This document shows, piece after piece, positions 1 to 64,000 of a stretch of 64,000 nt of DNA. This stretch comes from Pseudomonas sp. MH9.2 (lineage in GTDB: Bacteria; Pseudomonadota; Gammaproteobacteria; Pseudomonadales; Pseudomonadaceae). Every line of letters starts with the position of its first letter. The stretch's first letter is position 1. The notes under the pieces were generated by a model, which had not been told where the DNA came from, searched no databases, and worked only from the letters and a program-made list of their open reading frames with translations. The position numbers and the translations under genes were made by a program. The stretch covers positions 2,108,001-2,172,000 of the forward strand of contig NZ_CP133784.1 in assembly GCF_034353875.1 (NCBI RefSeq), written 5' to 3'.

Positions 1-69
1 GACAAGACCAACCTCAAGCTGCGCTTCGACCCGAGCTACGTACAGATGGCTGCCGAAGGCAAATTGTAA
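1..69 (+). CDS. ABC transporter substrate-binding protein, C-terminal end (partial)
   Basis: Only the last 22 codons and a TAA stop at 67-69 are in the window; the gene starts upstream. The tail has no diagnostic motif. The call rests on position: it is immediately followed, on the same strand, by a permease and an ATPase of a nitrate/taurine/urea-type ABC importer, whose operons normally begin with the periplasmic binding protein. It would bind the imported substrate (guanidine or urea by context) in the periplasm. The function is inference from neighbours. Confidence 0.6.
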   Translation, partial: DKTNLKLRFDPSYVQMAAEGKL

Positions 70-96
70 TCGCGTTCCAGCCCAAAGGTTATTGCC

Positions 97-912
97 ATGC
101 GCTTGATAAACCGCCGCCCGGATCGCGCCAGCCGTCTGATTTTGGTGATCCTGCCGTTCGCCTTGTTGCTGTTCGCCTATTTCATGGGATCGGCGACTCG
201 GCTGACGGAAAACCCCAACGACAAACTGCTGCCCAGCGCGGTGCAGATGACCGATGCGGTCAAGCGCATGGCCTTTACCGAAGACCAACGCAGCGGCGGT
301 TATCTACTGTGGCAAGACACTGCCTCCAGCCTGCAACGCCTGGCGATTGGTCTTGGCATCAGCGCCCTGCTCGGCTTGTGCCTGGGTATCGCGTCGGGGA
401 TTCTGCCGCTGTTCGGCGCACCGTTGTCACCGCTGCTGACGGTGTTGTCGATGGTCCCGCCGCTGGCGATTCTGCCGATCCTGTTCATCGTGTTTGGCTT
501 AGGTGAGCTGTCGAAAGTCATGCTGATTGTGATTGGCATTACACCGATCCTGGCGCGGGATCTGGAGCAGCGCGCCCGGGAGATTCCGGTCGAGCTGCTG
601 ATCAAGGCGCAGACCCTCGGCGCCTCGACCTGGACCTTGGTCCTGCGGGTGATCCTGCCGCAACTGCTGCCACGCCTGCTGATTGCCTTGCGTCTGGTGC
701 TGGGTTCGGCTTGGTTGTTCCTGATCGCGGCCGAAGCCATTGCCTCCACCGACGGCTTGGGGTATCGGATTTTTCTGGTACGACGCTACCTGGCCATGGA
801 CGTGATCCTGCCCTACGTGGTCTGGATCACCCTGCTCGCCTGGCTGATGGATTGGGGGCTCAAGGCCCTGACCCGGCGTGCATTCCCCTGGTATGAAGGG
901 GCACGCGGATGA
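97..912 (+). CDS. ABC transporter permease of the guanidine/urea carboxylase operon
   Basis: This 271-residue inner-membrane permease has a hydrophobic N-terminal segment near residues 14-32 and further membrane helices from about residue 80. A permease loop near residues 160-195, with the KAQTLGAS core, is typical of the BPD_transp_1 (SsuC/TauC-like) family and contacts the ATPase. The ATG at 97 follows an AAAGG ribosome site. The stop overlaps the ATPase start by four bases (ATGA), which indicates translational coupling. The family imports small nitrogen or sulfur compounds; guanidine or urea is inferred from the operon. The fold is certain, the substrate is not proven. Confidence 0.9.
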   Translation: MRLINRRPDRASRLILVILPFALLLFAYFMGSATRLTENPNDKLLPSAVQMTDAVKRMAFTEDQRSGGYLLWQDTASSLQRLAIGLGISALLGLCLGIASGILPLFGAPLSPLLTVLSMVPPLAILPILFIVFGLGELSKVMLIVIGITPILARDLEQRAREIPVELLIKAQTLGASTWTLVLRVILPQLLPRLLIALRLVLGSAWLFLIAAEAIASTDGLGYRIFLVRRYLAMDVILPYVVWITLLAWLMDWGLKALTRRAFPWYEGARG

Positions 913-1673
913 GCTTTATTTCGGTGAAAAACGTCTGGCAACAGTACGACGATCAAGTGGTGCTCGAAGGCCTGAACCTGAGCGTCAACGAAGGTGAGTT
1001 CTGCACCTTGGTCGGCGCCTCGGGCTGCGGCAAATCCACTTTCTTGCGCTTGCTGCTCGGCCAGGAAGTGCCCAGTCGCGGCCAGATCCATCTCGACGGC
1101 AAGCCGCTGGCTGGCGAACCGGACGCCAGCCGTGGCGTGGTGTTTCAGCGCTACTCAGTGTTTCCGCATCTGTCAGTGCTGGACAACGTTGCTCTGGGTC
1201 TGGAATTGCCACGCTCGCCACTGCTTGGACGCCTGTTCGGCACGGCCAAACGCGAGGCTCGGGAACAGGCCGCGGCCGTGCTGAGCAAAGTGGGCCTGGC
1301 CCATGCGCAGGACAAGTACCCGACGCAATTGTCGGGCGGCATGCAGCAACGGCTGGCCATCGCTCAAGCGCTGATCATGAAACCGCGCGTGTTGCTGCTG
1401 GACGAGCCCTTCGGCGCGCTCGATCCGGGTATCCGCAAGGACATGCATGTCTTGTTGCTGGAGCTGTGGCGCGAGACTCGCCTGACTGTGTTCATGGTCA
1501 CCCACGACCTGTCCGAGGGTTTCAACCTCGGCACCCGTCTGCTGGTGTTCGACAAGGTTCGCCATGACCCCCATGCGCCCGGCGCTTATGGCGCCCGCAT
1601 CACCTACGACATTCCCTTGAACAGCGATCGCCGCGCCGCACGCGCCGCCATTGATTCGCTGCAAACGGTTTAG
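909..1673 (+). CDS. ABC transporter ATP-binding protein of the guanidine/urea carboxylase operon
   Basis: This 254-residue ATPase powers the importer. The Walker A motif GASGCGKST lies at residues 36-44, the ABC signature LSGGMQQR at about 140-147, Walker B VLLLDEPFGALD at about 161-172, followed by the switch histidine in VTHD. The length and sequence style fit the nitrate/taurine (TauB/SsuB) branch. It overlaps the permease gene by four bases and ends 12 bases before the first DUF1989 gene, so transcription is probably continuous. The C-terminus has no regulatory extension. The substrate is inferred only from context. Confidence 0.92.
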   Translation: MSFISVKNVWQQYDDQVVLEGLNLSVNEGEFCTLVGASGCGKSTFLRLLLGQEVPSRGQIHLDGKPLAGEPDASRGVVFQRYSVFPHLSVLDNVALGLELPRSPLLGRLFGTAKREAREQAAAVLSKVGLAHAQDKYPTQLSGGMQQRLAIAQALIMKPRVLLLDEPFGALDPGIRKDMHVLLLELWRETRLTVFMVTHDLSEGFNLGTRLLVFDKVRHDPHAPGAYGARITYDIPLNSDRRAARAAIDSLQTV

Positions 1674-1685
1674 AGGATCTTTTTT

Positions 1686-2423
1686 ATGAACGCGCACATG
1701 ACCGACTCAACATCCCTGTTCCCCGTCTTTGCTGAAGAAATCCTGCCCGGCGGCGGCCACCGTTCGTTCGTGCTCAAGCGCGGCCAACTGCTGCGCCTGA
1801 CCGACGTCCGTGGCGGCGCCAACGTCAGCCTGACCCTGCTTAACGCCAACGAGAAAACCGAACGGCTGAACCTGCCGGACAGCCTCAAATGCCAACACAC
1901 CGCAAAACTGACCACCGGCCACTGCCTGTACTCGGACATGGGCCGGGTGCTGGCAGCGATCACGGCGGACACCTGCGGCTGGAGCGACAGCTTCGGTGGG
2001 GTGCTGTGCGCTGAAGAGGTCGCGGAAAAATATGGCCAAGGCCGCTATCAGGAACTGCGCAACGGCTTCTTTCGCAACGGCACCGATAACCTGCTGGTGG
2101 AACTGGGTAAATGGGGCCTGGGCCTGTCCGACCTGCTGATGACCCTGAACCTGTTCAGCAAAGTCCGGGTCGACGAAGACGGACACTTTCACTTCGTTGC
2201 GAACAACTCCAAAGCCGGTGACTACATCGAGCTGTATGCGCCGATGGACACCCTGGTGGTGCTGACCGCCCTGCAGCACCCGATGGACCCTGATCCACAG
2301 TACGCCCCCAAACCGCTCAAGCTCGGCTGGATGAACGCCGATCCCAGCATCGCCGAGTACTGCCGTACCTCGCGCCCGGAAAACGAGCGCGGTTTTATCA
2401 ACACTGATCGCCTGTTCGCCTGA
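1686..2423 (+). CDS. DUF1989 protein, urea carboxylase-associated protein 1 (likely carboxyguanidine deiminase subunit)
   Basis: This 245-residue cytoplasmic protein is a DUF1989 member. A conserved cysteine-containing segment DTCGWSDSFGGVLC lies at about residues 94-107. In published work on Pseudomonas syringae and relatives, the two DUF1989 proteins encoded beside urea-carboxylase-like genes (CgdA and CgdB) form a carboxyguanidine deiminase, which converts carboxyguanidine to allophanate and ammonia. This gene and the next are such a pair, of unequal length. Which of the two is CgdA is not resolvable here. The ATG at 1686 is preceded by an AGAGGA ribosome site. Confidence 0.88.
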   Translation: MNAHMTDSTSLFPVFAEEILPGGGHRSFVLKRGQLLRLTDVRGGANVSLTLLNANEKTERLNLPDSLKCQHTAKLTTGHCLYSDMGRVLAAITADTCGWSDSFGGVLCAEEVAEKYGQGRYQELRNGFFRNGTDNLLVELGKWGLGLSDLLMTLNLFSKVRVDEDGHFHFVANNSKAGDYIELYAPMDTLVVLTALQHPMDPDPQYAPKPLKLGWMNADPSIAEYCRTSRPENERGFINTDRLFA

Positions 2424-2434
2424 GGATCGCTGCC

Positions 2435-3064
2435 ATGACCACACTCTCCAAACAGCCGGAAGCGGCGATCTACAACGCGACCATCCCCGCAGGCGAGCCC
2501 TGGCTGAGCGAAGTCAAGGCCGGACAAACCCTGCGCATCCTCGACCTGGAAGGCAATCAAGCAGTCGATACGCTGTTCTACAGCCTGGCCAACCCCCGCG
2601 AACGGTATGACGTGCAGCGTACCTTGCGGCGGCAGAACAGCGTGTACCTGACCACCGGCAGCGTGCTGTATTCCAACCTCGGCAAACCGATGCTGACCAT
2701 CGTCGAAGACACCTGCGGACGCCATGACACCCTCGGCGGCGCTTGCGCGCAGGAGAGCAACACCGTGCGCTACTCTCTGGAAAAACGTCACATGCACAGT
2801 TGCCGCGACAACTACCTGCGCGCCTGTGCCCATGACGGTCGCCTGAGCAAAGGTGACATCGGCCCGAACATCAATTTCTTCATGAACGTGCCGGTCACCG
2901 CAGACGGCGGCCTGACCTTCGAAGATGGCATCTCGGCGCCCGGTAAATACGTCGAACTGCGCGCGGAAATGGACGTGATCGTGCTGATTTCCAACTGCCC
3001 GCAACTGAACAACCCGTGCAACGCCTACAACCCGACACCTGCGCAGTTGCTGATATGGAACTGA
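2435..3064 (+). CDS. DUF1989 protein, urea carboxylase-associated protein 2 (likely carboxyguanidine deiminase subunit)
   Basis: This 209-residue partner of the preceding gene begins 11 bases after its stop, with a GAGGATCG ribosome site. The family's cysteine block is DTCGRHDTLGGAC at about residues 91-103, matching the equivalent segment in the first protein, so the two are paralogues expected to form a heteromer. Established work links such pairs to carboxyguanidine deimination between a guanidine carboxylase and allophanate hydrolase. The DUF1989 assignment is firm; the guanidine role is inferred from operon order and the downstream riboswitch-like hairpins. Confidence 0.88.
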   Translation: MTTLSKQPEAAIYNATIPAGEPWLSEVKAGQTLRILDLEGNQAVDTLFYSLANPRERYDVQRTLRRQNSVYLTTGSVLYSNLGKPMLTIVEDTCGRHDTLGGACAQESNTVRYSLEKRHMHSCRDNYLRACAHDGRLSKGDIGPNINFFMNVPVTADGGLTFEDGISAPGKYVELRAEMDVIVLISNCPQLNNPCNAYNPTPAQLLIWN

Positions 3065-3171
3065 ATCTTTTGAAGCTACGCAGCTGGTTATTCAGCCTGT
3101 GCCAAAGCCGCTCCGGGCAGTGCGTGGCGTCAAAGCGCCAGCCTCCCCTGTAAGAGCACCAGGTTTCGCCA

Positions 3172-3217
3172 TCGGGGACGGCCTCGAGGCACTACGAAAA
3201 CAGCGGGACGGCCCGCT
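3172..3217 (+). promoter_or_regulatory. Candidate guanidine-II (mini-ykkC) riboswitch
   Basis: Two short hairpins with identical ACGG loops lie in the 198-base gap before the carboxylase gene. Hairpin 1 spans 3172-3187 (stem TCGGGG/CCTCGA, one G-T pair, loop 3178-3181). Hairpin 2 spans 3202-3217 (stem AGCGGG/CCCGCT, loop 3208-3211). They are 14 bases apart. Guanidine-II riboswitches are defined by exactly this pair of ACGR-loop hairpins. The ribosome site GGGG (3251-3254) lies downstream, so control of translation is plausible, with ligand exposing the site. Confidence 0.8.
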
Positions 3218-3226
3218 TCCCGGCAA

Positions 3227-3249
3227 GAAACCGATCAGCCATCGGTTTC
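3227..3249 (+). promoter_or_regulatory. Hairpin between riboswitch and carboxylase ribosome site
   Basis: A perfect 9-bp inverted repeat (GAAACCGAT, loop CAGCC, ATCGGTTTC) ends two bases before the GGGG ribosome site and 13 bases before the ATG at 3263. It lies between the two ACGG-loop hairpins and the start codon. It may be part of the expression platform, or simply stabilise the leader. No T-run follows, so it is not an obvious intrinsic terminator. Confidence 0.5.
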
Positions 3250-3262
3250 TGGGGTTTATGCC

Positions 3263-6200
3263 ATGTTCAAGACACTGCTGATCGCCAACCGTGGCGCCAT
3301 TGCCTGCCGCATCCTGCGTACCTTGCGCGCCTTGCAGGTCAAGGGCGTGGCGGTCTATTCCGAAGCCGATGCCGCCAGCCTGCATATTCTTCAAGCCGAT
3401 GAAGCCCATAGCCTGGGTGAAGGTGGCGCAGCCGGGACCTATTTGGCGGTGGATAAAATACTCGCCATCGCCAAAGCCAGCGGCGCCACGGCGATCCATC
3501 CCGGTTACGGCTTCCTCTCCGAAAACGCCGCGTTCGCCCAAGCCTGCGAAGACGCTGGCATCGCCTTCGTCGGCCCGACACCCGACCAGCTTCGGGTGTT
3601 CGGCCTCAAACACACGGCACGCGCACTGGCCAAGCAACACGGCGTGCCGATGCTTGAGGGCACCGAACTGCTCGACAGCCTCGACGACGCCCTCAACGCG
3701 GGCGAACAGATCGGCTACCCGGTGATGCTGAAAAGCACAGCAGGCGGTGGCGGGATCGGCATGCGCGTGTGCCGCAGTGCGCTCGAACTGAGCGAATCGT
3801 TCGACGCGGTGAAACGTCTGGGACAGAACAACTTCAGCGACGCTGGCGTCTTTATCGAGAAGTACATCCAGCGCGCCCGGCACTTGGAAGTACAGGTGTT
3901 CGGCGACGGCCAGGGCGACGTTATCGCCCTCGGTGTGCGTGATTGCTCGGTACAACGGCGCAACCAGAAAGTCCTCGAAGAAACCCCGGCGCCGAACCTG
4001 CCAGACGGCATGGCCGACGAACTGTGTGCGGCAGCGATCAAGCTGGCCAAAGCGGTCAATTACCGCAGCGCCGGGACCGTGGAGTTCGTGTTCGACAGCG
4101 AGGACCAGCGTTTCTATTTCCTCGAAGTGAACACCCGCTTGCAGGTCGAGCACGGGGTCACTGAACAAGTGTGGGGCGTCGATCTGGTCAGCTGGATGGT
4201 CCAGCTGGCAGCGGGTGATCTACCGCCACTCAGTCAGTTGCGCACGGGCTTGCAGGCGAACGGTCATGCGATTCAGGCGCGGCTGTATGCCGAAGACCCG
4301 GGCCGGGATTTCCAGCCCTGCCCCGGCTTGCTGACTGCGGTGAATTTCCCGACCGCCGATGGCAAGACCTTGCGCATCGACACCTGGGTCGAAGCCGGTT
4401 GCGAGATCCCGCCGTTCTTCGACCCCATGATTGCCAAGCTGATCAGTTGGGCGCCAACCCGTGAGCAGGCCAGCGCCGGACTTGCTCAAGCGCTGAGCGA
4501 CAGCCACCTGTATGGCGTGGAAACCAACCGCGATTACCTGCGGCAGATTCTGCTCGACGCGCCCTTTGCCAGTGGCCAGCCATGGACTCGGTGCCTGGAA
4601 GGTCTGGTGTATCGCGCCAACACCTTTGAAGTGCTGAGTGGCGGTACCCAGACCAGCGTGCAGGACTATCCCGGGCGTCTCGGTTACTGGGCGGTCGGTG
4701 TGCCGCCGTCCGGGCCAATGGACAGTCGCGCACTGCGTCTGGGCAACCGCCTGCTGGGCAACGCCGAAGGCTGTGCCGCGCTGGAAATCACCATGAGCGG
4801 CCCGCTGCTGCGCTTCAACACCGACGCCGTGGTTGCCATCACCGGCGCGCCGATTCCGCTGACCCTGGACGGTCAGCCTCAGGCGCTGAATACCGCGTTG
4901 CTGGTACCCGCCGGTTCAACCCTGGCGCTGGGCACCATCGCGGGCGCCGGTGCACGAAGCTACCTCTGTGTGCGCGGCGGGTTGGAGCTGCCGGACTATC
5001 TGGGCAGCAAAAGCACGTTCACCCTGGGTCAATTTGGCGGGCATGGCGGCCGCGCTTTGCGGGCTGGCGACGTGCTGCACATTCCAGCCCTGAGTGACCG
5101 CAGCATCGGTCAGCGCGTACCGGACGACCAGCTTCACGCCTTGCCTGCCGTGCGTCAGATCCGGGTCATTTACGGCCCCCATGGCGCGCCGGAATATTTC
5201 ACCGAGCGCTACATCGAGACCTTCTTCGCCACCCAATGGGAAGTGCATTTCAACTCCAGCCGTACAGGCGTCCGCCTGATTGGTCCCAAGCCGGAATGGG
5301 TCCGCGCCGACGGTGGCGAAGCGGGCTTGCACCCCTCGAACATCCACGACAACCCGTACGCCATCGGCGCCGTGGATTTCACTGGCGACATGCCGGTCAT
5401 CCTTGGCCCGGATGGCCCGAGCCTGGGCGGTTTCGTCTGCCCGGTGACCATCATCGAAGCCGACCTCTGGCAACTGGGGCAACTCAAGGCCGGCGACAAC
5501 GTGCAGTTCCATCCGGTCAGTATCGATGCTGCACGCGCGATCTTCTGCATGAGCGAACGTGCTCACGAGGAAAGCGACGCGGTGCCAGATCTGGCCTCAT
5601 CGCGAATGAGCTCGCTAGCACAAGGGTTAATTTCACCTGTTGTATTGGACATCGGCCAGGACGACACACGGCTGATGGCGCGTCTGTCTGGCGACACTCA
5701 TTTGCTCCTGGAAATCGGCGCACCCGAGCTGGACCTGGTACTGCGCTTTCGCGGTCATGCGCTGATGCAGGCCCTCGAAGCCAAAGCGCTACAGGGCGTG
5801 ATCGACCTGACGCCGGGCATTCGTTCCCTGCAAGTGCATTACCAGCCCGAACAACTGCCGCTTGCGGATTTACTGGATATCGTCGTCGGCGAATGGGACG
5901 CCGTGTGCGCCGCCAAAGACCTGCAAGTGCCGTCGCGAATCGTGCACTTGCCGCTGTCCTGGGATGATCCGGCGTGCCAGTTGGCCATCGAGAAATACAT
6001 GACTACCGTGCGCAAGGACGCCCCGTGGTGCCCAAGCAACCTGGAGTTCATCCGCCGCATCAACGACCTGCCCAACCTCGACCAAGTGCAGCGCACGGTG
6101 TTCGACGCCAGCTACCTGGTGATGGGCCTGGGCGACGTGTACCTCGGCGCGCCTGTCGCCACCCCGCTCGACCCACGGCACCGGCTGGTGACGACCAAGT

Positions 6201-6880
6201 ACAACCCGGCACGGACCTGGACGGCAGAGAACTCGGTCGGCATCGGTGGCGCCTATATGTGCGTGTACGGCATGGAAGGCCCCGGTGGTTATCAGTTTGT
6301 CGGGCGCACGTTGCAGATGTGGAACCGCTACCGCGAAGTCGCGGCGTTCGATGGCAAACCGTGGCTGCTGCGCTTCTTCGATCAGATTCGTTTTTACCCG
6401 GTCAGCGCCGAAGAGCTGCTGCGCATCCGCCGCGATTTTCCCTTGGGCCGGTACCCGCTAAGCATCGAGCACAGCACCTTGAACCTGGCTGACTATCAGG
6501 CTTTTCTCGCCCGTGAAGCCGAGGGTATCGCCGCATTTCGTGCTCAGCAGCAAGGGGCCTTCAACGCCGAACGCGAACGTTGGATCGCCAGCGGTCAGGC
6601 ACATTTTGAAAGCGACGAAGCCGCTATCCCAGCCACCGACGACGCCCCTCTTGACGCAGGCCAGCACGGCATCGACAGCCATATCGCCGGCAACCTGTGG
6701 CAGGTGCAGGTCGAGGTCGGCCATCGGGTTGAAGTGGGCGATGTGCTGGTGATTCTGGAGTCGATGAAGATGGAAATTCCGCTACTGGCAACCCTGGCTG
6801 GCACCGTGCTTGAAGTAAGGGTGCAGCCCGGCTCGGCGGTGCGCGCCGGGCAGCGGGTCGTGGTGCTTGAAGCTGACTGA
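3263..6880 (+). CDS. Biotin-dependent urea/guanidine carboxylase
   Basis: This 1,205-residue enzyme carboxylates urea or, by context, guanidine, using ATP and bicarbonate. Residues 1 to about 450 are a biotin carboxylase with an ATP-grasp core. A KipA-like carboxyltransferase half (CT_A_B, AHS2) starts near 454. The KipI-like half (CT_C_D, AHS1) runs from about 890 to 1,090. A biotinyl domain is at the C-terminus, with the biotin lysine K1169 in ESMKMEI. Length matches bacterial urea carboxylases without the fused amidase. The CT linker near residues 777-789 contains an in-frame REP-like sequence. ATG 3263 follows GGGG. A guanidine-II riboswitch candidate upstream favours guanidine as substrate. 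Confidence 0.93.
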   Translation: MFKTLLIANRGAIACRILRTLRALQVKGVAVYSEADAASLHILQADEAHSLGEGGAAGTYLAVDKILAIAKASGATAIHPGYGFLSENAAFAQACEDAGIAFVGPTPDQLRVFGLKHTARALAKQHGVPMLEGTELLDSLDDALNAGEQIGYPVMLKSTAGGGGIGMRVCRSALELSESFDAVKRLGQNNFSDAGVFIEKYIQRARHLEVQVFGDGQGDVIALGVRDCSVQRRNQKVLEETPAPNLPDGMADELCAAAIKLAKAVNYRSAGTVEFVFDSEDQRFYFLEVNTRLQVEHGVTEQVWGVDLVSWMVQLAAGDLPPLSQLRTGLQANGHAIQARLYAEDPGRDFQPCPGLLTAVNFPTADGKTLRIDTWVEAGCEIPPFFDPMIAKLISWAPTREQASAGLAQALSDSHLYGVETNRDYLRQILLDAPFASGQPWTRCLEGLVYRANTFEVLSGGTQTSVQDYPGRLGYWAVGVPPSGPMDSRALRLGNRLLGNAEGCAALEITMSGPLLRFNTDAVVAITGAPIPLTLDGQPQALNTALLVPAGSTLALGTIAGAGARSYLCVRGGLELPDYLGSKSTFTLGQFGGHGGRALRAGDVLHIPALSDRSIGQRVPDDQLHALPAVRQIRVIYGPHGAPEYFTERYIETFFATQWEVHFNSSRTGVRLIGPKPEWVRADGGEAGLHPSNIHDNPYAIGAVDFTGDMPVILGPDGPSLGGFVCPVTIIEADLWQLGQLKAGDNVQFHPVSIDAARAIFCMSERAHEESDAVPDLASSRMSSLAQGLISPVVLDIGQDDTRLMARLSGDTHLLLEIGAPELDLVLRFRGHALMQALEAKALQGVIDLTPGIRSLQVHYQPEQLPLADLLDIVVGEWDAVCAAKDLQVPSRIVHLPLSWDDPACQLAIEKYMTTVRKDAPWCPSNLEFIRRINDLPNLDQVQRTVFDASYLVMGLGDVYLGAPVATPLDPRHRLVTTKYNPARTWTAENSVGIGGAYMCVYGMEGPGGYQFVGRTLQMWNRYREVAAFDGKPWLLRFFDQIRFYPVSAEELLRIRRDFPLGRYPLSIEHSTLNLADYQAFLAREAEGIAAFRAQQQGAFNAERERWIASGQAHFESDEAAIPATDDAPLDAGQHGIDSHIAGNLWQVQVEVGHRVEVGDVLVILESMKMEIPLLATLAGTVLEVRVQPGSAVRAGQRVVVLEAD
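5593..5625 (+). repeat. REP-like palindrome inside the carboxylase coding sequence
   Basis: The segment has the shape of the common P. fluorescens REP element: CTCATCGCGA, then GAGCTCGCT and a CACAAGG tail. It lies in frame in the carboxylase gene, encoding ASSRMSSLAQG at about residues 777-788, in the linker between the carboxyltransferase halves. REP elements are normally intergenic. Identification rests on recall of the consensus; two or three positions differ from the usual form. Confidence 0.6.
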
Positions 6881-6910
6881 ACTTACTTATTTTTTTGACG
6901 GAATTACGCC

Positions 6911-8722
6911 ATGAGCCATGACCTGCATTCAAGCGACCTGCGCCTCGACAGCGTTCGCGCCGCGTATCAAGACGGTCGCCAGACACCTCGGCAACTGATC
7001 CTCGCCCTGCGCGAAAAAGCCGCTGCGTTGAACCCGGACTATCACCTGTTCATCCATCTGCTGAGTGCTACCGAGCTGGAACCCTATCTGGCCGCGCTGG
7101 AAAACAGCGACCTCAACGACCTGCCGCTGTATGGCGTGCCGTTCGCGATCAAAGACAACATCGACCTGGCCGGCATCCCCACGACCGCCGCCTGCCCGGC
7201 ATTCACCTATACCCCGGAGCGCTCGGCGACCATCGTCGAGCAGTTGATCGGCCTCGGCGCAATTCCGTTGGGCAAAACCAACCTCGACCAGTTTGCCACC
7301 GGGCTGAATGGCAGCCGCTCCCCCTATGGGGCCTGCCCGAACAGTGTGCTGGCCGAGTACCCGTCAGGCGGCTCCAGCGCAGGATCATCGTTGGCCGTGG
7401 CGCTCGGCGTCGCCAGCTTCGCCCTCGGCACCGACACCGCCGGGTCCGGCCGAGTGCCCGCAGCACTGAACAATCTGGTGGGACTCAAGGCCAGTAAGGG
7501 CCTGATCTCCACTGCCGGGGTGGTGCCCGCCTGCCGCACCCTTGATTGCGTGACCACTTTCACCGCCACCGCGCGCGAAGCCAGCCAGTTGCTCGGTCTG
7601 GTAGCCCGACTCGATTCGCGTGACGAATACAGCCGCAGCAACCCGCTGTGGAACGACGCCTCTGCGTTCGGTGCGCCCCGCCCGTTTCGTTTCGGCGTAC
7701 CCCGTGCGCAGGACCTGGCGTTCTTCGGCTGCGAGCAAGGGCCCCTGCTGTTCGGCGATGCCATCGACCGTCTGACCGCGATGGGCGGCGAAGCAGTGAC
7801 GCTGGACCTGTCACCCTTCCTCGAAGCTGCGCGCCTGCTGTATGACGGCCCATGGGTTGCCGAACGCTACAGCGTTGCGGGCGAACTGATGGAGCACAAC
7901 CCAGAAGCGGTATTGCCGGTGATCCGCGCAGTACTGTCGAAAGCACCGGCCGTGACCGGCGTGCAAACGTTCCGTGCGCACTACCGCCTGCAAGCACTCA
8001 AAGCCCTGTGCGACAAAGCCCTTGAAGGTCTCGACTGCGTAGTGACGCCCTCCATCGGTCGCCCGGTGACCCTCGCCGAACTGGAGGCTGAACCGGTGCT
8101 GCGCAACTCGGAATTGGGTTACTACACCAATTTCATGAACCTGCTGGACTACGCCGCCGTCGCCGTACCGAGTGCCTTCATGGACAACGGCCTGCCGTGG
8201 GGCGTGACCCTGTTCGGTCGGGTCTTCACTGATCACTATCTGCTCAGCCTGGCCGACGCCCTGCAACGCCATACCGGCCTGCCGGTGATCGGCGGCCACG
8301 CACCCAACCTGTCAGCACCGACCACTGTCGCCCGCAACGACATGGCACGCTTAGTGGTGTGCGGCGCGCACCTGGATGGCCTGGCGCTGAACTGGCAACT
8401 CAAGCAGCGCGGTGGCCGCTTGCTGGAGGTCACCCAAAGCTCGGCGGATTACCAGCTCTACGCATTGGCCGGTGGACCACCGTTTCGGCCCGGCATGCTG
8501 CGGGTCGCGCAAGGCGGCGTAGCGATTGCCGTGGAAGTCTGGGAACTGCCAAGCCGCGAACTGGGGTCATTCCTCTCCGGCATTCCGGCACCCTTGGGCC
8601 TGGGCAAGGTTCAGTTGGCCGACGGACGCTGGGAAAGCGGTTTCATCTGCGAACCTTATGGCCTGGAGGGCGCGACAGATATCAGCCACCTAGGCGGATG
8701 GCGCGCCTATTTGAGTGCCTGA
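6911..8722 (+). CDS. atzF: Allophanate hydrolase
   Basis: This 603-residue amidase-signature enzyme splits allophanate into ammonia and carbon dioxide, the last step of the pathway. The amidase domain fills residues 1 to about 440, with the Ser-cisSer-Lys triad visible: K81 in FAIKDN, S155 in GGSSAGSS and S179 in TAGSGR, 24 residues apart as expected. A C-terminal domain from about 470 to 600 is the allophanate-hydrolase-specific region. It begins 30 bases after the carboxylase stop, on the same strand, and is separate rather than fused as in yeast urea amidolyase. A strong palindrome follows at 8752. Confidence 0.94.
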   Translation: MSHDLHSSDLRLDSVRAAYQDGRQTPRQLILALREKAAALNPDYHLFIHLLSATELEPYLAALENSDLNDLPLYGVPFAIKDNIDLAGIPTTAACPAFTYTPERSATIVEQLIGLGAIPLGKTNLDQFATGLNGSRSPYGACPNSVLAEYPSGGSSAGSSLAVALGVASFALGTDTAGSGRVPAALNNLVGLKASKGLISTAGVVPACRTLDCVTTFTATAREASQLLGLVARLDSRDEYSRSNPLWNDASAFGAPRPFRFGVPRAQDLAFFGCEQGPLLFGDAIDRLTAMGGEAVTLDLSPFLEAARLLYDGPWVAERYSVAGELMEHNPEAVLPVIRAVLSKAPAVTGVQTFRAHYRLQALKALCDKALEGLDCVVTPSIGRPVTLAELEAEPVLRNSELGYYTNFMNLLDYAAVAVPSAFMDNGLPWGVTLFGRVFTDHYLLSLADALQRHTGLPVIGGHAPNLSAPTTVARNDMARLVVCGAHLDGLALNWQLKQRGGRLLEVTQSSADYQLYALAGGPPFRPGMLRVAQGGVAIAVEVWELPSRELGSFLSGIPAPLGLGKVQLADGRWESGFICEPYGLEGATDISHLGGWRAYLSA

Positions 8723-8751
8723 CCCAACCATTAAGTAGCCCGACGACGAAC

Positions 8752-8781
8752 GTGGCTGCGCACGTTTCAGTGCGCAGCCAC
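8752..8781 (+). terminator. Perfect 12-bp hairpin after allophanate hydrolase
   Basis: GTGGCTGCGCAC and its exact reverse complement flank a six-base loop GTTTCA, 29 bases after the operon's last stop. There is no T-run, so it may act as a Rho-assisted 3' end or RNA-stabilising structure rather than a classical intrinsic terminator. Confidence 0.5.
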
Positions 8782-8858
8782 AGCGTCCTGCATACCCCTG
8801 TTTACACGCACCCCGTCGTTACATAGATGTACGACATGAAGAGATCCCTGATGACACA

Positions 8859-11800
8859 GTGACGCGCCCCTCATCACGTTCAGCCATCCACATGAATGAC
8901 CCAGAAAATCCAGTCCCCCCTGTTCCAGCACGCACTGCACCCGCCCCAACATACAGCCTCGAACACCCCGCACTTACGCACCTGACCGGCAACCACAGTG
9001 AACAGAGCGATACCCTACCTTCCTCTGGAGCCTTTGCGCTGTCGCCGTTTTATTACGCAACGCCCGACGATCATCTGGAGGGACTGTCGCAGGAACCGCC
9101 ACCCGCCACAGCGCTAAACCACAAACAACTCGCCACGCTCAGAAAGAGCCGCGCCGCCAGACTGCTCGCCATGTCGCCCTTGAGTTTGAAAGCCTGGCAG
9201 ATGGACATGGACTGCCCGCCGGGAGTGCACGCCTATGTCAACGAACAACTGACTCGGCTTTTATTTGAGCAGACCGGTAAGCCCTCCCTGCCGGACCATA
9301 TTTACATGAACTTCACGACCGATACGCGTCCGGCCGTCTTTGTCGATGGGCAAGAACTTTACACGCGGCGTCTGTCCCTCACCGACGTGGCGGTTACCTC
9401 TTTCGATGCAGCCAGTTTTTATGCCCTGATGCAGAGCGCTGAACCTGAGCGCCTGTTTGATGAGGCAACACCTTCGCTGAGCACAACCCTGGTCCTCACG
9501 CTGATCGACAAGGCGGACTGGCCTCGACACTACGAGACCCTACTTGCCGTCTTCTGGGCCAGGCATGAACTGACGTATCGCACCCTCGCCAAACTTTCAT
9601 TTCTCGACACGCTGGGCCGGTACCACACGCGTAAAATGATCAGCCTGGACGGTTATAACCTGACGCTTGAAGCCATGGGACTCGACCGGTTCCCCACCAC
9701 CGTTGAAACCCTGGAAACATCAGCCAAAGGCGAGCGCACGGTCGTCCGTGTAGTGCTGCTGAATGACCAAATCCTGCCGGGCATCTTTCAGCTGACCTCA
9801 AAAAATACATCGCACAGTTTTATTCACATCACCGGTCAAAAACCTGCCGTTTTCGAATACATCAGCGACAACCCTGAGTTAATGAGGCAAAAACTCCTCG
9901 ACGCGTTGAACACGTCGCCCTGGCTCGCGTCGTATCTGGACGCTGCCGACAAACAAGGGAACTCGCCCTTCACTCTCGATATAAAAACTCTCGATGAGGA
10001 TATTTTTTCCGCGCTCACCCGCGCCCAGAAAGCGTTTTCATTCGAGCAGCACTCACAACACACCCACACGGACGCCTTGTTCATGCTGGTCGAACGCGGC
10101 CTGACCCTGGTGAGCGTTCTTGATCGCTGGGAACTTCAGCCGGATATCGTGAAGCGGATACCCAACCCACTGATGGCCGCCAACCGACTGATGCGCAGCT
10201 ACCTGAAAAACGACCATCAACTGGATGTGAATCCGGATCATGTTTTCATTCGCTATGTTCGAGGCACATCGACCACCCCATTGGGTAGCGCCCACTCGCC
10301 CATCACGTATGTTCAACCCCCCGACGAAACCCCGATCAGCCTGAGCAACGCCCTGTTGAGTAACTACCGGGTCGAGCGGCCGGTGGGTTATATCGATAAC
10401 GGCGCCCGTACGACGGTTTACACCGACCCCACAGGCAAGGGGCAATGGTCCGAAGGCGCTGCGCTTGAGATATCCCCGGAGGTCATCGAAAGCCACATCA
10501 GGAGCATTAACTTTCTTGACCTGATGTCGAAACAACTCAACCGGTTTTGGGAGAAGCAGGGAACTGCTATCGAGCAGTCGTTCAAGACAACCTTTATGGC
10601 GCAGGCAGTGATCAGCCTCAAACAGAAACAGTTAACACGCGCTGGATTCGATCTCATCGTCGAAATGCTGGACACGACGTCTACCAGCATCCGCTGCAAA
10701 GCGTTGGGTTTTTACCTGAAACCCTCGCTGATAGAAGGCACGCAATGCCAACCCTGTGCCGGTCTGCTGGTATTCACCCACGCCGACACACCCTTGACGG
10801 TGCTGTACCAGGCCGGTCAGTCCGTGGCATTTATCGAATTCAGTCGCGACATCGAACTTACCCGTTATATACAAACCGCCGCCAAGGATAAGCAGTGGCA
10901 ACGCATGCTGTTGAGCTATATACCGGTCAGACTCCACGAGAAGTTTATGTATCTTCTTGATGTTTGGAGCGGTAACAGCATCCCCGACCCGGCTTCCTCC
11001 CTGCTTCGGCCCTGGACAGACGTGGTTTACGCCAACGACCTGCATAAAGCCAAAGCCCGAGCCCTCTGCGAGCAGCCCATTACTTCGTCGCCGTTCGTCT
11101 TCATGCGCGAGACGCTTGAGCGCAACTATCAAGATGATGCGAATGAACACATCGTGACCTCGAAAGAAGTTTCGCTGCGCTATTGGACGCGTCAGCTCAA
11201 CCACCTACAGCTGTTGCTGGCGCCCATGTCGCTGCTGCTGACGCCCGTGGCGCTGGCCTCTCTTGCGACTCACGCCGGGTCCATCTACCTGGGCATCGCG
11301 ACAGCAGCATTACCGGGAAACCGGAACACCGAAAAAACCCAGACAGCGCTCAACGTGCTGTCTTTAGGGCTGTTGCAGCTGGCGCCCTACACCCCCCGAT
11401 TGCTGCGTTTGTTCAACACATTCAACGTTCTGGGGAAAACAGCCATAGCGGGGGCTAGCGCTACGTCCGCCGCCACAAAAAGCTTCGGCTCCTGGCTTGG
11501 CCGATCAATGAATGCCCGTAAAACCCGCCTGGAAACATTTTTCAATACCAACAGCCTGCTCAAGACCTGGAACATTCCCGGTCATAGCACCTTCGGCACC
11601 TTACCCGTCAAAGTATGGAAGCTTGGTCGAAAATTCCTGCTCTGGACCTCGGACAAGGCTCAAGCCAGAACCCTGGTTGTAAGTACACACGGGCATTACT
11701 TGCCGTGGACTAACACTGCACGGATCCCCAATGGCACCGAACTTAGAACCTACGCACCCCATGGTTATGAGCTGGTCGACCCAACGCTTCACCGAGTCGT

Positions 11801-12242
11801 GAGCCAGAGGGTCAAACCGTTTTCTATTTTAAATAACGCAAACAACAGCCTCGCGCGTCCTCCAGGCCCGCTGCCGCCGTATGCCATCACCGATAAGGTG
11901 CTGGCCGGAACATCCCTTCCGGGCAATATCAAGAATTATTCGCTGATGAAATTCCAGAGTACTCGCGGCGAGACGTATCAAGAAATCAGTCACGTGGTGC
12001 GTCATTCGAACCTGTCGCCTTTAAACGGTCTTCCCGCTACGCCCATGGACGTACTGACTGTCAGAAATCGCCTCGGCATGACTTATCCGAACCTGCAGGA
12101 TCTTTTCAAATCATTGTCTGAACAGGGTATCCACTACGACAAAATTTTATTGGTGCACTGCCGTTGTTCTGCCATCAACTCTTTGATAGGCCGCTCACCC
12201 GCGTATATAGCACCGACCGCGAACATGCCGATTACACCGTGA
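8859..12242 (+). CDS. DUF6543-type toxin-like protein with Stv-like C-terminal domain
   Basis: The reading frame holds 1,127 codons from a GTG at 8859; an in-frame ATG at 8892 is an equally good start, and neither has a strong ribosome site. The N-terminal two thirds resemble the large Pseudomonas proteins annotated as DUF6543 or dermonecrotic toxin domain, for example the LLAMSPLSLKAWQ block near residue 105. A hydrophobic stretch at about 780-820 could cross or insert into membranes. The C-terminal 190 residues resemble the putative adhesin Stv domain, with LVVSTHGHYLPW around H944 and KILLVHCRC around C1101. There is no signal peptide. It stands alone, so the delivery route is unknown. Toxin function is inferred from family resemblance only. 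Confidence 0.75.
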   Translation: MTRPSSRSAIHMNDPENPVPPVPARTAPAPTYSLEHPALTHLTGNHSEQSDTLPSSGAFALSPFYYATPDDHLEGLSQEPPPATALNHKQLATLRKSRAARLLAMSPLSLKAWQMDMDCPPGVHAYVNEQLTRLLFEQTGKPSLPDHIYMNFTTDTRPAVFVDGQELYTRRLSLTDVAVTSFDAASFYALMQSAEPERLFDEATPSLSTTLVLTLIDKADWPRHYETLLAVFWARHELTYRTLAKLSFLDTLGRYHTRKMISLDGYNLTLEAMGLDRFPTTVETLETSAKGERTVVRVVLLNDQILPGIFQLTSKNTSHSFIHITGQKPAVFEYISDNPELMRQKLLDALNTSPWLASYLDAADKQGNSPFTLDIKTLDEDIFSALTRAQKAFSFEQHSQHTHTDALFMLVERGLTLVSVLDRWELQPDIVKRIPNPLMAANRLMRSYLKNDHQLDVNPDHVFIRYVRGTSTTPLGSAHSPITYVQPPDETPISLSNALLSNYRVERPVGYIDNGARTTVYTDPTGKGQWSEGAALEISPEVIESHIRSINFLDLMSKQLNRFWEKQGTAIEQSFKTTFMAQAVISLKQKQLTRAGFDLIVEMLDTTSTSIRCKALGFYLKPSLIEGTQCQPCAGLLVFTHADTPLTVLYQAGQSVAFIEFSRDIELTRYIQTAAKDKQWQRMLLSYIPVRLHEKFMYLLDVWSGNSIPDPASSLLRPWTDVVYANDLHKAKARALCEQPITSSPFVFMRETLERNYQDDANEHIVTSKEVSLRYWTRQLNHLQLLLAPMSLLLTPVALASLATHAGSIYLGIATAALPGNRNTEKTQTALNVLSLGLLQLAPYTPRLLRLFNTFNVLGKTAIAGASATSAATKSFGSWLGRSMNARKTRLETFFNTNSLLKTWNIPGHSTFGTLPVKVWKLGRKFLLWTSDKAQARTLVVSTHGHYLPWTNTARIPNGTELRTYAPHGYELVDPTLHRVVSQRVKPFSILNNANNSLARPPGPLPPYAITDKVLAGTSLPGNIKNYSLMKFQSTRGETYQEISHVVRHSNLSPLNGLPATPMDVLTVRNRLGMTYPNLQDLFKSLSEQGIHYDKILLVHCRCSAINSLIGRSPAYIAPTANMPITP

Positions 12243-12322
12243 ACCTGAATCGGCCATAGCGCAGAACAGTAGCAACACGCTAGCATGCGACCTCTATTGA
12301 TCTTCTCCTCACCGGACTCGTC

Positions 12323-13810
12323 ATGCCACTTCGCTCTCCACTCAATTCCCAGCGTTCGTTGATCCTGACGTTGGTGGTCCTGCTGGGGAGCGGTTTTCTG
12401 GCGACATCTCTGCTCAGTTATTACGCCTCGCGGGCGTCGATTCGCGACAGCATCGTCAACACCGAACTGCCGTTGACCTCGGACACGGTGTATTCGGAGA
12501 TCCAGAAAGACCTGGTCCGGCCGATCCTGATCTCATCAATGATGGCTCGTGACACCTTCATGCGTGACTGGGTGGTGGCTGGCGAGCACGACCCGGAACA
12601 AATGACCCGTTACCTCAACGAAGTCATGAGTCACTACAGTGCCTATACGGCCTTTTTTGTCTCCAATACCAGCCTCAAGTATTACCAGGCCAAAGGCGTC
12701 TTAAAGAAAATCGACGCCAATGAGCCACGCGACATCTGGTACTACCGGGTACGCGACATGGCTGCGCCCTACGAAATCAACGTCGATCCAGACATGGCCA
12801 ACAAGGACAACCTGACCTTCTTCATCAACTACAAGGTGTTCGATTACAAAGACAACTTCATCGGCGCCACGGGTGTGGGCCTGACCGTGGATGCGGTGAT
12901 CAAGCTAATCGATCGTTATCAGCAGCGGTATCAACGGAGCGTGTATTTCGTCGACGCCTTCGGCCGGATTGTGCTCACGGGCGCTCAAGGTGGACCACTG
13001 GGAGCCGTCATCGGCCAGTCCCTCAAGGACATGCCGGGCCTGAAAGACTTGCACGACAAACTGCCGAGGCCACAGACCGGCAGTTTCGAATACCAGACGC
13101 AAGGCCAGAACCATTTTCTCAACGTGCGCTTCATCCCAGAACTGAACTGGTACCTGTTCGTCGACAAACAGGAAGACGGCGCCCTCACCGATATCCGCCA
13201 GTCGCTGTACCTGAACCTGTTCATCTGCCTGGTGGTGACACTGGTGGTCATGTTCTTGCTGCACCGGGCCATCGGCCGCTATCAGCGTAAGATCGAAGCC
13301 CAGGCCACCCTCGACAGCCTCACGGGCCTGCCCAATCGCCGCGGCTTCGATTTGATGGCGCTCAAGGCCATGCAGGAAGCGCAACGCGAGCCCAAGCCCT
13401 TGGCGGCGCTACTGATCGACATCGACCATTTCAAGCGTCTCAATGACGACCATGGCCATCTGGCGGGCGATGAAGTGCTCGTAGGCTTCGCTCAGGACCT
13501 GCAAAGCTGCCTGCGTCAGTCGGATATCATTTGTCGCTGGGGCGGCGAAGAGTTCATCATCCTGCTCAAGGACACCAACAGCGCCAGCGCTCAGCAAGTC
13601 GCGGAAAAAATCCGTCTGCTGGCAGAGCAGCACTCCTACACCTTTTCCGCCACGTCGTTGCAGATCACCGTCAGCGTTGGCCTGACTGAACTGCAGCCTG
13701 ACGACACCCTGCACAGCCTGATTGCCCGCGCCGACCACGCGTTGTATCGCGCCAAACACACTGGGCGCAATCGGGTGTGCATGGAGAGGGCCCGGTCTCA
13801 GTTTGAATAG
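12323..13810 (+). CDS. Membrane diguanylate cyclase with periplasmic sensor domain
   Basis: This 495-residue protein makes cyclic di-GMP. An N-terminal membrane helix (about residues 12-32) leads into a roughly 250-residue periplasmic Cache-like sensor. A second helix sits near 293-313, followed by a cytoplasmic GGDEF domain. The active-site motif is GGEEF at residues 407-411, preceded by an intact RxxD inhibitory site (RQSD) five residues upstream, so the enzyme should be active and product-inhibited. No EAL domain is present. The ATG at 12323 is chosen because the helix starts soon after. The sensed ligand is unknown. The next gene starts seven bases downstream. Confidence 0.92.
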   Translation: MPLRSPLNSQRSLILTLVVLLGSGFLATSLLSYYASRASIRDSIVNTELPLTSDTVYSEIQKDLVRPILISSMMARDTFMRDWVVAGEHDPEQMTRYLNEVMSHYSAYTAFFVSNTSLKYYQAKGVLKKIDANEPRDIWYYRVRDMAAPYEINVDPDMANKDNLTFFINYKVFDYKDNFIGATGVGLTVDAVIKLIDRYQQRYQRSVYFVDAFGRIVLTGAQGGPLGAVIGQSLKDMPGLKDLHDKLPRPQTGSFEYQTQGQNHFLNVRFIPELNWYLFVDKQEDGALTDIRQSLYLNLFICLVVTLVVMFLLHRAIGRYQRKIEAQATLDSLTGLPNRRGFDLMALKAMQEAQREPKPLAALLIDIDHFKRLNDDHGHLAGDEVLVGFAQDLQSCLRQSDIICRWGGEEFIILLKDTNSASAQQVAEKIRLLAEQHSYTFSATSLQITVSVGLTELQPDDTLHSLIARADHALYRAKHTGRNRVCMERARSQFE

Positions 13811-13817
13811 GCGCGCC

Positions 13818-14057
13818 ATGCACAGCCAGACGATGGAAAAAAGCTCAATCGATCCTGACCGCTGCCCGGTCTGCGGCGCCAGCAACCGCTGCACCCTCGC
13901 CGACCCACGTACGGCGACGCAACCCTGCTGGTGCTTTTCAGTCAGTATCGACCCGACTGTACTCCAAGCGCTGCCGCTGGAAGTGCGCAATGCTGCCTGC
14001 CTGTGCCCGCGTTGCGCACAGATCGAAACCGACGTTCAGTCGAAGCCCAACGACTAG
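13818..14057 (+). CDS. Small cysteine-rich CWC-family protein
   Basis: This 79-residue protein has three cysteine groups: CPVCGASNRC near residues 16-25, the CWC of PCWCF at 37-39, and CLCPRC at 61-66. The pattern suggests a zinc-binding fold and matches the 'cysteine-rich CWC family' seen next to pseudouridine synthase genes in Pseudomonas. A longer frame opens upstream inside the cyclase gene, but the ATG at 13818 starts just after that gene's stop and is preferred. It probably shares a transcript with the cyclase and rsuA. No biochemical function is known to me. Confidence 0.8.
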   Translation: MHSQTMEKSSIDPDRCPVCGASNRCTLADPRTATQPCWCFSVSIDPTVLQALPLEVRNAACLCPRCAQIETDVQSKPND

Positions 14058-14101
14058 ATCGCGTACCATGCCCGCCCCTTTCCCGGTCGTCTGTCACTGC
14101 C

Positions 14102-14794
14102 ATGCGTCTTGATCGATTCCTCAGCAACCTGCCGCGCTTCAGCCGCAAAGATGTGCGATTTGCGTTGGTGGCCAAGCGCATCAAGGTCGACGGTCAGACC
14201 GTCAGCGACCCCCTTCACGAGGTGCGTGAGTTCACCCGTGTGGAATGCGACGACGACGTATTGCAAGCCGGCAAACCGGCACGCTATTTCATGCTGCACA
14301 AACCACCGGGCTGCGTCAGCGCGACGCTCGACCCACAGCATCCAACGGTGCTCGACTTGCTGGATGAGCCGGACAAAGAAGACCTGCACATCGCCGGTCG
14401 ACTTGATTTCAACACCACGGGCCTGATGTTGATCACCAATGACGGTGTGTGGTCGCGACGATTGACCCAGCCGCAGACCAAGCTGGCAAAAATTTACTAC
14501 GTAGAAACCGAGCAAACGATCAGCGACGACTACGTACAAAAATTCGCTGAAGGGTTTTATTTCGCGTTTGAAGACCTCACCACTCAGCCCGCCGAACTGA
14601 CCCTGTTGGGGCCTCACTGCGCGCGGCTGAGCATCGTCGAGGGCCGCTACCATCAGGTCAAACGCATGTTCGGCCACTTCAACAATAAAGTCCTGCGCCT
14701 GCATCGCGAGCGCATGGGCCCCCTGCAACTGGACGCCGATTTGGCGCCTGGGCAACACCGCGCCTTGAGCACCGAAGAAATCCTCGCGATCTGA
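14102..14794 (+). CDS. rsuA: 16S rRNA pseudouridine(516) synthase
   Basis: This 230-residue enzyme isomerises U516 of 16S rRNA. An S4-type RNA-binding domain covers residues 1-60 and the RsuA/RluB catalytic domain follows, with the catalytic aspartate D102 in GRLDFNTTGL, the same number as in E. coli RsuA. The frame stays open upstream to 13931, but the ATG at 14102 gives the canonical MRLDRFL start and the normal family length. It is downstream of the CWC gene by 44 bases. Alternatives within the family (RluE/RluF-like) are less likely because of length and the N-terminal S4 domain. Confidence 0.92.
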   Translation: MRLDRFLSNLPRFSRKDVRFALVAKRIKVDGQTVSDPLHEVREFTRVECDDDVLQAGKPARYFMLHKPPGCVSATLDPQHPTVLDLLDEPDKEDLHIAGRLDFNTTGLMLITNDGVWSRRLTQPQTKLAKIYYVETEQTISDDYVQKFAEGFYFAFEDLTTQPAELTLLGPHCARLSIVEGRYHQVKRMFGHFNNKVLRLHRERMGPLQLDADLAPGQHRALSTEEILAI

Positions 14795-15102
14795 TCAAAC
14801 CGACCACTCAGCAGAAGTTGTCCAACAATTTACCAACGGCACTTGCGGGTTGTCCCCGAGCCTGCTTGAATCCAATCGTCAGTCTCCATGTGACTGATTG
14901 GTCACCCACTCATTCTAAGAAACTTTTTGCCGTCTCGAGAACCTCAGGTTCCGTGCCGACAAACCGCCCGCCAATAACAATACCTGTCGAACAGATCGTT
15001 TCGGATCGACATGGGCCCCCCTTTCCAGGCGCATGCCTACCTGTCACGAAACTCGTGCAACCTCTTTTGCGCGCATACCTGTTTTCGCCAGGAGTCTATG
15101 TT
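14795..15102 (+). other. Leader/promoter region of phaG
   Basis: This stretch of 308 bases has no convincing gene. A frame in phase with phaG opens at a TTG (14818), but its translation does not resemble PhaG N-termini. It contains a small inverted repeat GAACC-TCA-GGTTC at 14939-14951. I see no clear -24/-12 or -35/-10 match. Confidence 0.5.
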
Positions 15103-15987
15103 ATGAGGCCAGAAATCGCTGTGCTTGATATACAAGGTCAGTTCCGGGTTTACACGGAGTTCTACCGCGCAGATGCCGCAGAAAAGACCATTATTCTGGT
15201 CAACGGCTCGATGGCCACTACTGCGTCCTTTGCTCAGACTGTTCGCAACCTGCACCCGCAATTCAACGTGGTGCTGTACGACCAACCCTACGCGGGCAAA
15301 TCCAAAGCGCACAACCTGCACCGGCAGCCGCTGACCAAAGAGCTCGAAGGTCAGATCCTGCTTGAGCTGATCGACCACTTCGCCGCCGAACATGTGCTGT
15401 CCTTTTCCTGGGGCGGCGCAGCAACCTTGATTGCCTTGGCGCAGAAACCACGACGTATTGAAAAAGCTGTCATCAGCTCGTTCTCACCCGTGGTCAACGA
15501 ACACATGCGCGACTACCTCGAACGCGGCGTCAAGCACCTCGGTGCGTTTGATCGCCACGAGGTCGGCTATCTGGTGAACAACACCATCGGTAAACACTTG
15601 CCGTCGTTGTTCAAGCGCTTCAACTACCGGCATGTCAGCAGCCTGGATATCCATGAATACGTGCAAATGCACTTTCATATCAGCCAAGTGCTGACCACTG
15701 ACCAACTGTGCTACGTCGACGCCGCGAAACGCATCGACGTGCCCGTGTTATTCCTCAACGGCGAGTGGGACGAATACACCGCAGCAGACGACGCCCAGCT
15801 TTTCGGCGACCACGTGCGCCATAGCGAGTTCTGCACCCTCCGGGCCACCGGCCACTTTCTGGACATGGAACACAAAGCCGCCTGCCGCGACTCGCAAGAG
15901 GCCTTGTTGAGTTTCCTCAAGCCCACACCCGTCGCAAAACGGCCACGCTACACCCAGGTACAGAGCCACCATGCATTTGCACTGTGA
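15103..15987 (+). CDS. phaG: 3-hydroxyacyl-ACP thioesterase/transacylase PhaG
   Basis: This 294-residue alpha/beta hydrolase links fatty acid synthesis to medium-chain polyhydroxyalkanoate by releasing or transferring (R)-3-hydroxydecanoyl groups from ACP. The N-terminus MRPEIAVLDIQG is that of Pseudomonas PhaG. The catalytic triad is S102 (in SFSWGGA), D223 (in WDEYTA) and H251 (in TGHFLD), the same numbering as RhlA of P. aeruginosa, its closest paralogue. The start at 15103 follows a CAGGAG ribosome site and gives the usual length near 295. It is monocistronic and followed by a REP element. RhlA function is less likely, as no rhlB is adjacent. Confidence 0.93.
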   Translation: MRPEIAVLDIQGQFRVYTEFYRADAAEKTIILVNGSMATTASFAQTVRNLHPQFNVVLYDQPYAGKSKAHNLHRQPLTKELEGQILLELIDHFAAEHVLSFSWGGAATLIALAQKPRRIEKAVISSFSPVVNEHMRDYLERGVKHLGAFDRHEVGYLVNNTIGKHLPSLFKRFNYRHVSSLDIHEYVQMHFHISQVLTTDQLCYVDAAKRIDVPVLFLNGEWDEYTAADDAQLFGDHVRHSEFCTLRATGHFLDMEHKAACRDSQEALLSFLKPTPVAKRPRYTQVQSHHAFAL

Positions 15988-16001
15988 ACTGAAATCACTC
16001 G

Positions 16002-16047
16002 CCCTTGTAGGTCGCTATCGAGCGCAGTTTTCGGCAGCGCCTACAGG
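16002..16047. repeat. REP-like palindrome downstream of phaG
   Basis: CCCTTGTAGG and CCTACAGGG flank a core with TTTTCGGCAGCGCC, which read on the minus strand is the GGCGCTGCCGAA core common in Pseudomonas REPs. It is intergenic, 14 bases after the phaG stop, a typical position. Confidence 0.65.
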
Positions 16048-16180
16048 GAATGCGTGTTTCACGTGACGACGTAATCTGTCACGCAGCAGGTTTACCCGAA
16101 AAAAACGCCAGAAAAACCCACCTGGAAAAAATAGCGCTTCAGTTCAGCGCCGACATCTGGTACAAAGTCAGCCGCTCAAA

Positions 16181-16254
16181 GCGGGTGTCGTATAATGGTA
16201 TTACTCCAGCTTCCCAAGCTGATCACGCGGGTTCGATTCCCGCCACCCGCTCCA
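16181..16254 (+). tRNA. tRNA-Gly (anticodon CCC)
   Basis: A 74-base cloverleaf includes the encoded 3' CCA. The acceptor stem is GCGGGTG/CACCCGC followed by TCCA, and the T arm is GCGGG-TTCGATT-CCCGC. The anticodon loop TTCCCAA places CCC at 16213-16215, decoding GGG. The anticodon stem has one C-A mismatch at its outer pair. An intrinsic terminator lies about 54 bases downstream. No integrase or duplicated 3' end is visible, so nothing suggests use as an attachment site here. Confidence 0.95.
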
Positions 16255-16307
16255 CTTTCCTGACTTCACATGTTCCCGCGTATAGAGGAGAGCAGTGAAA
16301 ACCAAAA

Positions 16308-16332
16308 AACCGGCCTCTTAGCCGGTTTTTTT
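16308..16332 (+). terminator. Intrinsic terminator after tRNA-Gly
   Basis: A 7-bp stem AACCGGC/GCCGGTT with loop CTCTTA leads into a seven-T run. It is suited to ending the tRNA transcript. The A-run on the left side would also let it work on the minus strand for the convergent chemoreceptor gene. Confidence 0.88.
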
Positions 16333-16444
16333 ATGCCTGTAAGTTTTCGTATAGCGGTCGGCCATGGGGAAATGACGGCTTAACGCGCAAGCCGCTGCCG
16401 TGAGTCAAATCTCGTCTGAGCATTTGACTCACCGCGCAGGACCT

Positions 16445-18595
16445 TCAAACGCGAAACTGATCCATCAGTTTCATCTGGTGAGTCGCCAAGGCGTTGAGTT
16501 GGTGGCTGACCTGCGCCGACTCGGTGGCCTGACCGGCAAGGGTCTCGGTGACGGTGCGAATGGCCGAGACGTTGCGGTTGACCTCTTCGGCGACGGCGCT
16601 TTGCTGTTCGGCCGCGCTGGCGATCTGCAGGTTCATGTCGCTGATCACCGTGACTGCGTCACTGATTTTGCTCAGAGCCTGAACCGCTTGATGAATGTGC
16701 TCAGCGTTCTCCTGGGCCTTGCTGTGGCTTGAATGCATGGTCTGCACGACGCCGCGAGTGCCGCTTTGGATGCGCTCGATCACGTGGCGAATCTCTTCCA
16801 CGGAATCCTGGGTGCGCTTGGCGAGGTTGCGTACCTCGTCGGCGACTACCGCAAAACCGCGCCCGCTTTCGCCGGCACGCGCAGCCTCGATGGCGGCATT
16901 GAGGGCCAACAGGTTGGTTTGCCCGGCAATGCTGCGGATCACTTCCAGCACCGAACCCACCTGCTCACTATTGACCGCCAACGCTTCGACTTCGGTCACG
17001 GCATTACTGACTTCTTCGGCCAGCAGGGTGATATCGCGTGTACTGCGCTCGATGATCGTCAAACCGTCCTTGACCGACTGGTCAGCACCTCGAGCAGCAC
17101 TGGCCGCACTTGAGGCATTGCTGGCAACGTCCTGAGCGGTAGCGCTCATCTCGTTGGAGGCTGTTGCCACCTGATCGATTTCGCGAAACTGCACCTGCAT
17201 GCCATCACTGGTACGACGGGCGATGCCTGAAGACTGGTCGGCGGTTGCACGGGCTTCGGTGACGCTTTGTTTGATCTGGGCGATGGTCGGTTGCAGTTTG
17301 TCGAGGAAGCGGTTGAACCAGCTGACCAGTTCACCGAGTTCATCGCGCTTGGCGTATTTCAGGCGCTGTGTCAGGTCGCCGTCACCGCTGGCAATGTCCT
17401 TGAGCATGGCCGCCACACTGTTGATCGGCCGAGTCACGCCCGAGGCCGTCAGCCAGATCAGCAGCAGACCCAGTAGACCCGCGAGGGCTGCGACCAACAG
17501 AGCCTTGACGGTGCCACTGGTTTTCGCGGCGTCGAGCACGGCCTGCAATTTGACCGCGTCGGCCAGGAGCACCTGTTCTGGCAAGTCGATGACCACACCC
17601 CAAGGGGTAGCACCGGGGATCGGTGTCACCGGAAAAATCGCCCGGATCACGTCGCCCTGTTTGACCACGCTGACCTTGTTGGTGCCGATCGCCCGGAGGA
17701 TGTCCTTACCGTCGCCGCCCAAGACCTGCTCAATGCCTTTGCCCAGGGTGCCGGCGTCGACGCTGTTGGCTGTCAACAAGCCACTGCCCGAGACAATCAG
17801 CATGTGCCCGGCGCCGTCGAACAGTTCTTTCTGGGAGCTGACCGCCTCTGCCTGTAGCGAACTCAGGGCCAGGTCCACACCCACCACACCGATGACCTTG
17901 CCGTCGACACGAACGGGCACGGCGATGGTTGTCATCAACACCAGTTTGCCGCCGACCGTGTCGGCGTAGGGCTCAAGCAGGCAGGTCTTGCCACTATGGA
18001 GCGCGCAGGTGTACCAGGTGTTGTAGGGCATACCGCTGAGGTTCAGTTCAGTCTTGGTCATGTCGCTTTCGAGAATGACGGTGTTCAGGCTAGTGTCATC
18101 GGCACGGCTCCAGTAAGAGGAAAACCGTCCCACTTCGTTGGCACTGTGCTTGGCGTCATTGGCAAACTCAGTGTCTCGACCATCCAGTGCGTTAGGCTCG
18201 AAGGATAGCCAGATACCCAGCACGCTGGTGTTACGTTCAAAGACGGTGCCCAGGCTGTGGTTGAGCTCTTCGCGCAGCGCGGCGGCGTCCAGTGAGCGGT
18301 GACCGGCCATGGTGCGTATGTCGACGACTTGGTCGGCCATTGCATTGACGACCAGCAGACTGTCACCAAATGTCTTTTGTACCCGTAGCGCTTTTTCCGT
18401 CGCCTTTGCCTGTAACAGGTTCTGCACACTATCAGTGAGCATTTTCTTGCTTGAGGCGCCGACCAGTTGGTCATTCTGGTTAGTCTGGTAAAAATTCATC
18501 CCGACGATCAATCCAACCACACCCAGCAGGCAAAGTCCTGAGAGCAATACAATCTTCAGGCGGATAGAAAAGTTATCGAACATAAGTGTTCTCAT
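16445..18595 (-). CDS. Methyl-accepting chemotaxis protein
   Basis: This chemoreceptor of about 716 residues has a membrane helix at roughly residues 12-35 and a periplasmic dCache-type ligand domain to about 350. A second helix near 365-390 leads to a HAMP domain ([16 protein letters not shown]) and a long signalling coiled coil. The hairpin tip contains the conserved [20 protein letters not shown] core that binds CheA and CheW. It relays ligand binding to flagellar control. The start is uncertain: ATG 18595 (MRTLMFDN) or ATG 18583 (MFDNFS), the latter with a GAGAA site. There is no CheR-docking pentapeptide at the end. The ligand is unknown. Confidence 0.92.
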
Positions 18596-18678
18596 AGTGG
18601 ATCGGCCGGGAGGATGGCGAGAGCCGCATATGGTGTTACCCGCCATATTCTTGTAGTTATATATTTGTAACGGCCTTG

Positions 18679-18708
18679 GGCCTCGTAACTTGAGACCGAG
18701 GCCTTTTT
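18679..18708 (+). terminator. Orphan terminator-like hairpin
   Basis: A GGCCTCG/CGAGGCC stem with an 11-base loop is followed by TTTTT on the plus strand, but no plus-strand gene ends here: the upstream gene runs the other way. It sits in the leader of the chemoreceptor (minus strand) and upstream of the oxygenase gene. It could end a short unannotated RNA or be an attenuator-like leader structure. Confidence 0.45.
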
Positions 18709-18852
18709 GGGTCGAGGCCGCACGGATCGCCGATGATCGTGATCGGTTAGCCCCATGTACCGAATACGTACCAGAACCGTTACCCGATGAGACTGGAGAT
18801 AGTCGCGCCGGGGAGTGTATAAAATATCCACTTCAACCCGGATATCCGCATC

Positions 18853-19527
18853 ATGCCTGCCAACAGTCGCGCGTGTTCAGATCAGGTCGATGCTGACCTG
18901 ATCAAGATCACTCGTCTATTCGCCACGCCTATCGCCAGCTTGATCCACCCAGAGCATGAGCTTCTGAACGAACAACTGCGGTCGGTCATCCTGGAGCGTT
19001 CGGCACACGACCTTGGCACATTGCACAGTAACGATGGCGGCTGGCAATCTCAGGACGACTTCGCCACGTGGGCTGGTGAGCCTGGCGCAAAACTGGTCGC
19101 CTTCGCACAGGAGCTGGCCAACCAGCTGTCAGCCATCAGCTCGCCGGAGCACGGTCTCATAGAAGCTCATTTGCAGTGGCGCTACAGCGCATGGGCAAAT
19201 ATCAACCGCAAGGGCCACTCCAACTCATTACATGCGCACCCGGGGGCATTTTGGTCTGGAGTGTATTGGGTAGACGATGGCGGTCGCGGGCACAATCCTG
19301 AACTCGGAGGCGAACTGGAATTCATCGACCCGCGTGGGATCACACCGGCGCTGCTCAATCCCGCCCTGCGCATGCGCATCGCGGGTTGTCTGGCGGCAGG
19401 CTACGCGAGCACAGTCACGCCCTCAAGCGGTACGCTGCTGATGTTTCCCTCCTGGCTAATGCACGCTGTGCGTCGCTACGAAGGTGATCGGCCGAGGATT
19501 TCCGTGGCGTTCAACTTTGCTATTTGA
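18853..19527 (+). CDS. Putative 2-oxoglutarate/Fe(II) oxygenase (TIGR02466-like)
   Basis: This 224-residue soluble protein looks like the 2OG-FeII_Oxy_5 family. The candidate metal-binding block is LHAHPGAFWSGVYWVDD at about residues 126-142. The second histidine lies near residue 202 in FPSWLMHAVRRY, followed by the 2-oxoglutarate-binding arginine region GDRPRISVAFN. Such enzymes hydroxylate proteins or small molecules with 2-oxoglutarate and oxygen; the substrate is unknown. A TATAAAAT box lies about 35 bases upstream of the ATG at 18853. It is convergent with the following small gene. Confidence 0.82.
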   Translation: MPANSRACSDQVDADLIKITRLFATPIASLIHPEHELLNEQLRSVILERSAHDLGTLHSNDGGWQSQDDFATWAGEPGAKLVAFAQELANQLSAISSPEHGLIEAHLQWRYSAWANINRKGHSNSLHAHPGAFWSGVYWVDDGGRGHNPELGGELEFIDPRGITPALLNPALRMRIAGCLAAGYASTVTPSSGTLLMFPSWLMHAVRRYEGDRPRISVAFNFAI

Positions 19528-19610
19528 GCCGACGTTATCGCAGTGCCATCAAGGACAGACACCGGTTTCCTGTTCTGGAATCACAGGTCTGTCCTGACGT
19601 TCGAGCCTCT

Positions 19611-19940
19611 TCACACCCCGCCCTTCAATTTCCGCACTGCCGTTATCTCCGGCAAATCCACGCGTCTTACATAAACCCGCAGTGGCTCGGTGATGTTCAG
19701 CCGGTCATCAATGTTCTGCTCCAGCAACAACGCCAACAGGTCGCGCTTGAGTGTCATGACCTGGTTATCACCAGCTTGCCAGACGAATTCGTGAGTCGGC
19801 GTGATGGTATGGTCGGGCACGTCCATGCCAAAGGCGTCTTCGCTGAAACGAACGATGTACCGGTCCGCTTTGTGGTGGTAGCCGACAAAGCCTTTAAGCA
19901 GGTCGGAAGCGTCACAAATGACGCTCGAGGTAATGCTCAT
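19611..19940 (-). CDS. Conserved hypothetical protein, co-directional with yiaY
   Basis: This 109-residue soluble protein has no signal peptide, membrane segment or motif I can name. It contains an aromatic and charged segment GFVGYHHKADRYIVRF near residues 17-32 and ends in a basic tail. It starts 19 bases after the yiaY stop on the same strand, so it is probably the second gene of that transcript. Codon use matches its neighbours, which supports it being real. No function is proposed. Confidence 0.65.
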   Translation of the reverse strand: MSITSSVICDASDLLKGFVGYHHKADRYIVRFSEDAFGMDVPDHTITPTHEFVWQAGDNQVMTLKRDLLALLLEQNIDDRLNITEPLRVYVRRVDLPEITAVRKLKGGV

Positions 19941-19959
19941 GGTTAGCCTCTGGGACGTA

Positions 19960-21108
19960 TCAAAGTGCGCTGCGGAAAATCGCTTCGATCTGAAGCTGTT
20001 CAGCCGGGCGCGGATTGGTCAGGCCGCAGGCGTCTTTCAAGGCGTTGGCAGCCAGGGTTGGAATGTCTTCCTCCTTGACGCCCAGTTCTCTGAGGCCCGC
20101 AGGGATGTCGACGGCACGGGACAGATTGCGAATCGCGGCGATGGCCGCCCGGCTGCCGTCGTCGGGGGAGAGGCCGCGCGTGTCTTCACCCATGGCGTGG
20201 GCAATGTCGGTCAGCCGTGACGGGCAGACGCTGGCGTTGAAGCTTTCGACATGGGGCAGCAAGATTGCGTTGCACACGCCGTGGGGCAAGTTATAGAAGC
20301 CACCCAATTGGTGAGCCATCGCGTGCACGTAACCCAAGGAGGCGTTGTTGAACGCCATGCCCGCGAGAAACTGCGCATACGCCATGTTTTCCCGCGCAAC
20401 CATGTCGCTGCCATTGGCCACGGCCTGGCGCAGGTTATCGGCGATCAGCGCCATGGCTTTCAGGGCGCAGGCATCGGTGATCGGGGTAGCGGCCGTTGAG
20501 ACGTAGGCTTCAATGGCGTGGGTCAGTGCGTCCATGCCCGTGGCTGCCGTGAGCGCTTTAGGCATCGCGACCATCAATCCGGGATCGTTGACGGAGAGCA
20601 CGGGGGTGACATTACGGTCGACGATGGCCATTTTGATGTGGCGGACTTCGTCAGTGATGATGCAAAACCGCGTCATCTCGCTGGCTGTGCCCGCCGTGGT
20701 GTTGATTGCAACTACAGGCAACTGCGGCTTGGCCGACTGATCGACACCTTCGTAGTCGCTGATGTGCCCGCCGTTGGTCGCGCACAATGCGATACCTTTT
20801 GCGCAATCGTGGGGCGAGCCGCCGCCGAGGGAGATTACGAAATCGCAGCCGCTGTTCTTGAGCAGCGCCAGGCCCTTCTCAACGTTACCCACGGTAGGGT
20901 TGGGTTGTGCGCCGTCGAACACCAAGGCATCGATGTCCTGTTCGGCCAACAACCCGACGATTTTCGCCGCAACACCGGCCTTGGCCAGCCCGACGTCGGT
21001 TACGATCAACGCTTTGTGAAATCCGAAGTTGCGGATGGCGGTCATCGCTTCGGCCATGCAGCCAATGCCCATGATGTTCACCGCAGGAATAAAGAAAGTG
21101 CTGCTCAT
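19960..21108 (-). CDS. yiaY: Iron-containing alcohol dehydrogenase (YiaY-like)
   Basis: This 382-residue cytoplasmic enzyme interconverts alcohols and aldehydes with NAD(H). The length and sequence follow E. coli YiaY closely. The nucleotide-binding [11 protein letters not shown] lies near residues 96-106. The iron ligands are expected in [11 protein letters not shown] (Asp and His) and in [16 protein letters not shown] (two His). The frame extends further upstream, but the ATG at 21108 gives the standard [11 protein letters not shown] start. It is divergent from the DUF4917 gene and shares a 180-base promoter region with it. The physiological alcohol is unknown; ErcA-like roles in ethanol oxidation are an alternative. 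Confidence 0.92.
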
Positions 21109-21288
21109 GGCAAGTCCCTGTAACCAAGCCAAGCCAGTCGATCCGGTTTGGCGAATGCGTGCAGCATCTTCTGATTGCAAACATTTCGCATTGATCTGGC
21201 TCAATACCGGCATCAACGTCGGGATCAGCCGATAGGCGTGATAAAGTCCCGGCGCTGCCTTTCCCCGACCTGACGACGAACAGAGACT

Positions 21289-22335
21289 ATGGACTTCACG
21301 GATTTTGACGCTGAGCTTGCAGACTGGAATGAGCTGCGGGCGACCACCCCATTTTCCGGTTTGCTGATCGGAAACGGCGCGAGCATGGCGGTGTGGAAGA
21401 ACTTTTCTTACGACTCGCTCTTCGAAAAAGCCGAGACCACCCGTAACAAACCGTTGAGCCATACCGAACTCGCCGTATTCAAGGCCATAAACACCAGCAA
21501 TTTCGAGCCGATCCTGAGTGCGCTGAAAACCACCATGAGGGTCAACGCAGCACTGACCATCAGTTCTTCATCGCCACGTAATCGGTATTTCGCGATTAAA
21601 GAAGCCCTGATCCACGCCGTGCGTTCAGTCCACATTCCATGGCGTCTGGTGGAAGAAAGTACCCTGACCCGTCTCAATCAAGAACTCAGCCAGTACCGTA
21701 CTGTTTATTCGACCAACTATGACTTGCTCTGCTATTGGGCCGTGATGCAGTCGCCGCAGGCCTTCAACGACCTGTTCGACGATGACGCCACTTTCGACCT
21801 CAGCAATACGCCGACCAATGCCACGCGCATTCTTTATCTGCACGGCGGCTTGCACCTTGTGAAAAACCTTGATGGCAGCGTTCGCAAACTGCTGTCATCG
21901 GAAAGCACCCTGCTGGGCAGCTTCGCCATCAATGCCCTGGACGACGTGCCGCTATTCATCAGCGAAGACAACAGCGAGAACAAGCTGAAGATGATCCGCC
22001 ACTCGGATTACCTGTCTTTCTGCTACTCGCAACTTGCGACTCATGAAGACGCCCTGTGCATCTTCGGCCACGCCCTTGGCACCCAGGACAAACACATCGT
22101 CGACGCGATCAGGCATGCCGGGGTCAAGACCATCGCCCTCTCCATTTACCCGCGCAGCGCCGCCTTTATCCAACACCAAAAGCGGCACTACAGCAGCGTC
22201 TTCGCGGGGCTGGATGTGACCTTGAAGTTCTTCGATGCCAAGACCCACCCGCTGGGCAGCCCTGAATTGTCGGTGCCCGTCGAACGTCTGAATACGACTG
22301 TAAGCGCACCGAAACCAGTGGGCTCAAAGCGCTGA
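21289..22335 (+). CDS. DUF4917 protein with SIR2-like motifs
   Basis: This 348-residue soluble protein is a DUF4917 member. Four motifs are those of SIR2-like NAD-binding folds: GNGAS at residues 28-32, YSTNYD at about 141-146, LHGG near 184-187, and [15 protein letters not shown] near 259-273. In SIR2-like defence proteins these residues bind and cleave NAD. It is encoded alone, with no adjacent Argonaute, HerA or TIR gene. Whether it is an NADase or has a housekeeping role cannot be told. The ribosome site before ATG 21289 is weak (CAGAGA). Confidence 0.8.
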
Positions 22336-22468
22336 GAGCAATTCACGCCTGAAGAAGCACCCGAACTGTACGGATAAATCTCTCTGTAGCTGTGAGGGCG
22401 CGTGCGGGTCGGTTTGTGGCTAGATGAGATGCTCTTGTATCCCATAACAACAAGGCCACGTTTCGATC

Positions 22469-23365
22469 ATGTCCTCTCGCGAAAACACCGGTATGGCCTT
22501 GGGCCTGATCGGGGTGATTATTTTCAGTCTGACGCTGCCCATGACCCGCATCGTGGTCCAGGAAATCCACCCACTCCTCAATGGCCTGGGCCGCGCATTA
22601 CTGGCGGCGATTCCAGCCGCGGCGCTGTTGCTTTGGCAGCGCGAAAAGTGGCCGACCTGGGCGCAGATCAAAGGTCTGAGTCTGGTAGCGCTTGGAGTGA
22701 TTGTCGGTTTTCCGGTGCTGTCCGCCTGGGCGATGAAAACCCTGCCTGCGTCCCACGGCGCGCTGGTCAATGGCCTGCAACCCTTGTGCGTGGCGATCTA
22801 TGCGGCGTGGCTCTCACATGAGCGCCCATCGAAAGCCTTCTGGGCCTGTGCGGCATTGGGCAGTGCGCTGGTGCTCGGCTATGCGTTGATCAGCGGTGCG
22901 GGGAATATTCAGGCGGGCGACGTGTGGATGCTGGCGGCGGTGGCCATCGGCGGGCTGGGTTATGCCGAAGGCGGCCGTCTGGCCAAGCAGATGGGGGGTT
23001 GGCAGGTGATCTGTTGGGCCTTGGTCCTGTCCAGCCCGCTGCTGCTCGGGCCGGTGATTTATCTGGCATTGCAGCATCAAGGACCGATCTCCACCGGCAC
23101 GTGGTGGGCATTTGGTTATGTGTCGATTTTCTCGCAATTCATCGGCTTCTTCGCCTGGTATGCCGGCCTGGCCATGGGCGGCATCTCGCGAGTCAGTCAG
23201 GTGCAACTGCTGCAGATTTTCTTCACCATCGTCTTTTCAGCGCTGTTTTTCGGTGAGCACATCGAGCCAATTACCTGGGTGTTCGCGGCCGGCGTCATCG
23301 CTACGGTGATGTTGGGACGCAAGACCACGGTCATTGCGCCCAAGCCGATCACCACCCGAGTCTAA
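22469..23365 (+). CDS. EamA/DMT-family transporter
   Basis: This 298-residue inner-membrane protein has ten predicted helices in two EamA repeats, the usual drug/metabolite transporter architecture. An example is LGLIGVIIFSLTLPMTRIVV near residues 11-30. Glycine-rich helix packing and the conserved GALVNGLQPL segment support the family. Substrates of this family are amino acids or other small metabolites, mostly exported; none can be assigned here. The gene follows DUF4917 after 133 bases, in which I see no terminator. It is convergent with the methyltransferase gene, with stops directly abutting. Confidence 0.9.
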   Translation: MSSRENTGMALGLIGVIIFSLTLPMTRIVVQEIHPLLNGLGRALLAAIPAAALLLWQREKWPTWAQIKGLSLVALGVIVGFPVLSAWAMKTLPASHGALVNGLQPLCVAIYAAWLSHERPSKAFWACAALGSALVLGYALISGAGNIQAGDVWMLAAVAIGGLGYAEGGRLAKQMGGWQVICWALVLSSPLLLGPVIYLALQHQGPISTGTWWAFGYVSIFSQFIGFFAWYAGLAMGGISRVSQVQLLQIFFTIVFSALFFGEHIEPITWVFAAGVIATVMLGRKTTVIAPKPITTRV

Positions 23366-24583
23366 TCAGCTGATGTAGCCGTCTGCCTGGAGCAGGGTTT
23401 CCAGGCAGTGTTCCTGAATACCGTAGAACGCTTTCAATTCCTGGATTTTGCTCAACAACTCCGGCTGTTTGAGCGGCTCGGCGCGTTTGACCGCAAGAAT
23501 CATTTTGTTCTTGTTGGTGTGCTCCAGCGAGATGAACTCGAACACCTTGGTCTCGTAACCGCAGGCTTCAAGGAACAGGGCACGCAAACTGTCGGTAACC
23601 ATTTCTGCCTGCTGGCCCATGTGCAAACCGTATTGCAGCATTGGCCGCAACAGCGTCGGGCTTTGAATCTGCAAGCGGATCTGTTTATGGCAGCACGGCG
23701 AGCACATGATGATCGACGCCCCGGAACGAATACCCATGTGGATCGCGTAATCGGTGGCGATATCGCAGGCGTGCAAGGCAATCATCACGTCGATGGCACT
23801 GGGCGCCACAGTGCGCACATCGCCATGCTGGAACACCAGCCCCGGATGCTCCAAGCGCGCAGCGGCGTTGTTGCACAGCGTGACCATGTCCTCGCGCAAC
23901 TCGACCCCGGTGACATGGCCTTCTGCGTGCAAGGTGTTGCGTAAGTAATCGTGAATCGCAAAGGTCAGGTAGCCCTTGCCCGAACCAAAGTCCGAGACCT
24001 TGATCGGCTGATCCAGCGCCAGCGGCGAGGTGCTCAAGGCATGGGAAAACACCTCAATGAACTTGTTGATCTGCTTCCACTTACGCGACATGGACGGGAT
24101 CAGTTCGTGCTGTTTATTGGTCACGCCCAAGTCGGTCAAAAATGGTCGATTCAGCTCCAGAAAGCGCTTCTTCTCACGATCATGCTCGACCGAGGGCGCT
24201 TCGCGCTGCTGCTGGGCCTTGCTGGTGAACAGCGTACTTTTACCTTTTTTGCTGTATTCCAACTGCACTTCGTCAGTCAACGATAACAAGTGCGCGTTCT
24301 TGAACGATTCGGGCAATAAACCCGCGATCACCTCGACCCCTTCCGCCAGCGGGAAATTCTTGGTGATGTCGCGGGTTTTATAGCGATACACGAACGACAG
24401 GTGCGGCAGCTCCTTGATCGTCGTCAGCTTGATGATGATGCGCTGCAACTCCACCTCAGCGCCGACGTACTTGGCCAGTACCAGCTTGATAAAGGAGTTC
24501 TGCGACAGACTGGTGTCCAGCAGGCTCAAAAACTGCGCACGATGATCCGGCACAGACTGGGTGGACGTTGCAGTGGCTGACAT
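23366..24583 (-). CDS. Class I SAM-dependent methyltransferase (METTL25-like)
   Basis: This 405-residue protein has an N-terminal domain of about 165 residues and a Rossmann methyltransferase. SAM motif I is VSDFGSGKGYLTFA near residue 195. ALHACDIATD (about 268-277) and CSPCCHKQIR (about 293-302) are the hallmark blocks of the METTL25/RRNAD1-like family. The CCHK cysteines and histidine could bind metal. ATG 24583 gives the MSATATSTQ start; an upstream extension is open but poor. The substrate is unknown; some relatives have been linked to rRNA or protein modification. It is divergent from the toxin operon. Confidence 0.85.
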   Translation of the reverse strand: MSATATSTQSVPDHRAQFLSLLDTSLSQNSFIKLVLAKYVGAEVELQRIIIKLTTIKELPHLSFVYRYKTRDITKNFPLAEGVEVIAGLLPESFKNAHLLSLTDEVQLEYSKKGKSTLFTSKAQQQREAPSVEHDREKKRFLELNRPFLTDLGVTNKQHELIPSMSRKWKQINKFIEVFSHALSTSPLALDQPIKVSDFGSGKGYLTFAIHDYLRNTLHAEGHVTGVELREDMVTLCNNAAARLEHPGLVFQHGDVRTVAPSAIDVMIALHACDIATDYAIHMGIRSGASIIMCSPCCHKQIRLQIQSPTLLRPMLQYGLHMGQQAEMVTDSLRALFLEACGYETKVFEFISLEHTNKNKMILAVKRAEPLKQPELLSKIQELKAFYGIQEHCLETLLQADGYIS

Positions 24584-24625
24584 TGGAAAGCGCCTCGGAC
24601 GGGCTAAAAATAACGAGGCGGCCAT

Positions 24626-24868
24626 TTTAGAAGAGTTGATGGTAGAAACGTACGATTATTTTCTTATAGGTAAAGCGCCCTATAGCGAGCCAGACAAAAT
24701 ATGACGCGAACATTTCCTACAACAACTGATGAAATAACTTCCGAGCCAAATCCCAAAACGTAAAGTGCGCAGACTGAAATCCGGCTATATTTAAGAGCGT
24801 CTAATGAGCAAACAGACTGCAGTGTCCGCTATTAATTTTTATTATCACGCACAGGAAGTGCCCACTCT
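24626..24868 (+). promoter_or_regulatory. A+T-rich promoter region of the toxin operon
   Basis: This divergent intergenic region of about 240 bases is visibly richer in A+T than flanking genes. The ribosome site AGGAAG (near 24853) precedes the toxin A start. No exact operator or sigma-54 motif was recognised. The base-composition change begins here and lasts to about 27.1 kb. Confidence 0.45.
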
Positions 24869-26074
24869 ATGAACAAGCTTATTGAACTAAAAAACGACGA
24901 CACCTTGGAACACGCTGTAACAAAACCGCTCGATTACTTGAAAATCTCCACGACAGCAGAACAAAATGGTGGCCGCGGCTCAGCGCTAATTCTGACAAAA
25001 GAAGACATTCTGACTATCAAGCGTTATGAAAAACAAAGTTTGAACTTCCCGTTGACACTTGCTGAGGTGGAGAACCACCTCGGTTTCAAAACCAGTAACA
25101 TTAAGGGCCTTGAGCCCATAGACATCCTGCAGACCTATACGAGCATCAACGCCCACGCCAAGCGTTGGGCACCCCTTGAAAGTGAAATAAAACTGGTTGG
25201 CACATCACTGGATATATTTGCAACCAGCTTTACCGTCTCCGGCCAAAGAATTCTGAACATCATCGACAGAATGGACATTCTGGACCAACTGGAGTTGACC
25301 GTCGCCGACCTGTCACTTGAAAGCATTCAGGACCTGCCATTGGCACCCTTGAATCCAAAAGACCAGAAAATCAAAACGGCGCTGGTTTCTTATTTAAATA
25401 TAATCGCAGCCGACATCGCGAAATCAAAAAAAGAAACCCATGACGTAAAACAAAAAATCACACATTTTGCAAAGACGCTTGCGGAACAGTTGATCCCGAG
25501 CGTGAACGATAAAATCACCCTCACGAGCACGTCCAATCTCAATCAGAAAGTGACAGATTTGGAAAAGGATATTGACGAACTGACGAGCGTGATCGATCAA
25601 AAAAACAAAGAATACAAATCGCTAACTACTAACGTCGCATGGGGAGGGTTTGGGGGCCCTATAGGTCTCATCGTTGTCGGTGGAATTCTTGGTGCTAAAG
25701 CGGAAAAAATCCGCAAGGAAAAAAATAGTCTTATCGCTGAAAAAAACAAAAAAATTAGCTCCCTTAAAATAAAACGTCCACTCGTTGCCGCTCTGCACGG
25801 GTTGAGTTTACATTTCCAAAATATGGAAATTCGCATGTTGGATGCCGAACAAAGCTCGAAGAACCTTGAAGACATGTGGGCCGTTCTGGCCAAGTACATC
25901 GATCATTCTGCGGAAGAACTCGAGAGCATCAATAACACCCATGATCTTTTGACGTTTGCCGTACGATTTGAGCGCGTCGTTTCTCCGTGGCATACCATCA
26001 AAAATTACACCCACGAATTACTGATTGCGTTCGAAAGCGCACTCACCGAATACAAACTTAGCCGGCATTATTGA
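24869..26074 (+). CDS. xaxA: Binary pore-forming toxin subunit A (XaxA/YaxA family)
   Basis: This 401-residue mostly helical protein has the length of XaxA (about 405). Long coiled-coil helices flank a hydrophobic hairpin at about residues 253-278 (NVAWGGFGGPIGLIVVGGIL then a basic KAEKIRKEK turn), which is the membrane-inserting element in alpha-pore-forming toxins of this group. There is no signal peptide, as in known members. In YaxAB and XaxAB the A and B subunits assemble into mixed cytolytic pores on eukaryotic membranes. The next gene is the matching B subunit, 16 bases downstream. Base composition is more A+T-rich than the neighbours, suggesting acquisition by transfer. Confidence 0.88.
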   Translation: MNKLIELKNDDTLEHAVTKPLDYLKISTTAEQNGGRGSALILTKEDILTIKRYEKQSLNFPLTLAEVENHLGFKTSNIKGLEPIDILQTYTSINAHAKRWAPLESEIKLVGTSLDIFATSFTVSGQRILNIIDRMDILDQLELTVADLSLESIQDLPLAPLNPKDQKIKTALVSYLNIIAADIAKSKKETHDVKQKITHFAKTLAEQLIPSVNDKITLTSTSNLNQKVTDLEKDIDELTSVIDQKNKEYKSLTTNVAWGGFGGPIGLIVVGGILGAKAEKIRKEKNSLIAEKNKKISSLKIKRPLVAALHGLSLHFQNMEIRMLDAEQSSKNLEDMWAVLAKYIDHSAEELESINNTHDLLTFAVRFERVVSPWHTIKNYTHELLIAFESALTEYKLSRHY

Positions 26075-26090
26075 TTCATAAGGATATGAA

Positions 26091-27101
26091 ATGAACGTTT
26101 ATCAACTGAACACCTCTTTGCCATTTTCCAGCCCTGACTTGTCGGTCATGGCGGCGTCCAAACAACTGATCAATGTGCAAGCCATGTCTCTGCGACTGGC
26201 GTTCCTTTCGGCAATGGACGAAAAACTTCAGCACCTGGATATCACCATCAACCGTGCGGATCAGGTATTCCGGGACGAATTAAGAAATGTCTTCGTCATA
26301 TTGGACACTACCCACCTGGCGCCTATCGACACCAAAATCCAGCAAATCAAAGACAGCGATCGATTAACGGCAGCCCAACAACAACGCGGCATTGATCTGC
26401 TGAACCAAGAGAAAATGCGGATTATCGCCACCGTAATCACCTCCATTCAAAAAGGCGCCAGATCCATCTCCCGGGGTGCCGATGACATCAGTGCAATCAA
26501 CCTGAAATTGAAAGACGGCACGTTACACACTACATTGCAAAACCGAATCAACACACTGACCCAGAAAAACGCCGGGCTTAATGTTCAGCTCAGCAACATT
26601 GTCGATGATCGACGCACGCTGAGTGAAGCCATCAAGGTTTTTGAAAAATATAATATAGCGGACCTGTTCAAGGACACGTTACCTACCGCCGCAGAGTTGG
26701 GTGCCTTGAATATAGAGATGCCAGAAATTGCGGCGATTCAGCTGGCGGCAGGCCGACTGGAGAAGTTACTGGAGCATGTCAGTCGCACGCTTAACTACGT
26801 AGACCTCATCAACGAGAGGGATAAGCTGCGCAATCGTTATAACGCCCTTACTACCCAATCCCGTGATATTGACGCTGAGATCAACACCCTTATCGATCAG
26901 TCCAATCAACTTATGGGGTTGGCCAATGTCGAGCAGACCAAAACCGTTTGGGTGCAAGAGGCCCAAAAAGTCGCTAAATCATTTCAGATCTTTCTAGGTT
27001 CAAACAGCAATGACGTTCTGCTCGACGAGAATTTTTCTCAGCACCTTGTTCAACTGAAGGCCTATGTGCATTCTTTTTACACTGTAACCCGCACACTCTA
27101 A
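26091..27101 (+). CDS. xaxB: Binary pore-forming toxin subunit B (XaxB/YaxB family)
   Basis: This 336-residue helical protein is the partner of the A subunit and is close to the XaxB length (about 350). Heptad-rich helices occupy roughly residues 40-170 and 220-290. A less charged segment near 190-215 (MPEIAAIQLAAG) could form part of the membrane-contacting foot; no long hydrophobic hairpin is visible. An AAGGAT ribosome site precedes ATG 26091. There is no signal peptide or linked secretion genes. In the characterised systems both subunits are needed for cell lysis. It is followed by a hairpin at 27118. Confidence 0.87.
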   Translation: MNVYQLNTSLPFSSPDLSVMAASKQLINVQAMSLRLAFLSAMDEKLQHLDITINRADQVFRDELRNVFVILDTTHLAPIDTKIQQIKDSDRLTAAQQQRGIDLLNQEKMRIIATVITSIQKGARSISRGADDISAINLKLKDGTLHTTLQNRINTLTQKNAGLNVQLSNIVDDRRTLSEAIKVFEKYNIADLFKDTLPTAAELGALNIEMPEIAAIQLAAGRLEKLLEHVSRTLNYVDLINERDKLRNRYNALTTQSRDIDAEINTLIDQSNQLMGLANVEQTKTVWVQEAQKVAKSFQIFLGSNSNDVLLDENFSQHLVQLKAYVHSFYTVTRTL

Positions 27102-27117
27102 TCAATCTCTCGCCGCA

Positions 27118-27150
27118 AAAGCAGATGCCTGGGAAACCGTCATCTGCTTT
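27118..27150. terminator. Bidirectional hairpin between xaxB and the TPM gene
   Basis: AAAGCAGATG and its exact complement CATCTGCTTT enclose a 13-base loop. The A and T ends let it serve both converging transcripts, although the T-run is short. Confidence 0.65.
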
Positions 27151-27160
27151 CACTTGCCGG

Positions 27161-27778
27161 TCACCCCAGCACCACCAACCGATTCGGCAACTCATTGCGC
27201 GTCTGCGTCACAGGCACATGGGTCGCCAACAATTCGCCGCAGGCTTCAATGCAACCCAGGAACCCTTGCAAGGTCTTCCCGTCACTGACCTGTTGAGTGA
27301 ACACCTCGATCAGCGCTTTCCAGACAGTGTCGTCCACACGGCTGCTGATGCCCCGGTCTACGATGATTTCAACATAGCGCTCAGCTTCACAGACGAAGAT
27401 CAGGATGCCGGTACCGCCGAGCGTATGGTGCAAATTCTGCTCGAGGAATTGGCGGCGAGCCAGGTTACCAGCACGCCAATGGCGTACGGATTTGGGGATC
27501 AAACGGGTTGTCACCGCCGGAACGCGCATGATCAGTGCGGCAACGATAAAAGTGGCCATCTGCACCAACAGCAGCTGATTGGCGTTCAGCCAGCCTGGGT
27601 AATAGTTGATCAGTCCAGGCAGCAACAGCGCCACTAGCCCAGCCCCGATCAACGGCGCGTACGTGTAATCGTCGGCCTGTGCGGCCAGCACCGTGACCAG
27701 TTCGGCATCGGTTCGTTGTTCGACCCGGCGAACGGCCTCGGCGACCTCGCGCTGTTCTTCTTTATTCAGTAAAGCCAT
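27161..27778 (-). CDS. TPM-domain membrane protein
   Basis: This 205-residue protein has a short N-terminal cytoplasmic part (about residues 1-40), two membrane helices near 42-60 and 68-88 (LIGAGLVALLLPGLINYYPG and the following segment), and a TPM-fold domain from about 100. Typical TPM residues include TGILIFVCEAERYVEII near residue 123. It is the third gene of a lemA-ygcG-like transcript, 26 bases after the previous stop. Proteins of this type are associated with membrane or envelope functions, but no biochemical activity is established that I can assign. Confidence 0.88.
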   Translation of the reverse strand: MALLNKEEQREVAEAVRRVEQRTDAELVTVLAAQADDYTYAPLIGAGLVALLLPGLINYYPGWLNANQLLLVQMATFIVAALIMRVPAVTTRLIPKSVRHWRAGNLARRQFLEQNLHHTLGGTGILIFVCEAERYVEIIVDRGISSRVDDTVWKALIEVFTQQVSDGKTLQGFLGCIEACGELLATHVPVTQTRNELPNRLVVLG

Positions 27779-27804
27779 GTGCGATCACCTATAGGACCCA
27801 TCAT

Positions 27805-28524
27805 TTACCAATTACCGGACGCGCCGCCGCCGCCGAAGCTGCCACCACCGCCACTGAAGCCGCCACCACCAGAGCGTGAGCCTCCAGAGCCAAAACCGCC
27901 CATGCCGCCCATGAAGCCACCGCCACCGCCTCGTCCTCTGCCCCAGAGCATGTTCATCACGATAAAGATCAAGAACAGCGCCAGGTACACCATGTTCTGC
28001 ATAGCATCGCCGGAGCCATTGTCGGCGGCGGGCTCGGCCAGCGGGTTGCCTCCGAGCACCTGGATCATGGCCTGCACGGCCTGGCTGATGCCGCCGGAGA
28101 AGTTACCGGCCTTGAACGCCGGGGTGAGTATCTGGTTGATGATCACCGAAGACTGGGCATCGGTCAGGCGTTCTTCAAGGCCGTAGCCCACCTCAATCCG
28201 CACTTTATGATCATCGCGGGCAACAATCAGCAACGCGCCATTGTCTTTGCCCTTTTGCCCGACACCCCAGAAACGGCCGAGTTGGTAACCATAATCCTCA
28301 ATGCTGGTGCCTTGCAGGTTGGGCAGCGTGACCACCACAACCTGCTCGCCGGTCGCCTGCTCATGAGCCTCAAGCATGTGTGACAGTTGCGCTGTTGTTT
28401 GCGCATCTATCAGGTGCACGGTGTCGACCACGCGTCCGGTCATGGGCGGAAACACCAGCGCGGCCAGAGTCACCGTGGCGCAAGCCAACAGTAAACCCAC
28501 CAGGGACAGCCGCAGGGCGCGCAT
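27805..28524 (-). CDS. TPM-domain protein with glycine-rich tail (YgcG-like)
   Basis: This 239-residue exported protein has a signal-like N-terminal helix (residues 7-25) and a TPM domain at about 28-150, with VVVVTLPNLQGTSIEDYGYQ in its core. A second membrane helix lies near 180-195, followed by a very glycine-rich tail (GGGGFMGGMGGF onward) ending near GGGGASGNW. It overlaps the lemA stop by one base (TGATG), so the two are translationally coupled. LemA/TPM pairs are widespread in bacteria with unclear function, possibly membrane-linked folding or stress roles. Confidence 0.9.
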   Translation of the reverse strand: MRALRLSLVGLLLACATVTLAALVFPPMTGRVVDTVHLIDAQTTAQLSHMLEAHEQATGEQVVVVTLPNLQGTSIEDYGYQLGRFWGVGQKGKDNGALLIVARDDHKVRIEVGYGLEERLTDAQSSVIINQILTPAFKAGNFSGGISQAVQAMIQVLGGNPLAEPAADNGSGDAMQNMVYLALFLIFIVMNMLWGRGRGGGGGFMGGMGGFGSGGSRSGGGGFSGGGGSFGGGGASGNW

Positions 28525-29132
28525 CAGAATTTCACTTCAGGGGCTTTCTCGGAGCCTGGCGTCGTGGCTTCAAAGTTCGGCCGGATCGGCAGATCGCTGT
28601 ACATCACGGTGTGCCAGAGGCGACCGGGGAAGGTACGAATTTCGGTGTTGTAGCGCTCGACCGACGCGATGAAGTCTTTGCGCGCCACGGCGATGCGATT
28701 TTCCGTGCCTTCAAGCTGCGATTGCAGGGCAAGGAAGTTTTGGTTGGATTTCAGGTCCGGGTAACGCTCGGAGACCACCATCAGACGACTCAGCGCACTA
28801 GTGAGCTCACCCTGAGCTTGTTGGAACTGCTTGAGTTTTTCCGGATCGTTCAAGGTGCTGGCGTCGACCTGAATCGACGTGGCCTTGGCCCGCGCCTCAA
28901 TGACAGCGGTCAGGGTGGTCTGTTCCTGTTTGGCATAACCGCGCACAGTCTCGACTAGATTGGGGATCAGGTCGGCCCGACGCTGATACTGGTTCTGCAC
29001 CTGCGCCCAGGCAGCCTTCACCTGCTCGTCATAGGTCGGAATGTTGTTGATGCCACAACCGGCCAATAACGTGCTCAGCAGCATCAGCGCCGTCATGGAC
29101 CAACTGAAACGAAAGCCCCGTTGTGTTTGCAT
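28524..29132 (-). CDS. LemA-family lipoprotein
   Basis: This 202-residue lipoprotein has an N-terminal signal with the lipobox LLAGC near residues 20-24, then the helical LemA domain beginning IPTYDEQVKAAWAQVQNQYQ. The conserved block RRADLIPNLVETVRGYAKQE near residues 45-64 is typical. The frame runs further upstream, but ATG 29132 with a strong GGAGAAAAGGA ribosome site is the start. It is the first gene of a three-gene operon with two TPM proteins. The molecular role of LemA proteins is not established; the name refers to an unrelated sensor kinase also called lemA (gacS). Confidence 0.92.
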   Translation of the reverse strand: MQTQRGFRFSWSMTALMLLSTLLAGCGINNIPTYDEQVKAAWAQVQNQYQRRADLIPNLVETVRGYAKQEQTTLTAVIEARAKATSIQVDASTLNDPEKLKQFQQAQGELTSALSRLMVVSERYPDLKSNQNFLALQSQLEGTENRIAVARKDFIASVERYNTEIRTFPGRLWHTVMYSDLPIRPNFEATTPGSEKAPEVKF

Positions 29133-29405
29133 GTCCTTTTCTCCCCGTTTGAAATGCTTATTCATTCTGACCCGACAGACTGACTTTAGCCAAACCAGAC
29201 GATCCGCTGCATAATCCGCGGTCAAGACTGGATTGCTAACGCGCAATACGCTAAAACTCCCTGCGCTAAAGATGCTCTGCGCGACAAAGAGTTCAGTGGC
29301 GACCCCTTCGCCCTGATCGACAATAAGCGCAACAGGCTCAATACCCAACATTTGGCTGACCAGTACTTAACGTAAGTTGCTGAAGAACGCCTTGAGAAAA
29401 TAGTC

Positions 29406-31694
29406 ATGAATAAGCTGTGTTTGCTGGGCCTTGTCGTCGGCCTGGCCAGTCACTCGGTAATGGCCGAGACCAATGACACCACCCTGCAGACTAAAAACGT
29501 CTTCATTTCCGACCTGATGAAACAAATGACCCTCGATGAAAAAATCGGGCAGTTGCGACTCATCAGTATCGGCCCCGAAATGCCGCAGCCGAATATCCTC
29601 AAGGAAATTGCTGCCGGCAGAATCGGCGGCACGTTCAACTCGATCACCCGTTCCGAAAACCGTCCTTTGCAGGAAGCGGCAGTTGCGAAGAGTCGCCTGA
29701 AGATTCCCATGTTTTTCGCCTACGACGTGGTCCACGGCCATCGTACGACCTTTCCGATCAGCCTGGGTCTTGCGGCGAGCTGGGACATGGACGCGATAGC
29801 CTTGAGCGGTCGTACGTCAGCCATTGAAGCCAGCGCCGATGGCCTGGACATGACCTTCGCACCGATGGTCGATATCTCCCGCGATCCCCGCTGGGGCCGC
29901 AGCTCGGAAGGGTTTGGCGAGGACACCTACCTGGTGTCGCGCATTGCCAAAGTCATGGTCAACGCTTATCGCGGCGAGCATCCCGGTGGCGCTGACAGCC
30001 TGATGCCCAGCGTCAAACACTTTGCGCTGTATGGCGCTGTCGAAGGCGGTCGTGACTACAACACCGTCGACATGAGTCCGGTGCGCATGTACCAGGACTA
30101 TCTGCCGCCTTACCGCGCCGCCATCGATGCCGGTGCTGGCGGGGTAATGGTCGCCCTCAACTCAGTCAACGGCGTACCGGCCACGTCCAACACCTGGTTG
30201 ATGCAGGACCTGTTGCGCAAGGAGTGGGGCTTCAAGGGCGTAACCGTCAGCGACCACGGCGCCATCAAGGAACTGATCCGCCACGGTGTGGCCAGCGACG
30301 AACGTGAAGCCGCCAAACTGGCGATCAAGAACGGCATTGACTTGAGCATGAATGACTCGGCCTATGGCAAACACTTGCCTGGTCTGCTCAAGGACGGGGA
30401 GATTTCCCAGAAAGATATTGATAACGCCGTGCGCGAAGTGTTGGGCGCCAAGTACGACATGGGCCTGTTCGCCGACCCGTACCGTCGTATCGGCAACGCC
30501 GCTCACGACCCGGTCGACACCAACGCCGAAAGCCGCCTGCACCGCAAAGAAGCGCGTGAGGTGGCACGCAAGACCATGGTGTTGCTGAAAAACGATAACC
30601 AGACGTTGCCGCTGAAGAAGCAAGGCACCATCGCGGTGATCGGCTCTCTGGCGACAAGCCAGATGGACATGCTGGGCAGCTGGTCCGCTGCAGGCGTACC
30701 GAAACAATCGGTCACTATTTTTGACGGTCTGGCCAATGCGGTCGGCGACAAGGCCAAGCTGGTTTATGCTCGCGGCGCCAATGTCTCTGATAACCCGAAA
30801 GTCATTAACTACCTGAACTTCATGGTCACCGAAGTCGAGATCGACCCGCGTCCGGCCGAAGAAATGATTGCCGAAGCGGTCAAGGTTGCCCAGCAGGCTG
30901 ATGTGGTGGTGGCAGTGGTTGGCGAGTCGCGGGGCATGTCCCACGAATCGGCGAGCCGCACTGACCTTAATATCCCCGGTAGACAGCGCGACCTGATCAA
31001 GGCACTCAAAGCCACCGGCAAACCCTTGGTGCTGGTGCTGATGAACGGCCGCCCGCTGACTTTGGTCGAGGAACAGAAACAGGCTGACGCGATGCTCGAA
31101 ACCTGGTTCACCGGCACCGAAGGCGGTAACGCAATAGCTGACGTGCTCTTCGGTGACTACAACCCGTCAGGCAAATTGCCGATGTCCTTCCCTCGTTCGG
31201 TGGGGCAGATTCCGGTTTACTACAACCACCTCCGCACCGGCCGTCCTTTCACGCTCGGTTCGCCCCCGAACTACACGTCAAACTACTTCGAAGAAGAAGT
31301 CACTGGCCCGCTCTTTCCATTCGGTTATGGCTTGAGCTACACCCAGTTCAGTCTGTCGGACGTCACGTTATCCAATAAACACATGAAACGCGGCGGCCAG
31401 TTGACCGCCAGCATCGCGGTAAAAAACACCGGCAAGGTTGCTGGCGAAACGGTGGTGCAGCTTTATCTGCACGATGTTGCTGCCTCCATCAGTCGCCCGG
31501 TCAAAGAGCTGAAGAACTTTCAGAAAGTCATGCTCCAGCCTAAAGAAGAGAAAGTCATCAACTTCGTCATCACTGAAGACGACCTGAAGTTCTACAATCC
31601 TGCGCTGAAATACGCGGCTGAGCCGGGCGAATTCAACGTGATGATTGGTCTCGACTCTGAAGACGTGAAAACAGAGAGCTTTGAGTTGTTATAA
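29406..31694 (+). CDS. bglX: Periplasmic beta-glucosidase BglX (GH3)
   Basis: This 762-residue exported glycoside hydrolase family 3 enzyme releases glucose from beta-glucosides in the periplasm. A signal peptide covers residues 1-20, with cleavage after VMA. The catalytic (alpha/beta)8 domain follows, with nucleophile D283 in TVSDHGA. A C-terminal alpha/beta sandwich includes the KTMVLLKNDNQTLPL block, and a fibronectin-like domain occupies the last 110 residues. Length matches E. coli BglX (765). It is divergent from lemA and followed by a GC-rich hairpin. Specificity within GH3 cannot be read from sequence alone. Confidence 0.94.
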   Translation: MNKLCLLGLVVGLASHSVMAETNDTTLQTKNVFISDLMKQMTLDEKIGQLRLISIGPEMPQPNILKEIAAGRIGGTFNSITRSENRPLQEAAVAKSRLKIPMFFAYDVVHGHRTTFPISLGLAASWDMDAIALSGRTSAIEASADGLDMTFAPMVDISRDPRWGRSSEGFGEDTYLVSRIAKVMVNAYRGEHPGGADSLMPSVKHFALYGAVEGGRDYNTVDMSPVRMYQDYLPPYRAAIDAGAGGVMVALNSVNGVPATSNTWLMQDLLRKEWGFKGVTVSDHGAIKELIRHGVASDEREAAKLAIKNGIDLSMNDSAYGKHLPGLLKDGEISQKDIDNAVREVLGAKYDMGLFADPYRRIGNAAHDPVDTNAESRLHRKEAREVARKTMVLLKNDNQTLPLKKQGTIAVIGSLATSQMDMLGSWSAAGVPKQSVTIFDGLANAVGDKAKLVYARGANVSDNPKVINYLNFMVTEVEIDPRPAEEMIAEAVKVAQQADVVVAVVGESRGMSHESASRTDLNIPGRQRDLIKALKATGKPLVLVLMNGRPLTLVEEQKQADAMLETWFTGTEGGNAIADVLFGDYNPSGKLPMSFPRSVGQIPVYYNHLRTGRPFTLGSPPNYTSNYFEEEVTGPLFPFGYGLSYTQFSLSDVTLSNKHMKRGGQLTASIAVKNTGKVAGETVVQLYLHDVAASISRPVKELKNFQKVMLQPKEEKVINFVITEDDLKFYNPALKYAAEPGEFNVMIGLDSEDVKTESFELL

Positions 31695-31710
31695 GCGGCC
31701 CTGTATCAGG

Positions 31711-31733
31711 CGCGGTCCAGCCTCTGGACCGCG
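31711..31733 (+). terminator. Hairpin terminator after bglX
   Basis: CGCGGTCCAG-CCT-CTGGACCGCG is a perfect 10-bp stem with a three-base loop, 16 bases after the bglX stop. Only two T residues follow, so termination may be partial. Confidence 0.6.
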
Positions 31734-31848
31734 TTGCATCCTTCGCGAAGACTGAACGTCACACGACATGAAATCTCGACGTTCACCCAGCGTTCTCGGC
31801 ACTGCCCCGTGCTAAGGTGCCTGCCGACTCACTTCCGTCTCCGCCACC

Positions 31849-33634
31849 ATGTCCTTCACTTCCCGCACCTTTCGCCTGCCTCTCTATGTGCTGCTGATCC
31901 TGGCGGGCGCGGTGTTGGCTGCCGGACTGGCGATGCAGCAGACCGAACGTCACGCCCTGGCCGACGATGCCGGGCGAGCCCGTGGGCAACTGGCGTTGTA
32001 TGGCAATACGCTGCACACCCTGATCGAACGCTATCGCGCGCTGCCCGCAGTGCTGGCGCTGGACCCTGAACTGCGTTCGGCCTTGAGCGGACCGGTCAGC
32101 TCAACGACTCAGGACACGGTGAACCGCAAACTGGAACGGATCAACAGCGCGGCGCAGTCATCCACCCTGGAGCTGCTCGACCGCAACGGTTTAGCGGTCG
32201 GCGCCAGTAACTGGCGTTTGCCGAGCAGCTATGTTGGTCATAACTATGCGTTCCGCCCCTACTTTCTGCAGACAAAAGCCCAGGGCGTGGGGCGTGGGGC
32301 GCTTTTATGCGGTTGGCGTGACCAGCGGCATTCCCGGTTATTTCTTATCGAACGCCGTCACCAGCGACGCGGGCGATTTTCTCGGTGCCATGGTGGTGAA
32401 ACTGGAGTTTCCCGAACTGGAACACGAATGGGGCCAAGGCAGCGACCTGCTGCTGGTCAGCGACGCCAAAGGCATTGTGTTCATCGCCAATCAGCCCGGC
32501 TGGCGCTATCGCGAGTTGCAGCCGATTTCCGCCAGCGACCGCGCGGAACTGGCCGCCACCCGCCAGTACGACAAACAACCGTTGTCGGCCCTGCATCGCC
32601 AAGTGATCCAAGCGTTTGACGACAACGGCCATCTCGCCAGGATCGAAAGCCCCGACGGTGCGGTGGATTATCTGTGGGAGTCTTTGCCACTCACCGCCGA
32701 AGGCTGGACCCTGCATCTTTTGCGCAAGCCACAGGTGGCGGCCGAAGACATGCGCAATGCTGCTCTGGCAGCGGCCGGCACTTGGCTGACGTTGGTGTTT
32801 CTGAGCCTGTTTCTTTATCAGCGCTGGCGTTTGGCGCGTTTGCATCAGCGCAACCGTGAAGAGCTGGAACAACTGGTTGAAGAGCGCACCCGCGACCTGC
32901 GCACCGCTCAGGACGGGTTGGTGCAGTCGGCCAAACTTGCGGCGTTGGGGCAGATGTCCGCAGCGTTGGCCCACGAAATCAATCAGCCGCTGACCGCCCA
33001 ACGCATGCAACTGGCCAGCCTGCGCCTGCTGCTCGATCACGGCCGTATCGACGACGCCTATCAGGCCCTGACCCCGCTGGATCAACAACTGACGCGCATG
33101 GCAGCGCTGACCGGGCATTTGAAAACCTTTGCCCGCAAAAGCCCCAGCGGCCTGCGGGAACGGCTGGATCTGGCGGCGGTGGTTGATCAGGCGTTGCTGT
33201 TGCTCGAACCCCGGCTGCGCGAAGAACACGTCAGTTGTGTCTTGCACCTGACCCGGCCCGCGTACGTGCGCGGTGATGCCATTCGCCTGGAGCAGGTGCT
33301 GATCAACCTGCTGCGCAATGCGCTGGATGCCATGCGCGATAAACCGCTCAAGCGTCTGGAAGTACGCATTGAGGCTGAGCAGCCTGCACACGATTCCACT
33401 AAGCCCAGGCAATGGCGGCTGACGGTCGGCGACAGTGGCGGCGGCATTGCGCAGGAGCATCTGGCCAACGTTTTCGACCCGTTCTTCACCACCAAACCAG
33501 TGGGCGATGGGTTGGGACTCGGCCTGGCGGTGTCTTACGCCATCGTCCACGAATCTGGCGGCACGCTGTACGTCGACAATCATGGCGGCGGCGCGCGATT
33601 CACACTGACGCTTCCCACTGATCCAGAGGCCTGA
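31849..33634 (+). pseudogene. mifS: Sensor histidine kinase (MifS/DctB-like), frameshifted by a 7-bp duplication
   Basis: Two frames together form one kinase of about 592 residues. Frame 1 (from ATG 31849) gives a membrane helix (residues 10-27) and the first half of a periplasmic Cache domain, ending ...FLQTKAQGVG. Frame 2 continues with RFYAVGVTSGIPGYF and runs to the TGA at 33632-33634. It includes a second membrane helix, a coiled coil, the H-box ALAHEINQPL and the ATPase boxes GDSGGGI and GLGLGLAVS. The break is a tandem GTGGGGC duplication at 32287-32293 and 32294-32300; removing one copy restores the frame. A sequencing error is possible. The partner regulator starts six bases later. 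Family: C4-dicarboxylate/alpha-ketoglutarate sensing. Confidence 0.87.
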
Positions 33635-33640
33635 TCCTGC

Positions 33641-34978
33641 ATGCTGAATTCTGTAATTGTGGTCGATGACGAAGCCAGCATCCGCGATGCGGTACAACAA
33701 TGGCTGTCGCTGTCCGGGTTCCGTGTGCAGGTGCACAGCCGCGCGGAAGATTGCCTGGCCGCACTGCCCGATCATTTTCCCGGCGTCATCCTCAGCGATG
33801 TGCGCATGCCAGGGATAAGCGGCCTGGAGTTTCTGGCCCGCCTGCAACGCTTAGACCCGGACTTGCCGGTGATCCTGCTGACCGGGCATGGCGATGTGCC
33901 CATGGCGGTGGATGCCATGCGCGATGGTGCCTATGACTTTCTGGAAAAACCCTTCAGCCCGGAAACGCTGATGAGTAGCCTACGCCGGGCGCTGGAGAAG
34001 CGGCAGTTGGTCCTGGAAAACCGACGCCTGCATGAACAAGCCGATGCCAAGTCCAAACTGGACGAAACCCTGCTGGGCGTTGCACCCAGTCTGCACACCC
34101 TGCGCCGGCAAGTGCTGGAGCTATCGCAACTGCCCGTCAACGTGGTCATTCGCGGCGAAACCGGCAGCGGCAAAGAACTGGTCGCGCGCTGCCTGCATGA
34201 CTTCGGCCCTCGGGCGGGCAAACCCTTTGTCGCACTCAATTGCGCGGCGATCCCCGAGCAGTTGTTCGAAGCCGAACTGTTCGGCCACGAAAGCGGTGCC
34301 TTCACGGGCGCGCAGGGCAAACGTATCGGCAAGCTGGAGTACGCCGACGGCGGTACGTTGTTTCTCGACGAAATTGAAAGCATGCCGCTGGCCCAGCAGG
34401 TCAAATTGCTGCGCGTTATTCAGGAGCAGCGCCTCGAACGGCTGGGCTCTAACCGGAGCATCTCTCTCGACATCCGGATTATCGCCGCGACCAAACCAGA
34501 TCTGCTGGAAGAGGCACGGGCCGGGCGTTTTCGCGAAGACCTGGCGTATCGCCTGAACGTGGCCGAACTGCGTTTGCCGCCGTTGCGCGAGCGCCGCGAA
34601 GACATTCCGCTGCTGTTCGGCCATTTCGCTCGCACCGCCGCCAAACGCCTGGGGCGCAAGGCGCCGGTATTGAGCGGCGCGCAACTGAGCCATCTGCTCA
34701 GCCATGACTGGCCGGGCAATGTCCGCGAACTGGCCAACGCGGCAGAACGTCAAGTCTTGGGATTGGGCCAGGCAGAGCCCACAGCCACCGAGTCGGGACA
34801 GTCACTGGCCACCCGGCAAGAGGCGTTCGAAGCCCATTGCCTGCGCAGCGCACTGACCCGGCACAAAGGCGACATCAAGGCCGTCCTCCACGAACTGCAA
34901 CTGCCACGCAGGACCCTCAACGAGAAAATGCAGCGTCACGGCCTGCAACGGGAAATGTTTCTGCTGGTTGCGGAATAA
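33641..34978 (+). CDS. mifR: Sigma-54-dependent response regulator (MifR/DctD-like)
   Basis: This 445-residue NtrC-family activator has a receiver domain at residues 4-115 with phosphoacceptor D53 in VILSDVRMPG. An AAA+ domain follows, with Walker A GETGSGKE at 172-179 and the sigma-54-contacting GAFTGA loop at 219-224. A Fis-type helix-turn-helix occupies the last 45 residues. All key residues are intact, unlike the cognate kinase upstream. The sequence resembles P. aeruginosa MifR, which activates alpha-ketoglutarate transport. The next gene is that type of permease and has a -24/-12 promoter, so the circuit is coherent. DctD remains an alternative name. Confidence 0.9.
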   Translation: MLNSVIVVDDEASIRDAVQQWLSLSGFRVQVHSRAEDCLAALPDHFPGVILSDVRMPGISGLEFLARLQRLDPDLPVILLTGHGDVPMAVDAMRDGAYDFLEKPFSPETLMSSLRRALEKRQLVLENRRLHEQADAKSKLDETLLGVAPSLHTLRRQVLELSQLPVNVVIRGETGSGKELVARCLHDFGPRAGKPFVALNCAAIPEQLFEAELFGHESGAFTGAQGKRIGKLEYADGGTLFLDEIESMPLAQQVKLLRVIQEQRLERLGSNRSISLDIRIIAATKPDLLEEARAGRFREDLAYRLNVAELRLPPLRERREDIPLLFGHFARTAAKRLGRKAPVLSGAQLSHLLSHDWPGNVRELANAAERQVLGLGQAEPTATESGQSLATRQEAFEAHCLRSALTRHKGDIKAVLHELQLPRRTLNEKMQRHGLQREMFLLVAE

Positions 34979-34997
34979 GCCGCCCTATCGGCAACTT

Positions 34998-35028
34998 TCC
35001 GCTCATGGGAATCACGCCAATGAGCGGA
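34998..35028. promoter_or_regulatory. Inverted repeat, candidate upstream activator site for the permease promoter
   Basis: TCCGCTCA and TGAGCGGA are perfect inverted 8-bp arms separated by 15 bases. Their positions 20-50 bases after mifR and about 50-80 bases before the -24 element suit an enhancer for the sigma-54 activator. A role as a weak mifR 3' hairpin is the alternative. Confidence 0.45.
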
Positions 35029-35078
35029 TTCCCGCCTAAAAAATCACCCAAACCCTTCTAGACCGGCCATCACTGGCC

Positions 35079-35094
35079 TGGCACAGCTCCTGCT
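35079..35094 (+). promoter_or_regulatory. Sigma-54 promoter of the alpha-ketoglutarate permease
   Basis: TGGCAC, five bases, then CTGCT: the -24 element is perfect and the -12 element differs from TTGCT by one base. Transcription would start near 35105, about 50 bases before the permease ATG. The adjacent sigma-54 activator gene supports use. Confidence 0.85.
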
Positions 35095-35156
35095 ATAGGA
35101 CTGCCAGGCTGCGCTTGTGCGTGCTCCACTAAAAATAATGACTTAAAGGATCCGTG

Positions 35157-36479
35157 ATGGACATCCCCAACTCTCTGTCTAAAGGGTCGGCTGCCGCGTC
35201 GACCAAAGAAAAAACCACAGGCAGTCGCCTGAAATCGATTTTCAGCGGCTCGGTCGGCAACCTGGTCGAGTGGTACGACTGGTACGTCTACGCCGCTTTC
35301 TCGTTGTACTTCGCAAAATCGTTCTTCCCTCAGGGCGACACCACCGCACAACTGCTCAACACCGCTGCGATCTTCGCCGTGGGCTTTTTGATGCGCCCGA
35401 TCGGCGGCTGGCTGATGGGCATTTACGCCGACCGCAAGGGACGCAAAGCTGCACTGATGATATCGGTGTTCTTGATGTGCTTCGGCTCGCTGATCATCGC
35501 GTTGACCCCGAGTTACGAAATCATCGGCGTCGGCGCACCGATTCTGCTGATATTCGCCCGCCTGCTACAGGGCTTGTCAGTCGGTGGCGAATACGGCACT
35601 TCGGCGACTTACCTGAGTGAGATGGCCACCAAGGAACGTCGCGGCTTCTTCTCCAGCTTCCAGTACGTCACGCTGATTTCCGGTCAACTCATCGCGCTGG
35701 CGGTACTGATCATCCTTCAGCAAACCCTGACCACTGAGCAGCTGTACGCATGGGGCTGGCGTATTCCGTTCGTGATCGGCGCCCTGTGTGCCGTGGTCGC
35801 GCTGTACCTGCGGCGCGGGATGGAAGAGACCGAGTCGTTCACCCAGAAAAAAGAGAAACCAAAAGAAAGCCTGATGCGCACCTTGATGCGTCATCCGAAG
35901 GAGCTGATGACCGTGGTCGGCCTGACCATGGGCGGCACCCTGGCCTTCTACACCTACACCACCTACATGCAGAAATACCTGGTGAACACCGTCGGCATGA
36001 GCATCTCCGACTCCACCACCATTTCAGCGGCCACGCTGTTTCTGTTCATGTGCATCCAGCCCTTGGTCGGCGCACTGTCGGACAAAATCGGACGGCGTCC
36101 TATCCTGATTGCGTTCGGCGTGTTGGGTACGCTGTTCACGGTGCCGATCCTGACCACCTTGCACACCGTCCAGAGCTGGTGGGGTGCGTTCTTCCTGATC
36201 ATGGCGGCGCTGATTATTGTCAGCGGTTACACCTCGATCAATGCCGTGGTGAAGGCCGAACTCTTCCCCACCGAAATTCGCGCCTTGGGCGTGGGCTTGC
36301 CTTATGCCTTGACCGTATCGATCTTCGGCGGCACCGCGGAATACATCGCGCTGTGGTTCAAAAGCATCGGCATGGAGACGGGCTACTACTGGTACGTCAC
36401 CGCCTGTATTGCCGTTTCGCTGCTGGTTTACGTGTTCATGAAGGACACCCGAAAGCACTCACGGATTGAAACCGACTGA
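35157..36479 (+). CDS. kgtP: MFS alpha-ketoglutarate permease
   Basis: This 440-residue major facilitator is of the metabolite:proton symporter (KgtP/PcaT/ProP) group, which imports alpha-ketoglutarate. Twelve membrane helices are visible. The family signature NLVEWYDWYVY is near residue 38, the loop 2-3 motif GIYADRKGRKAAL near 90, and a VGGEYGTSATY block near 142. A GTG at 35154 immediately precedes ATG 35157; the latter sits six bases after AAAGGA and is preferred. The upstream sigma-54 promoter and MifSR-like genes indicate induction by the substrate. Dicarboxylate or shikimate transport is possible but less likely in this context. Confidence 0.9.
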   Translation: MDIPNSLSKGSAAASTKEKTTGSRLKSIFSGSVGNLVEWYDWYVYAAFSLYFAKSFFPQGDTTAQLLNTAAIFAVGFLMRPIGGWLMGIYADRKGRKAALMISVFLMCFGSLIIALTPSYEIIGVGAPILLIFARLLQGLSVGGEYGTSATYLSEMATKERRGFFSSFQYVTLISGQLIALAVLIILQQTLTTEQLYAWGWRIPFVIGALCAVVALYLRRGMEETESFTQKKEKPKESLMRTLMRHPKELMTVVGLTMGGTLAFYTYTTYMQKYLVNTVGMSISDSTTISAATLFLFMCIQPLVGALSDKIGRRPILIAFGVLGTLFTVPILTTLHTVQSWWGAFFLIMAALIIVSGYTSINAVVKAELFPTEIRALGVGLPYALTVSIFGGTAEYIALWFKSIGMETGYYWYVTACIAVSLLVYVFMKDTRKHSRIETD

Positions 36480-36514
36480 GCGTGAATGTCGATTTCTAAT
36501 CGGGACACGCAGTC

Positions 36515-36552
36515 AAAAAAGGGGTGACCACTTCAAGTGGTCGCCCCTTTTC
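36515..36552 (+). terminator. Intrinsic terminator after kgtP
   Basis: An A-run, a GC-rich stem (GGGGTGACCACT against GTGGTCGCCCC, loop around TCAA) and a TTTTC tail lie about 35 bases after the permease stop. Confidence 0.85.
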
Positions 36553-36664
36553 TTAACACCTCAACGGCCTCCCCAATCGGGCATGAGTGGGTCGCAAGAA
36601 AGTCGGAAATATCCATTAGACGTTTGCATACCCACCGACAACTGCACACATCTACATGATTTTA

Positions 36665-36836
36665 TTGGCTTTTATTAATTATTATTTTTAATGACAGTTA
36701 ATAGCACCCTTTGTTTAATTATTAACAAAGCTGAGCGGCGTAGCGGCTGAGTGATGACGCGGACAGTGCAAACCGTTTGAGGTAACACCTCTTGGATTTA
36801 CCTTCAGCCCGGCCTATGCCGGGCTGATTCTTTTAC
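36665..36836 (+). pseudogene. Decayed paralogue of the 13-residue repeat protein gene
   Basis: Three parts match the intact gene downstream, in the same order: an A+T-rich promoter-like stretch ending in GAGCGGCGTA, a degenerate 37-base copy of the 39-base repeat (36740-36776) ending in GTGCAAACCGT, and a terminator with the same GCCCGGC-TATGCCGGGC core. The signal-peptide region is missing and the repeat has lost two bases with stops in frame. It reads as the leftover of a tandem gene duplication. Confidence 0.6.
36805..36836 (+). terminator. Terminator of the decayed repeat gene copy
   Basis: CAGCCCGGC-CTAT-GCCGGGCTG is a perfect 9-bp stem followed by ATTCTTTT. Its loop and stem are nearly identical to the terminator of the intact repeat gene at 37510. 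Confidence 0.8.
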
Positions 36837-37174
36837 GGAGTTTATGAAAGCCCGTTGTATTGTTGCACCGGCAAACAACACGTAACTTCGGTATGAAAAG
36901 TGCGTGCACTACCTCTCCAGAATAATAATTCTACTGCTCACTCTACTGCTGCCAACCTCGTGTCTGACGTCACCGAAAAAGCGAGTACCCAGTGCACATT
37001 ACCCTCCGTTCCCGACGCCCACTACCACAGCAACCACATGATTTATATGAGAATTTACGTACTATTAATTTCAGCAATAGTCGCTAGCATCCTTAATGAC
37101 TTCTTAATTAAACCGAGCGGCGTAACATTCACCCCATAGCAACTTAAAACCCACGAACATGCAGAGCAAACATC

Positions 37175-37489
37175 ATGAAAACTTCAAAACTTATCTTCGG
37201 CCTGGCGTTCTCGGTATTGGCCAGCAGCGCGTTCGCCCTTCCCGCTTTTGCAGAAAATGGTTCGGCTCACACTAGCGCTACTCATGTTGCTGCTGATGGC
37301 GCTGATCACGTCGGTGCAAACCGTGTCGCCGCTGATGGCGCTGATCACGTCGGTGCAAACCGTGTCGCCGCTGATGGCGCTGATCACGTCGGTGCAAACC
37401 GTGTCGCCGCTGATGGTGCTGACCACGTCGGTGCAAACCGTGTCGCCGCTGATGGTGCTGACCACGTCGGTGCAAACCGTGTGAGCTAA
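37175..37489 (+). CDS. Secreted 13-residue tandem-repeat protein
   Basis: This 104-residue protein begins with a clear signal peptide (MKTSKLIFGLAFSVLASSAFA, hydrophobic residues 7-20, cleavage near 22-26). After a short linker, five consecutive copies of VAADGADHVGANR fill residues 38-102, then VS and a stop. The repeat is perfect at protein level. The DNA units are 39 bases, nearly identical, so copy number can change without frameshift. There are no cysteines. The repeat's Asp, Asn, His and Gly content could bind metal, but no function is known to me. A decayed paralogue lies upstream and a terminator 20 bases downstream. Confidence 0.82.
   Translation: MKTSKLIFGLAFSVLASSAFALPAFAENGSAHTSATHVAADGADHVGANRVAADGADHVGANRVAADGADHVGANRVAADGADHVGANRVAADGADHVGANRVS
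37286..37480 (+). repeat. Five tandem 39-bp coding repeats
   Basis: Units start at 37286, 37325, 37364, 37403 and 37442. Unit 1 differs at its first codons (GTTGCT). Units 2 and 3 are identical. Units 4 and 5 are identical to each other and share GGTGCTGACC in place of GGCGCTGATC. The pairing pattern indicates recent stepwise unit duplication. Confidence 0.95.
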
Positions 37490-37509
37490 CAGCTCACACT
37501 GCTCCTTCC

Positions 37510-37535
37510 AGCCCGGCTTATGCCGGGCTTAATTT
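37510..37535 (+). terminator. Terminator of the repeat-protein gene
   Basis: AGCCCGGC-TTAT-GCCGGGCT is an 8-bp stem with the tail TAATTTT, 20 bases after the stop codon. Confidence 0.85.
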
Positions 37536-37624
37536 TGCGCGGCATGAAAGTCTGGAAACGCTGGTCGATGCCTTGCACTATGGCAGTCTTTCCCAAAGCA
37601 GCTGTTGTCATCAGGAATCCCGCC

Positions 37625-38248
37625 ATGCCAGACGATATCCATTTCTACGAACCTTCCCAAGGGCATCGCCTGCCCCACGACCCGTTCAATGCCATCGTCG
37701 GCCCGCGTCCTATCGGCTGGATTTCATCCCAGGATGCTCAGGGCAATCTGAATCTGGCGCCTTACAGTTTCTTCAACGCCTTTAACTACATTCCGCCAAT
37801 CATTGGCTTTTGCAGTGTCGGTCGTAAGGACAGCCTGAATAACATCGAACAGACTGGCGAGTTCGCCTGGAATCTGGCGACGCGGCCACTGGCCGAAGCA
37901 ATGAACAAGAGCTGCGCAGCCGTCCCGCCGGGAACTGATGAATTTGAGTTGGCGAACCTGACCCCCGTGGCATCGCGCATCATCAAGGTGCCGCGCGTGC
38001 TGGAGACGCCGGTGTCGTTCGAATGCAAGGTCACGCAGATCGTGCAGCTGCAACGCGCGAACAGAGAGTTGGTGTCGAGCTGGCTGATTCTTGGCGAAGT
38101 GGTGGCGGTGCATATTGCCAAGTCACTGTTGAAAGACGGCATCTACGACACTGCGGCCGCAGAGCCTATTTTGCGCGGAGGCGGCCCTGCCGATTACTTT
38201 CAGCTGGGGCCGGAATCACTGTTCAAGATGTACCGGCCCACCGTTTAA
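37625..38248 (+). CDS. Flavin reductase-like FMN-binding protein
   Basis: This 207-residue cytoplasmic protein has the FMN-binding split-barrel fold of the flavin reductase family. The core motif FNAIVGPRPIGWISSQDAQG lies at about residues 19-38, followed by LAPYSFFNAF, which contacts flavin. The upstream frame is open to 37520, but the ATG at 37625 matches the family start and avoids the terminator region. Members reduce FMN or act as small flavoprotein oxidoreductases, sometimes serving a partner monooxygenase; no partner is adjacent. Convergent with the small minus-strand gene that follows. Confidence 0.88.
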   Translation: MPDDIHFYEPSQGHRLPHDPFNAIVGPRPIGWISSQDAQGNLNLAPYSFFNAFNYIPPIIGFCSVGRKDSLNNIEQTGEFAWNLATRPLAEAMNKSCAAVPPGTDEFELANLTPVASRIIKVPRVLETPVSFECKVTQIVQLQRANRELVSSWLILGEVVAVHIAKSLLKDGIYDTAAAEPILRGGGPADYFQLGPESLFKMYRPTV

Positions 38249-38254
38249 ACCAGG

Positions 38255-38485
38255 TTAAAACACCAACTCGCCGTGCGCATCGACATCGACCAGACGGGCC
38301 AATACCTCGGTCGCGGCCTGGTCGGCTTCATGCGCTGTTTTGAATTTTTGCCCGTCCAGCACACGATGAAAACGTGGCGCGCCACCCGCGCCATGGGCTT
38401 TGACGGCAATCGCCGCATCGTAACCGCCCTCACCGGGCATGACTGCGGAAACCGCTTCGACGTCTTTGAACTCTTTACGTGCCAT
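38255..38485 (-). CDS. Small conserved hypothetical protein
   Basis: This 76-residue soluble protein has an AGGA ribosome site eight bases before ATG 38485. The sequence is mixed alpha/beta in character, with GAGGAPRFHRVLDGQKF in the centre and a C-terminal helix (HEADQAATEVLARLVDV). There are no cysteines, signal or membrane segments. The ribosome site and normal codon use support it being real. I do not recognise the family and propose no function. Confidence 0.65.
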   Translation of the reverse strand: MARKEFKDVEAVSAVMPGEGGYDAAIAVKAHGAGGAPRFHRVLDGQKFKTAHEADQAATEVLARLVDVDAHGELVF

Positions 38486-38522
38486 GCCGCTTATCCTGCC
38501 TGTTAATGGGATCGCGGCAATT

Positions 38523-38894
38523 CTAAACCGTTTGCACGCCAGACCGCAGGGCGGTGGTCATGTCCACACCGTGCATCTGGTTAGCCTGCGCCGCGCTAAC
38601 AGTGGCAAAGGTATGAAAATCCAGACTGCTGACCACCAGTTCCTGCACCACGTCAGCGAAAACGCTTAGTTCCGGGGTCGAGAAGTAAGCGTTCATCGCC
38701 TGCTCGCTAGACCATAAGCCGGACACCAACCACAAATCCGGATCGCACATTGATTGCTGCAACGCAAAGTGCAGACAGCCAGGAGCCTTCAGCGTCGGTT
38801 CGATCAGGCGACTCAATCGCACGCCCAAGTGTGCACTGCATCCGGTTCGGGCACGGGCAAAGGCAAGGTGGCTCACGGGGCCTGGATTGGGCAT
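38523..38894 (-). CDS. Antibiotic biosynthesis monooxygenase (ABM)-like protein
   Basis: This 123-residue protein is consistent with the dimeric alpha-beta ABM fold: SRLIEPTLKAPGCLHFALQQ, then DLWLVSGLWSSEQAMNAYFS near residues 55-74, and a final helix FADVVQELV. Such small proteins act as cofactor-independent monooxygenases or simple stress proteins. A GTG at 38903 is in frame, but ATG 38894 lies eight bases after AGGAG and is preferred. It is likely co-transcribed with the following small gene, 37 bases downstream. The exact substrate is unknown. Confidence 0.75.
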   Translation of the reverse strand: MPNPGPVSHLAFARARTGCSAHLGVRLSRLIEPTLKAPGCLHFALQQSMCDPDLWLVSGLWSSEQAMNAYFSTPELSVFADVVQELVVSSLDFHTFATVSAAQANQMHGVDMTTALRSGVQTV

Positions 38895-39241
38895 GATCTG
38901 CACTCCTGAGGTGGACAGCTTTTATGGGGCGCGGCGCAACTCGCTACAGCACCAGAGATTAGGCCGGTAGGGGAATTTGCCGTTAGCCGGTTTCTGCCCG
39001 GTTATTGCCTATTACTGCATCAGGGTGTTTGCTGCCTGTTGCACCTGAACCTGAGCGCAACAATTCCGCGCCTGTCGAACAACGGAGCATCAAGCAAGTT
39101 CAGGCCTTGATAAGCGGGAGTTGCTGCCTCTCTGCACGCGCGCCGACAGAATCAGGCAAGCATTGAGCAGAATCCAGGTAGCGCTTTTTTTTGCACAAAA
39201 ATAGGCTGTGCTCATCGGTGAACCATCAGAGGATTCGAGGC
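38895..39241. other. Divergent intergenic region before the AraC gene
   Basis: About 350 bases separate the ABM-like gene from the AraC regulator. I see no gene, no intrinsic terminator and no clear sigma-54 motif. A GTTAGCCGGTTTCTGCCCGGTTA direct-repeat-like patch lies near 38983-39006. The strong ribosome site AGGATTCGAGG immediately precedes the AraC start. Confidence 0.4.
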
Positions 39242-40171
39242 ATGTTACAGCGTGAGCCCCCTAGCGTTCAGGTGGACGATGATATGGAAAAGCAGCGTGC
39301 CGAGCTGGCCGATATCATTCGACGCTTTGCGCCTGAAGATGGCATTTTCACCACTGCCGTCGCGCCGCTGTACATGGTTCGCTACGATCATCCGGTCCAA
39401 TCGTTTCCGACGCTGGCGCAACCAGCGCTGTGCATCCTCGCCCAAGGCAGCAAGGACGTGCGCCTGGGTGACGAAAGCTACACCTATGACCCGCTGAATT
39501 ATCTGGTGCTTTCGGTGGCGATGCCGCTCAGTGGCTGTATTCAGCATGCCACGCCGGAGCACCCGAACCTGGCGCTGCGTCTGGACATCGACCCCGCGCA
39601 AATCAATACCCTGATCGCCGAAGCCGGCCTCATGAGCGTGCCGACCCGTCCGACCGGACGCGGGCTGTATATCGAGCGCATTGATTCGCAACTGCTCGAT
39701 GCAGTGCTGCGTCTGACACGCTTGCTGTCCACTCCAAAAGACATTGCCATGCTCGCGCCGCTGATTCAGCGCGAGATCCTTTACCGTCTGTTACGCAGTC
39801 AGCAGGGCTATCAGCTGTATGAAATCGCGATGTCCAACAGCCAGACGCATCGCGTCACGCAGGCAATAAAATGGCTCAACAGCAACTACGAGCAACCCTT
39901 GCGGATCGAAGATCTGGCGCGCGAAGTGAACCTCAGCGTGTCAACGCTGCACCATCGCTTCAAGTCGGTGACGGCCATGAGTCCCTTGCAGTACCAAAAG
40001 CAGCTACGGTTGCAGGAAGCCCGACGGTTGATGCTGGCTGACGGGCTGGACGCCTCGGCAGCCGGTTATCGGGTCGGCTATGAAAGCCCTTCGCAGTTCA
40101 GTCGCGAGTACAGCCGTCTGTTCGGCGCACCGCCCTTGCGCGACCTGGCTCGGCTGCGCAAGCGCGTTTAA
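39242..40171 (+). CDS. AraC-family transcriptional regulator
   Basis: This 309-residue regulator begins at ATG 39242 behind a good ribosome site; an upstream frame extension to 39191 is not needed. The N-terminal cupin-like AraC_N domain (about residues 15-170) contains LAQPALCILAQGSKDVRLGD. The C-terminal pair of helix-turn-helix motifs lies at about 215-305 (LARE-VNLSVSTLHHRFKSV and GYESPSQFSREYSRLFG). It is near the AraC_N type that often controls adjacent oxidoreductase genes. Possible targets are the divergent ABM-like gene and the small genes next to it; this is inference. Confidence 0.9.
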   Translation: MLQREPPSVQVDDDMEKQRAELADIIRRFAPEDGIFTTAVAPLYMVRYDHPVQSFPTLAQPALCILAQGSKDVRLGDESYTYDPLNYLVLSVAMPLSGCIQHATPEHPNLALRLDIDPAQINTLIAEAGLMSVPTRPTGRGLYIERIDSQLLDAVLRLTRLLSTPKDIAMLAPLIQREILYRLLRSQQGYQLYEIAMSNSQTHRVTQAIKWLNSNYEQPLRIEDLAREVNLSVSTLHHRFKSVTAMSPLQYQKQLRLQEARRLMLADGLDASAAGYRVGYESPSQFSREYSRLFGAPPLRDLARLRKRV

Positions 40172-40199
40172 CCCGCCACCAGCGGTCAGTCATACACGT

Positions 40200-41255
40200 T
40201 CAGGCCGTCAGTACCCGGCAAGCCTCGGCAGGAATGGTGATCGACACCGGATTGCCGATGCTCAGACCGAAGCCCTGGCACGGGGTACTCAGCGCGGTCA
40301 GCGAAACACCGGCGCAATCGATAGTGGTTTCGATGGTCGCGCCGATATCACGAACGAAGGTCACGGTGCCCAACAGACGATTGCCAGCAGTCGGCAGCGG
40401 CAACGATAGTTGCAGATCCTCCGGGCGCACCAACATTTTGATCTTGGCACCCGCCTCAATGCTCGCGCAGATCGGTACGTCCAACGCTTCACCGCCGGGC
40501 AAGCCGACGCGCCCGTTGCCCAGTGCGATAGCAGGAAAGATATTGCCCGAGCCAATAAAGTCGGCGACGAACTCGTTGGCCGGGTTGCGATAGATCTCAA
40601 TCGGCGTGCCAACTTGTTGCACGCGATTCTGTCCCAGTACCACCACAATGTCGGCCATGGTCATGGCTTCGCGCTGATCGTGAGTCACCAGGATAGTGGT
40701 GATATTCAGCCGTTGTTGCAGTTGGCGAATCTCCACCTGCATCGACTCGCGGAGCTTGGCATCGAGTGCCGACAAGGGCTCATCCAACAGCAGCAGCTTG
40801 GGGTGCGATGCAATCGCCCGCGCAATGGCCACGCGCTGACGCTGACCACCCGAAAGCTTGGCCACTGGCCGATCAACCATTTGCTGCAACTGGATCAACT
40901 CAAGCAATTCCTTGACCCGCGCTTGCTGGTCGGCCTTGCTTACGCCACGCAGTTTCAACGGGTACGCGATGTTTTCCCCCACCGTCATGTGCGGGAACAG
41001 CGCCAGTGACTGGAACACCATGCCGAAGTTGCGCTGGTGCGCCGGGGTATGGCTCACGTCCTCGCCATCGAGACGAATCTCGCCGCCGCTCAAGGTTTCC
41101 AGGCCCGCGATCATGCGCAACAAGGTGGTCTTGCCGCAGCCGGAGGGGCCGAGAAAACATACCAGTTTGCCTTCGGGCAGGTGCAGGTTGACGTCCGTTA
41201 CCGCGCAGGCCGAGCCGTAGAATTTCTCGACGTTTTCCAGGATTAATCCGGTCAT
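40200..41255 (-). CDS. Polyamine-type ABC transporter ATP-binding protein
   Basis: This 351-residue ATPase is PotA-like. Walker A GPSGCGKTT is at residues 36-44, the signature LSGGQRQR near 134-141, Walker B LLLLDEPLSALD near 154-165, and a C-terminal TOBE domain occupies about 270-350. The presence of TOBE and the two-permease arrangement place it in the spermidine/putrescine/iron importer group. It is the last gene of a four-gene minus-strand transporter operon, 19 bases after the permease stop. The substrate is not determinable; an amine is suggested by the linked catabolic genes. Confidence 0.92.
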   Translation of the reverse strand: MTGLILENVEKFYGSACAVTDVNLHLPEGKLVCFLGPSGCGKTTLLRMIAGLETLSGGEIRLDGEDVSHTPAHQRNFGMVFQSLALFPHMTVGENIAYPLKLRGVSKADQQARVKELLELIQLQQMVDRPVAKLSGGQRQRVAIARAIASHPKLLLLDEPLSALDAKLRESMQVEIRQLQQRLNITTILVTHDQREAMTMADIVVVLGQNRVQQVGTPIEIYRNPANEFVADFIGSGNIFPAIALGNGRVGLPGGEALDVPICASIEAGAKIKMLVRPEDLQLSLPLPTAGNRLLGTVTFVRDIGATIETTIDCAGVSLTALSTPCQGFGLSIGNPVSITIPAEACRVLTA

Positions 41256-41274
41256 TTACCTAAACCTCAAAAAA

Positions 41275-42132
41275 TTAGAACGAAACGCCACCTTCACCGA
41301 CCAGCTTCTCCAACGCCCAAATCAGGACGAAGTCGATCAGCACGATCAACACGGCAAACGAAAAGACGGTCGGATCCAGCGATGACACGGTGCGGCTGTA
41401 CATCCAGATCGGCACGGTCATCACGTCGATGTTGTAGAGGAAGTAGGTGACGGTGAACTCGTTGAACGAGACGATAAACGCCAACAACATCCCGGCAAGA
41501 ATCCCCGATTTCATCAACGGCACAACCACGTCGACAATGGCCCGCAACGGTGAAGCGCCGAGCATTTGCGCGGCCTCCTCGACTTCGCTGCCGATGGACA
41601 TCATCGCCGCAGTGCAGTTTTTCACCACGAACGGCAGCGCCAGAATTACGTGTGCGATAACGAGCCGCGAGGTGTTCATCTGAAACGGCAGGCTGTCGAA
41701 TATCAGCAGCAACGCCAGACCGAGCACCACCATGGGAAACACCAGCGGCAGCGACATTAGTTGCAGTGCCACACCCTTGCCGCGAAATTCGCAGCGTGTC
41801 AGGGCATAGGACGCAGGCACCGCGACCAGGGTCGCCAGGACCATGGTCAGGCACGCGACCCACAGACTGGTGGTCATGGCTTTACCTAGACTCAACACAT
41901 CACTGGCGTCGGGGGAAACAAAGGTATTCCAGGCGGCCTTGTACCACTGCAGGCTGTAGCTGCTGGGCGGAAAGTCCAGGTTCGAGGCACCACTGAACGA
42001 CATGACGATCATGGTCAGAATCGGCAGCACGGCCAGCAACAGAATGAAGCCTGAGAGGACACCCGCCAAGCGACCGGTGTCTCCAGGTAGGATCGGTTGA
42101 AAGCGCAAGCGGCTTTTCGAGGGGCTGCTCAT
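41275..42132 (-). CDS. ABC transporter permease, PotC-like
   Basis: This 285-residue inner-membrane protein has about six helices. The first lies near residues 25-48. The permease EAA loop contains VEEAAQMLGASPLRAIVDVV near residues 185-204. It overlaps the upstream permease by four bases (ATGA). With the PotB-like partner it forms the channel of a heterodimeric polyamine-type importer. Sequence style is that of PotC/YdcV permeases. Confidence 0.91.
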   Translation of the reverse strand: MSSPSKSRLRFQPILPGDTGRLAGVLSGFILLLAVLPILTMIVMSFSGASNLDFPPSSYSLQWYKAAWNTFVSPDASDVLSLGKAMTTSLWVACLTMVLATLVAVPASYALTRCEFRGKGVALQLMSLPLVFPMVVLGLALLLIFDSLPFQMNTSRLVIAHVILALPFVVKNCTAAMMSIGSEVEEAAQMLGASPLRAIVDVVVPLMKSGILAGMLLAFIVSFNEFTVTYFLYNIDVMTVPIWMYSRTVSSLDPTVFSFAVLIVLIDFVLIWALEKLVGEGGVSF

Positions 42133-43037
42133 TGCGAAGCCTCCAGCAGACGGCGACGACGGCCGGTGATGTATTCAGAGAGGGTCATGATTGCCAGGGT
42201 GGTGACGATCAACACCACACCGGCAGCCGAGGCAGCAGGCCAGTTCATCAGGGGCGCGATCTGGTCGTGGACCATCACCGCCAGCATGGGCACCCGCCGA
42301 CCGCCGAGCAGTAACGGCACGACGAAACTGCTGGCGTTGTAGGCGAACACCAGCGTGGCGCCGGTGATGATGCCAGGCAGGCTCATCGGCAACACTACTT
42401 GGCGAAACACTTGAAAACGACTGGCGCCCAAGGTGGCGGCGGCTTCTTCATAGCTGCGCGAAACCCCGCGCATGGCGCTGGCAATCGGTAATACCGCCAA
42501 TGGGAAAGCGGTTTGCACCAGGCCCATCAGCACACCATTTTGGTTGTAGAGCATCATCACCGGACGGGTGATGATGCCCAGCCCCATCAACGCCTGATTG
42601 AGCATGCCGCCCGGGCCGAGAATCACCAGCCAGCCGTAGCTTTGCAGCAGCAGGTTGACCAGCAGCGGCAGGAGCACGGCAGCCAGAAACACCCGACGCA
42701 ACAAAGGCGACTGCAAGCGCGACATGGTGTACGCCACCGGAATCGCCAGTACCACCGCGATCACCGCACTGAACAATGCCAGGCGCAAGGTCAGCAGTAA
42801 TGACTTCAGGTAATACGGCTCAGCCAGTTGTGCGTAGCTGGCAAGGCTGAAGCCGGACCATTCGGCGCCCTTGGTGCCGACACTCATGCGCAACACCAGG
42901 AGGCTGGCGGCAATCAACACCGCGAGAAACAGCATCGATGGCGAGAGAAAAAGCCAGGCGCGCGCCGTGGGGGAAATCGTTTTAGCCCGGCGTACCGAGG
43001 GCGCGGCGGCCGAGCTGATCAAAGGAGGGTGTTCCAT
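42129..43037 (-). CDS. ABC transporter permease, PotB-like
   Basis: This 302-residue permease has a first helix at about residues 25-47 and an EAA loop with SYEEAAATLGASRFQVFRQV near 205-224. The frame is open upstream through the REP-containing spacer, but ATG 43037 is preferred: it follows a short, purine-poor leader and gives a normal PotB length. It overlaps the PotC-like gene by four bases. A REP pair in the 91-base gap before it separates it from the binding-protein gene. Confidence 0.9.
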   Translation of the reverse strand: MEHPPLISSAAAPSVRRAKTISPTARAWLFLSPSMLFLAVLIAASLLVLRMSVGTKGAEWSGFSLASYAQLAEPYYLKSLLLTLRLALFSAVIAVVLAIPVAYTMSRLQSPLLRRVFLAAVLLPLLVNLLLQSYGWLVILGPGGMLNQALMGLGIITRPVMMLYNQNGVLMGLVQTAFPLAVLPIASAMRGVSRSYEEAAATLGASRFQVFRQVVLPMSLPGIITGATLVFAYNASSFVVPLLLGGRRVPMLAVMVHDQIAPLMNWPAASAAGVVLIVTTLAIMTLSEYITGRRRRLLEASQ

Positions 43038-43067
43038 GGCGGTGATCTCGTGGGAGATGGATTCAGC

Positions 43068-43121
43068 ATCGCGGGCAAGCGCGTTCCTACAGGAGCATGT
43101 AGGCGCTTGCTTGCCCGCGAT
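43068..43121. repeat. REP pair (inverted) inside the transporter operon
   Basis: ATCGCGGGCAAGC at the left end and its near-perfect complement GCTTGCCCGCGAT at the right end flank CCTACAGGAGCATGTAGG. This is the classic Pseudomonas REP sequence in an inverted pair. It sits between the binding-protein and PotB-like genes, where a stable RNA hairpin could protect the upstream message and lower permease output relative to the binding protein. Confidence 0.88.
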
Positions 43122-43128
43122 TCGCAAC

Positions 43129-44232
43129 TCAGGAAGAGAAGATTTCCGTGTAACGACGAATCCACTGATCGTGAACGGTGGCCAGGAAAGCGTTGTCGTG
43201 CATGATCGCTTTGTCGGCAATCTGTTCCGGCGTAAGGATGTACGGGCTCTTGCGCGCTTCTGCCGAGATGATTGCCTTGGCGTTGACCGGGCCGTTGAAG
43301 ATGTCTTCGGCCATCTTGCCCTGCACCAAAGGGTCGAGAGAATGGTTGATGAAGGCGTAAGCCAGATCGGTGTCGCCCGGACGATTTTTCGGCATGACCG
43401 ACTGCATCAGGTCGGTATAGAAGCCTTCTTTCATACCAAAGGTAGCACCCAGACCGTAGGCCGGATCGCGAATCTGTTTCGGAAAGAACGCCGGGGCATA
43501 CAGGCCACCCATGTCCAGCGAGCCCGTGCGGAACAGCTCTGCAATCTGGTTCGGGTTCTCGCCCAAGGTCACTACGCGGTCCTTGAGCTCTGCCAGTTTC
43601 TTGAAACCGGGTTCGATGTTGTGCTCATCGCCACCGGCCAGTTTGGCGGCGATGATGATCAGGTCCATGGCCTCGGTCCAGTTCGGCGGCGGCAGGAAAA
43701 TGTTCGGTGCCAGATCCCGATCCCACAGTGCGGCATAGCTGTCCGGCGCTTCTTTTACCGTGCGGGTACTGTAGATCAGGCTGTTGCACCACAGTAGATA
43801 ACCGATGCCGTGACCGTTGGCGCCTGTGCGGTATTTTTCAGGCACGTCGACAATATTGGGGATGCGATTGAGGTCTGGTTTTTCCAGCAGACCGGCAGCG
43901 GCCAGGCCTTCAGCACCGACACCGGCGAGGGTGATGATGTCGTATTGCGGACGATCACCACCGGCCTTGAGCTTGGCGACCATTTCCGAGGTGCTGCCAG
44001 TACGGTCGGCAATAACCTTGGCACCGGTTTTGGCTTCGAAGGTGGCCGCGATATTGCGCAGTGCCGCCAGGCCAGTGTCGTCGGACCAGGTGAGCAAGCG
44101 CAGGGTTTTCCCCTGAAACCGGGTATCACTGGCACTGGCCCTGATGAAGGGCATCGACATCGCAGCCGCGGCGACCGATGCAACGCCCACCGTCTTGATG
44201 AATTGCCTTCTGTTCAGATCATGCTCGCCCAT
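43129..44232 (-). CDS. Polyamine-type ABC transporter substrate-binding protein (Tat signal)
   Basis: This 367-residue periplasmic protein has the PotD/PotF fold. It carries a twin-arginine signal, NRRQFIKTVG at residues 7-16 followed by a hydrophobic stretch, so it is probably exported folded by the Tat route, unusual but known for this family. The mature start is near ASASDTRF. Blocks such as LRLLTWSDDTGLAALRN and GYLLWCNSLIYS are typical. A strong AAGGAG ribosome site precedes ATG 44232. It is the first gene of the transporter operon. The ligand is probably an amine, inferred from neighbouring catabolic genes. Confidence 0.9.
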   Translation of the reverse strand: MGEHDLNRRQFIKTVGVASVAAAAMSMPFIRASASDTRFQGKTLRLLTWSDDTGLAALRNIAATFEAKTGAKVIADRTGSTSEMVAKLKAGGDRPQYDIITLAGVGAEGLAAAGLLEKPDLNRIPNIVDVPEKYRTGANGHGIGYLLWCNSLIYSTRTVKEAPDSYAALWDRDLAPNIFLPPPNWTEAMDLIIIAAKLAGGDEHNIEPGFKKLAELKDRVVTLGENPNQIAELFRTGSLDMGGLYAPAFFPKQIRDPAYGLGATFGMKEGFYTDLMQSVMPKNRPGDTDLAYAFINHSLDPLVQGKMAEDIFNGPVNAKAIISAEARKSPYILTPEQIADKAIMHDNAFLATVHDQWIRRYTEIFSS

Positions 44233-44414
44233 GACGGACTCCTTTTGTTTTTCTAAAAGTGAGGATTGATCGCAGCTTCGCCCCAGGCTGAGTGCGCCAG
44301 TTGATCCCGCTACAGCTCCCGTGCTCCGGGGGCCGTGGCTGATTCGACACGGTCATCCTGAGGCGGGGCTTGAGACGCAACAATCGAAAATTTGTCATTG
44401 AAGCCATGTGTCAA

Positions 44415-44441
44415 ACGCATGCCTCGACAGGAGGCATGCGT
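44415..44441 (-). terminator. Hairpin after the aldehyde dehydrogenase gene
   Basis: ACGCATGCCTC-GACAG-GAGGCATGCGT is a perfect 11-bp stem starting 14 bases beyond the dehydrogenase stop on the minus strand. The T-run is poor. It separates the catabolic pair from the transporter operon, which has its own leader. Confidence 0.65.
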
Positions 44442-44455
44442 GAGCTGCTTTGGTG

Positions 44456-45925
44456 CTAAAAGGCGGCGCGGATGACGTGTTTGAGTTCCTGAAAAGCCTG
44501 CAGTCCCCAAGGCCCCAGCTCGCGACCGATGCTGCTCTGCTTGTAGCCACCCCACGCGGCCTGCGGAAAAATCACCTGCGGCGCGTTGATCCATACCAGG
44601 CCTGCTTGCAGTGCATTGGCGACACGATCAGCCGTGCCCGGATTGCGACTGACCACGCTGGCCACAAGGCCGAATTCGCTGTCGTTGGCCAAGGCGATGG
44701 CCTCGTCTTCCGTGGCGAAACGGCGCACGCACAGCACAGGGCCGAAAATCTCTTCGCGCCATAACGCACTGTCCAGGGGCACATCGGTGAACACCGTGGG
44801 CTGTATAAAATATCCGCGGGATAGATCCGCAGGCCGCTTACCACCGCACACCAGGCGTGCGCCGTCGTTCACACCCCGCGCGATATGCCCGAGCACCCGT
44901 TGGTATTGAGCCTGATTGACCAGTGCGCCCATCTCGACTTCGGGCTCGAAGGGGTCGGCCACGCGGATGGCTTCGGCGCGCGCCTTGAGCTTTTCGAGGA
45001 ATGCGTCGACCAACTCATCGGCAACCAATACACGACTGGTGGCTGAACACATCTGCCCGGCATTGAAAAATCCGCCACCGCTGGCCAGCTCCACCGCCAG
45101 ATCCAGATCGGCATCGGCCAGCACCAGCAGCGAGGACTTACCGCCGAGTTCCAGGCTCACGCCCTTGACCGTTTCAGCGGCCCGCTGCATAACCTGAACC
45201 CCCACCGCAGTGCTGCCGGTAAATGAGATTTTCGCGACGTTCGGGTGCGCCGACAGTGGCGCACCGACTGCCAGCCCGGTCCCGCAGACCAGGTTGAACA
45301 CCCCGGCGGGCAGACCGCTTTGCGCAATGATGTCGGCCAGTTCGAGCTCCGGCAGCGGCGTGACTTCCGACGGTTTCAATACCACGCAACAGCCGGCTGC
45401 CAAGGCGGGGGCCAGCTTCCAGGCAGTGGTGACCATCGGGAAGTTCCACGGCACGATCAACCCGACGACGCCACACGGTTCACGCCGTAGACGCGCCGCG
45501 AAGTCTTCACTGGGTAGCGTCACGGTGCTGTCTTGCTGCCCGTCCAGCGCTTCGGCCAGGCTGGCGTAATAGTCGAATGTGGCGATGACATCATCGACAT
45601 CGATTGCGGCCTCAAACAGCGGCTTACCGTTGTTGCGCGATTGCAGCTCAATCAGTCGCTCGCGTCGTTCCCGCACCCCGCTGACGATCTTGCGCAACAG
45701 CACGCCCCTGGCCGCTCCCGTGGTCTGTGACCAGATAGGGAGTGCCAGACGCGCGGCTCGCACAGCGTGTTCGACGTCCGTGGCATCGCCGCCAGCCAAC
45801 GTCGCCAGCGGCGCTTCGGTGGCCGGGTTGATCACCCTAAGTTGCTCACTGCCCGACAACCATTGGCCATCAATGTAGAGCCCAGCAAGGGGTGTGCTAT
45901 TCGGGTTCGCTTGAGCGTTCAGCAT
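44456..45925 (-). CDS. Aldehyde dehydrogenase (BetB/KauB-like)
   Basis: This 489-residue NAD(P)-dependent enzyme oxidises an aldehyde to an acid. The cofactor region is GLIVPWNFPMVTTAWKLAPA near residue 150. The catalytic glutamate is in SLELGGKSS and the catalytic cysteine in GQMCSATSRV, about 35 residues apart, as normal. ATG 45925 overlaps the end of the upstream decarboxylase gene by seven bases, so the two are coupled. That order suggests it consumes the aldehyde made by the decarboxylase. By analogy with arginine degradation the substrate could be 4-guanidinobutyraldehyde or a related aminoaldehyde; this is inference. Confidence 0.93.
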   Translation of the reverse strand: MLNAQANPNSTPLAGLYIDGQWLSGSEQLRVINPATEAPLATLAGGDATDVEHAVRAARLALPIWSQTTGAARGVLLRKIVSGVRERRERLIELQSRNNGKPLFEAAIDVDDVIATFDYYASLAEALDGQQDSTVTLPSEDFAARLRREPCGVVGLIVPWNFPMVTTAWKLAPALAAGCCVVLKPSEVTPLPELELADIIAQSGLPAGVFNLVCGTGLAVGAPLSAHPNVAKISFTGSTAVGVQVMQRAAETVKGVSLELGGKSSLLVLADADLDLAVELASGGGFFNAGQMCSATSRVLVADELVDAFLEKLKARAEAIRVADPFEPEVEMGALVNQAQYQRVLGHIARGVNDGARLVCGGKRPADLSRGYFIQPTVFTDVPLDSALWREEIFGPVLCVRRFATEDEAIALANDSEFGLVASVVSRNPGTADRVANALQAGLVWINAPQVIFPQAAWGGYKQSSIGRELGPWGLQAFQELKHVIRAAF

Positions 45926-47559
45926 GCTTTCATTCCGGTCATCCAGAGGGTCTGGTCTATTTCGATCAAGGTCGGGCATTGGCGGTCGCCCGCTTTTCGC
46001 AACGCCAGCTTCAGTTCCTCGACGCCAGCAATCCTCTCTGCTTCACAGCCCAAGGCTTTGGCGACGCCGATAAAGTCGGGGGTATAAATGTCGACGCCCA
46101 CCGGTTCAATCGAGCGGTTGACCATGTATTTTTTGATTTCCTCGTAGCCCTGGTTATTCCAGAGCAGGACGATGATCGGCGTGCGCGCTTCCACAGCGCT
46201 GGCCAGTTCCGAGAGGGTAAATTGCAAACCCCCATCGCCTATCAGGCACACCACGGCGCCACGAGCCTTGGCTTCAGAAGCACGCCCCAGCCAGGCGCCA
46301 ATCGCGGCAGGCAAGGCGTAACCGAGGGTGCCGTAACCGGTCGATGAGTTGAACCAGCGACGCGGCTGCTCCAGATTGAGGGTCAAATTGCCGGTGTAGA
46401 CGGGTTGAGTCGAGTCGCCGACCAGCACCGCATCGGGTAACACGTCGAGCACCGTCTGCAAAAAAACAGTCTGCCCGCGAGTGGCGTCGTCCCAGGTGGT
46501 CGCCAGGGTTTCGCGCAACGCAGCGGCGCGCGTGTGGCCCCAGTCCGCGCAGCGTGGAGCCAGTTCTTTTTTGCCAAGCCCGGCCAACAAAGCTTGCACG
46601 GCCGTGTCGGCATCGGCGACCAGCGCCACCTGCGGCGCATAGTTGCGCACGGTCTGATCAGGGTCGATATCAATGCGCAGCAATGCACCCGGGATCTCGA
46701 AACCACCGGCGAAGGTGATGTCGTAATCGGTTTCGGCCAGTTCGGTGCCGATGGCCAATACCACATCGGCCTCAGCTACCAGCGCACGCGTCGCCACCAG
46801 CGATTGGGTTGAGCCGATCAACAGTGGGTGACGCGATGGCAGCATGCCCTTGGCATTGATGGTCAGCGCTACCGGGGCTTCCAACTGTTCAGCAAGCCGT
46901 GCCAACGCAGGCGCGGCATCTATGGCGCCACCACCGGCCAGAATCAATGGCCGCCTGGCCGCCGCCAGCAGGCTGACCATTCGCGCGATGGCCTCGGGCG
47001 CCGCACCGGCACGGCTGACATTCACAGGTTCGCTGGTGAGCAACGCGTCGGCATTTTCTACCAATACATCAAGGGGGATTTCGATGTGCACCGGGCGTGG
47101 ACGACCGGCCTGAAACAACGCAAACGCGCGAGCCAGCACTGCCGGTAATTCCGACGCCGACATCAAGGTGTGGGAAAACGCGGCAACGCCCGCGACCAGA
47201 TTGCTCTGCGATGGCAGCTCATGCAACTTGCCGCGCCCGCCGCCCAACTGGCTGCGCGATTGCACACTGGAAATCACCAGCATCGGAATCGAGTCAGCGT
47301 AGGCCTGGCCCATGGCCGTGGTGATGTTGGTCATGCCGGGGCCGGTGATGATGAAGCACACACCCGGCTTGCCACGGGTGCGCGCATAACCGTCGGCCAT
47401 GAAGCCGGCGCCTTGCTCATGGCGCGGCGTGACATGGTTGATCGACGAGCCGGCGAGCCCGCGATAGAGCTCGACGGTGTGCACACCCGGGATACCGAAG
47501 ACCTGCTCGACGCCATAGCCCTCGAGCAATTTGACCAATACTTCGCCGCACGTTGCCAT
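45919..47559 (-). CDS. Thiamine-diphosphate 2-oxo acid decarboxylase (AruI-like)
   Basis: This 546-residue enzyme is of the acetolactate synthase/benzoylformate decarboxylase family. The N-terminal domain has the catalytic glutamate in TPRHEQGAGFMADGYA near residue 50. The C-terminal cofactor motif is GDGGLQFTLSELA onward to LLWNNQGYEE. The opening VFGIPGVHTVELYRGL is very like P. aeruginosa AruI, the 5-guanidino-2-oxopentanoate decarboxylase of the arginine transaminase pathway. The frame extends upstream, but ATG 47559 with an AAGGCAGG site is right for the family. Acetolactate synthase activity is unlikely, since no small subunit is present. The exact oxo acid is unproven. Confidence 0.88.
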   Translation of the reverse strand: MATCGEVLVKLLEGYGVEQVFGIPGVHTVELYRGLAGSSINHVTPRHEQGAGFMADGYARTRGKPGVCFIITGPGMTNITTAMGQAYADSIPMLVISSVQSRSQLGGGRGKLHELPSQSNLVAGVAAFSHTLMSASELPAVLARAFALFQAGRPRPVHIEIPLDVLVENADALLTSEPVNVSRAGAAPEAIARMVSLLAAARRPLILAGGGAIDAAPALARLAEQLEAPVALTINAKGMLPSRHPLLIGSTQSLVATRALVAEADVVLAIGTELAETDYDITFAGGFEIPGALLRIDIDPDQTVRNYAPQVALVADADTAVQALLAGLGKKELAPRCADWGHTRAAALRETLATTWDDATRGQTVFLQTVLDVLPDAVLVGDSTQPVYTGNLTLNLEQPRRWFNSSTGYGTLGYALPAAIGAWLGRASEAKARGAVVCLIGDGGLQFTLSELASAVEARTPIIVLLWNNQGYEEIKKYMVNRSIEPVGVDIYTPDFIGVAKALGCEAERIAGVEELKLALRKAGDRQCPTLIEIDQTLWMTGMKAC

Positions 47560-47719
47560 GTTCGCCTGCCTTTCTTTTATTCGGGAACTGCACGTTGTCG
47601 CGGCGCTCAGGCCTGCCAGACACACTGCAGATGAGGCCCAATTGGACCCGGCATGCCGTAGCGGTGACAACGCAAAAAATGTCATGCTAGGCATGTCCTC
47701 CATTCATGCCTGAGCCCCG

Positions 47720-48610
47720 ATGAAACGCCTGCCGCCCTTACCTGCCCTGCATACTTTTCTGATTACAGCCCAGTGCTGCAATTTCACGCGGGCCGCAGAA
47801 CTGCTGCACATCACCCAAGGCGCAGTGAGCCGGCAGATCTCGGGGCTGGAAAGTCATCTGGGCTATACGTTGTTCCAGCGCCAGGCACGCGGACTGAGCC
47901 TGACCGCCCAAGGGCGCGAGCTGTTCCCACGGATTCAGAAAGTGTTTTCGTTGATCGACGAAGCGGTCGAACACGTCGGTGCGAAACGCGAAACCCTGCG
48001 ACTCAAGGCCCCGACGTGCATGATGCGGTGGCTGCTGCCGCGTTTGTTGCAGTGGCAGAAAGAGCGCCCGGATGTCCCCGTCGAGCTGACCACCACCGTG
48101 CAACATGCCGTGGATTTCCGCCGCGAAGAGTTTGATGCCGCCGTAGTGTATGGGGCACCGCCGGCCAATTCGGTGGCGGCACATCATCTATTCGATGAGC
48201 AATTGACCCCGGTCTGTTCTCAGCAACTGTTGGCCGGGCCGATACCGCTCAAGACCCTGGCCGATCTGGAGCAGCACATGCTGCTGCACCCGACTCGCGA
48301 CCAGCGTGATTGGGAAAGCTGGCTCAAGGTCGCCGGAGCGACCGTCAGTAATATCGCCAAGGGCCAGCATTTCGACACGCTGGACCTCGCCATGTCAGTC
48401 GCATCACAAGGGACAGGCGTGGCCATCGGTGATTGGGCTCTGATCGGCGAGGACCTCAGCGCCGGACGGCTGGTGGCGCCCTTCGACCTCAAGGTGCGCA
48501 CCGGTGCCGCGTATTACCTGGTGTATCCCGAACGCTCCGACCCATCGCCCGAGTTACGCGAACTGATCGACTGGCTGCTCGTCCAGGCGGCCGAGCGCGC
48601 CAGTCAATAA
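47720..48610 (+). CDS. LysR-family regulator divergent from the decarboxylase
   Basis: This 296-residue LysR-type regulator of the GcvA subgroup has a winged helix at residues 6-64 (FTRAAELLHITQGAVSRQI) and a C-terminal inducer-binding domain. It is divergently arranged with the decarboxylase-dehydrogenase pair across a spacer of about 160 bases, the standard arrangement for LysR control of an adjacent catabolic operon. The inducer is probably the pathway's oxo acid or amine; this is inferred. Confidence 0.9.
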   Translation: MKRLPPLPALHTFLITAQCCNFTRAAELLHITQGAVSRQISGLESHLGYTLFQRQARGLSLTAQGRELFPRIQKVFSLIDEAVEHVGAKRETLRLKAPTCMMRWLLPRLLQWQKERPDVPVELTTTVQHAVDFRREEFDAAVVYGAPPANSVAAHHLFDEQLTPVCSQQLLAGPIPLKTLADLEQHMLLHPTRDQRDWESWLKVAGATVSNIAKGQHFDTLDLAMSVASQGTGVAIGDWALIGEDLSAGRLVAPFDLKVRTGAAYYLVYPERSDPSPELRELIDWLLVQAAERASQ

Positions 48611-48617
48611 CTGACGC

Positions 48618-49232
48618 TCAATAGCCAACTGTAAAGCGCTGACGCGGGTGCGCGTGCTGCTCAACTTCATCGAGCATGGCGATGGCATAGTCGGCAAAGC
48701 TGATCGAACTTTTACCGGCGGCACTGACCAGCAAATCGTCTTTACCCAGACGAAATGCACCGGTGCGTTCGCCTTCGAAGAACTCCGCCGACGGCGAAAG
48801 AAAGGTCCAGTCCAGCGACTTTTCCTGACTCAGCGTCTCCAGAAACGCCACACCCGCGCCGGCTTCGGCTTTGTACTCTTCAGGGAAGTCTGGCGTATCG
48901 ATCACCCGCAGACCCGGCGCGACGAACAGACTGCCAGCCCCGCCTACCACCAACAGACGGGGAACCCCAGCCTGCTTCACCGGTTCGATGGTCGCGCGGG
49001 CCGACACACTGGAAAAATGCGTCGCACTGATCACCACGTCATGCCCGGCGACTGCATCGGTATAGGCCTTGGCATCGCTGACATCCAGGTTTTTGCAGAC
49101 CACGCCCGCACGTCCGGCGAGAGAGGAAGGGTCCCGAGCAATGGCCGTCACGCTATGACCACGGCGCAGGGCTTCTTCTAACAGCTGACTTCCGGCACGG
49201 CCGGTGGCACCGATAATTGCGATTTTGCTCAT
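48618..49232 (-). CDS. NAD(P)-binding oxidoreductase (NmrA-like, short SDR)
   Basis: This 204-residue soluble protein has the dinucleotide-binding motif IGATGRAGSQ at residues 6-15 and a Rossmann pattern throughout, as in NAD(P)H-binding/NmrA-like or YwnB-type proteins. There is no catalytic YxxxK motif, so it may sense redox cofactors rather than act as a dehydrogenase. ATG 49232 gives the MSKIAIIG start; an upstream frame extension is not supported. It is divergent from a LysR gene, its likely regulator, across about 100 bases. Confidence 0.87.
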   Translation of the reverse strand: MSKIAIIGATGRAGSQLLEEALRRGHSVTAIARDPSSLAGRAGVVCKNLDVSDAKAYTDAVAGHDVVISATHFSSVSARATIEPVKQAGVPRLLVVGGAGSLFVAPGLRVIDTPDFPEEYKAEAGAGVAFLETLSQEKSLDWTFLSPSAEFFEGERTGAFRLGKDDLLVSAAGKSSISFADYAIAMLDEVEQHAHPRQRFTVGY

Positions 49233-49334
49233 GGTGGTTCTCCGAAGGTAAGGTAATGAACAGAGCTTAGTTGCGCGACTCAGTACAAAAAATGCGATGC
49301 TTGAGCATAGTTTGTTTCTAAAATCGGGCAAATC

Positions 49335-50240
49335 ATGGATCGGCTAATCGCAATGCGGGTGTTCGTGACAGTGGTGGACAGGGGCAGCCAGTCAGCAGCG
49401 GCGGACCATCTGGACATGTCGAGACCAGTGATTTCGCGCTACCTGGCCGAGCTGGAAGACTGGATCGGCGCACGCCTGATGCACCGCACCACGCGCAAAC
49501 TGAGCCTCACCGCCGCAGGCAACGAAACCCTGCCACGCTGCCGGCAGTTATTAGAGCTGTCGGCCGATATGCAGGCGGCTGTCAGCGTTCCGGCCGATAC
49601 GCTGCGCGGCGCTTTACGCATCAGCGTCAGTACCTCTTTCGGTCACGCGCAAATGGCCGATGCGGTCAGCGACTTCGTTAAACGGCACCCCGGCGTGAGC
49701 ATCGATATGCAGGCCCTGGACCGCACGGTGAATCTGATCGACGAGCGCATTGATCTGGCCATTCGAGCCAGCAATGACTTGGACCCGAATCTGATTGCGC
49801 GGCGCCTAACGGTCTGTCGCTCGGTGATCTGCGCGTCACCGGGCTACTTGCACGAACATCCCTCGCCACTGCGAGTGGAAGACCTCAGCGAGCATAATTG
49901 CCTGACACATTCCTATTTCGGTAAAAGCCTGTGGCATTTCGAGCAGGATGGCGAACAGGTCGCTGTGCCTATCCACGGCAATATCAGTGGCAACGAAACC
50001 ACCGCCCTGATGCGTGCAACCATGGCTGGAGCCGGCGTGGCAATGCTACCGTCGTACCTGGTCAGCCCGTTTCTGCGCAACGGTGAGCTGATCCGGCTAT
50101 TACCCGAAGCGCGGCCTCTGGACCTGACCCTGTATGCGGTGTACGCCTCACGCAAGCATATGCCCACCACCTTGCGCAGTTTGTTGGACTTCCTCGTCGA
50201 CCGGTTCAAGGCAGGACCCGAATGGGATGAGAACCTTTGA
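49335..50240 (+). CDS. LysR-family regulator divergent from the NmrA-like gene
   Basis: This 301-residue LysR-type protein of the CrgA/AaeR-like group has an N-terminal helix-turn-helix at residues 5-60 (SQSAAADHLDMSRPVISRYL). The effector domain begins near 90 and contains GALRISVSTSFGHAQM. It starts 102 bases from the divergent oxidoreductase gene, which it probably controls. No unusual features. It is followed by 116 bases and then an MFS pump gene in the same direction. Confidence 0.9.
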   Translation: MDRLIAMRVFVTVVDRGSQSAAADHLDMSRPVISRYLAELEDWIGARLMHRTTRKLSLTAAGNETLPRCRQLLELSADMQAAVSVPADTLRGALRISVSTSFGHAQMADAVSDFVKRHPGVSIDMQALDRTVNLIDERIDLAIRASNDLDPNLIARRLTVCRSVICASPGYLHEHPSPLRVEDLSEHNCLTHSYFGKSLWHFEQDGEQVAVPIHGNISGNETTALMRATMAGAGVAMLPSYLVSPFLRNGELIRLLPEARPLDLTLYAVYASRKHMPTTLRSLLDFLVDRFKAGPEWDENL

Positions 50241-50356
50241 CAGAGATTCGCAATTTGTTATTCGGCCGGCATGCATACCGCCCTATCGAGTAGCCTGCTA
50301 TCGGTCTAGAATAGCCTGCCCTGTCCTGCCGACTTTTACGGCGAGGTCACTGCTAG

Positions 50357-51883
50357 TTGAGCCCCTACTTGACCAGTCTCAACCAACCTAAACCTGCGAT
50401 CCGAGGCGTGTTATTCGCGCTGATGATGGCGGTCTTTCTCAGCGCACTGGATCAGACCATTGTTGCAGTCTCGATGCCGGCGATCTCTGCGCAATTCAAC
50501 GATTTCGACCTGCTCGCGTGGGTGATCTCTGCCTACATGGTGGCGATGACTGTTGCGGTGCCTATTTATGGCAAGCTCGGCGATCTGTATGGACGCCGGC
50601 GCCTGATGCTGTTTGGTCTGGGAATGTTCACCCTGGCCTCATTGTTCTGCGGCGTGGCCCAAAGCATGGAGCAACTGGTGCTGGCGCGGATACTTCAGGG
50701 CATCGGCGCGGGCGGCATGGTTTCGGTCAGTCAGGCGATCATTGGCGACATCATCCCGCCTCGCGAACGCGGGCGTTATCAAGGTTACTTCAGCGGCATG
50801 TACGCGCTGGCGAGCGTGGCCGGGCCGGTGCTCGGCGGCTTCATGACCCAATACCTGTCGTGGCGCTGGGTATTCCTGATCAATCTGCCGCTGGGCATCA
50901 GCGCCTTGTGGATCGCCCACCGCAGGCTGGTCGGGCTGCCTATTCCACAACGCAAGCCGATCATCGACTACCTCGGCACGCTGCTGATGATCATCGGCCT
51001 GAGTGCGCTGTTGCTGGGCATTACCGAAATCGGCCAAGGCCATGACTGGCGCGACAGCCAGGTGCTCGCGCTGCTGGGGATCGCGCTCTTGGCCCTGATC
51101 ACGTTTGTCGGGTACGAGCATCGCACCCAGGAGCCCTTGCTGCCGATGCACCTGTTTGCAAATCGCAACGCGGTGTTGTGCTGGTGCACGATGTTCTTCA
51201 CCAGTTTCCAGGCCATCTCCTTGATCGTGTTGCTGCCACTGCGCTTCCAGACCGTGACCGGCGGCGGTGCCGACAGCGCAGCCCTGCACCTGATGCCATT
51301 GGCCATCGGCATGCCCATGGGCGCGTATTTCGCCGGCCGGCGCACCTCAATGACCGGGCGCTACAAACCGATGATTCTCATCGGAGCAGTGTTGATGCCC
51401 CTTGCCATCCTGGGCATGGCCTACACCCCACCGCAAGCAGCGCTGCTCAGCGGTGCGTTCATGGTGTTGACCGGTTTTGCCAGCGGCCTGCAGTTCCCAA
51501 CGTCGCTGGTCGGCACTCAAAATTCGGTGGCGCAGCGAGACATGGGCGTCGCCACCAGCACCACCAACCTGTTCCGCTCACTGGGTGGCGCAGTCGGTGT
51601 GGCACTGATGTCGGCGCTGCTGCTGGCAATGCTGCAACGGTCCGGCCTCGCACAACTGAGCGGCACCCCCATGGGCGCCGAAGGCAGTTCGGGCAACGTA
51701 TTGATGGACAGCCTGAATGCCGCCAGTGGACCGGCGCAACAATACTTGCGAGGGGAATTGCTCCTGACATTCCGGCATTTACTGATGGTCAGCGCGGGGA
51801 TTTCGCTGTTAGGTCTGGCCGCCGCACTGGCGATGCCTGACAACCTGTTGCGCGGGCGCGGGGACAAAGACAGGGACGTCTGA
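50357..51883 (+). CDS. DHA2-family MFS multidrug efflux pump
   Basis: This 508-residue drug:proton antiporter has fourteen membrane helices. Motif C-like and family blocks are present: AVFLSALDQTIVAVSMPAIS near residues 24-43 and GKLGDLYGRRRLML near residues 72-85. The start codon is probably TTG at 50357, since no ATG occurs before residue 22 and a GCGAGG site lies about ten bases upstream. The family exports dyes and antibiotics or acts on multiple substrates; the natural substrate here is unknown. It is not obviously co-transcribed with the LysR gene. Confidence 0.9.
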   Translation: MSPYLTSLNQPKPAIRGVLFALMMAVFLSALDQTIVAVSMPAISAQFNDFDLLAWVISAYMVAMTVAVPIYGKLGDLYGRRRLMLFGLGMFTLASLFCGVAQSMEQLVLARILQGIGAGGMVSVSQAIIGDIIPPRERGRYQGYFSGMYALASVAGPVLGGFMTQYLSWRWVFLINLPLGISALWIAHRRLVGLPIPQRKPIIDYLGTLLMIIGLSALLLGITEIGQGHDWRDSQVLALLGIALLALITFVGYEHRTQEPLLPMHLFANRNAVLCWCTMFFTSFQAISLIVLLPLRFQTVTGGGADSAALHLMPLAIGMPMGAYFAGRRTSMTGRYKPMILIGAVLMPLAILGMAYTPPQAALLSGAFMVLTGFASGLQFPTSLVGTQNSVAQRDMGVATSTTNLFRSLGGAVGVALMSALLLAMLQRSGLAQLSGTPMGAEGSSGNVLMDSLNAASGPAQQYLRGELLLTFRHLLMVSAGISLLGLAAALAMPDNLLRGRGDKDRDV

Positions 51884-51942
51884 AACAGCTTCGCCAGGTC
51901 GCTGATTCGCGGCGGTCTGACGAAGCGACAGGGTTGATGACG

Positions 51943-52803
51943 TTATAGGCTGTAGTAACCCACCGCGACCAGATAGTGACCGACCTTGCGCACGTACGCG
52001 TGCTTGTTCTCTACCTTGTTGGTCACCGGGTTGCGCCAGCGGTATTCGTATTCGCCCTCGTCCTGTTTTTTGATCAACGCCAGAATCGGCTCGCCCACGG
52101 GCTTACCTTCAGGGTCTTTGACCTTGCTGAAATCCGTATTGATCAGCCGCAGATTGGTACCGTGGGCGGCATAACGCTGGTTGTTCAGATCGACCACGAA
52201 CACATAGAGGTCATCGTGAAGGAACCCGCCTTTCAAACTGTTGATGGCGCTGAGGGTGCCCTGCTCGTCCTTGGCCAGTTCAGCGGAGGCTTTGTCCAGC
52301 AAGGCCTTGGCCTGTTCGGACGATGCGCGTGGCAGGTAATAACCGACCGCCAGGATCCGGTCACCCACACGCTGGTAGTACACGTGCTTGAGCTCGACCT
52401 TGCCATCGCTCCAGTTCTGCCAGCGGTATTCTGCCTGCTGGATACCCTCGGCTTGCGGTGCCGCCAGGCCTTGCTTGAACGCTTTTTGCAAATCAGGTCC
52501 CAGTAAATCGGACACGTCACGTCCGATCAACGCAACGGAAGGCCCGCCGCTGGCCAGCATCACGCCGTTGGTATCGACCACATAGACATAGAGTTCCCCC
52601 TTGACGAAGTCCCCCTGACGGCTGAATTCGGCAAATGCCTTATCGCCCTGATCGTGATATCGAGCCAGCGCTTTGACCAGCAAGGCCTTGGCGGCCTGCC
52701 CATCATCGACTGTTTTCGCCGTCGTTTCAGCTGCCGCCCAAGCATGGCTGAAGCACAGGCATAACAATCCGCCCACTACAGCTTGTTTCAGCAGACCCCT
52801 CAT
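51943..52803 (-). CDS. Secreted double-Cache-domain protein
   Basis: This 286-residue protein has a signal peptide (residues 1-23, ending AWA) and two similar single-Cache (sCache_2) repeats. The halves share the pattern GELYVYVVDTNGVMLASG near 69-86 and DDLYVFVVDLNNQRYAAHG near 200-218. Each half ends in a GDRILAVGYY-like or GHYLVAVGYY-like strand. No membrane anchor or signalling domain follows, so it is a soluble periplasmic ligand binder, perhaps feeding a separate sensor. No partner is adjacent. The internal duplication is clear; ligand and role are unknown. Confidence 0.87.
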   Translation of the reverse strand: MRGLLKQAVVGGLLCLCFSHAWAAAETTAKTVDDGQAAKALLVKALARYHDQGDKAFAEFSRQGDFVKGELYVYVVDTNGVMLASGGPSVALIGRDVSDLLGPDLQKAFKQGLAAPQAEGIQQAEYRWQNWSDGKVELKHVYYQRVGDRILAVGYYLPRASSEQAKALLDKASAELAKDEQGTLSAINSLKGGFLHDDLYVFVVDLNNQRYAAHGTNLRLINTDFSKVKDPEGKPVGEPILALIKKQDEGEYEYRWRNPVTNKVENKHAYVRKVGHYLVAVGYYSL

Positions 52804-52935
52804 TGCGCATTCCCCAATCTTATTAGTGTCGTCATAGCTTAGACGGCTGGTGGAGATAGGGAATTATTCACAAAGACAAGGTTCGCTGGACCGCCCCCTT
52901 AAGCCGGGCCTGCCTGACCGGCCTCGCAGAATGTT

Positions 52936-53568
52936 TCAATCGGAAATCACCTTGCACCCCGTAGCGTCTTGCAGCGCTTGCAGGCTCACCTCAGGGGCAA
53001 TTTCCACCAGTTTCAAACCGGCCTCGGTGACATCCAGCACGGCCAGGTCGGTGATGACCCGGTCGACCACGCCAACGCCGGTCAACGGCAGGTCGCAGTT
53101 TTTCAACAGCTTGTGGGCGCCGCCCTTGGCCGTGTGCTCCATCAATACGACAACACGCTTGACCCCGGCTACCAGGTCCATGGCGCCCCCCATGCCCTTG
53201 ACCATCTTCCCAGGGATCATCCAGTTGGCCAGATCACCTTTTTCAGAAACCTGCATGGCCCCAAGAATCGACAGGTTGATATGGCCGCCCCGGATCATCG
53301 CAAACGAGTCGGCACTGTTGAAAAAGCTGCTGCCGGGCAACGTGGTGATGGTCTGTTTACCCGCATTGATCAGGTCAGGGTCGACTTCGTTGTCACGCGG
53401 AAACGGGCCGATACCCAGCAGGCCATTTTCACTTTGCAGCCAAACGTCCATGCCTTCGGGAATGTAGTTGGCGACCAACGTCGGCAAACCGATACCGAGG
53501 TTGACGTAAAAGCCGTCCTGCAATTCTTGGGCAGCGCGTTGCGCCATTTCTTCACGAGTCCAGGCCAT
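52936..53568 (-). CDS. 3-oxoacid CoA-transferase subunit B
   Basis: This 210-residue subunit carries the catalytic glutamate, in the [12 protein letters not shown] motif near residues 45-56. It pairs with subunit A, whose stop lies two bases upstream of this ATG. The heterodimer moves CoA between succinyl-CoA and acetoacetate or a related oxo acid, feeding ketone-body or beta-keto acid breakdown. ScoB, AtoA or DhcB are possible names; no linked thiolase or dehydrogenase gene helps to choose among them. Confidence 0.92.
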
Positions 53569-53570
53569 GA

Positions 53571-54269
53571 TCAGGCGCTCCGCACAGTGCGTTGTTCGAT
53601 ACGTTTTTCAGGCGTGGCGTTGAGCACCAGACGCTGTACGTAAATGCCCGGCAAGTGAATCTGATCCGGGTCCAGCTCGCCGAGCTCGACGATCTCTTCG
53701 ACTTCGACCACGCAGACTTTCGCGGCCATGGCTGCCAGCGGGTTAAAGTTGCGCGCGGTCTTGTTGAACACCAGGTTGCCGGATTTGTCCGCCTTCCAGG
53801 CTTTGACCAAGGCAACGTCGGCGCGCAGGGAGCGCTCCATCACGAACCACTCGCCATCGAACTCACGGGTTTCCTTGCCCTCGGCGACCAAGGTGCCGTA
53901 ACCGGTTTTGGTAAAAAACGCCGGGATACCCGCGCCGCCCGCACGCAACTTTTCGGCCAGTGTTCCTTGAGGGGTGAATTCAAGCTCCAGCTCTCCAGCC
54001 AGATACTGACGCTCGAACTCTTTGTTCTCGCCCACGTAGGACGAGATCATTTTGCGGATCTGCCGGGTGGTGAGCAGTTGGCCCAGGCCAAAGCCGTCAA
54101 CGCCAGCGTTGTTGCTGATGACGGTCAACTCACGCTTGCCGCTGTCTCGTAGCGCGGCGATCAAGGCTTCCGGAATACCACACAGGCCAAAGCCGCCAAC
54201 CGCCAGGGTCATGCCATCTTCGACGAGACCTTGCAGAGCTGATTCGGCGGTCGAGTAGATTTTGTTCAA
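53571..54269 (-). CDS. 3-oxoacid CoA-transferase subunit A
   Basis: This 232-residue subunit has the glycine-rich [16 protein letters not shown] block at residues 25-40 that is characteristic of CoA-transferase alpha subunits. The start is a TTG at 54269, seven bases after AGGA; it yields the canonical MNKIYST N-terminus and no ATG is available upstream. It is followed after two bases by subunit B. Function as for subunit B: CoA transfer to a 3-oxo acid. Naming (ScoA, AtoD, DhcA) is unresolved. Confidence 0.92.
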
Positions 54270-54452
54270 TTGTTATTCCTCGAAGATCGCCATGCCCAAG
54301 GTTATCGCGGGCAGCGGCGCAGGTTTCGGGTCGTGGCTTTACGGTGTCGTCTGAGCGTAGACCGCTGATGGGGATAACGCAGTATTCATCGAGACGAGTT
54401 TGGGTACCCCTGGCGTCGGTCCCTGGTCCTCAGAAAGTCATTGAGCCCACTA

Positions 54453-55583
54453 TCACTTGGCCCCTTCCACCCAAAACCATTGAACCCGCCCAGCCTTCAA
54501 GTGCGGGAAAGCCGGCATGACGTCACCTTCGGTAAACAGTCGCCGCGAGCGCGCCGTGGCGTTGCTGAACCAGTAACCGGTGTGCGTGCAGGGGTCACCC
54601 ACGTTAAGCGCAGGCTTGGGCTGTTCGTCGAAGCGCGCATACCACCGCGCGGTGGACGCTTCGCTAAAGCCTCCATGCACGGGATAGGGGTGCAGACAAC
54701 CGGTGTCCTGTACGCGTATCGATTTGAGCGCAGCGTTCACATCAACGTAAGCCGCTGGCGACGCCTCACCCTGCCTGCCCAGGTCCGGCAAGACGCCGGC
54801 GCGGATGATCAAGCCATCGTTATAGGCATGAAAAACGACGGCACTGCAACGGCTGAGCTGTCGGCGCAATGCATCGCTGCCGCCCAACCGCGCGACAAAG
54901 CGGTTACCAATAATCGTGTACCAATTCACCCCTTTGATGTGATCGAGCAAGCGCAAGCTGTCTATATGCGGCAAGGGATCGACCATCAGGCCGGTATATT
55001 TCTGCGCCAGTTGGTATTCCAACGGGAAGTAGTGATGACCGTCATTAGGAAACACGCACGCCAGACCACCATAGCCATGCTCTGCCTGGACCTGATCACA
55101 CAGGTATTTAAGCCAGCACTCATAGCGTTGAGCGCCTTCGGGCTCAAGCAGCATGGACAACGGCAAGACCATTTTCAGACAGGAGCGATCAATGTCGGCC
55201 TGGCTTCGGGGCGTGTTCATGACAAACAGCCGATACTCGGCAGTTTCTTGCAACGTGCCACTGCCAATCGACCAGATAAATTGCTCGTCCGGCGAACTGT
55301 CGAGAATCTTGCGTCGACAACCGGCAAAGCTGCTGGGCGTCATTTTTCGCAGGTGCTTGTAGAACTGCCATTTGAGCCTGGCTTTGAACTGCTGGCGAAA
55401 CCAGACGAAACATTCTTCTATCCGCTGTTTGGTTTCCAGTGTGTGGCCGTGCCTGAAGTAGAGCGTGGTAATCAGCCCTAGGCGAACGACTGGATCGCCT
55501 TCAGCAGAGTTGATCGCCAGACTCGCAGCCTGATACCTGAGCCGACCCAAAGGGCTTACGTCATCAGAGACAATTTCTGACAT
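54453..55583 (-). CDS. DUF3396 / type VI immunity-family protein (orphan)
   Basis: This 376-residue soluble protein matches the DUF3396 family as I recall it: GLITTLYFRHGHTLETKQRI near residues 35-54, SSPDEQFIWSIGS near 94-106, and the C-terminal WYARFDEQPKP block. The family is annotated as type VI secretion immunity. ATG 55583 follows an AGGACAGGG ribosome site; a start five codons earlier is weaker. No effector, VgrG, PAAR or Rhs gene is adjacent, so it would be an orphan immunity gene, or the family name is broader than its function. Immunity is an inference from the family. Confidence 0.75.
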   Translation of the reverse strand: MSEIVSDDVSPLGRLRYQAASLAINSAEGDPVVRLGLITTLYFRHGHTLETKQRIEECFVWFRQQFKARLKWQFYKHLRKMTPSSFAGCRRKILDSSPDEQFIWSIGSGTLQETAEYRLFVMNTPRSQADIDRSCLKMVLPLSMLLEPEGAQRYECWLKYLCDQVQAEHGYGGLACVFPNDGHHYFPLEYQLAQKYTGLMVDPLPHIDSLRLLDHIKGVNWYTIIGNRFVARLGGSDALRRQLSRCSAVVFHAYNDGLIIRAGVLPDLGRQGEASPAAYVDVNAALKSIRVQDTGCLHPYPVHGGFSEASTARWYARFDEQPKPALNVGDPCTHTGYWFSNATARSRRLFTEGDVMPAFPHLKAGRVQWFWVEGAK

Positions 55584-55955
55584 GCCCTGTCCTCTCAATC
55601 TGAAGTTTTCTGACTGCAGAGACTGAAGGGTCTTTCGGAGAGGGGCAATACGCGAAAATTACTTTGGGAAATCAGCCACGCATTTCAAGAAGCGTCCTAC
55701 TCATGTCCTACAAAAATAGCGACTTTTCAGCGTTTTCGCTGCCCCAGACAACGGACGCAAAGAGCCGTGGGGTTATGGGTTCTGAAAAGCGGCTAATTTA
55801 TGAATGCAGGCCGATTTTTTCGTGATGTTAACAATACGTCTTTTTTAAGCGTTTAGCGCGGGGCCGCTGTGAAAAGAAGGTCTTACTTCAGACCGTTCCT
55901 AAAAGGTCAGGCCGCACCCTTAGTTTCAGCGGCGGCCCTTGTACCGTCATGATTG
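55584..55955. other. Non-coding region with an imperfect palindrome
   Basis: About 370 bases without a gene lie between the DUF3396 gene and the decayed hydrolase. The part from 55800 to 55850 is A+T-rich. A 78-base imperfect palindrome sits at 55861-55938. I see no clear promoter for the DUF3396 gene other than this A+T-rich stretch. Confidence 0.4.
55861..55938. repeat. 78-base imperfect inverted repeat
   Basis: Outer arms GGGCCGCTGTGAAA and TTTCAGCGGCGGCCC pair with a small bulge. Inside is a second short palindrome (AGGTCT-TACTTC-AGACC). It ends 17 bases before the hydrolase remnant's last stop. It could be a 3' terminator-type structure for that gene or a degenerate mobile palindrome. 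Confidence 0.5.
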
Positions 55956-58028
55956 TTATTTTATGGGATTTGTGACAAACAAGGTTGCTTGGTCACGTTG
56001 AAATAAAGCATTCGATAGTCCTCGCACGAGAATGAGAGAAGAGTGTCCATTCTCGCCCCTCAAGGCACCTGGAGGTATCGAGAACGTGACGATTACTTTA
56101 TCCTGCCCTGGCTCAAATACAATAAGCGCCTCAAGCTTCATCATTTTTTTAACCATATGAAATATTACAGTTTCCAGGCGCATGGAGACGCTCAGCGCAC
56201 TAGCCTCTGATAGGGTGACCGTAATGTTCAGGTCCTGAACTGTCTCCTTGGACTCGATGTAGGAGTCTTCAACGGCAATGAAAGGTAGCGAGGTGAAAGA
56301 GGGCGTATCGACTGCAGCTGGACTGATAAAAGCAATGTCGGACAAATAGATATTTCCGCCTTCAGGTAGCGTAAAGGAGAGCATATTGACGGGCTGAGAA
56401 AAATCAATATTTAAATTACTGAGAGGCACTAAAATTTGCTGCAAGAGGAAAGTTTCAACGCCAGGAACTATTTCAACGACAGGCAACAACATGATTTGAT
56501 TTGCAGCCGGGTTTAATATGAGATTACCTAACGCAATATCAAGCTTTACGAGCGCTTGAGGATTCTCTTCGAGTAGATGAGTGACGTAAAAACTTAAATG
56601 CGTGTAGCGTGAGATATCAACGGGATCTTCATTGTCGCGGGGGTAGAGTTCGAGTTTGGCCGGCGATGATGCTATCGTATTTTTCAAGTTCAAAAAACTG
56701 TGATGGAGGTGGTGTGTATAGCGCTCTGACTTGCTGAATGATGCCTGTTTTTTTATTTCGCCCTCCCCCAGCCTGATGGTCCAGGCCCATTTTCCTGGTG
56801 TAGATGAAGCGTCATCAGAGTAAAGAGTTTCAAAACTTTGGACATTATAAGTATTTGATCGTTGAACGTGTGCAGAACTTCGAACTTCGGCCTTGGGCAG
56901 TAGAGGTACACTTACAGATGAACCATCAAAGAACGGCAAAAATTGCTGCTCACCTCCGAGCGTCAGGCGAAAAAAACCAGCGATATAAAATGCCCCTAGA
57001 AGACGCTGTTCCTCTTGTGTCAGTCGAGGGACAGTCAGATCACCCCAAGCGAGAGCGTCATCCTATCCCAATGGATAACCGGGCGACCATATTTCATTAA
57101 AATAGTTATGATTGGCGCCCATCAGCAATACGGAACTTCGCAATACATTGTCATTGAATGCGAGCCTGGAGAGATCTAAAGATTGTTGACCGTTTAAATT
57201 TTTGGAGTCACTGTCTAAAAACGGATGAATGAACGCTGTGTGGGTATCGGGGACGCTGATACCTTCATACGAAGTACCCCCTAATAATAAAGCCGCCGGT
57301 ATACCATAACCTCTTTTCAGCAGACGATTCAGGGTGATAGTCCGCGCGACGCCTTCGCCGCCGCGCGAATGCCCCATCAACCCTATGTTGTTTAGGTCAA
57401 GCCTGCCTTTCAGGAGCGGAAGATCTGGGCAATTACCTTTGTTCGCTTCGGTGAGTAAGTCAAGGTGAGCTAAAATCAAATGAGCCCGCGATGTACTTTC
57501 CAGGTTAGGGAGTTGCTTTGATCCTATGCCGTAAATGGCGTTAGCCGACAGGGACACAACGACGTAACCATGACTAGCCAGTTCTGTTGCTGCCGTGCTG
57601 TAACCTTCATGACTGGGGATGGGTGCTTTATTGGGCGGACAGGGCCATGCTTGAATTTTAGGTTCGCGACCAAGTGTAGCCGAATAGCACACGTGATGAC
57701 GACCATGTAAGAAAATAACAACGGGGTGAGCTTCTTCGGTGTCTTTCGGCAGATACACCGCCGCGCGAAATTCTGACTTAAAAGGAGGGTTAGCAGGCAG
57801 CTCCAAGACGTCATCGCCATAATCATAATCATAACGAATTACTTGGAAAGTACCTGACGGAACTGGGCCAGGCCCTGTTGCCTTTTGAGTTCGTGTTCGA
57901 GCTTTTTTTTGCCGAGGCGCGCCCTCATATCCTGCTTGAGTTTGAAGTGTTTTAACAAACTCTTCCGGAGCAATGACTTCTTTTATTTGGTTAATGCGCA
58001 CGAAATTATTTTCAAGGTCCTTAGTCAT
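55956..58028 (-). pseudogene. Alpha/beta hydrolase-like gene split by an in-frame amber codon
   Basis: One reading frame of about 690 codons is interrupted only by a TAG (plus-strand CTA at 57063-57065). The first part (321 residues) holds the hydrolase domain: oxyanion block VVIFLHGRHHVC near 95-110, nucleophile elbow GHSRGGEG near 219-226, and likely catalytic histidine in GANHNYFNEIW near 302-312. After the stop the same frame continues DDALAWGDLTVPRLTQEEQ, GAFYIAGFFRLTLGG, then a beta-rich C-terminal domain of about 330 residues. The continuation is the normal extension of such hydrolases, so this is a single gene with a nonsense mutation (CAG to TAG would suffice). There is no signal peptide. 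A GGAG site precedes ATG 58028. Confidence 0.85.
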
Positions 58029-58165
58029 GCGTATTGCTCCATTTCTATCGTGAGCGAGTGCCTATCCGCAAGAGGTCAGACAGATCACTGTACTGCGTAT
58101 TTTTAGGCCACTAATAGCTTAGAACAGGAGCATGAAAACGCAAGTTTGAAGTACACCCTAACCGG

Positions 58166-58404
58166 ATGTCAGGGAAGGCGATGCTGTTCCGTAAGAATAG
58201 AGTCGCCTTTCGCGAGCGACGGCGCGAGGGCATTGCCCCGACCAAGCAGCGCGGCGCTTACCGAGGCCGCAAAAAAACCTGCCCGACGAGCAGACCGTCG
58301 TACGTCGGCAACGAGCCTCTGCCGGCGAGCAGAAAGCCCAGTTGGCCCATGAGCTCGGTAATAAGTAGGGAAACCTTTGCCAGTACTTATGCAAGGATAA
58401 CTGA
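58166..58404 (+). pseudogene. tnpR: Resolvase/invertase (TnpR) C-terminal remnant
   Basis: The first frame reads RVAFRERRREGIAPTKQRG then AYRGRKK, matching the RERQREGIA..KGRK region of serine recombinases. At the seven-A run (58271-58277) the frame breaks. The next frame continues LPDEQTVVRRQRASAGEQKA and QLAHELGNK, then a stop at 58366, then GNLCQYLCKDN, equivalent to the usual helix-turn-helix tail ISRETLYQYL. The catalytic N-terminal domain is absent. Confidence 0.8.
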
Positions 58405-58407
58405 TAC

Positions 58408-58500
58408 ATGCCCGTCGCTCGATACTCTCGGTCACTGAGCGCGACGCTCTGCTTGCGCTGCCGGACAGCCAGGACGACTTGATCCCCTACGCCTTCCTTT
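58408..58500 (+). pseudogene. tnpA: Tn3 transposase (TnpA) N-terminal remnant
   Basis: ATG 58408 is followed, after a one-base slip, by RRSILSVTERDALLALPDSQ and DDLIPYAF. This matches the usual start of Tn3-family transposases (MPRRSILS..ER..LLALPD..DELI). The sequence ends in a stop after about 30 codons and the remaining 950 or so residues are missing. Confidence 0.8.
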
Positions 58501-58591
58501 GACTATCCATGTGAAACGGCAACAGGCCCTAGGTAAATACTTAGTAAACTAACTATCCCGACAACGTGCAGGAAGATATAAATACAGGCCA

Positions 58592-58625
58592 AGCGCCATC
58601 CGGTTATATTCGTTCGGATAGCGCT
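58592..58625 (-). terminator. Possible terminator of emhR
   Basis: AGCGCCATCCG and CGGATAGCGCT pair with one mismatch around a 12-base loop, 14 bases beyond the emhR stop on the minus strand. The T content downstream is modest. Confidence 0.4.
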
Positions 58626-58638
58626 GCCTGAGCACCGT

Positions 58639-59271
58639 TCAAGAACGCAAAGCGGGGCTCAAGCGAAGCATGTCCAGAACGGTATCGACCAGTTGCTCGG
58701 CCTCTTTACAGAGCGCAAAGCTGTCCGGGATCAGCAACCACTGGCCAAGAATGCCGTCAATATAGCCATGCAGACAGATCGAGGCGCGTGTGGTGTTCAG
58801 ATCGGCAGGCAATTGGTTTTTACGCACGGCATTGCTCAGGGCCAGCCCGATGCGGTCATTGCAGTCGACGGCTGCAGCTTGACGCTGTCGCCGCATGTCA
58901 CACATTTCATCGGTGAATTCGCACTTATGAAACAGAATTTCATTGATGCGACGGGTTTTAGGGTCTAGTGCAACTTGATGAAACAAATGAATCAGCAATT
59001 TTCGCATGCAGCCCAGCGGGTCAACTTCGTCCTCACTTTCGCTGGCTTTGGCCATTTCATCGAGCGGCTCATGCAGGCTGTCGAGCATCGCCTGCACCAG
59101 ATCAGCTTTATTGCTGAAGTGCCAATAAATGGCGCCACGAGTCACACCCGCAAGCTTGGCAATGTCCGCGAGCGTGGTGCGGGCCACCCCGCGCTCATAG
59201 AACGCCTTCTCGGCAGCTTCCAGAATCTGGCTTCGGGTTTCCTGAGCTTCCTCTTTGGTGCGACGGACCAT
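58639..59271 (-). CDS. emhR: TetR-family repressor of the efflux operon
   Basis: This 210-residue TetR-type repressor matches EmhR/TtgR. The N-terminal helix-turn-helix (residues 10-56) includes [21 protein letters not shown]. The C-terminal ligand-binding domain includes the [10 protein letters not shown] region near 84-93. It is divergent from the RND pump operon, and its operator is recognisable at 59405-59434. Binding of antibiotics or plant phenolics releases such repressors from DNA. No damage is visible in the sequence. Alternative names: TtgR, ArpR. Confidence 0.94.
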
Positions 59272-59404
59272 GGCAGTAAAACCTCAATCAAAATGTCGCA
59301 AGCTGATGACGTCAATCGGCCTGCGACTGCACCGGGCAGCCTTTGTATTGCCTTGTCCCGGACCTACTTTCATGCCTTGCCGTGCTGGAGTGTCGCAGTG
59401 CAGG

Positions 59405-59434
59405 GTATTTACAAACAACCATGAACGTAAGTAT
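59405..59434. promoter_or_regulatory. EmhR/TtgR operator
   Basis: The sequence GTATTTACAAACAACCATGA followed by ACGTAAGTAT matches the published TtgR operator as I recall it, differing by one base (ATGAACGTAA for ATGAATGTAA). It lies between the divergent emhR and emhA genes, 88 bases before the emhA start. Repressor bound here would block both promoters. Confidence 0.85.
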
Positions 59435-59521
59435 ATTCCTTAGCATGCTACTTATCTAGTCACCCCTTTTTTCACCTTTTTACTTTCTTGAGCAACTCAA
59501 GCTCCTGAGCCGAGGATCTTC

Positions 59522-60682
59522 ATGCAATTCAAGCCAGCTGTTACCGTTCTGGTCACTGCCGTCGCCCTGGCAACACTGCTCAGCGGATGCAATAAAAAGC
59601 AAGAGGCTGCGCCAGCGCCGCCCCCTCCTCAGGTCGGTGTCGTTACCCTGCAAACGCAAGCTTATACCCTGACCACTGAGCTGCCGGGCCGTACCACGGC
59701 GTACCGCATTGCTGAAGTGCGTCCTCAGGTCAACGGCATCATTCTCAAGCGGTTGTTCACTGAAGGCGGTGACGTCAAGGCTGGCGAGCAGCTTTACCAG
59801 ATCGACCCGGCGCTTTACGAAGCGACGGCCAACAGTGCCAAGGCGACCCTGCAGTCGGCAAAATCGCTGGCTGATCGTTATAAGCAGTTGGTGAACGAGC
59901 AGGCGGTGAGCCGCCAGGAATACGACACGGCACAAGCTTCCGCCCTGGAAGCACAGGCAGCCCTGCAGACCGCTCAGATCAACTTGCGCTACACCAAAGT
60001 GCTCGCCCCGATCTCCGGGCGTATCGGCCGCTCTGCCGTCACAGAAGGCGCGCTGGTCAATAACGCCCAGACCAACGCCATGGCAGTGATTCAGCAACTG
60101 GACCCGATCTACGTCGACGTTGTCCAGTCTTCGACCGACATGCTCAAGCTGCGGCATGAACTTGAAGGCGGCCAACTGCAAAAAGCCGGAGAAAACGCGG
60201 CCAAGGTCAAGTTGACCCTGGAAGACAACAGCCCCTATCCACTTGAAGGCAAACTGGAGTTCTCGGAAGTCTCGGTCGATCAGACCACAGGCTCCGTCAC
60301 CTTGCGCGCCAAGTTCCCGAACCCGGCTCACACCTTACTGCCAGGCATGTTCGTGCATGCTCAACTGCAGTCTGGCGTGAACAAAGCCGCGATTCTGGTT
60401 CCGCAACAGGGCGTAACGCGTGACCTGAAAGGCACGCCGACCTCGCTGATCGTGAACAAGGACAACAAGGTAGAACTGCGCACCCTTGTGGCCTCGCGCA
60501 CCGTTGGCAACGACTGGCTGGTCGAAAGCGGTCTGAACCCGGGTGACCGTGTCATTACCGAAGGTCTGCAGTACGTCAAACCTGGCGCTGAAGTGAAGGT
60601 CGCCGAAGCGACCAACGTCAAGGCAACAAACCCGGCACCTGCACCGGCCACTGAAAAAGCCGCGAGCAGTAAAGGGGAGTAA
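59522..60682 (+). CDS. emhA: RND efflux periplasmic adaptor lipoprotein
   Basis: This 386-residue membrane-fusion protein (MexA/TtgA family) has a lipoprotein signal ending LLSGC with lipidated C23. The lipoyl halves and alpha-hairpin lie around residues 60-170, including RPQVNGIILKRLFTEGGDVK near 64-83. The beta-barrel and membrane-proximal domains follow to about 355, with a low-complexity Ala/Pro/Lys tail. It joins the inner-membrane pump to the outer-membrane channel. Start ATG 59522 follows GAGGAT. The pump gene starts three bases after its stop. The 250-base upstream region carries the EmhR operator. Confidence 0.94.
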   Translation: MQFKPAVTVLVTAVALATLLSGCNKKQEAAPAPPPPQVGVVTLQTQAYTLTTELPGRTTAYRIAEVRPQVNGIILKRLFTEGGDVKAGEQLYQIDPALYEATANSAKATLQSAKSLADRYKQLVNEQAVSRQEYDTAQASALEAQAALQTAQINLRYTKVLAPISGRIGRSAVTEGALVNNAQTNAMAVIQQLDPIYVDVVQSSTDMLKLRHELEGGQLQKAGENAAKVKLTLEDNSPYPLEGKLEFSEVSVDQTTGSVTLRAKFPNPAHTLLPGMFVHAQLQSGVNKAAILVPQQGVTRDLKGTPTSLIVNKDNKVELRTLVASRTVGNDWLVESGLNPGDRVITEGLQYVKPGAEVKVAEATNVKATNPAPAPATEKAASSKGE

Positions 60683-60685
60683 TTC

Positions 60686-63600
60686 ATGTCGAAATTTTTT
60701 ATCGACCGTCCAATCTTTGCCTGGGTAATTGCCCTGATCATCATGTTGGTCGGGGCACTCTCGATCCTCAAACTGCCGATCAACCAATACCCGGCCATTG
60801 CACCGCCCGCCATCGCGATCCAGGTGACCTACCCAGGTGCGTCCGCACAGACCGTGCAGGACACCGTGGTTCAGGTCATCGAACAACAACTCAACGGTAT
60901 CGACAACCTGCGGTATGTCGGTTCTGAAAGTAACTCCGATGGCAGCATGACCATCACTGCGACGTTCAACCAGGGCACCAACCCTGATATCGCGCAGGTT
61001 CAGGTCCAGAACAAACTGAACCTGGCAACACCCCTGCTGCCACAAGAAGTGCAGCAGCAAGGTATTCGTGTGACCAAGGCGGTGAAAAACTTCCTGATGG
61101 TCGTCGGTTTGGTGTCCGAAGACGGCAGCATGACCAAGGATGACTTGGCCAACTACATCGTGTCGAACATGCAGGACCCTATCTCACGGACCGCCGGTGT
61201 CGGTGACTTTCAGGTCTTCGGTGCCCAGTACGCCATGCGTATCTGGCTGGACCCGGCCAAGCTGAACAACTTCCAGCTGACCCCGGTGGACGTTAAAGCC
61301 GCTATGACGGCACAGAACGTTCAGGTTTCATCGGGTCAGATCGGTGGTCTGCCTGCGCTTCCCGGCCAACAACTGAACGCCACCATCATTGGCAAAACCC
61401 GTCTGCAAACAGCCGAACAATTCGAAAAAATCCTACTCAAGGTCAACCTTGATGGCTCCCAGGTACGCCTGAAAGATGTCGCCAGCGTCGGTCTGGGGGG
61501 CGAGAACTACAGCGTCAGTGCCCAGTTCAACGGCAAAGCGGCTTCCGGCCTTGCCATTAAACTGGCCACTGGCGCCAACGCACTGGACACCGCGAAAGCG
61601 ATCCGCACCACGATTGCCCAACTGGAACCTTTTTTTCCGCCTGGCATGAAAGCGGTGTATCCGTATGACACCACGCCAGTCGTCACTGAATCGATCTCGG
61701 GTGTAATCCACACCCTGGTCGAAGCCATCGTTCTGGTGTTCCTGGTGATGTACCTGTTCCTGCAGAACTTGCGGGCCACGATCATCACCACGATGACCGT
61801 GCCCGTGGTCTTGCTCGGTACGTTCGGTGTCCTCGCGGCGGCGGGCTTTACCATCAACACCCTGACCATGTTCGGCATGGTGCTGGCCATCGGCTTGCTG
61901 GTGGACGATGCGATTGTGGTGGTGGAGAACGTCGAACGGGTAATGGCCGAAGAAAAACTGTCACCCAGAGACGCCACGCGAAAATCCATGGGTCAGATTC
62001 AAGGGGCTCTGGTCGGTATTGCCTTGGTACTGTCGGCGGTTCTGCTGCCAATGGCGTTCTTCGGCGGCTCCACAGGGGTGATTTACAAACAGTTCTCGAT
62101 CACCATCGTTTCAGCCATGGCGCTCTCGGTGCTGGTTGCCCTGATCTTCACGCCAGCGTTGTGTGCAACCCTGCTCAAACCGATTGACCACGAAAAACAC
62201 GGTCAACCCAAGCGTGGTTTTTTCGGCTGGTTCAACCGCACCTTCGACCGCAGCGTACTGAGTTACGAGCGCGGCGTCGGCAACATGATCAAGCACAAAA
62301 CTCCGGCTTATCTGGCCTATGCGCTGATCTTTGCCGGGATGGTCTGGATGTTCAACAGCATCCCGAGCGCGTTCCTGCCAGAAGAAGACCAGGGCGTGAT
62401 CTTCGCCCAGGTGCAGACACCCGCGGGCTCATCCTCAGAGCGTACGCAAACCGTACTCGACAATATGCGCAGCTACCTGCTCGATAAGGAAGGCGCAGGG
62501 GTCAAGTCGGTGTTCACCGTGAACGGCTTCAACTTCGCCGGTCGCGGCCAAAGTTCGGGCCTGGCGTTTATCATGCTTAAACCATGGGACGAGCGCACGG
62601 CCGAGAACAGCGTGTTCGCGCTGGCCAAGCGTGCCCAGGCACACTTCTTCAGCTTCCGCGACTCGATGACATTCGCTGTCGTTCCACCCTCGGTACTGGA
62701 ACTGGGTAACGCCACGGGTTTCGACCTTTACCTGCAGGATCAGGCAGGGCTCGGCCATGCCAAGCTGATGGAGGCTCGTAACCAGTTCCTCGGTCTGGCC
62801 GCCCAAAGCAAGATTCTTGCAGGTGTGCGCCCCAACGGTCTGAACGATGAGCCCCAGTACCAACTGGTCATCGATGACGAACGTGCCAATGCCTTGGGCG
62901 TGACGATGCTGGACATCAACACCACGCTGTCGATTGCGCTAGGTGGCAATTACGTCAACGACTTCATCGACCGCGGTCGGGTCAAGAAGGTCTACGTTCA
63001 GGGTGAAGCCGGCAGCCGGATGTCACCTGAAGACTTGAAGAAGTGGTATGTGCGCAACGCTACCGGTGAGATGGTGCCCTTCGCCTCCTTTGCCAGTGGC
63101 AAGTGGGTGTATGGCTCGCCGAAACTGTCACGTTACAACGGCGTAACCGCTGAAGAGATATTGGGTGTGCCAGCACCGGGCTATAGCACCGGGCAGGCCA
63201 TGGACGAAGTCGAATCCATCATCAAAAAACTCCCGGCCGGTATCGGTTACTCATGGACCGGCCTGTCCTATGAAGAACGTCTGTCCGGTTCTCAGGCGCC
63301 AGCGCTGTACGCCCTGTCGCTGCTGGTGGTGTTCCTCTGTCTGGCAGCCTTGTATGAAAGCTGGTCAATTCCTATCTCGGTCATGCTGGTGGTGCCACTG
63401 GGGGTTATCGGTGCGTTGATAGCCACCAGCATGCGTGGCCTGTCCAACGACGTGTTCTTCCAGGTGGGCTTGTTGGTGACCGTCGGTCTGTCGGCGAAGA
63501 ACGCCATTCTGATCGTCGAGTTCGCCAAGGAACTGCATGAGCAGGGGAAAAGCTATACCGAAGCGGCGATTGAAGCCTGCCGCATGCGGTTGAGGCCAAT

Positions 63601-63826
63601 TGTGATGACGTCCATGGCGTTCATCCTCGGTGTGGTCCCGCTGGCGATTTCCACGGGTGCAGGCTCGGGCAGCCAGCACTCGATCGGTACAGGGGTAATC
63701 GGCGGTATGATTACGGCCACGGTCCTGGCGATTTTCTGGGTGCCATTGTTCTTTGTTTCGATATCCTCGCTGTTCAAAAGCAAGGTAAAACCGACAGAAA
63801 CTCCACACGATGAGGCTGGCCAATGA
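60686..63826 (+). CDS. emhB: RND multidrug efflux transporter
   Basis: This 1,046-residue inner-membrane proton/drug antiporter is of the HAE1 family (MexB/TtgB/EmhB). It has twelve membrane helices with two large periplasmic loops. The proton-relay aspartate pair is in [17 protein letters not shown] near residue 406, and the FFGG segment is near 455. Length is typical. It starts [15 protein letters not shown] and its TGA overlaps the channel gene by four bases (ATGA). It pumps aromatic compounds, antibiotics and solvents from the periplasm and inner membrane. Intact with no frameshift seen. Confidence 0.95.
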
Positions 63827-64000
63827 GCAAGTCCCTGATCGCTCTGGCAGTCACCGCGTTCATTCTTGGCGGCTGCTCGTTGATCCCCGATTACAATCAG
63901 CCAGCAGCGCCGGTGTCTGCGCAATGGCCACAAGGTCCGGCTTATTCGCCAACTGAATCGGCCGCAGTCGCCGCTGCCGAACAAGGCTGGCGTCAGTTTT
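63823..64000 (+). CDS. emhC: RND efflux outer-membrane channel, N-terminal part (partial)
   Basis: The first 59 codons of an OprM/TtgC-family channel lie before the window edge. The signal peptide ends LGGC with lipidated C18, followed by [13 protein letters not shown], the standard family start. Its ATG overlaps the pump stop. It would form the trimeric outer-membrane exit duct of the pump. Confidence 0.93.

Follow-up and report, generated by a model that had tools for sequence, protein, structure and literature searches.

A Guanidine-II riboswitch aptamer at positions 3170–3216 of a 64,000-nucleotide stretch of the Pseudomonas sp. MH9.2 genome (the window hereafter, G000:C1:2108001-2172000 of 5.58 Mb) very probably serves a guanidine-assimilation operon as its second guanidine sensor, located internally and gating the translation of the carboxylase gene. 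This reading is based on the aptamer, its conserved place, a hairpin with covariation at the ribosome site (P3), a riboswitch at the head of the operon, a conserved promoter-like motif and an Asp residue in the carboxylase. The operon would encode a substrate-binding protein, a permease, an ATPase, two carboxyguanidine deiminase subunits, a guanidine carboxylase and an allophanate hydrolase. Transcription would start at a sigma-54-like promoter, of the nitrogen-starvation type, and then pass a Guanidine-I riboswitch at the head, and Guanidine-II, inside the mRNA, would gate translation of the carboxylase and, via the carboxylase, of the hydrolase. In the absence of guanidine, P3 would hold the Shine-Dalgarno sequence of the carboxylase against a CCC placed just after P2, the second hairpin of the aptamer. 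Guanidine would dock the loops of the P1 and P2 hairpins, and initiation would be favoured.

The aptamer was detected with Rfam cmscan as a match to RF01068 (Guanidine-II, or mini-ykkC), at 40.7 bits for a gathering cut-off of 32. The E value was 1.2e-4 for the 64-kb window against 4227 Rfam families, 9e-7 for the segment 2900–3400 alone, and 2.3e-6 for this single family against the whole genome. The initial annotation had recognized the mini-ykkC signature in two ACGG-loop hairpins and had proposed a covariance-model search as a check, which the above match now provides. It had also placed the element at 3172–3217 with a spacing of 14 bases; the element stands, whereas the Rfam span is displaced by one or two bases and the spacing between the two Rfam stems is 13 nt. 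In the Rfam alignment, P1 (3170–3189, loop 3178–3181) has one A-G mismatch close to its base, and P2 (3202–3217) has its loop at 3208–3211; like all other window features described here, they are on the forward strand. A short linker between two ACGR loops, as found here, is characteristic of Guanidine-II. Among 27 aligned sequences, own included, 91% of P1 cells were paired, with changes on both sides in five of the seven pairs, and 100% of P2 cells were paired, four of the six pairs being invariant. The covariation score of the whole structure was reached by none of 500 shuffles of these 27 sequences. Judged by its sequence, the 3170–3216 element is a genuine Guanidine-II riboswitch, an ordinary and well-conserved member of the family, which is expected to bind guanidine.

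The element begins 105 nt past the stop of UAAP2 (3064) and ends 46 nt ahead of the carboxylase ATG (3263), that is, inside the operon and directly 5' of the carboxylase gene, as initially described. Upstream of it, the window contains the 3' end of the first operon gene (1–69, from the list of open reading frames), the ABC transporter permease (97–912, PF00528, 70.4 bits) and ATPase (909–1673, PF00005, 125.6 bits), and two DUF1989 genes, UAAP1 (1686–2423, TIGR03425, 329.8 bits, cut-off 205.95) and UAAP2 (2435–3064, TIGR03424, 341.8 bits, cut-off 284.7). The start of the first gene lies 1011 bases ahead of the window, the whole gene occupying positions 6990–8069 of the upstream stretch L003, in which window position 1 is L003:8001. 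From its place, we take it to encode the substrate-binding protein of the transporter. Downstream of the element are the carboxylase (3263–6880), which is annotated as urea carboxylase (TIGR02712, 1881.7 bits), and the allophanate hydrolase (6911–8722, TIGR02713, 785.6 bits). The function reported in PMC11410670 for UAAP2 is that of a carboxyguanidine deiminase subunit, UAAP1 being the other one.

According to the same source, an Asp at the position of residue 1330 of the Kluyveromyces lactis enzyme separates guanidine from urea carboxylases. Asp705 of the window carboxylase aligns with Asn1330 of the K. lactis urea amidolyase (5i8i). Alignment of 37 full-length copies revealed Asp at this position in all 30 riboswitch-linked copies, which come from 30 of the 54 genomes with UAAP2 described below, and Asn in all seven unlinked ones. 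It was the sole Asp/Asn column among the 131 columns that separated the two groups. The seven unlinked, Asn-type carboxylases each adjoin an allophanate hydrolase. By the Asp at its specificity position, the window carboxylase is assigned to the guanidine type, and the gene next downstream of the aptamer is then a guanidine-related one, as expected for Guanidine-II.

The order of genes from the first one to the carboxylase was as in the window for 24 of the 30 full loci. An extra substrate-binding-type gene was present in front in four others, and between the ATPase and UAAP1 genes in two. In 11 of the 30 full loci (L077, L078, L081–L088 and L099), no allophanate hydrolase match was found after the carboxylase; in five of the 11 genomes concerned, another carboxylase, of the Asn type, is present at a different site together with a hydrolase.

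At the head of the operon, roughly 1.1 kb before the start of the window, a Guanidine-I riboswitch was found (RF00442, L003:6825-6926, 95.1 bits, cut-off 63). The two guanidine sensors are separated by approximately 4.2 kb, and the arrangement, with Guanidine-I at the head and with Guanidine-II separating cgdB (UAAP2) from the carboxylase gene, is that of a two-riboswitch carboxylase operon. With Guanidine-I at the head, both halves of the operon would be controlled by guanidine, and the internal element would therefore act on carboxylase and hydrolase as a second gate. The proposal that guanidine regulates these two genes apart from those for the transporter and the DUF1989 proteins is not supported as worded, since the head riboswitch was present in 54 out of 54 genomes. 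Eight T follow the Guanidine-I aptamer of the window strain, and no + strand intrinsic terminator was listed there by the scan. Runs of at least five T were found after the aptamer in only six of 38 leaders (versus 280 of 6000 background segments of 120 nt), so that intrinsic termination is unlikely as the general mode of the head switch. Some clusters contain several Guanidine-I copies, two in four genomes (L077, L078, L081, L083) and three in two (L082, L085). The same six loci have a second, distant substrate-binding-type gene (50–52% identity). Two loci without UAAP2 match, L091 (G058) and L092 (G087), have Guanidine-I beside a hydrolase only, or beside pieces of carboxylase and hydrolase, and are apparent operon remnants.

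Conservation was examined in 99 genomes of the genus, own included. UAAP2 was present in 54 at the threshold used, Guanidine-I in 56 and Guanidine-II in 94. All 54 UAAP2 genes, the window one among them, had a Guanidine-I upstream (1995–3761 nt to the nearest), as well as a Guanidine-II on the same strand, 9–306 nt past the end of the UAAP2 match, with a carboxylase start next after it. Such a constant place indicates that the window element is not due to chance. Throughout the genus, guanidine-carboxylase operons are as a rule controlled by two classes of guanidine riboswitch (54/54 examined). At other places, 86 further Guanidine-II matches were found in 81 genomes; 23 of these loci were examined, and 22 were located ahead of a gene that, from its place, we presume to be sugE-like, the last one not being parsed. 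Guanidine-II was present in 240 of the 249 genomes of a larger draw.

Among the best 80 of 589 UAAP2 relatives in named genomes, the first 32 were all from Pseudomonas (87–93% identity), and the internal aptamer was found in 74 of the 80 loci; the other six include L202, whose contig ends nearby. In a wider survey of 151 genomes, counted by eye, 13 others had a carboxylase match, two of them partial. Guanidine-II was present within 75 nt before the carboxylase in eight of the 13 (one at 25.3 bits, below cut-off), and four of these eight also had Guanidine-I upstream on the same contig. Of the rest, four had Guanidine-I upstream and no Guanidine-II directly before the carboxylase, and one had neither.

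Between the aptamer and the carboxylase gene, the region of the ribosome site was analysed in the 54 sequences, which were sorted by expression platform into 27 long (own included), 24 short, one minimal and two with an insert. The Shine-Dalgarno sequence, identified from its complementarity to the 16S rRNA, is GGGG at 3251–3254, 8 nt before the ATG. RNAalifold predicted, in both the long and the short alignments, P1, P2 and a further CCC-GGG helix, whose GGG is the Shine-Dalgarno sequence in the window and in its long-type relatives. In the window, the corresponding hairpin, P3 (3219–3254), is supported by RNAalifold, pair counts and the minimum free energy fold, and pairs CCC 3219–3221 with GGG 3252–3254. 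Its upper helix (3227–3235/3241–3249) is the further hairpin that had been placed at 3227–3249; it is present at the top of P3, with nine pairs, or ten with 3226–3250. P3 is part of the minimum free energy structure of the window sequence, and P1, P2 and P3 are predicted to coexist.

For the long type, the base of P3 was paired in 98.8% of cells and hardly varied, and the upper helix was paired in 75.5% of cells, with changes on both sides in seven of eight pairs. Double-change cells numbered 25, versus 9.6 (sd 2.3) in shuffled alignments, none of 500 reaching 25. The covariation score was 0.306 versus 0.186 (0/500), and the true register was better than all slides. Two of the five measures, pairs with changes on both sides (110/500) and pair types (106/500), were not above shuffles, and the shuffles ignore the relatedness of the sequences. 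The loop-proximal pairs were poorly kept, one of them being unpaired in 19 of 27 sequences. P3 probably exists as a helix in the RNA and, in the predicted fold, sequesters the ribosome site; the support is good though not overwhelming. In 48 of the 54 carboxylase-linked copies, P2 is followed by a CCC within 10 nt. In L082 and L085 (G078 and G063), an insert lengthens the distance from the P2 motif to the carboxylase ATG to 169 nt, with a strong predicted fold. P3 was also considered as an intrinsic terminator, and this was rejected, none being found on the + strand at 2850–3320.

In the published model, as it is given in the portion of PMC9094411 compared here, Guanidine-II is a translational ON switch with its anti-Shine-Dalgarno in the P1–P2 linker. 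An ON switch would be expected in the window too; its linker (3190–3201) contains no UCC, CCU or CCC, and the CCC stands after P2. The initial annotation had suggested that the third hairpin may form the expression switch. P3 does pair the Shine-Dalgarno sequence, but forcing P1 and P2 to form changed the predicted accessibility of this sequence by no more than 0.1 in each of the 54 folded constructs, the mean unpaired value being 0.23 in both conditions. On this result, a competition between P2 and Shine-Dalgarno pairing was rejected. As the predicted accessibility is unchanged, the coupling between aptamer and ribosome site is not explained by secondary structure.

Other pairing tests gave no signal. 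Sequestration of the Shine-Dalgarno sequence was not above that in composition-matched shuffles of the upstream part (0/51 at rank 5 or lower of 100; the two insert platforms and the minimal one were left out of the 54). Pairing between linker and Shine-Dalgarno region was not above permutation, with p = 0.99 for carboxylase-linked and p = 0.75 for sugE-linked copies, nor was pairing between the post-P2 segment and the Shine-Dalgarno sequence (p = 1.0 for the long and 0.21 for the short type); in these permutations the two insert platforms were left out and identical pairs were collapsed, and their power is low because Shine-Dalgarno and anti-Shine-Dalgarno sequences hardly vary.

We tentatively propose, as a reading that is still rather doubtful, that pseudomonads have, before their carboxylase genes, a mechanistic subtype of Guanidine-II, in which the anti-Shine-Dalgarno has moved from the linker to P3, and P3 would be opened upon loop docking by geometry or tertiary contact. 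With the sigma-54 promoter and Guanidine-I added, this reading includes a gate in three steps: nitrogen need, then guanidine for transcription, then guanidine or methylguanidine for translation. If P3 switches in this way, the system would test how loop docking alone, without linker competition, frees a ribosome site. The genus-wide control by two classes makes laboratory pseudomonads convenient for studying why a single mRNA reads the same ligand twice.

A lesser, though real, possibility is that transcription or mRNA decay is the main route of control: an excluded ribosome would expose an untranslated stretch to Rho or to nucleases, with polarity as the outcome. In the window, 198 nt (3065–3262) are untranslated, and mRNA level and translation can be linked (PMC12508155, in the part considered). 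Furthermore, 14 Burkholderiaceae-type loci that lack P3 and, by eye, a G-rich Shine-Dalgarno sequence imply that a pure Shine-Dalgarno mechanism is not general. Against this route, there is no + strand intrinsic terminator at 2850–3320, and the gap from stop codon to P1 is 33 nt or less in seven of the 54 loci. Gating of carboxylase translation itself is preferred here.

The start of the transcript was analysed with a sigma-54-like pattern of the −24/−12 type (TGGCAY-N5-YNGC); sigma-54 promoters are linked to nitrogen starvation through NtrC. A site with this pattern is present at L003:6761-6775, 1.24 kb upstream of the window. In the 30 full loci (L065–L088 and L094–L099), each of the 38 leaders contained the pattern upstream of its Guanidine-I aptamer, at a distance of 250 nt or less, 36 times at −120 to −50. 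Shuffles gave 0.6 of 38 on average and three at most, and the opposite strand gave two of 38. As the pattern was defined once the sites had been seen and the leaders share descent, these counts reflect conservation and are not a proof of function. The conserved sigma-54-like site suggests a nitrogen-starvation control of the whole operon. A literature search gave no paper combining "guanidine riboswitch" and "NtrC".

Were there a promoter within the operon, Guanidine-II would be the leader of a separate carboxylase-hydrolase transcript, and not truly internal. Room for it exists in the 105 nt gap and the upstream coding sequence, and relatives often have gaps of about 200 nt. However, no sigma-70-like site was found at 2850–3320, the 400 nt preceding the internal element contained no sigma-54-like site in any of the 54 loci, and seven of the 54 leave about 33 nt at most (0–33) after the UAAP2 stop. 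An internal promoter is thus unlikely. We infer a single transcript under both switches, no internal promoter-like site of the two types scanned having been found.

A long-range switch was also considered, in which, without ligand (OFF), the 3' strand of P1 would pair with bases ahead of the ATG, and would be recovered by the aptamer upon guanidine binding. The minimum free energy fold of 3170–3265 does pair GGCA with UGCC ahead of the ATG, and a repeat of GCCATCGG, read by eye at 3168–3175 and 3238–3245, might be a further pairing partner. This complementarity was not above that of permuted partners (mean 8.63 versus 8.32, p = 0.15, 52 of the 54 sequences), which makes such a switch very improbable. 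Finally, the idea that the element is a chance or decayed look-alike of Guanidine-II, which its score below the highest of the family and its P1 mismatch could evoke, is hardly tenable given that place and loops are kept in 54/54 genomes and that no shuffle out of 500 matched the covariation of the structure.

The Guanidine-II upstream of E. coli sugE/gdx shares with the window element the aptamer of two ACGR hairpins, but there it heads a detoxification gene. The window strain itself has a sugE-like copy, at G000:C1:1508038-1508091 (31.9 bits, just under the cut-off). A linker UCC, CCU or CCC was present in 17 of the 22 parsed sugE-linked copies (out of 23 loci), versus 19 of the 54 carboxylase-linked ones. 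In contrast, the CCC within 10 nt after P2, present in 48 of the 54 carboxylase-linked copies, was found in only one of the 22. The two uses of the aptamer in the genus thus tend to differ in their platform. Overlapping weak matches in G010 were checked by reading the sequence (L089); a three-hairpin Guanidine-II was rejected in favour of two hairpins with a long linker.

Outside the genus, the platform is different. For the named genomes, loci with a CCC or CCU within 10 nt after P2 were 45 of 54 in Pseudomonas, versus one of 20 among non-Pseudomonas loci with aptamer. Because of this rarity, P3 is mostly a pseudomonad feature and not a general part of the switch, the mechanism of which probably differs elsewhere. 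Three enterobacterial loci, from Brenneria, Pectobacterium and Leclercia, have the aptamer, but no such CCC or CCU. In 14 loci of Burkholderia, Paraburkholderia, Caballeronia and Trinickia (L161–L166, L168, L169, L175, L177, L180, L181, L183 and L184), the carboxylase is preceded by an internal Guanidine-II, yet P2 is not followed by CCC or CCU, and inspection by eye revealed no G-rich Shine-Dalgarno sequence ahead of the ATG.

A survey of tandem riboswitches, in its available part, contains no tandem of guanidine classes with others (PMC9481103); with sensors approximately 4.2 kb apart, the present operon is not a tandem in the sense used there. In the sections of the literature compared, no sigma-54-like site before Guanidine-I leaders was met, nor an anti-Shine-Dalgarno located past P2. 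The closest described system is the operon of the halophile Vreelandella boliviensis, in which, according to the portion of PMC12508155 considered, Gd-I occupies the 5'-UTR and Gd-II separates cgdB from gca. Both classes, and the position of each relative to the genes, are those of the present operon. In-line probing showed a response of either RNA to guanidine, with apparent KD of 44 µM and 93 µM for guanidine, and the second sensor, Gd-II, also took methylguanidine. That operon also holds mgdH and mgdL, for methylguanidine demethylation, whereas the seven genes here are otherwise accounted for, and the P3-type platform found here is not part of the V. boliviensis description in that portion. 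Likewise, for the enterobacteria Raoultella terrigena, Erwinia rhapontici and Klebsiella michiganensis, which belong to a different family, the part of PMC12186494 compared describes transporter and deiminase genes under Guanidine-I, with carboxylase and hydrolase genes directly downstream under Guanidine-II. The two-sensor layout is therefore already published in other bacteria, and the window operon is a further instance of it.
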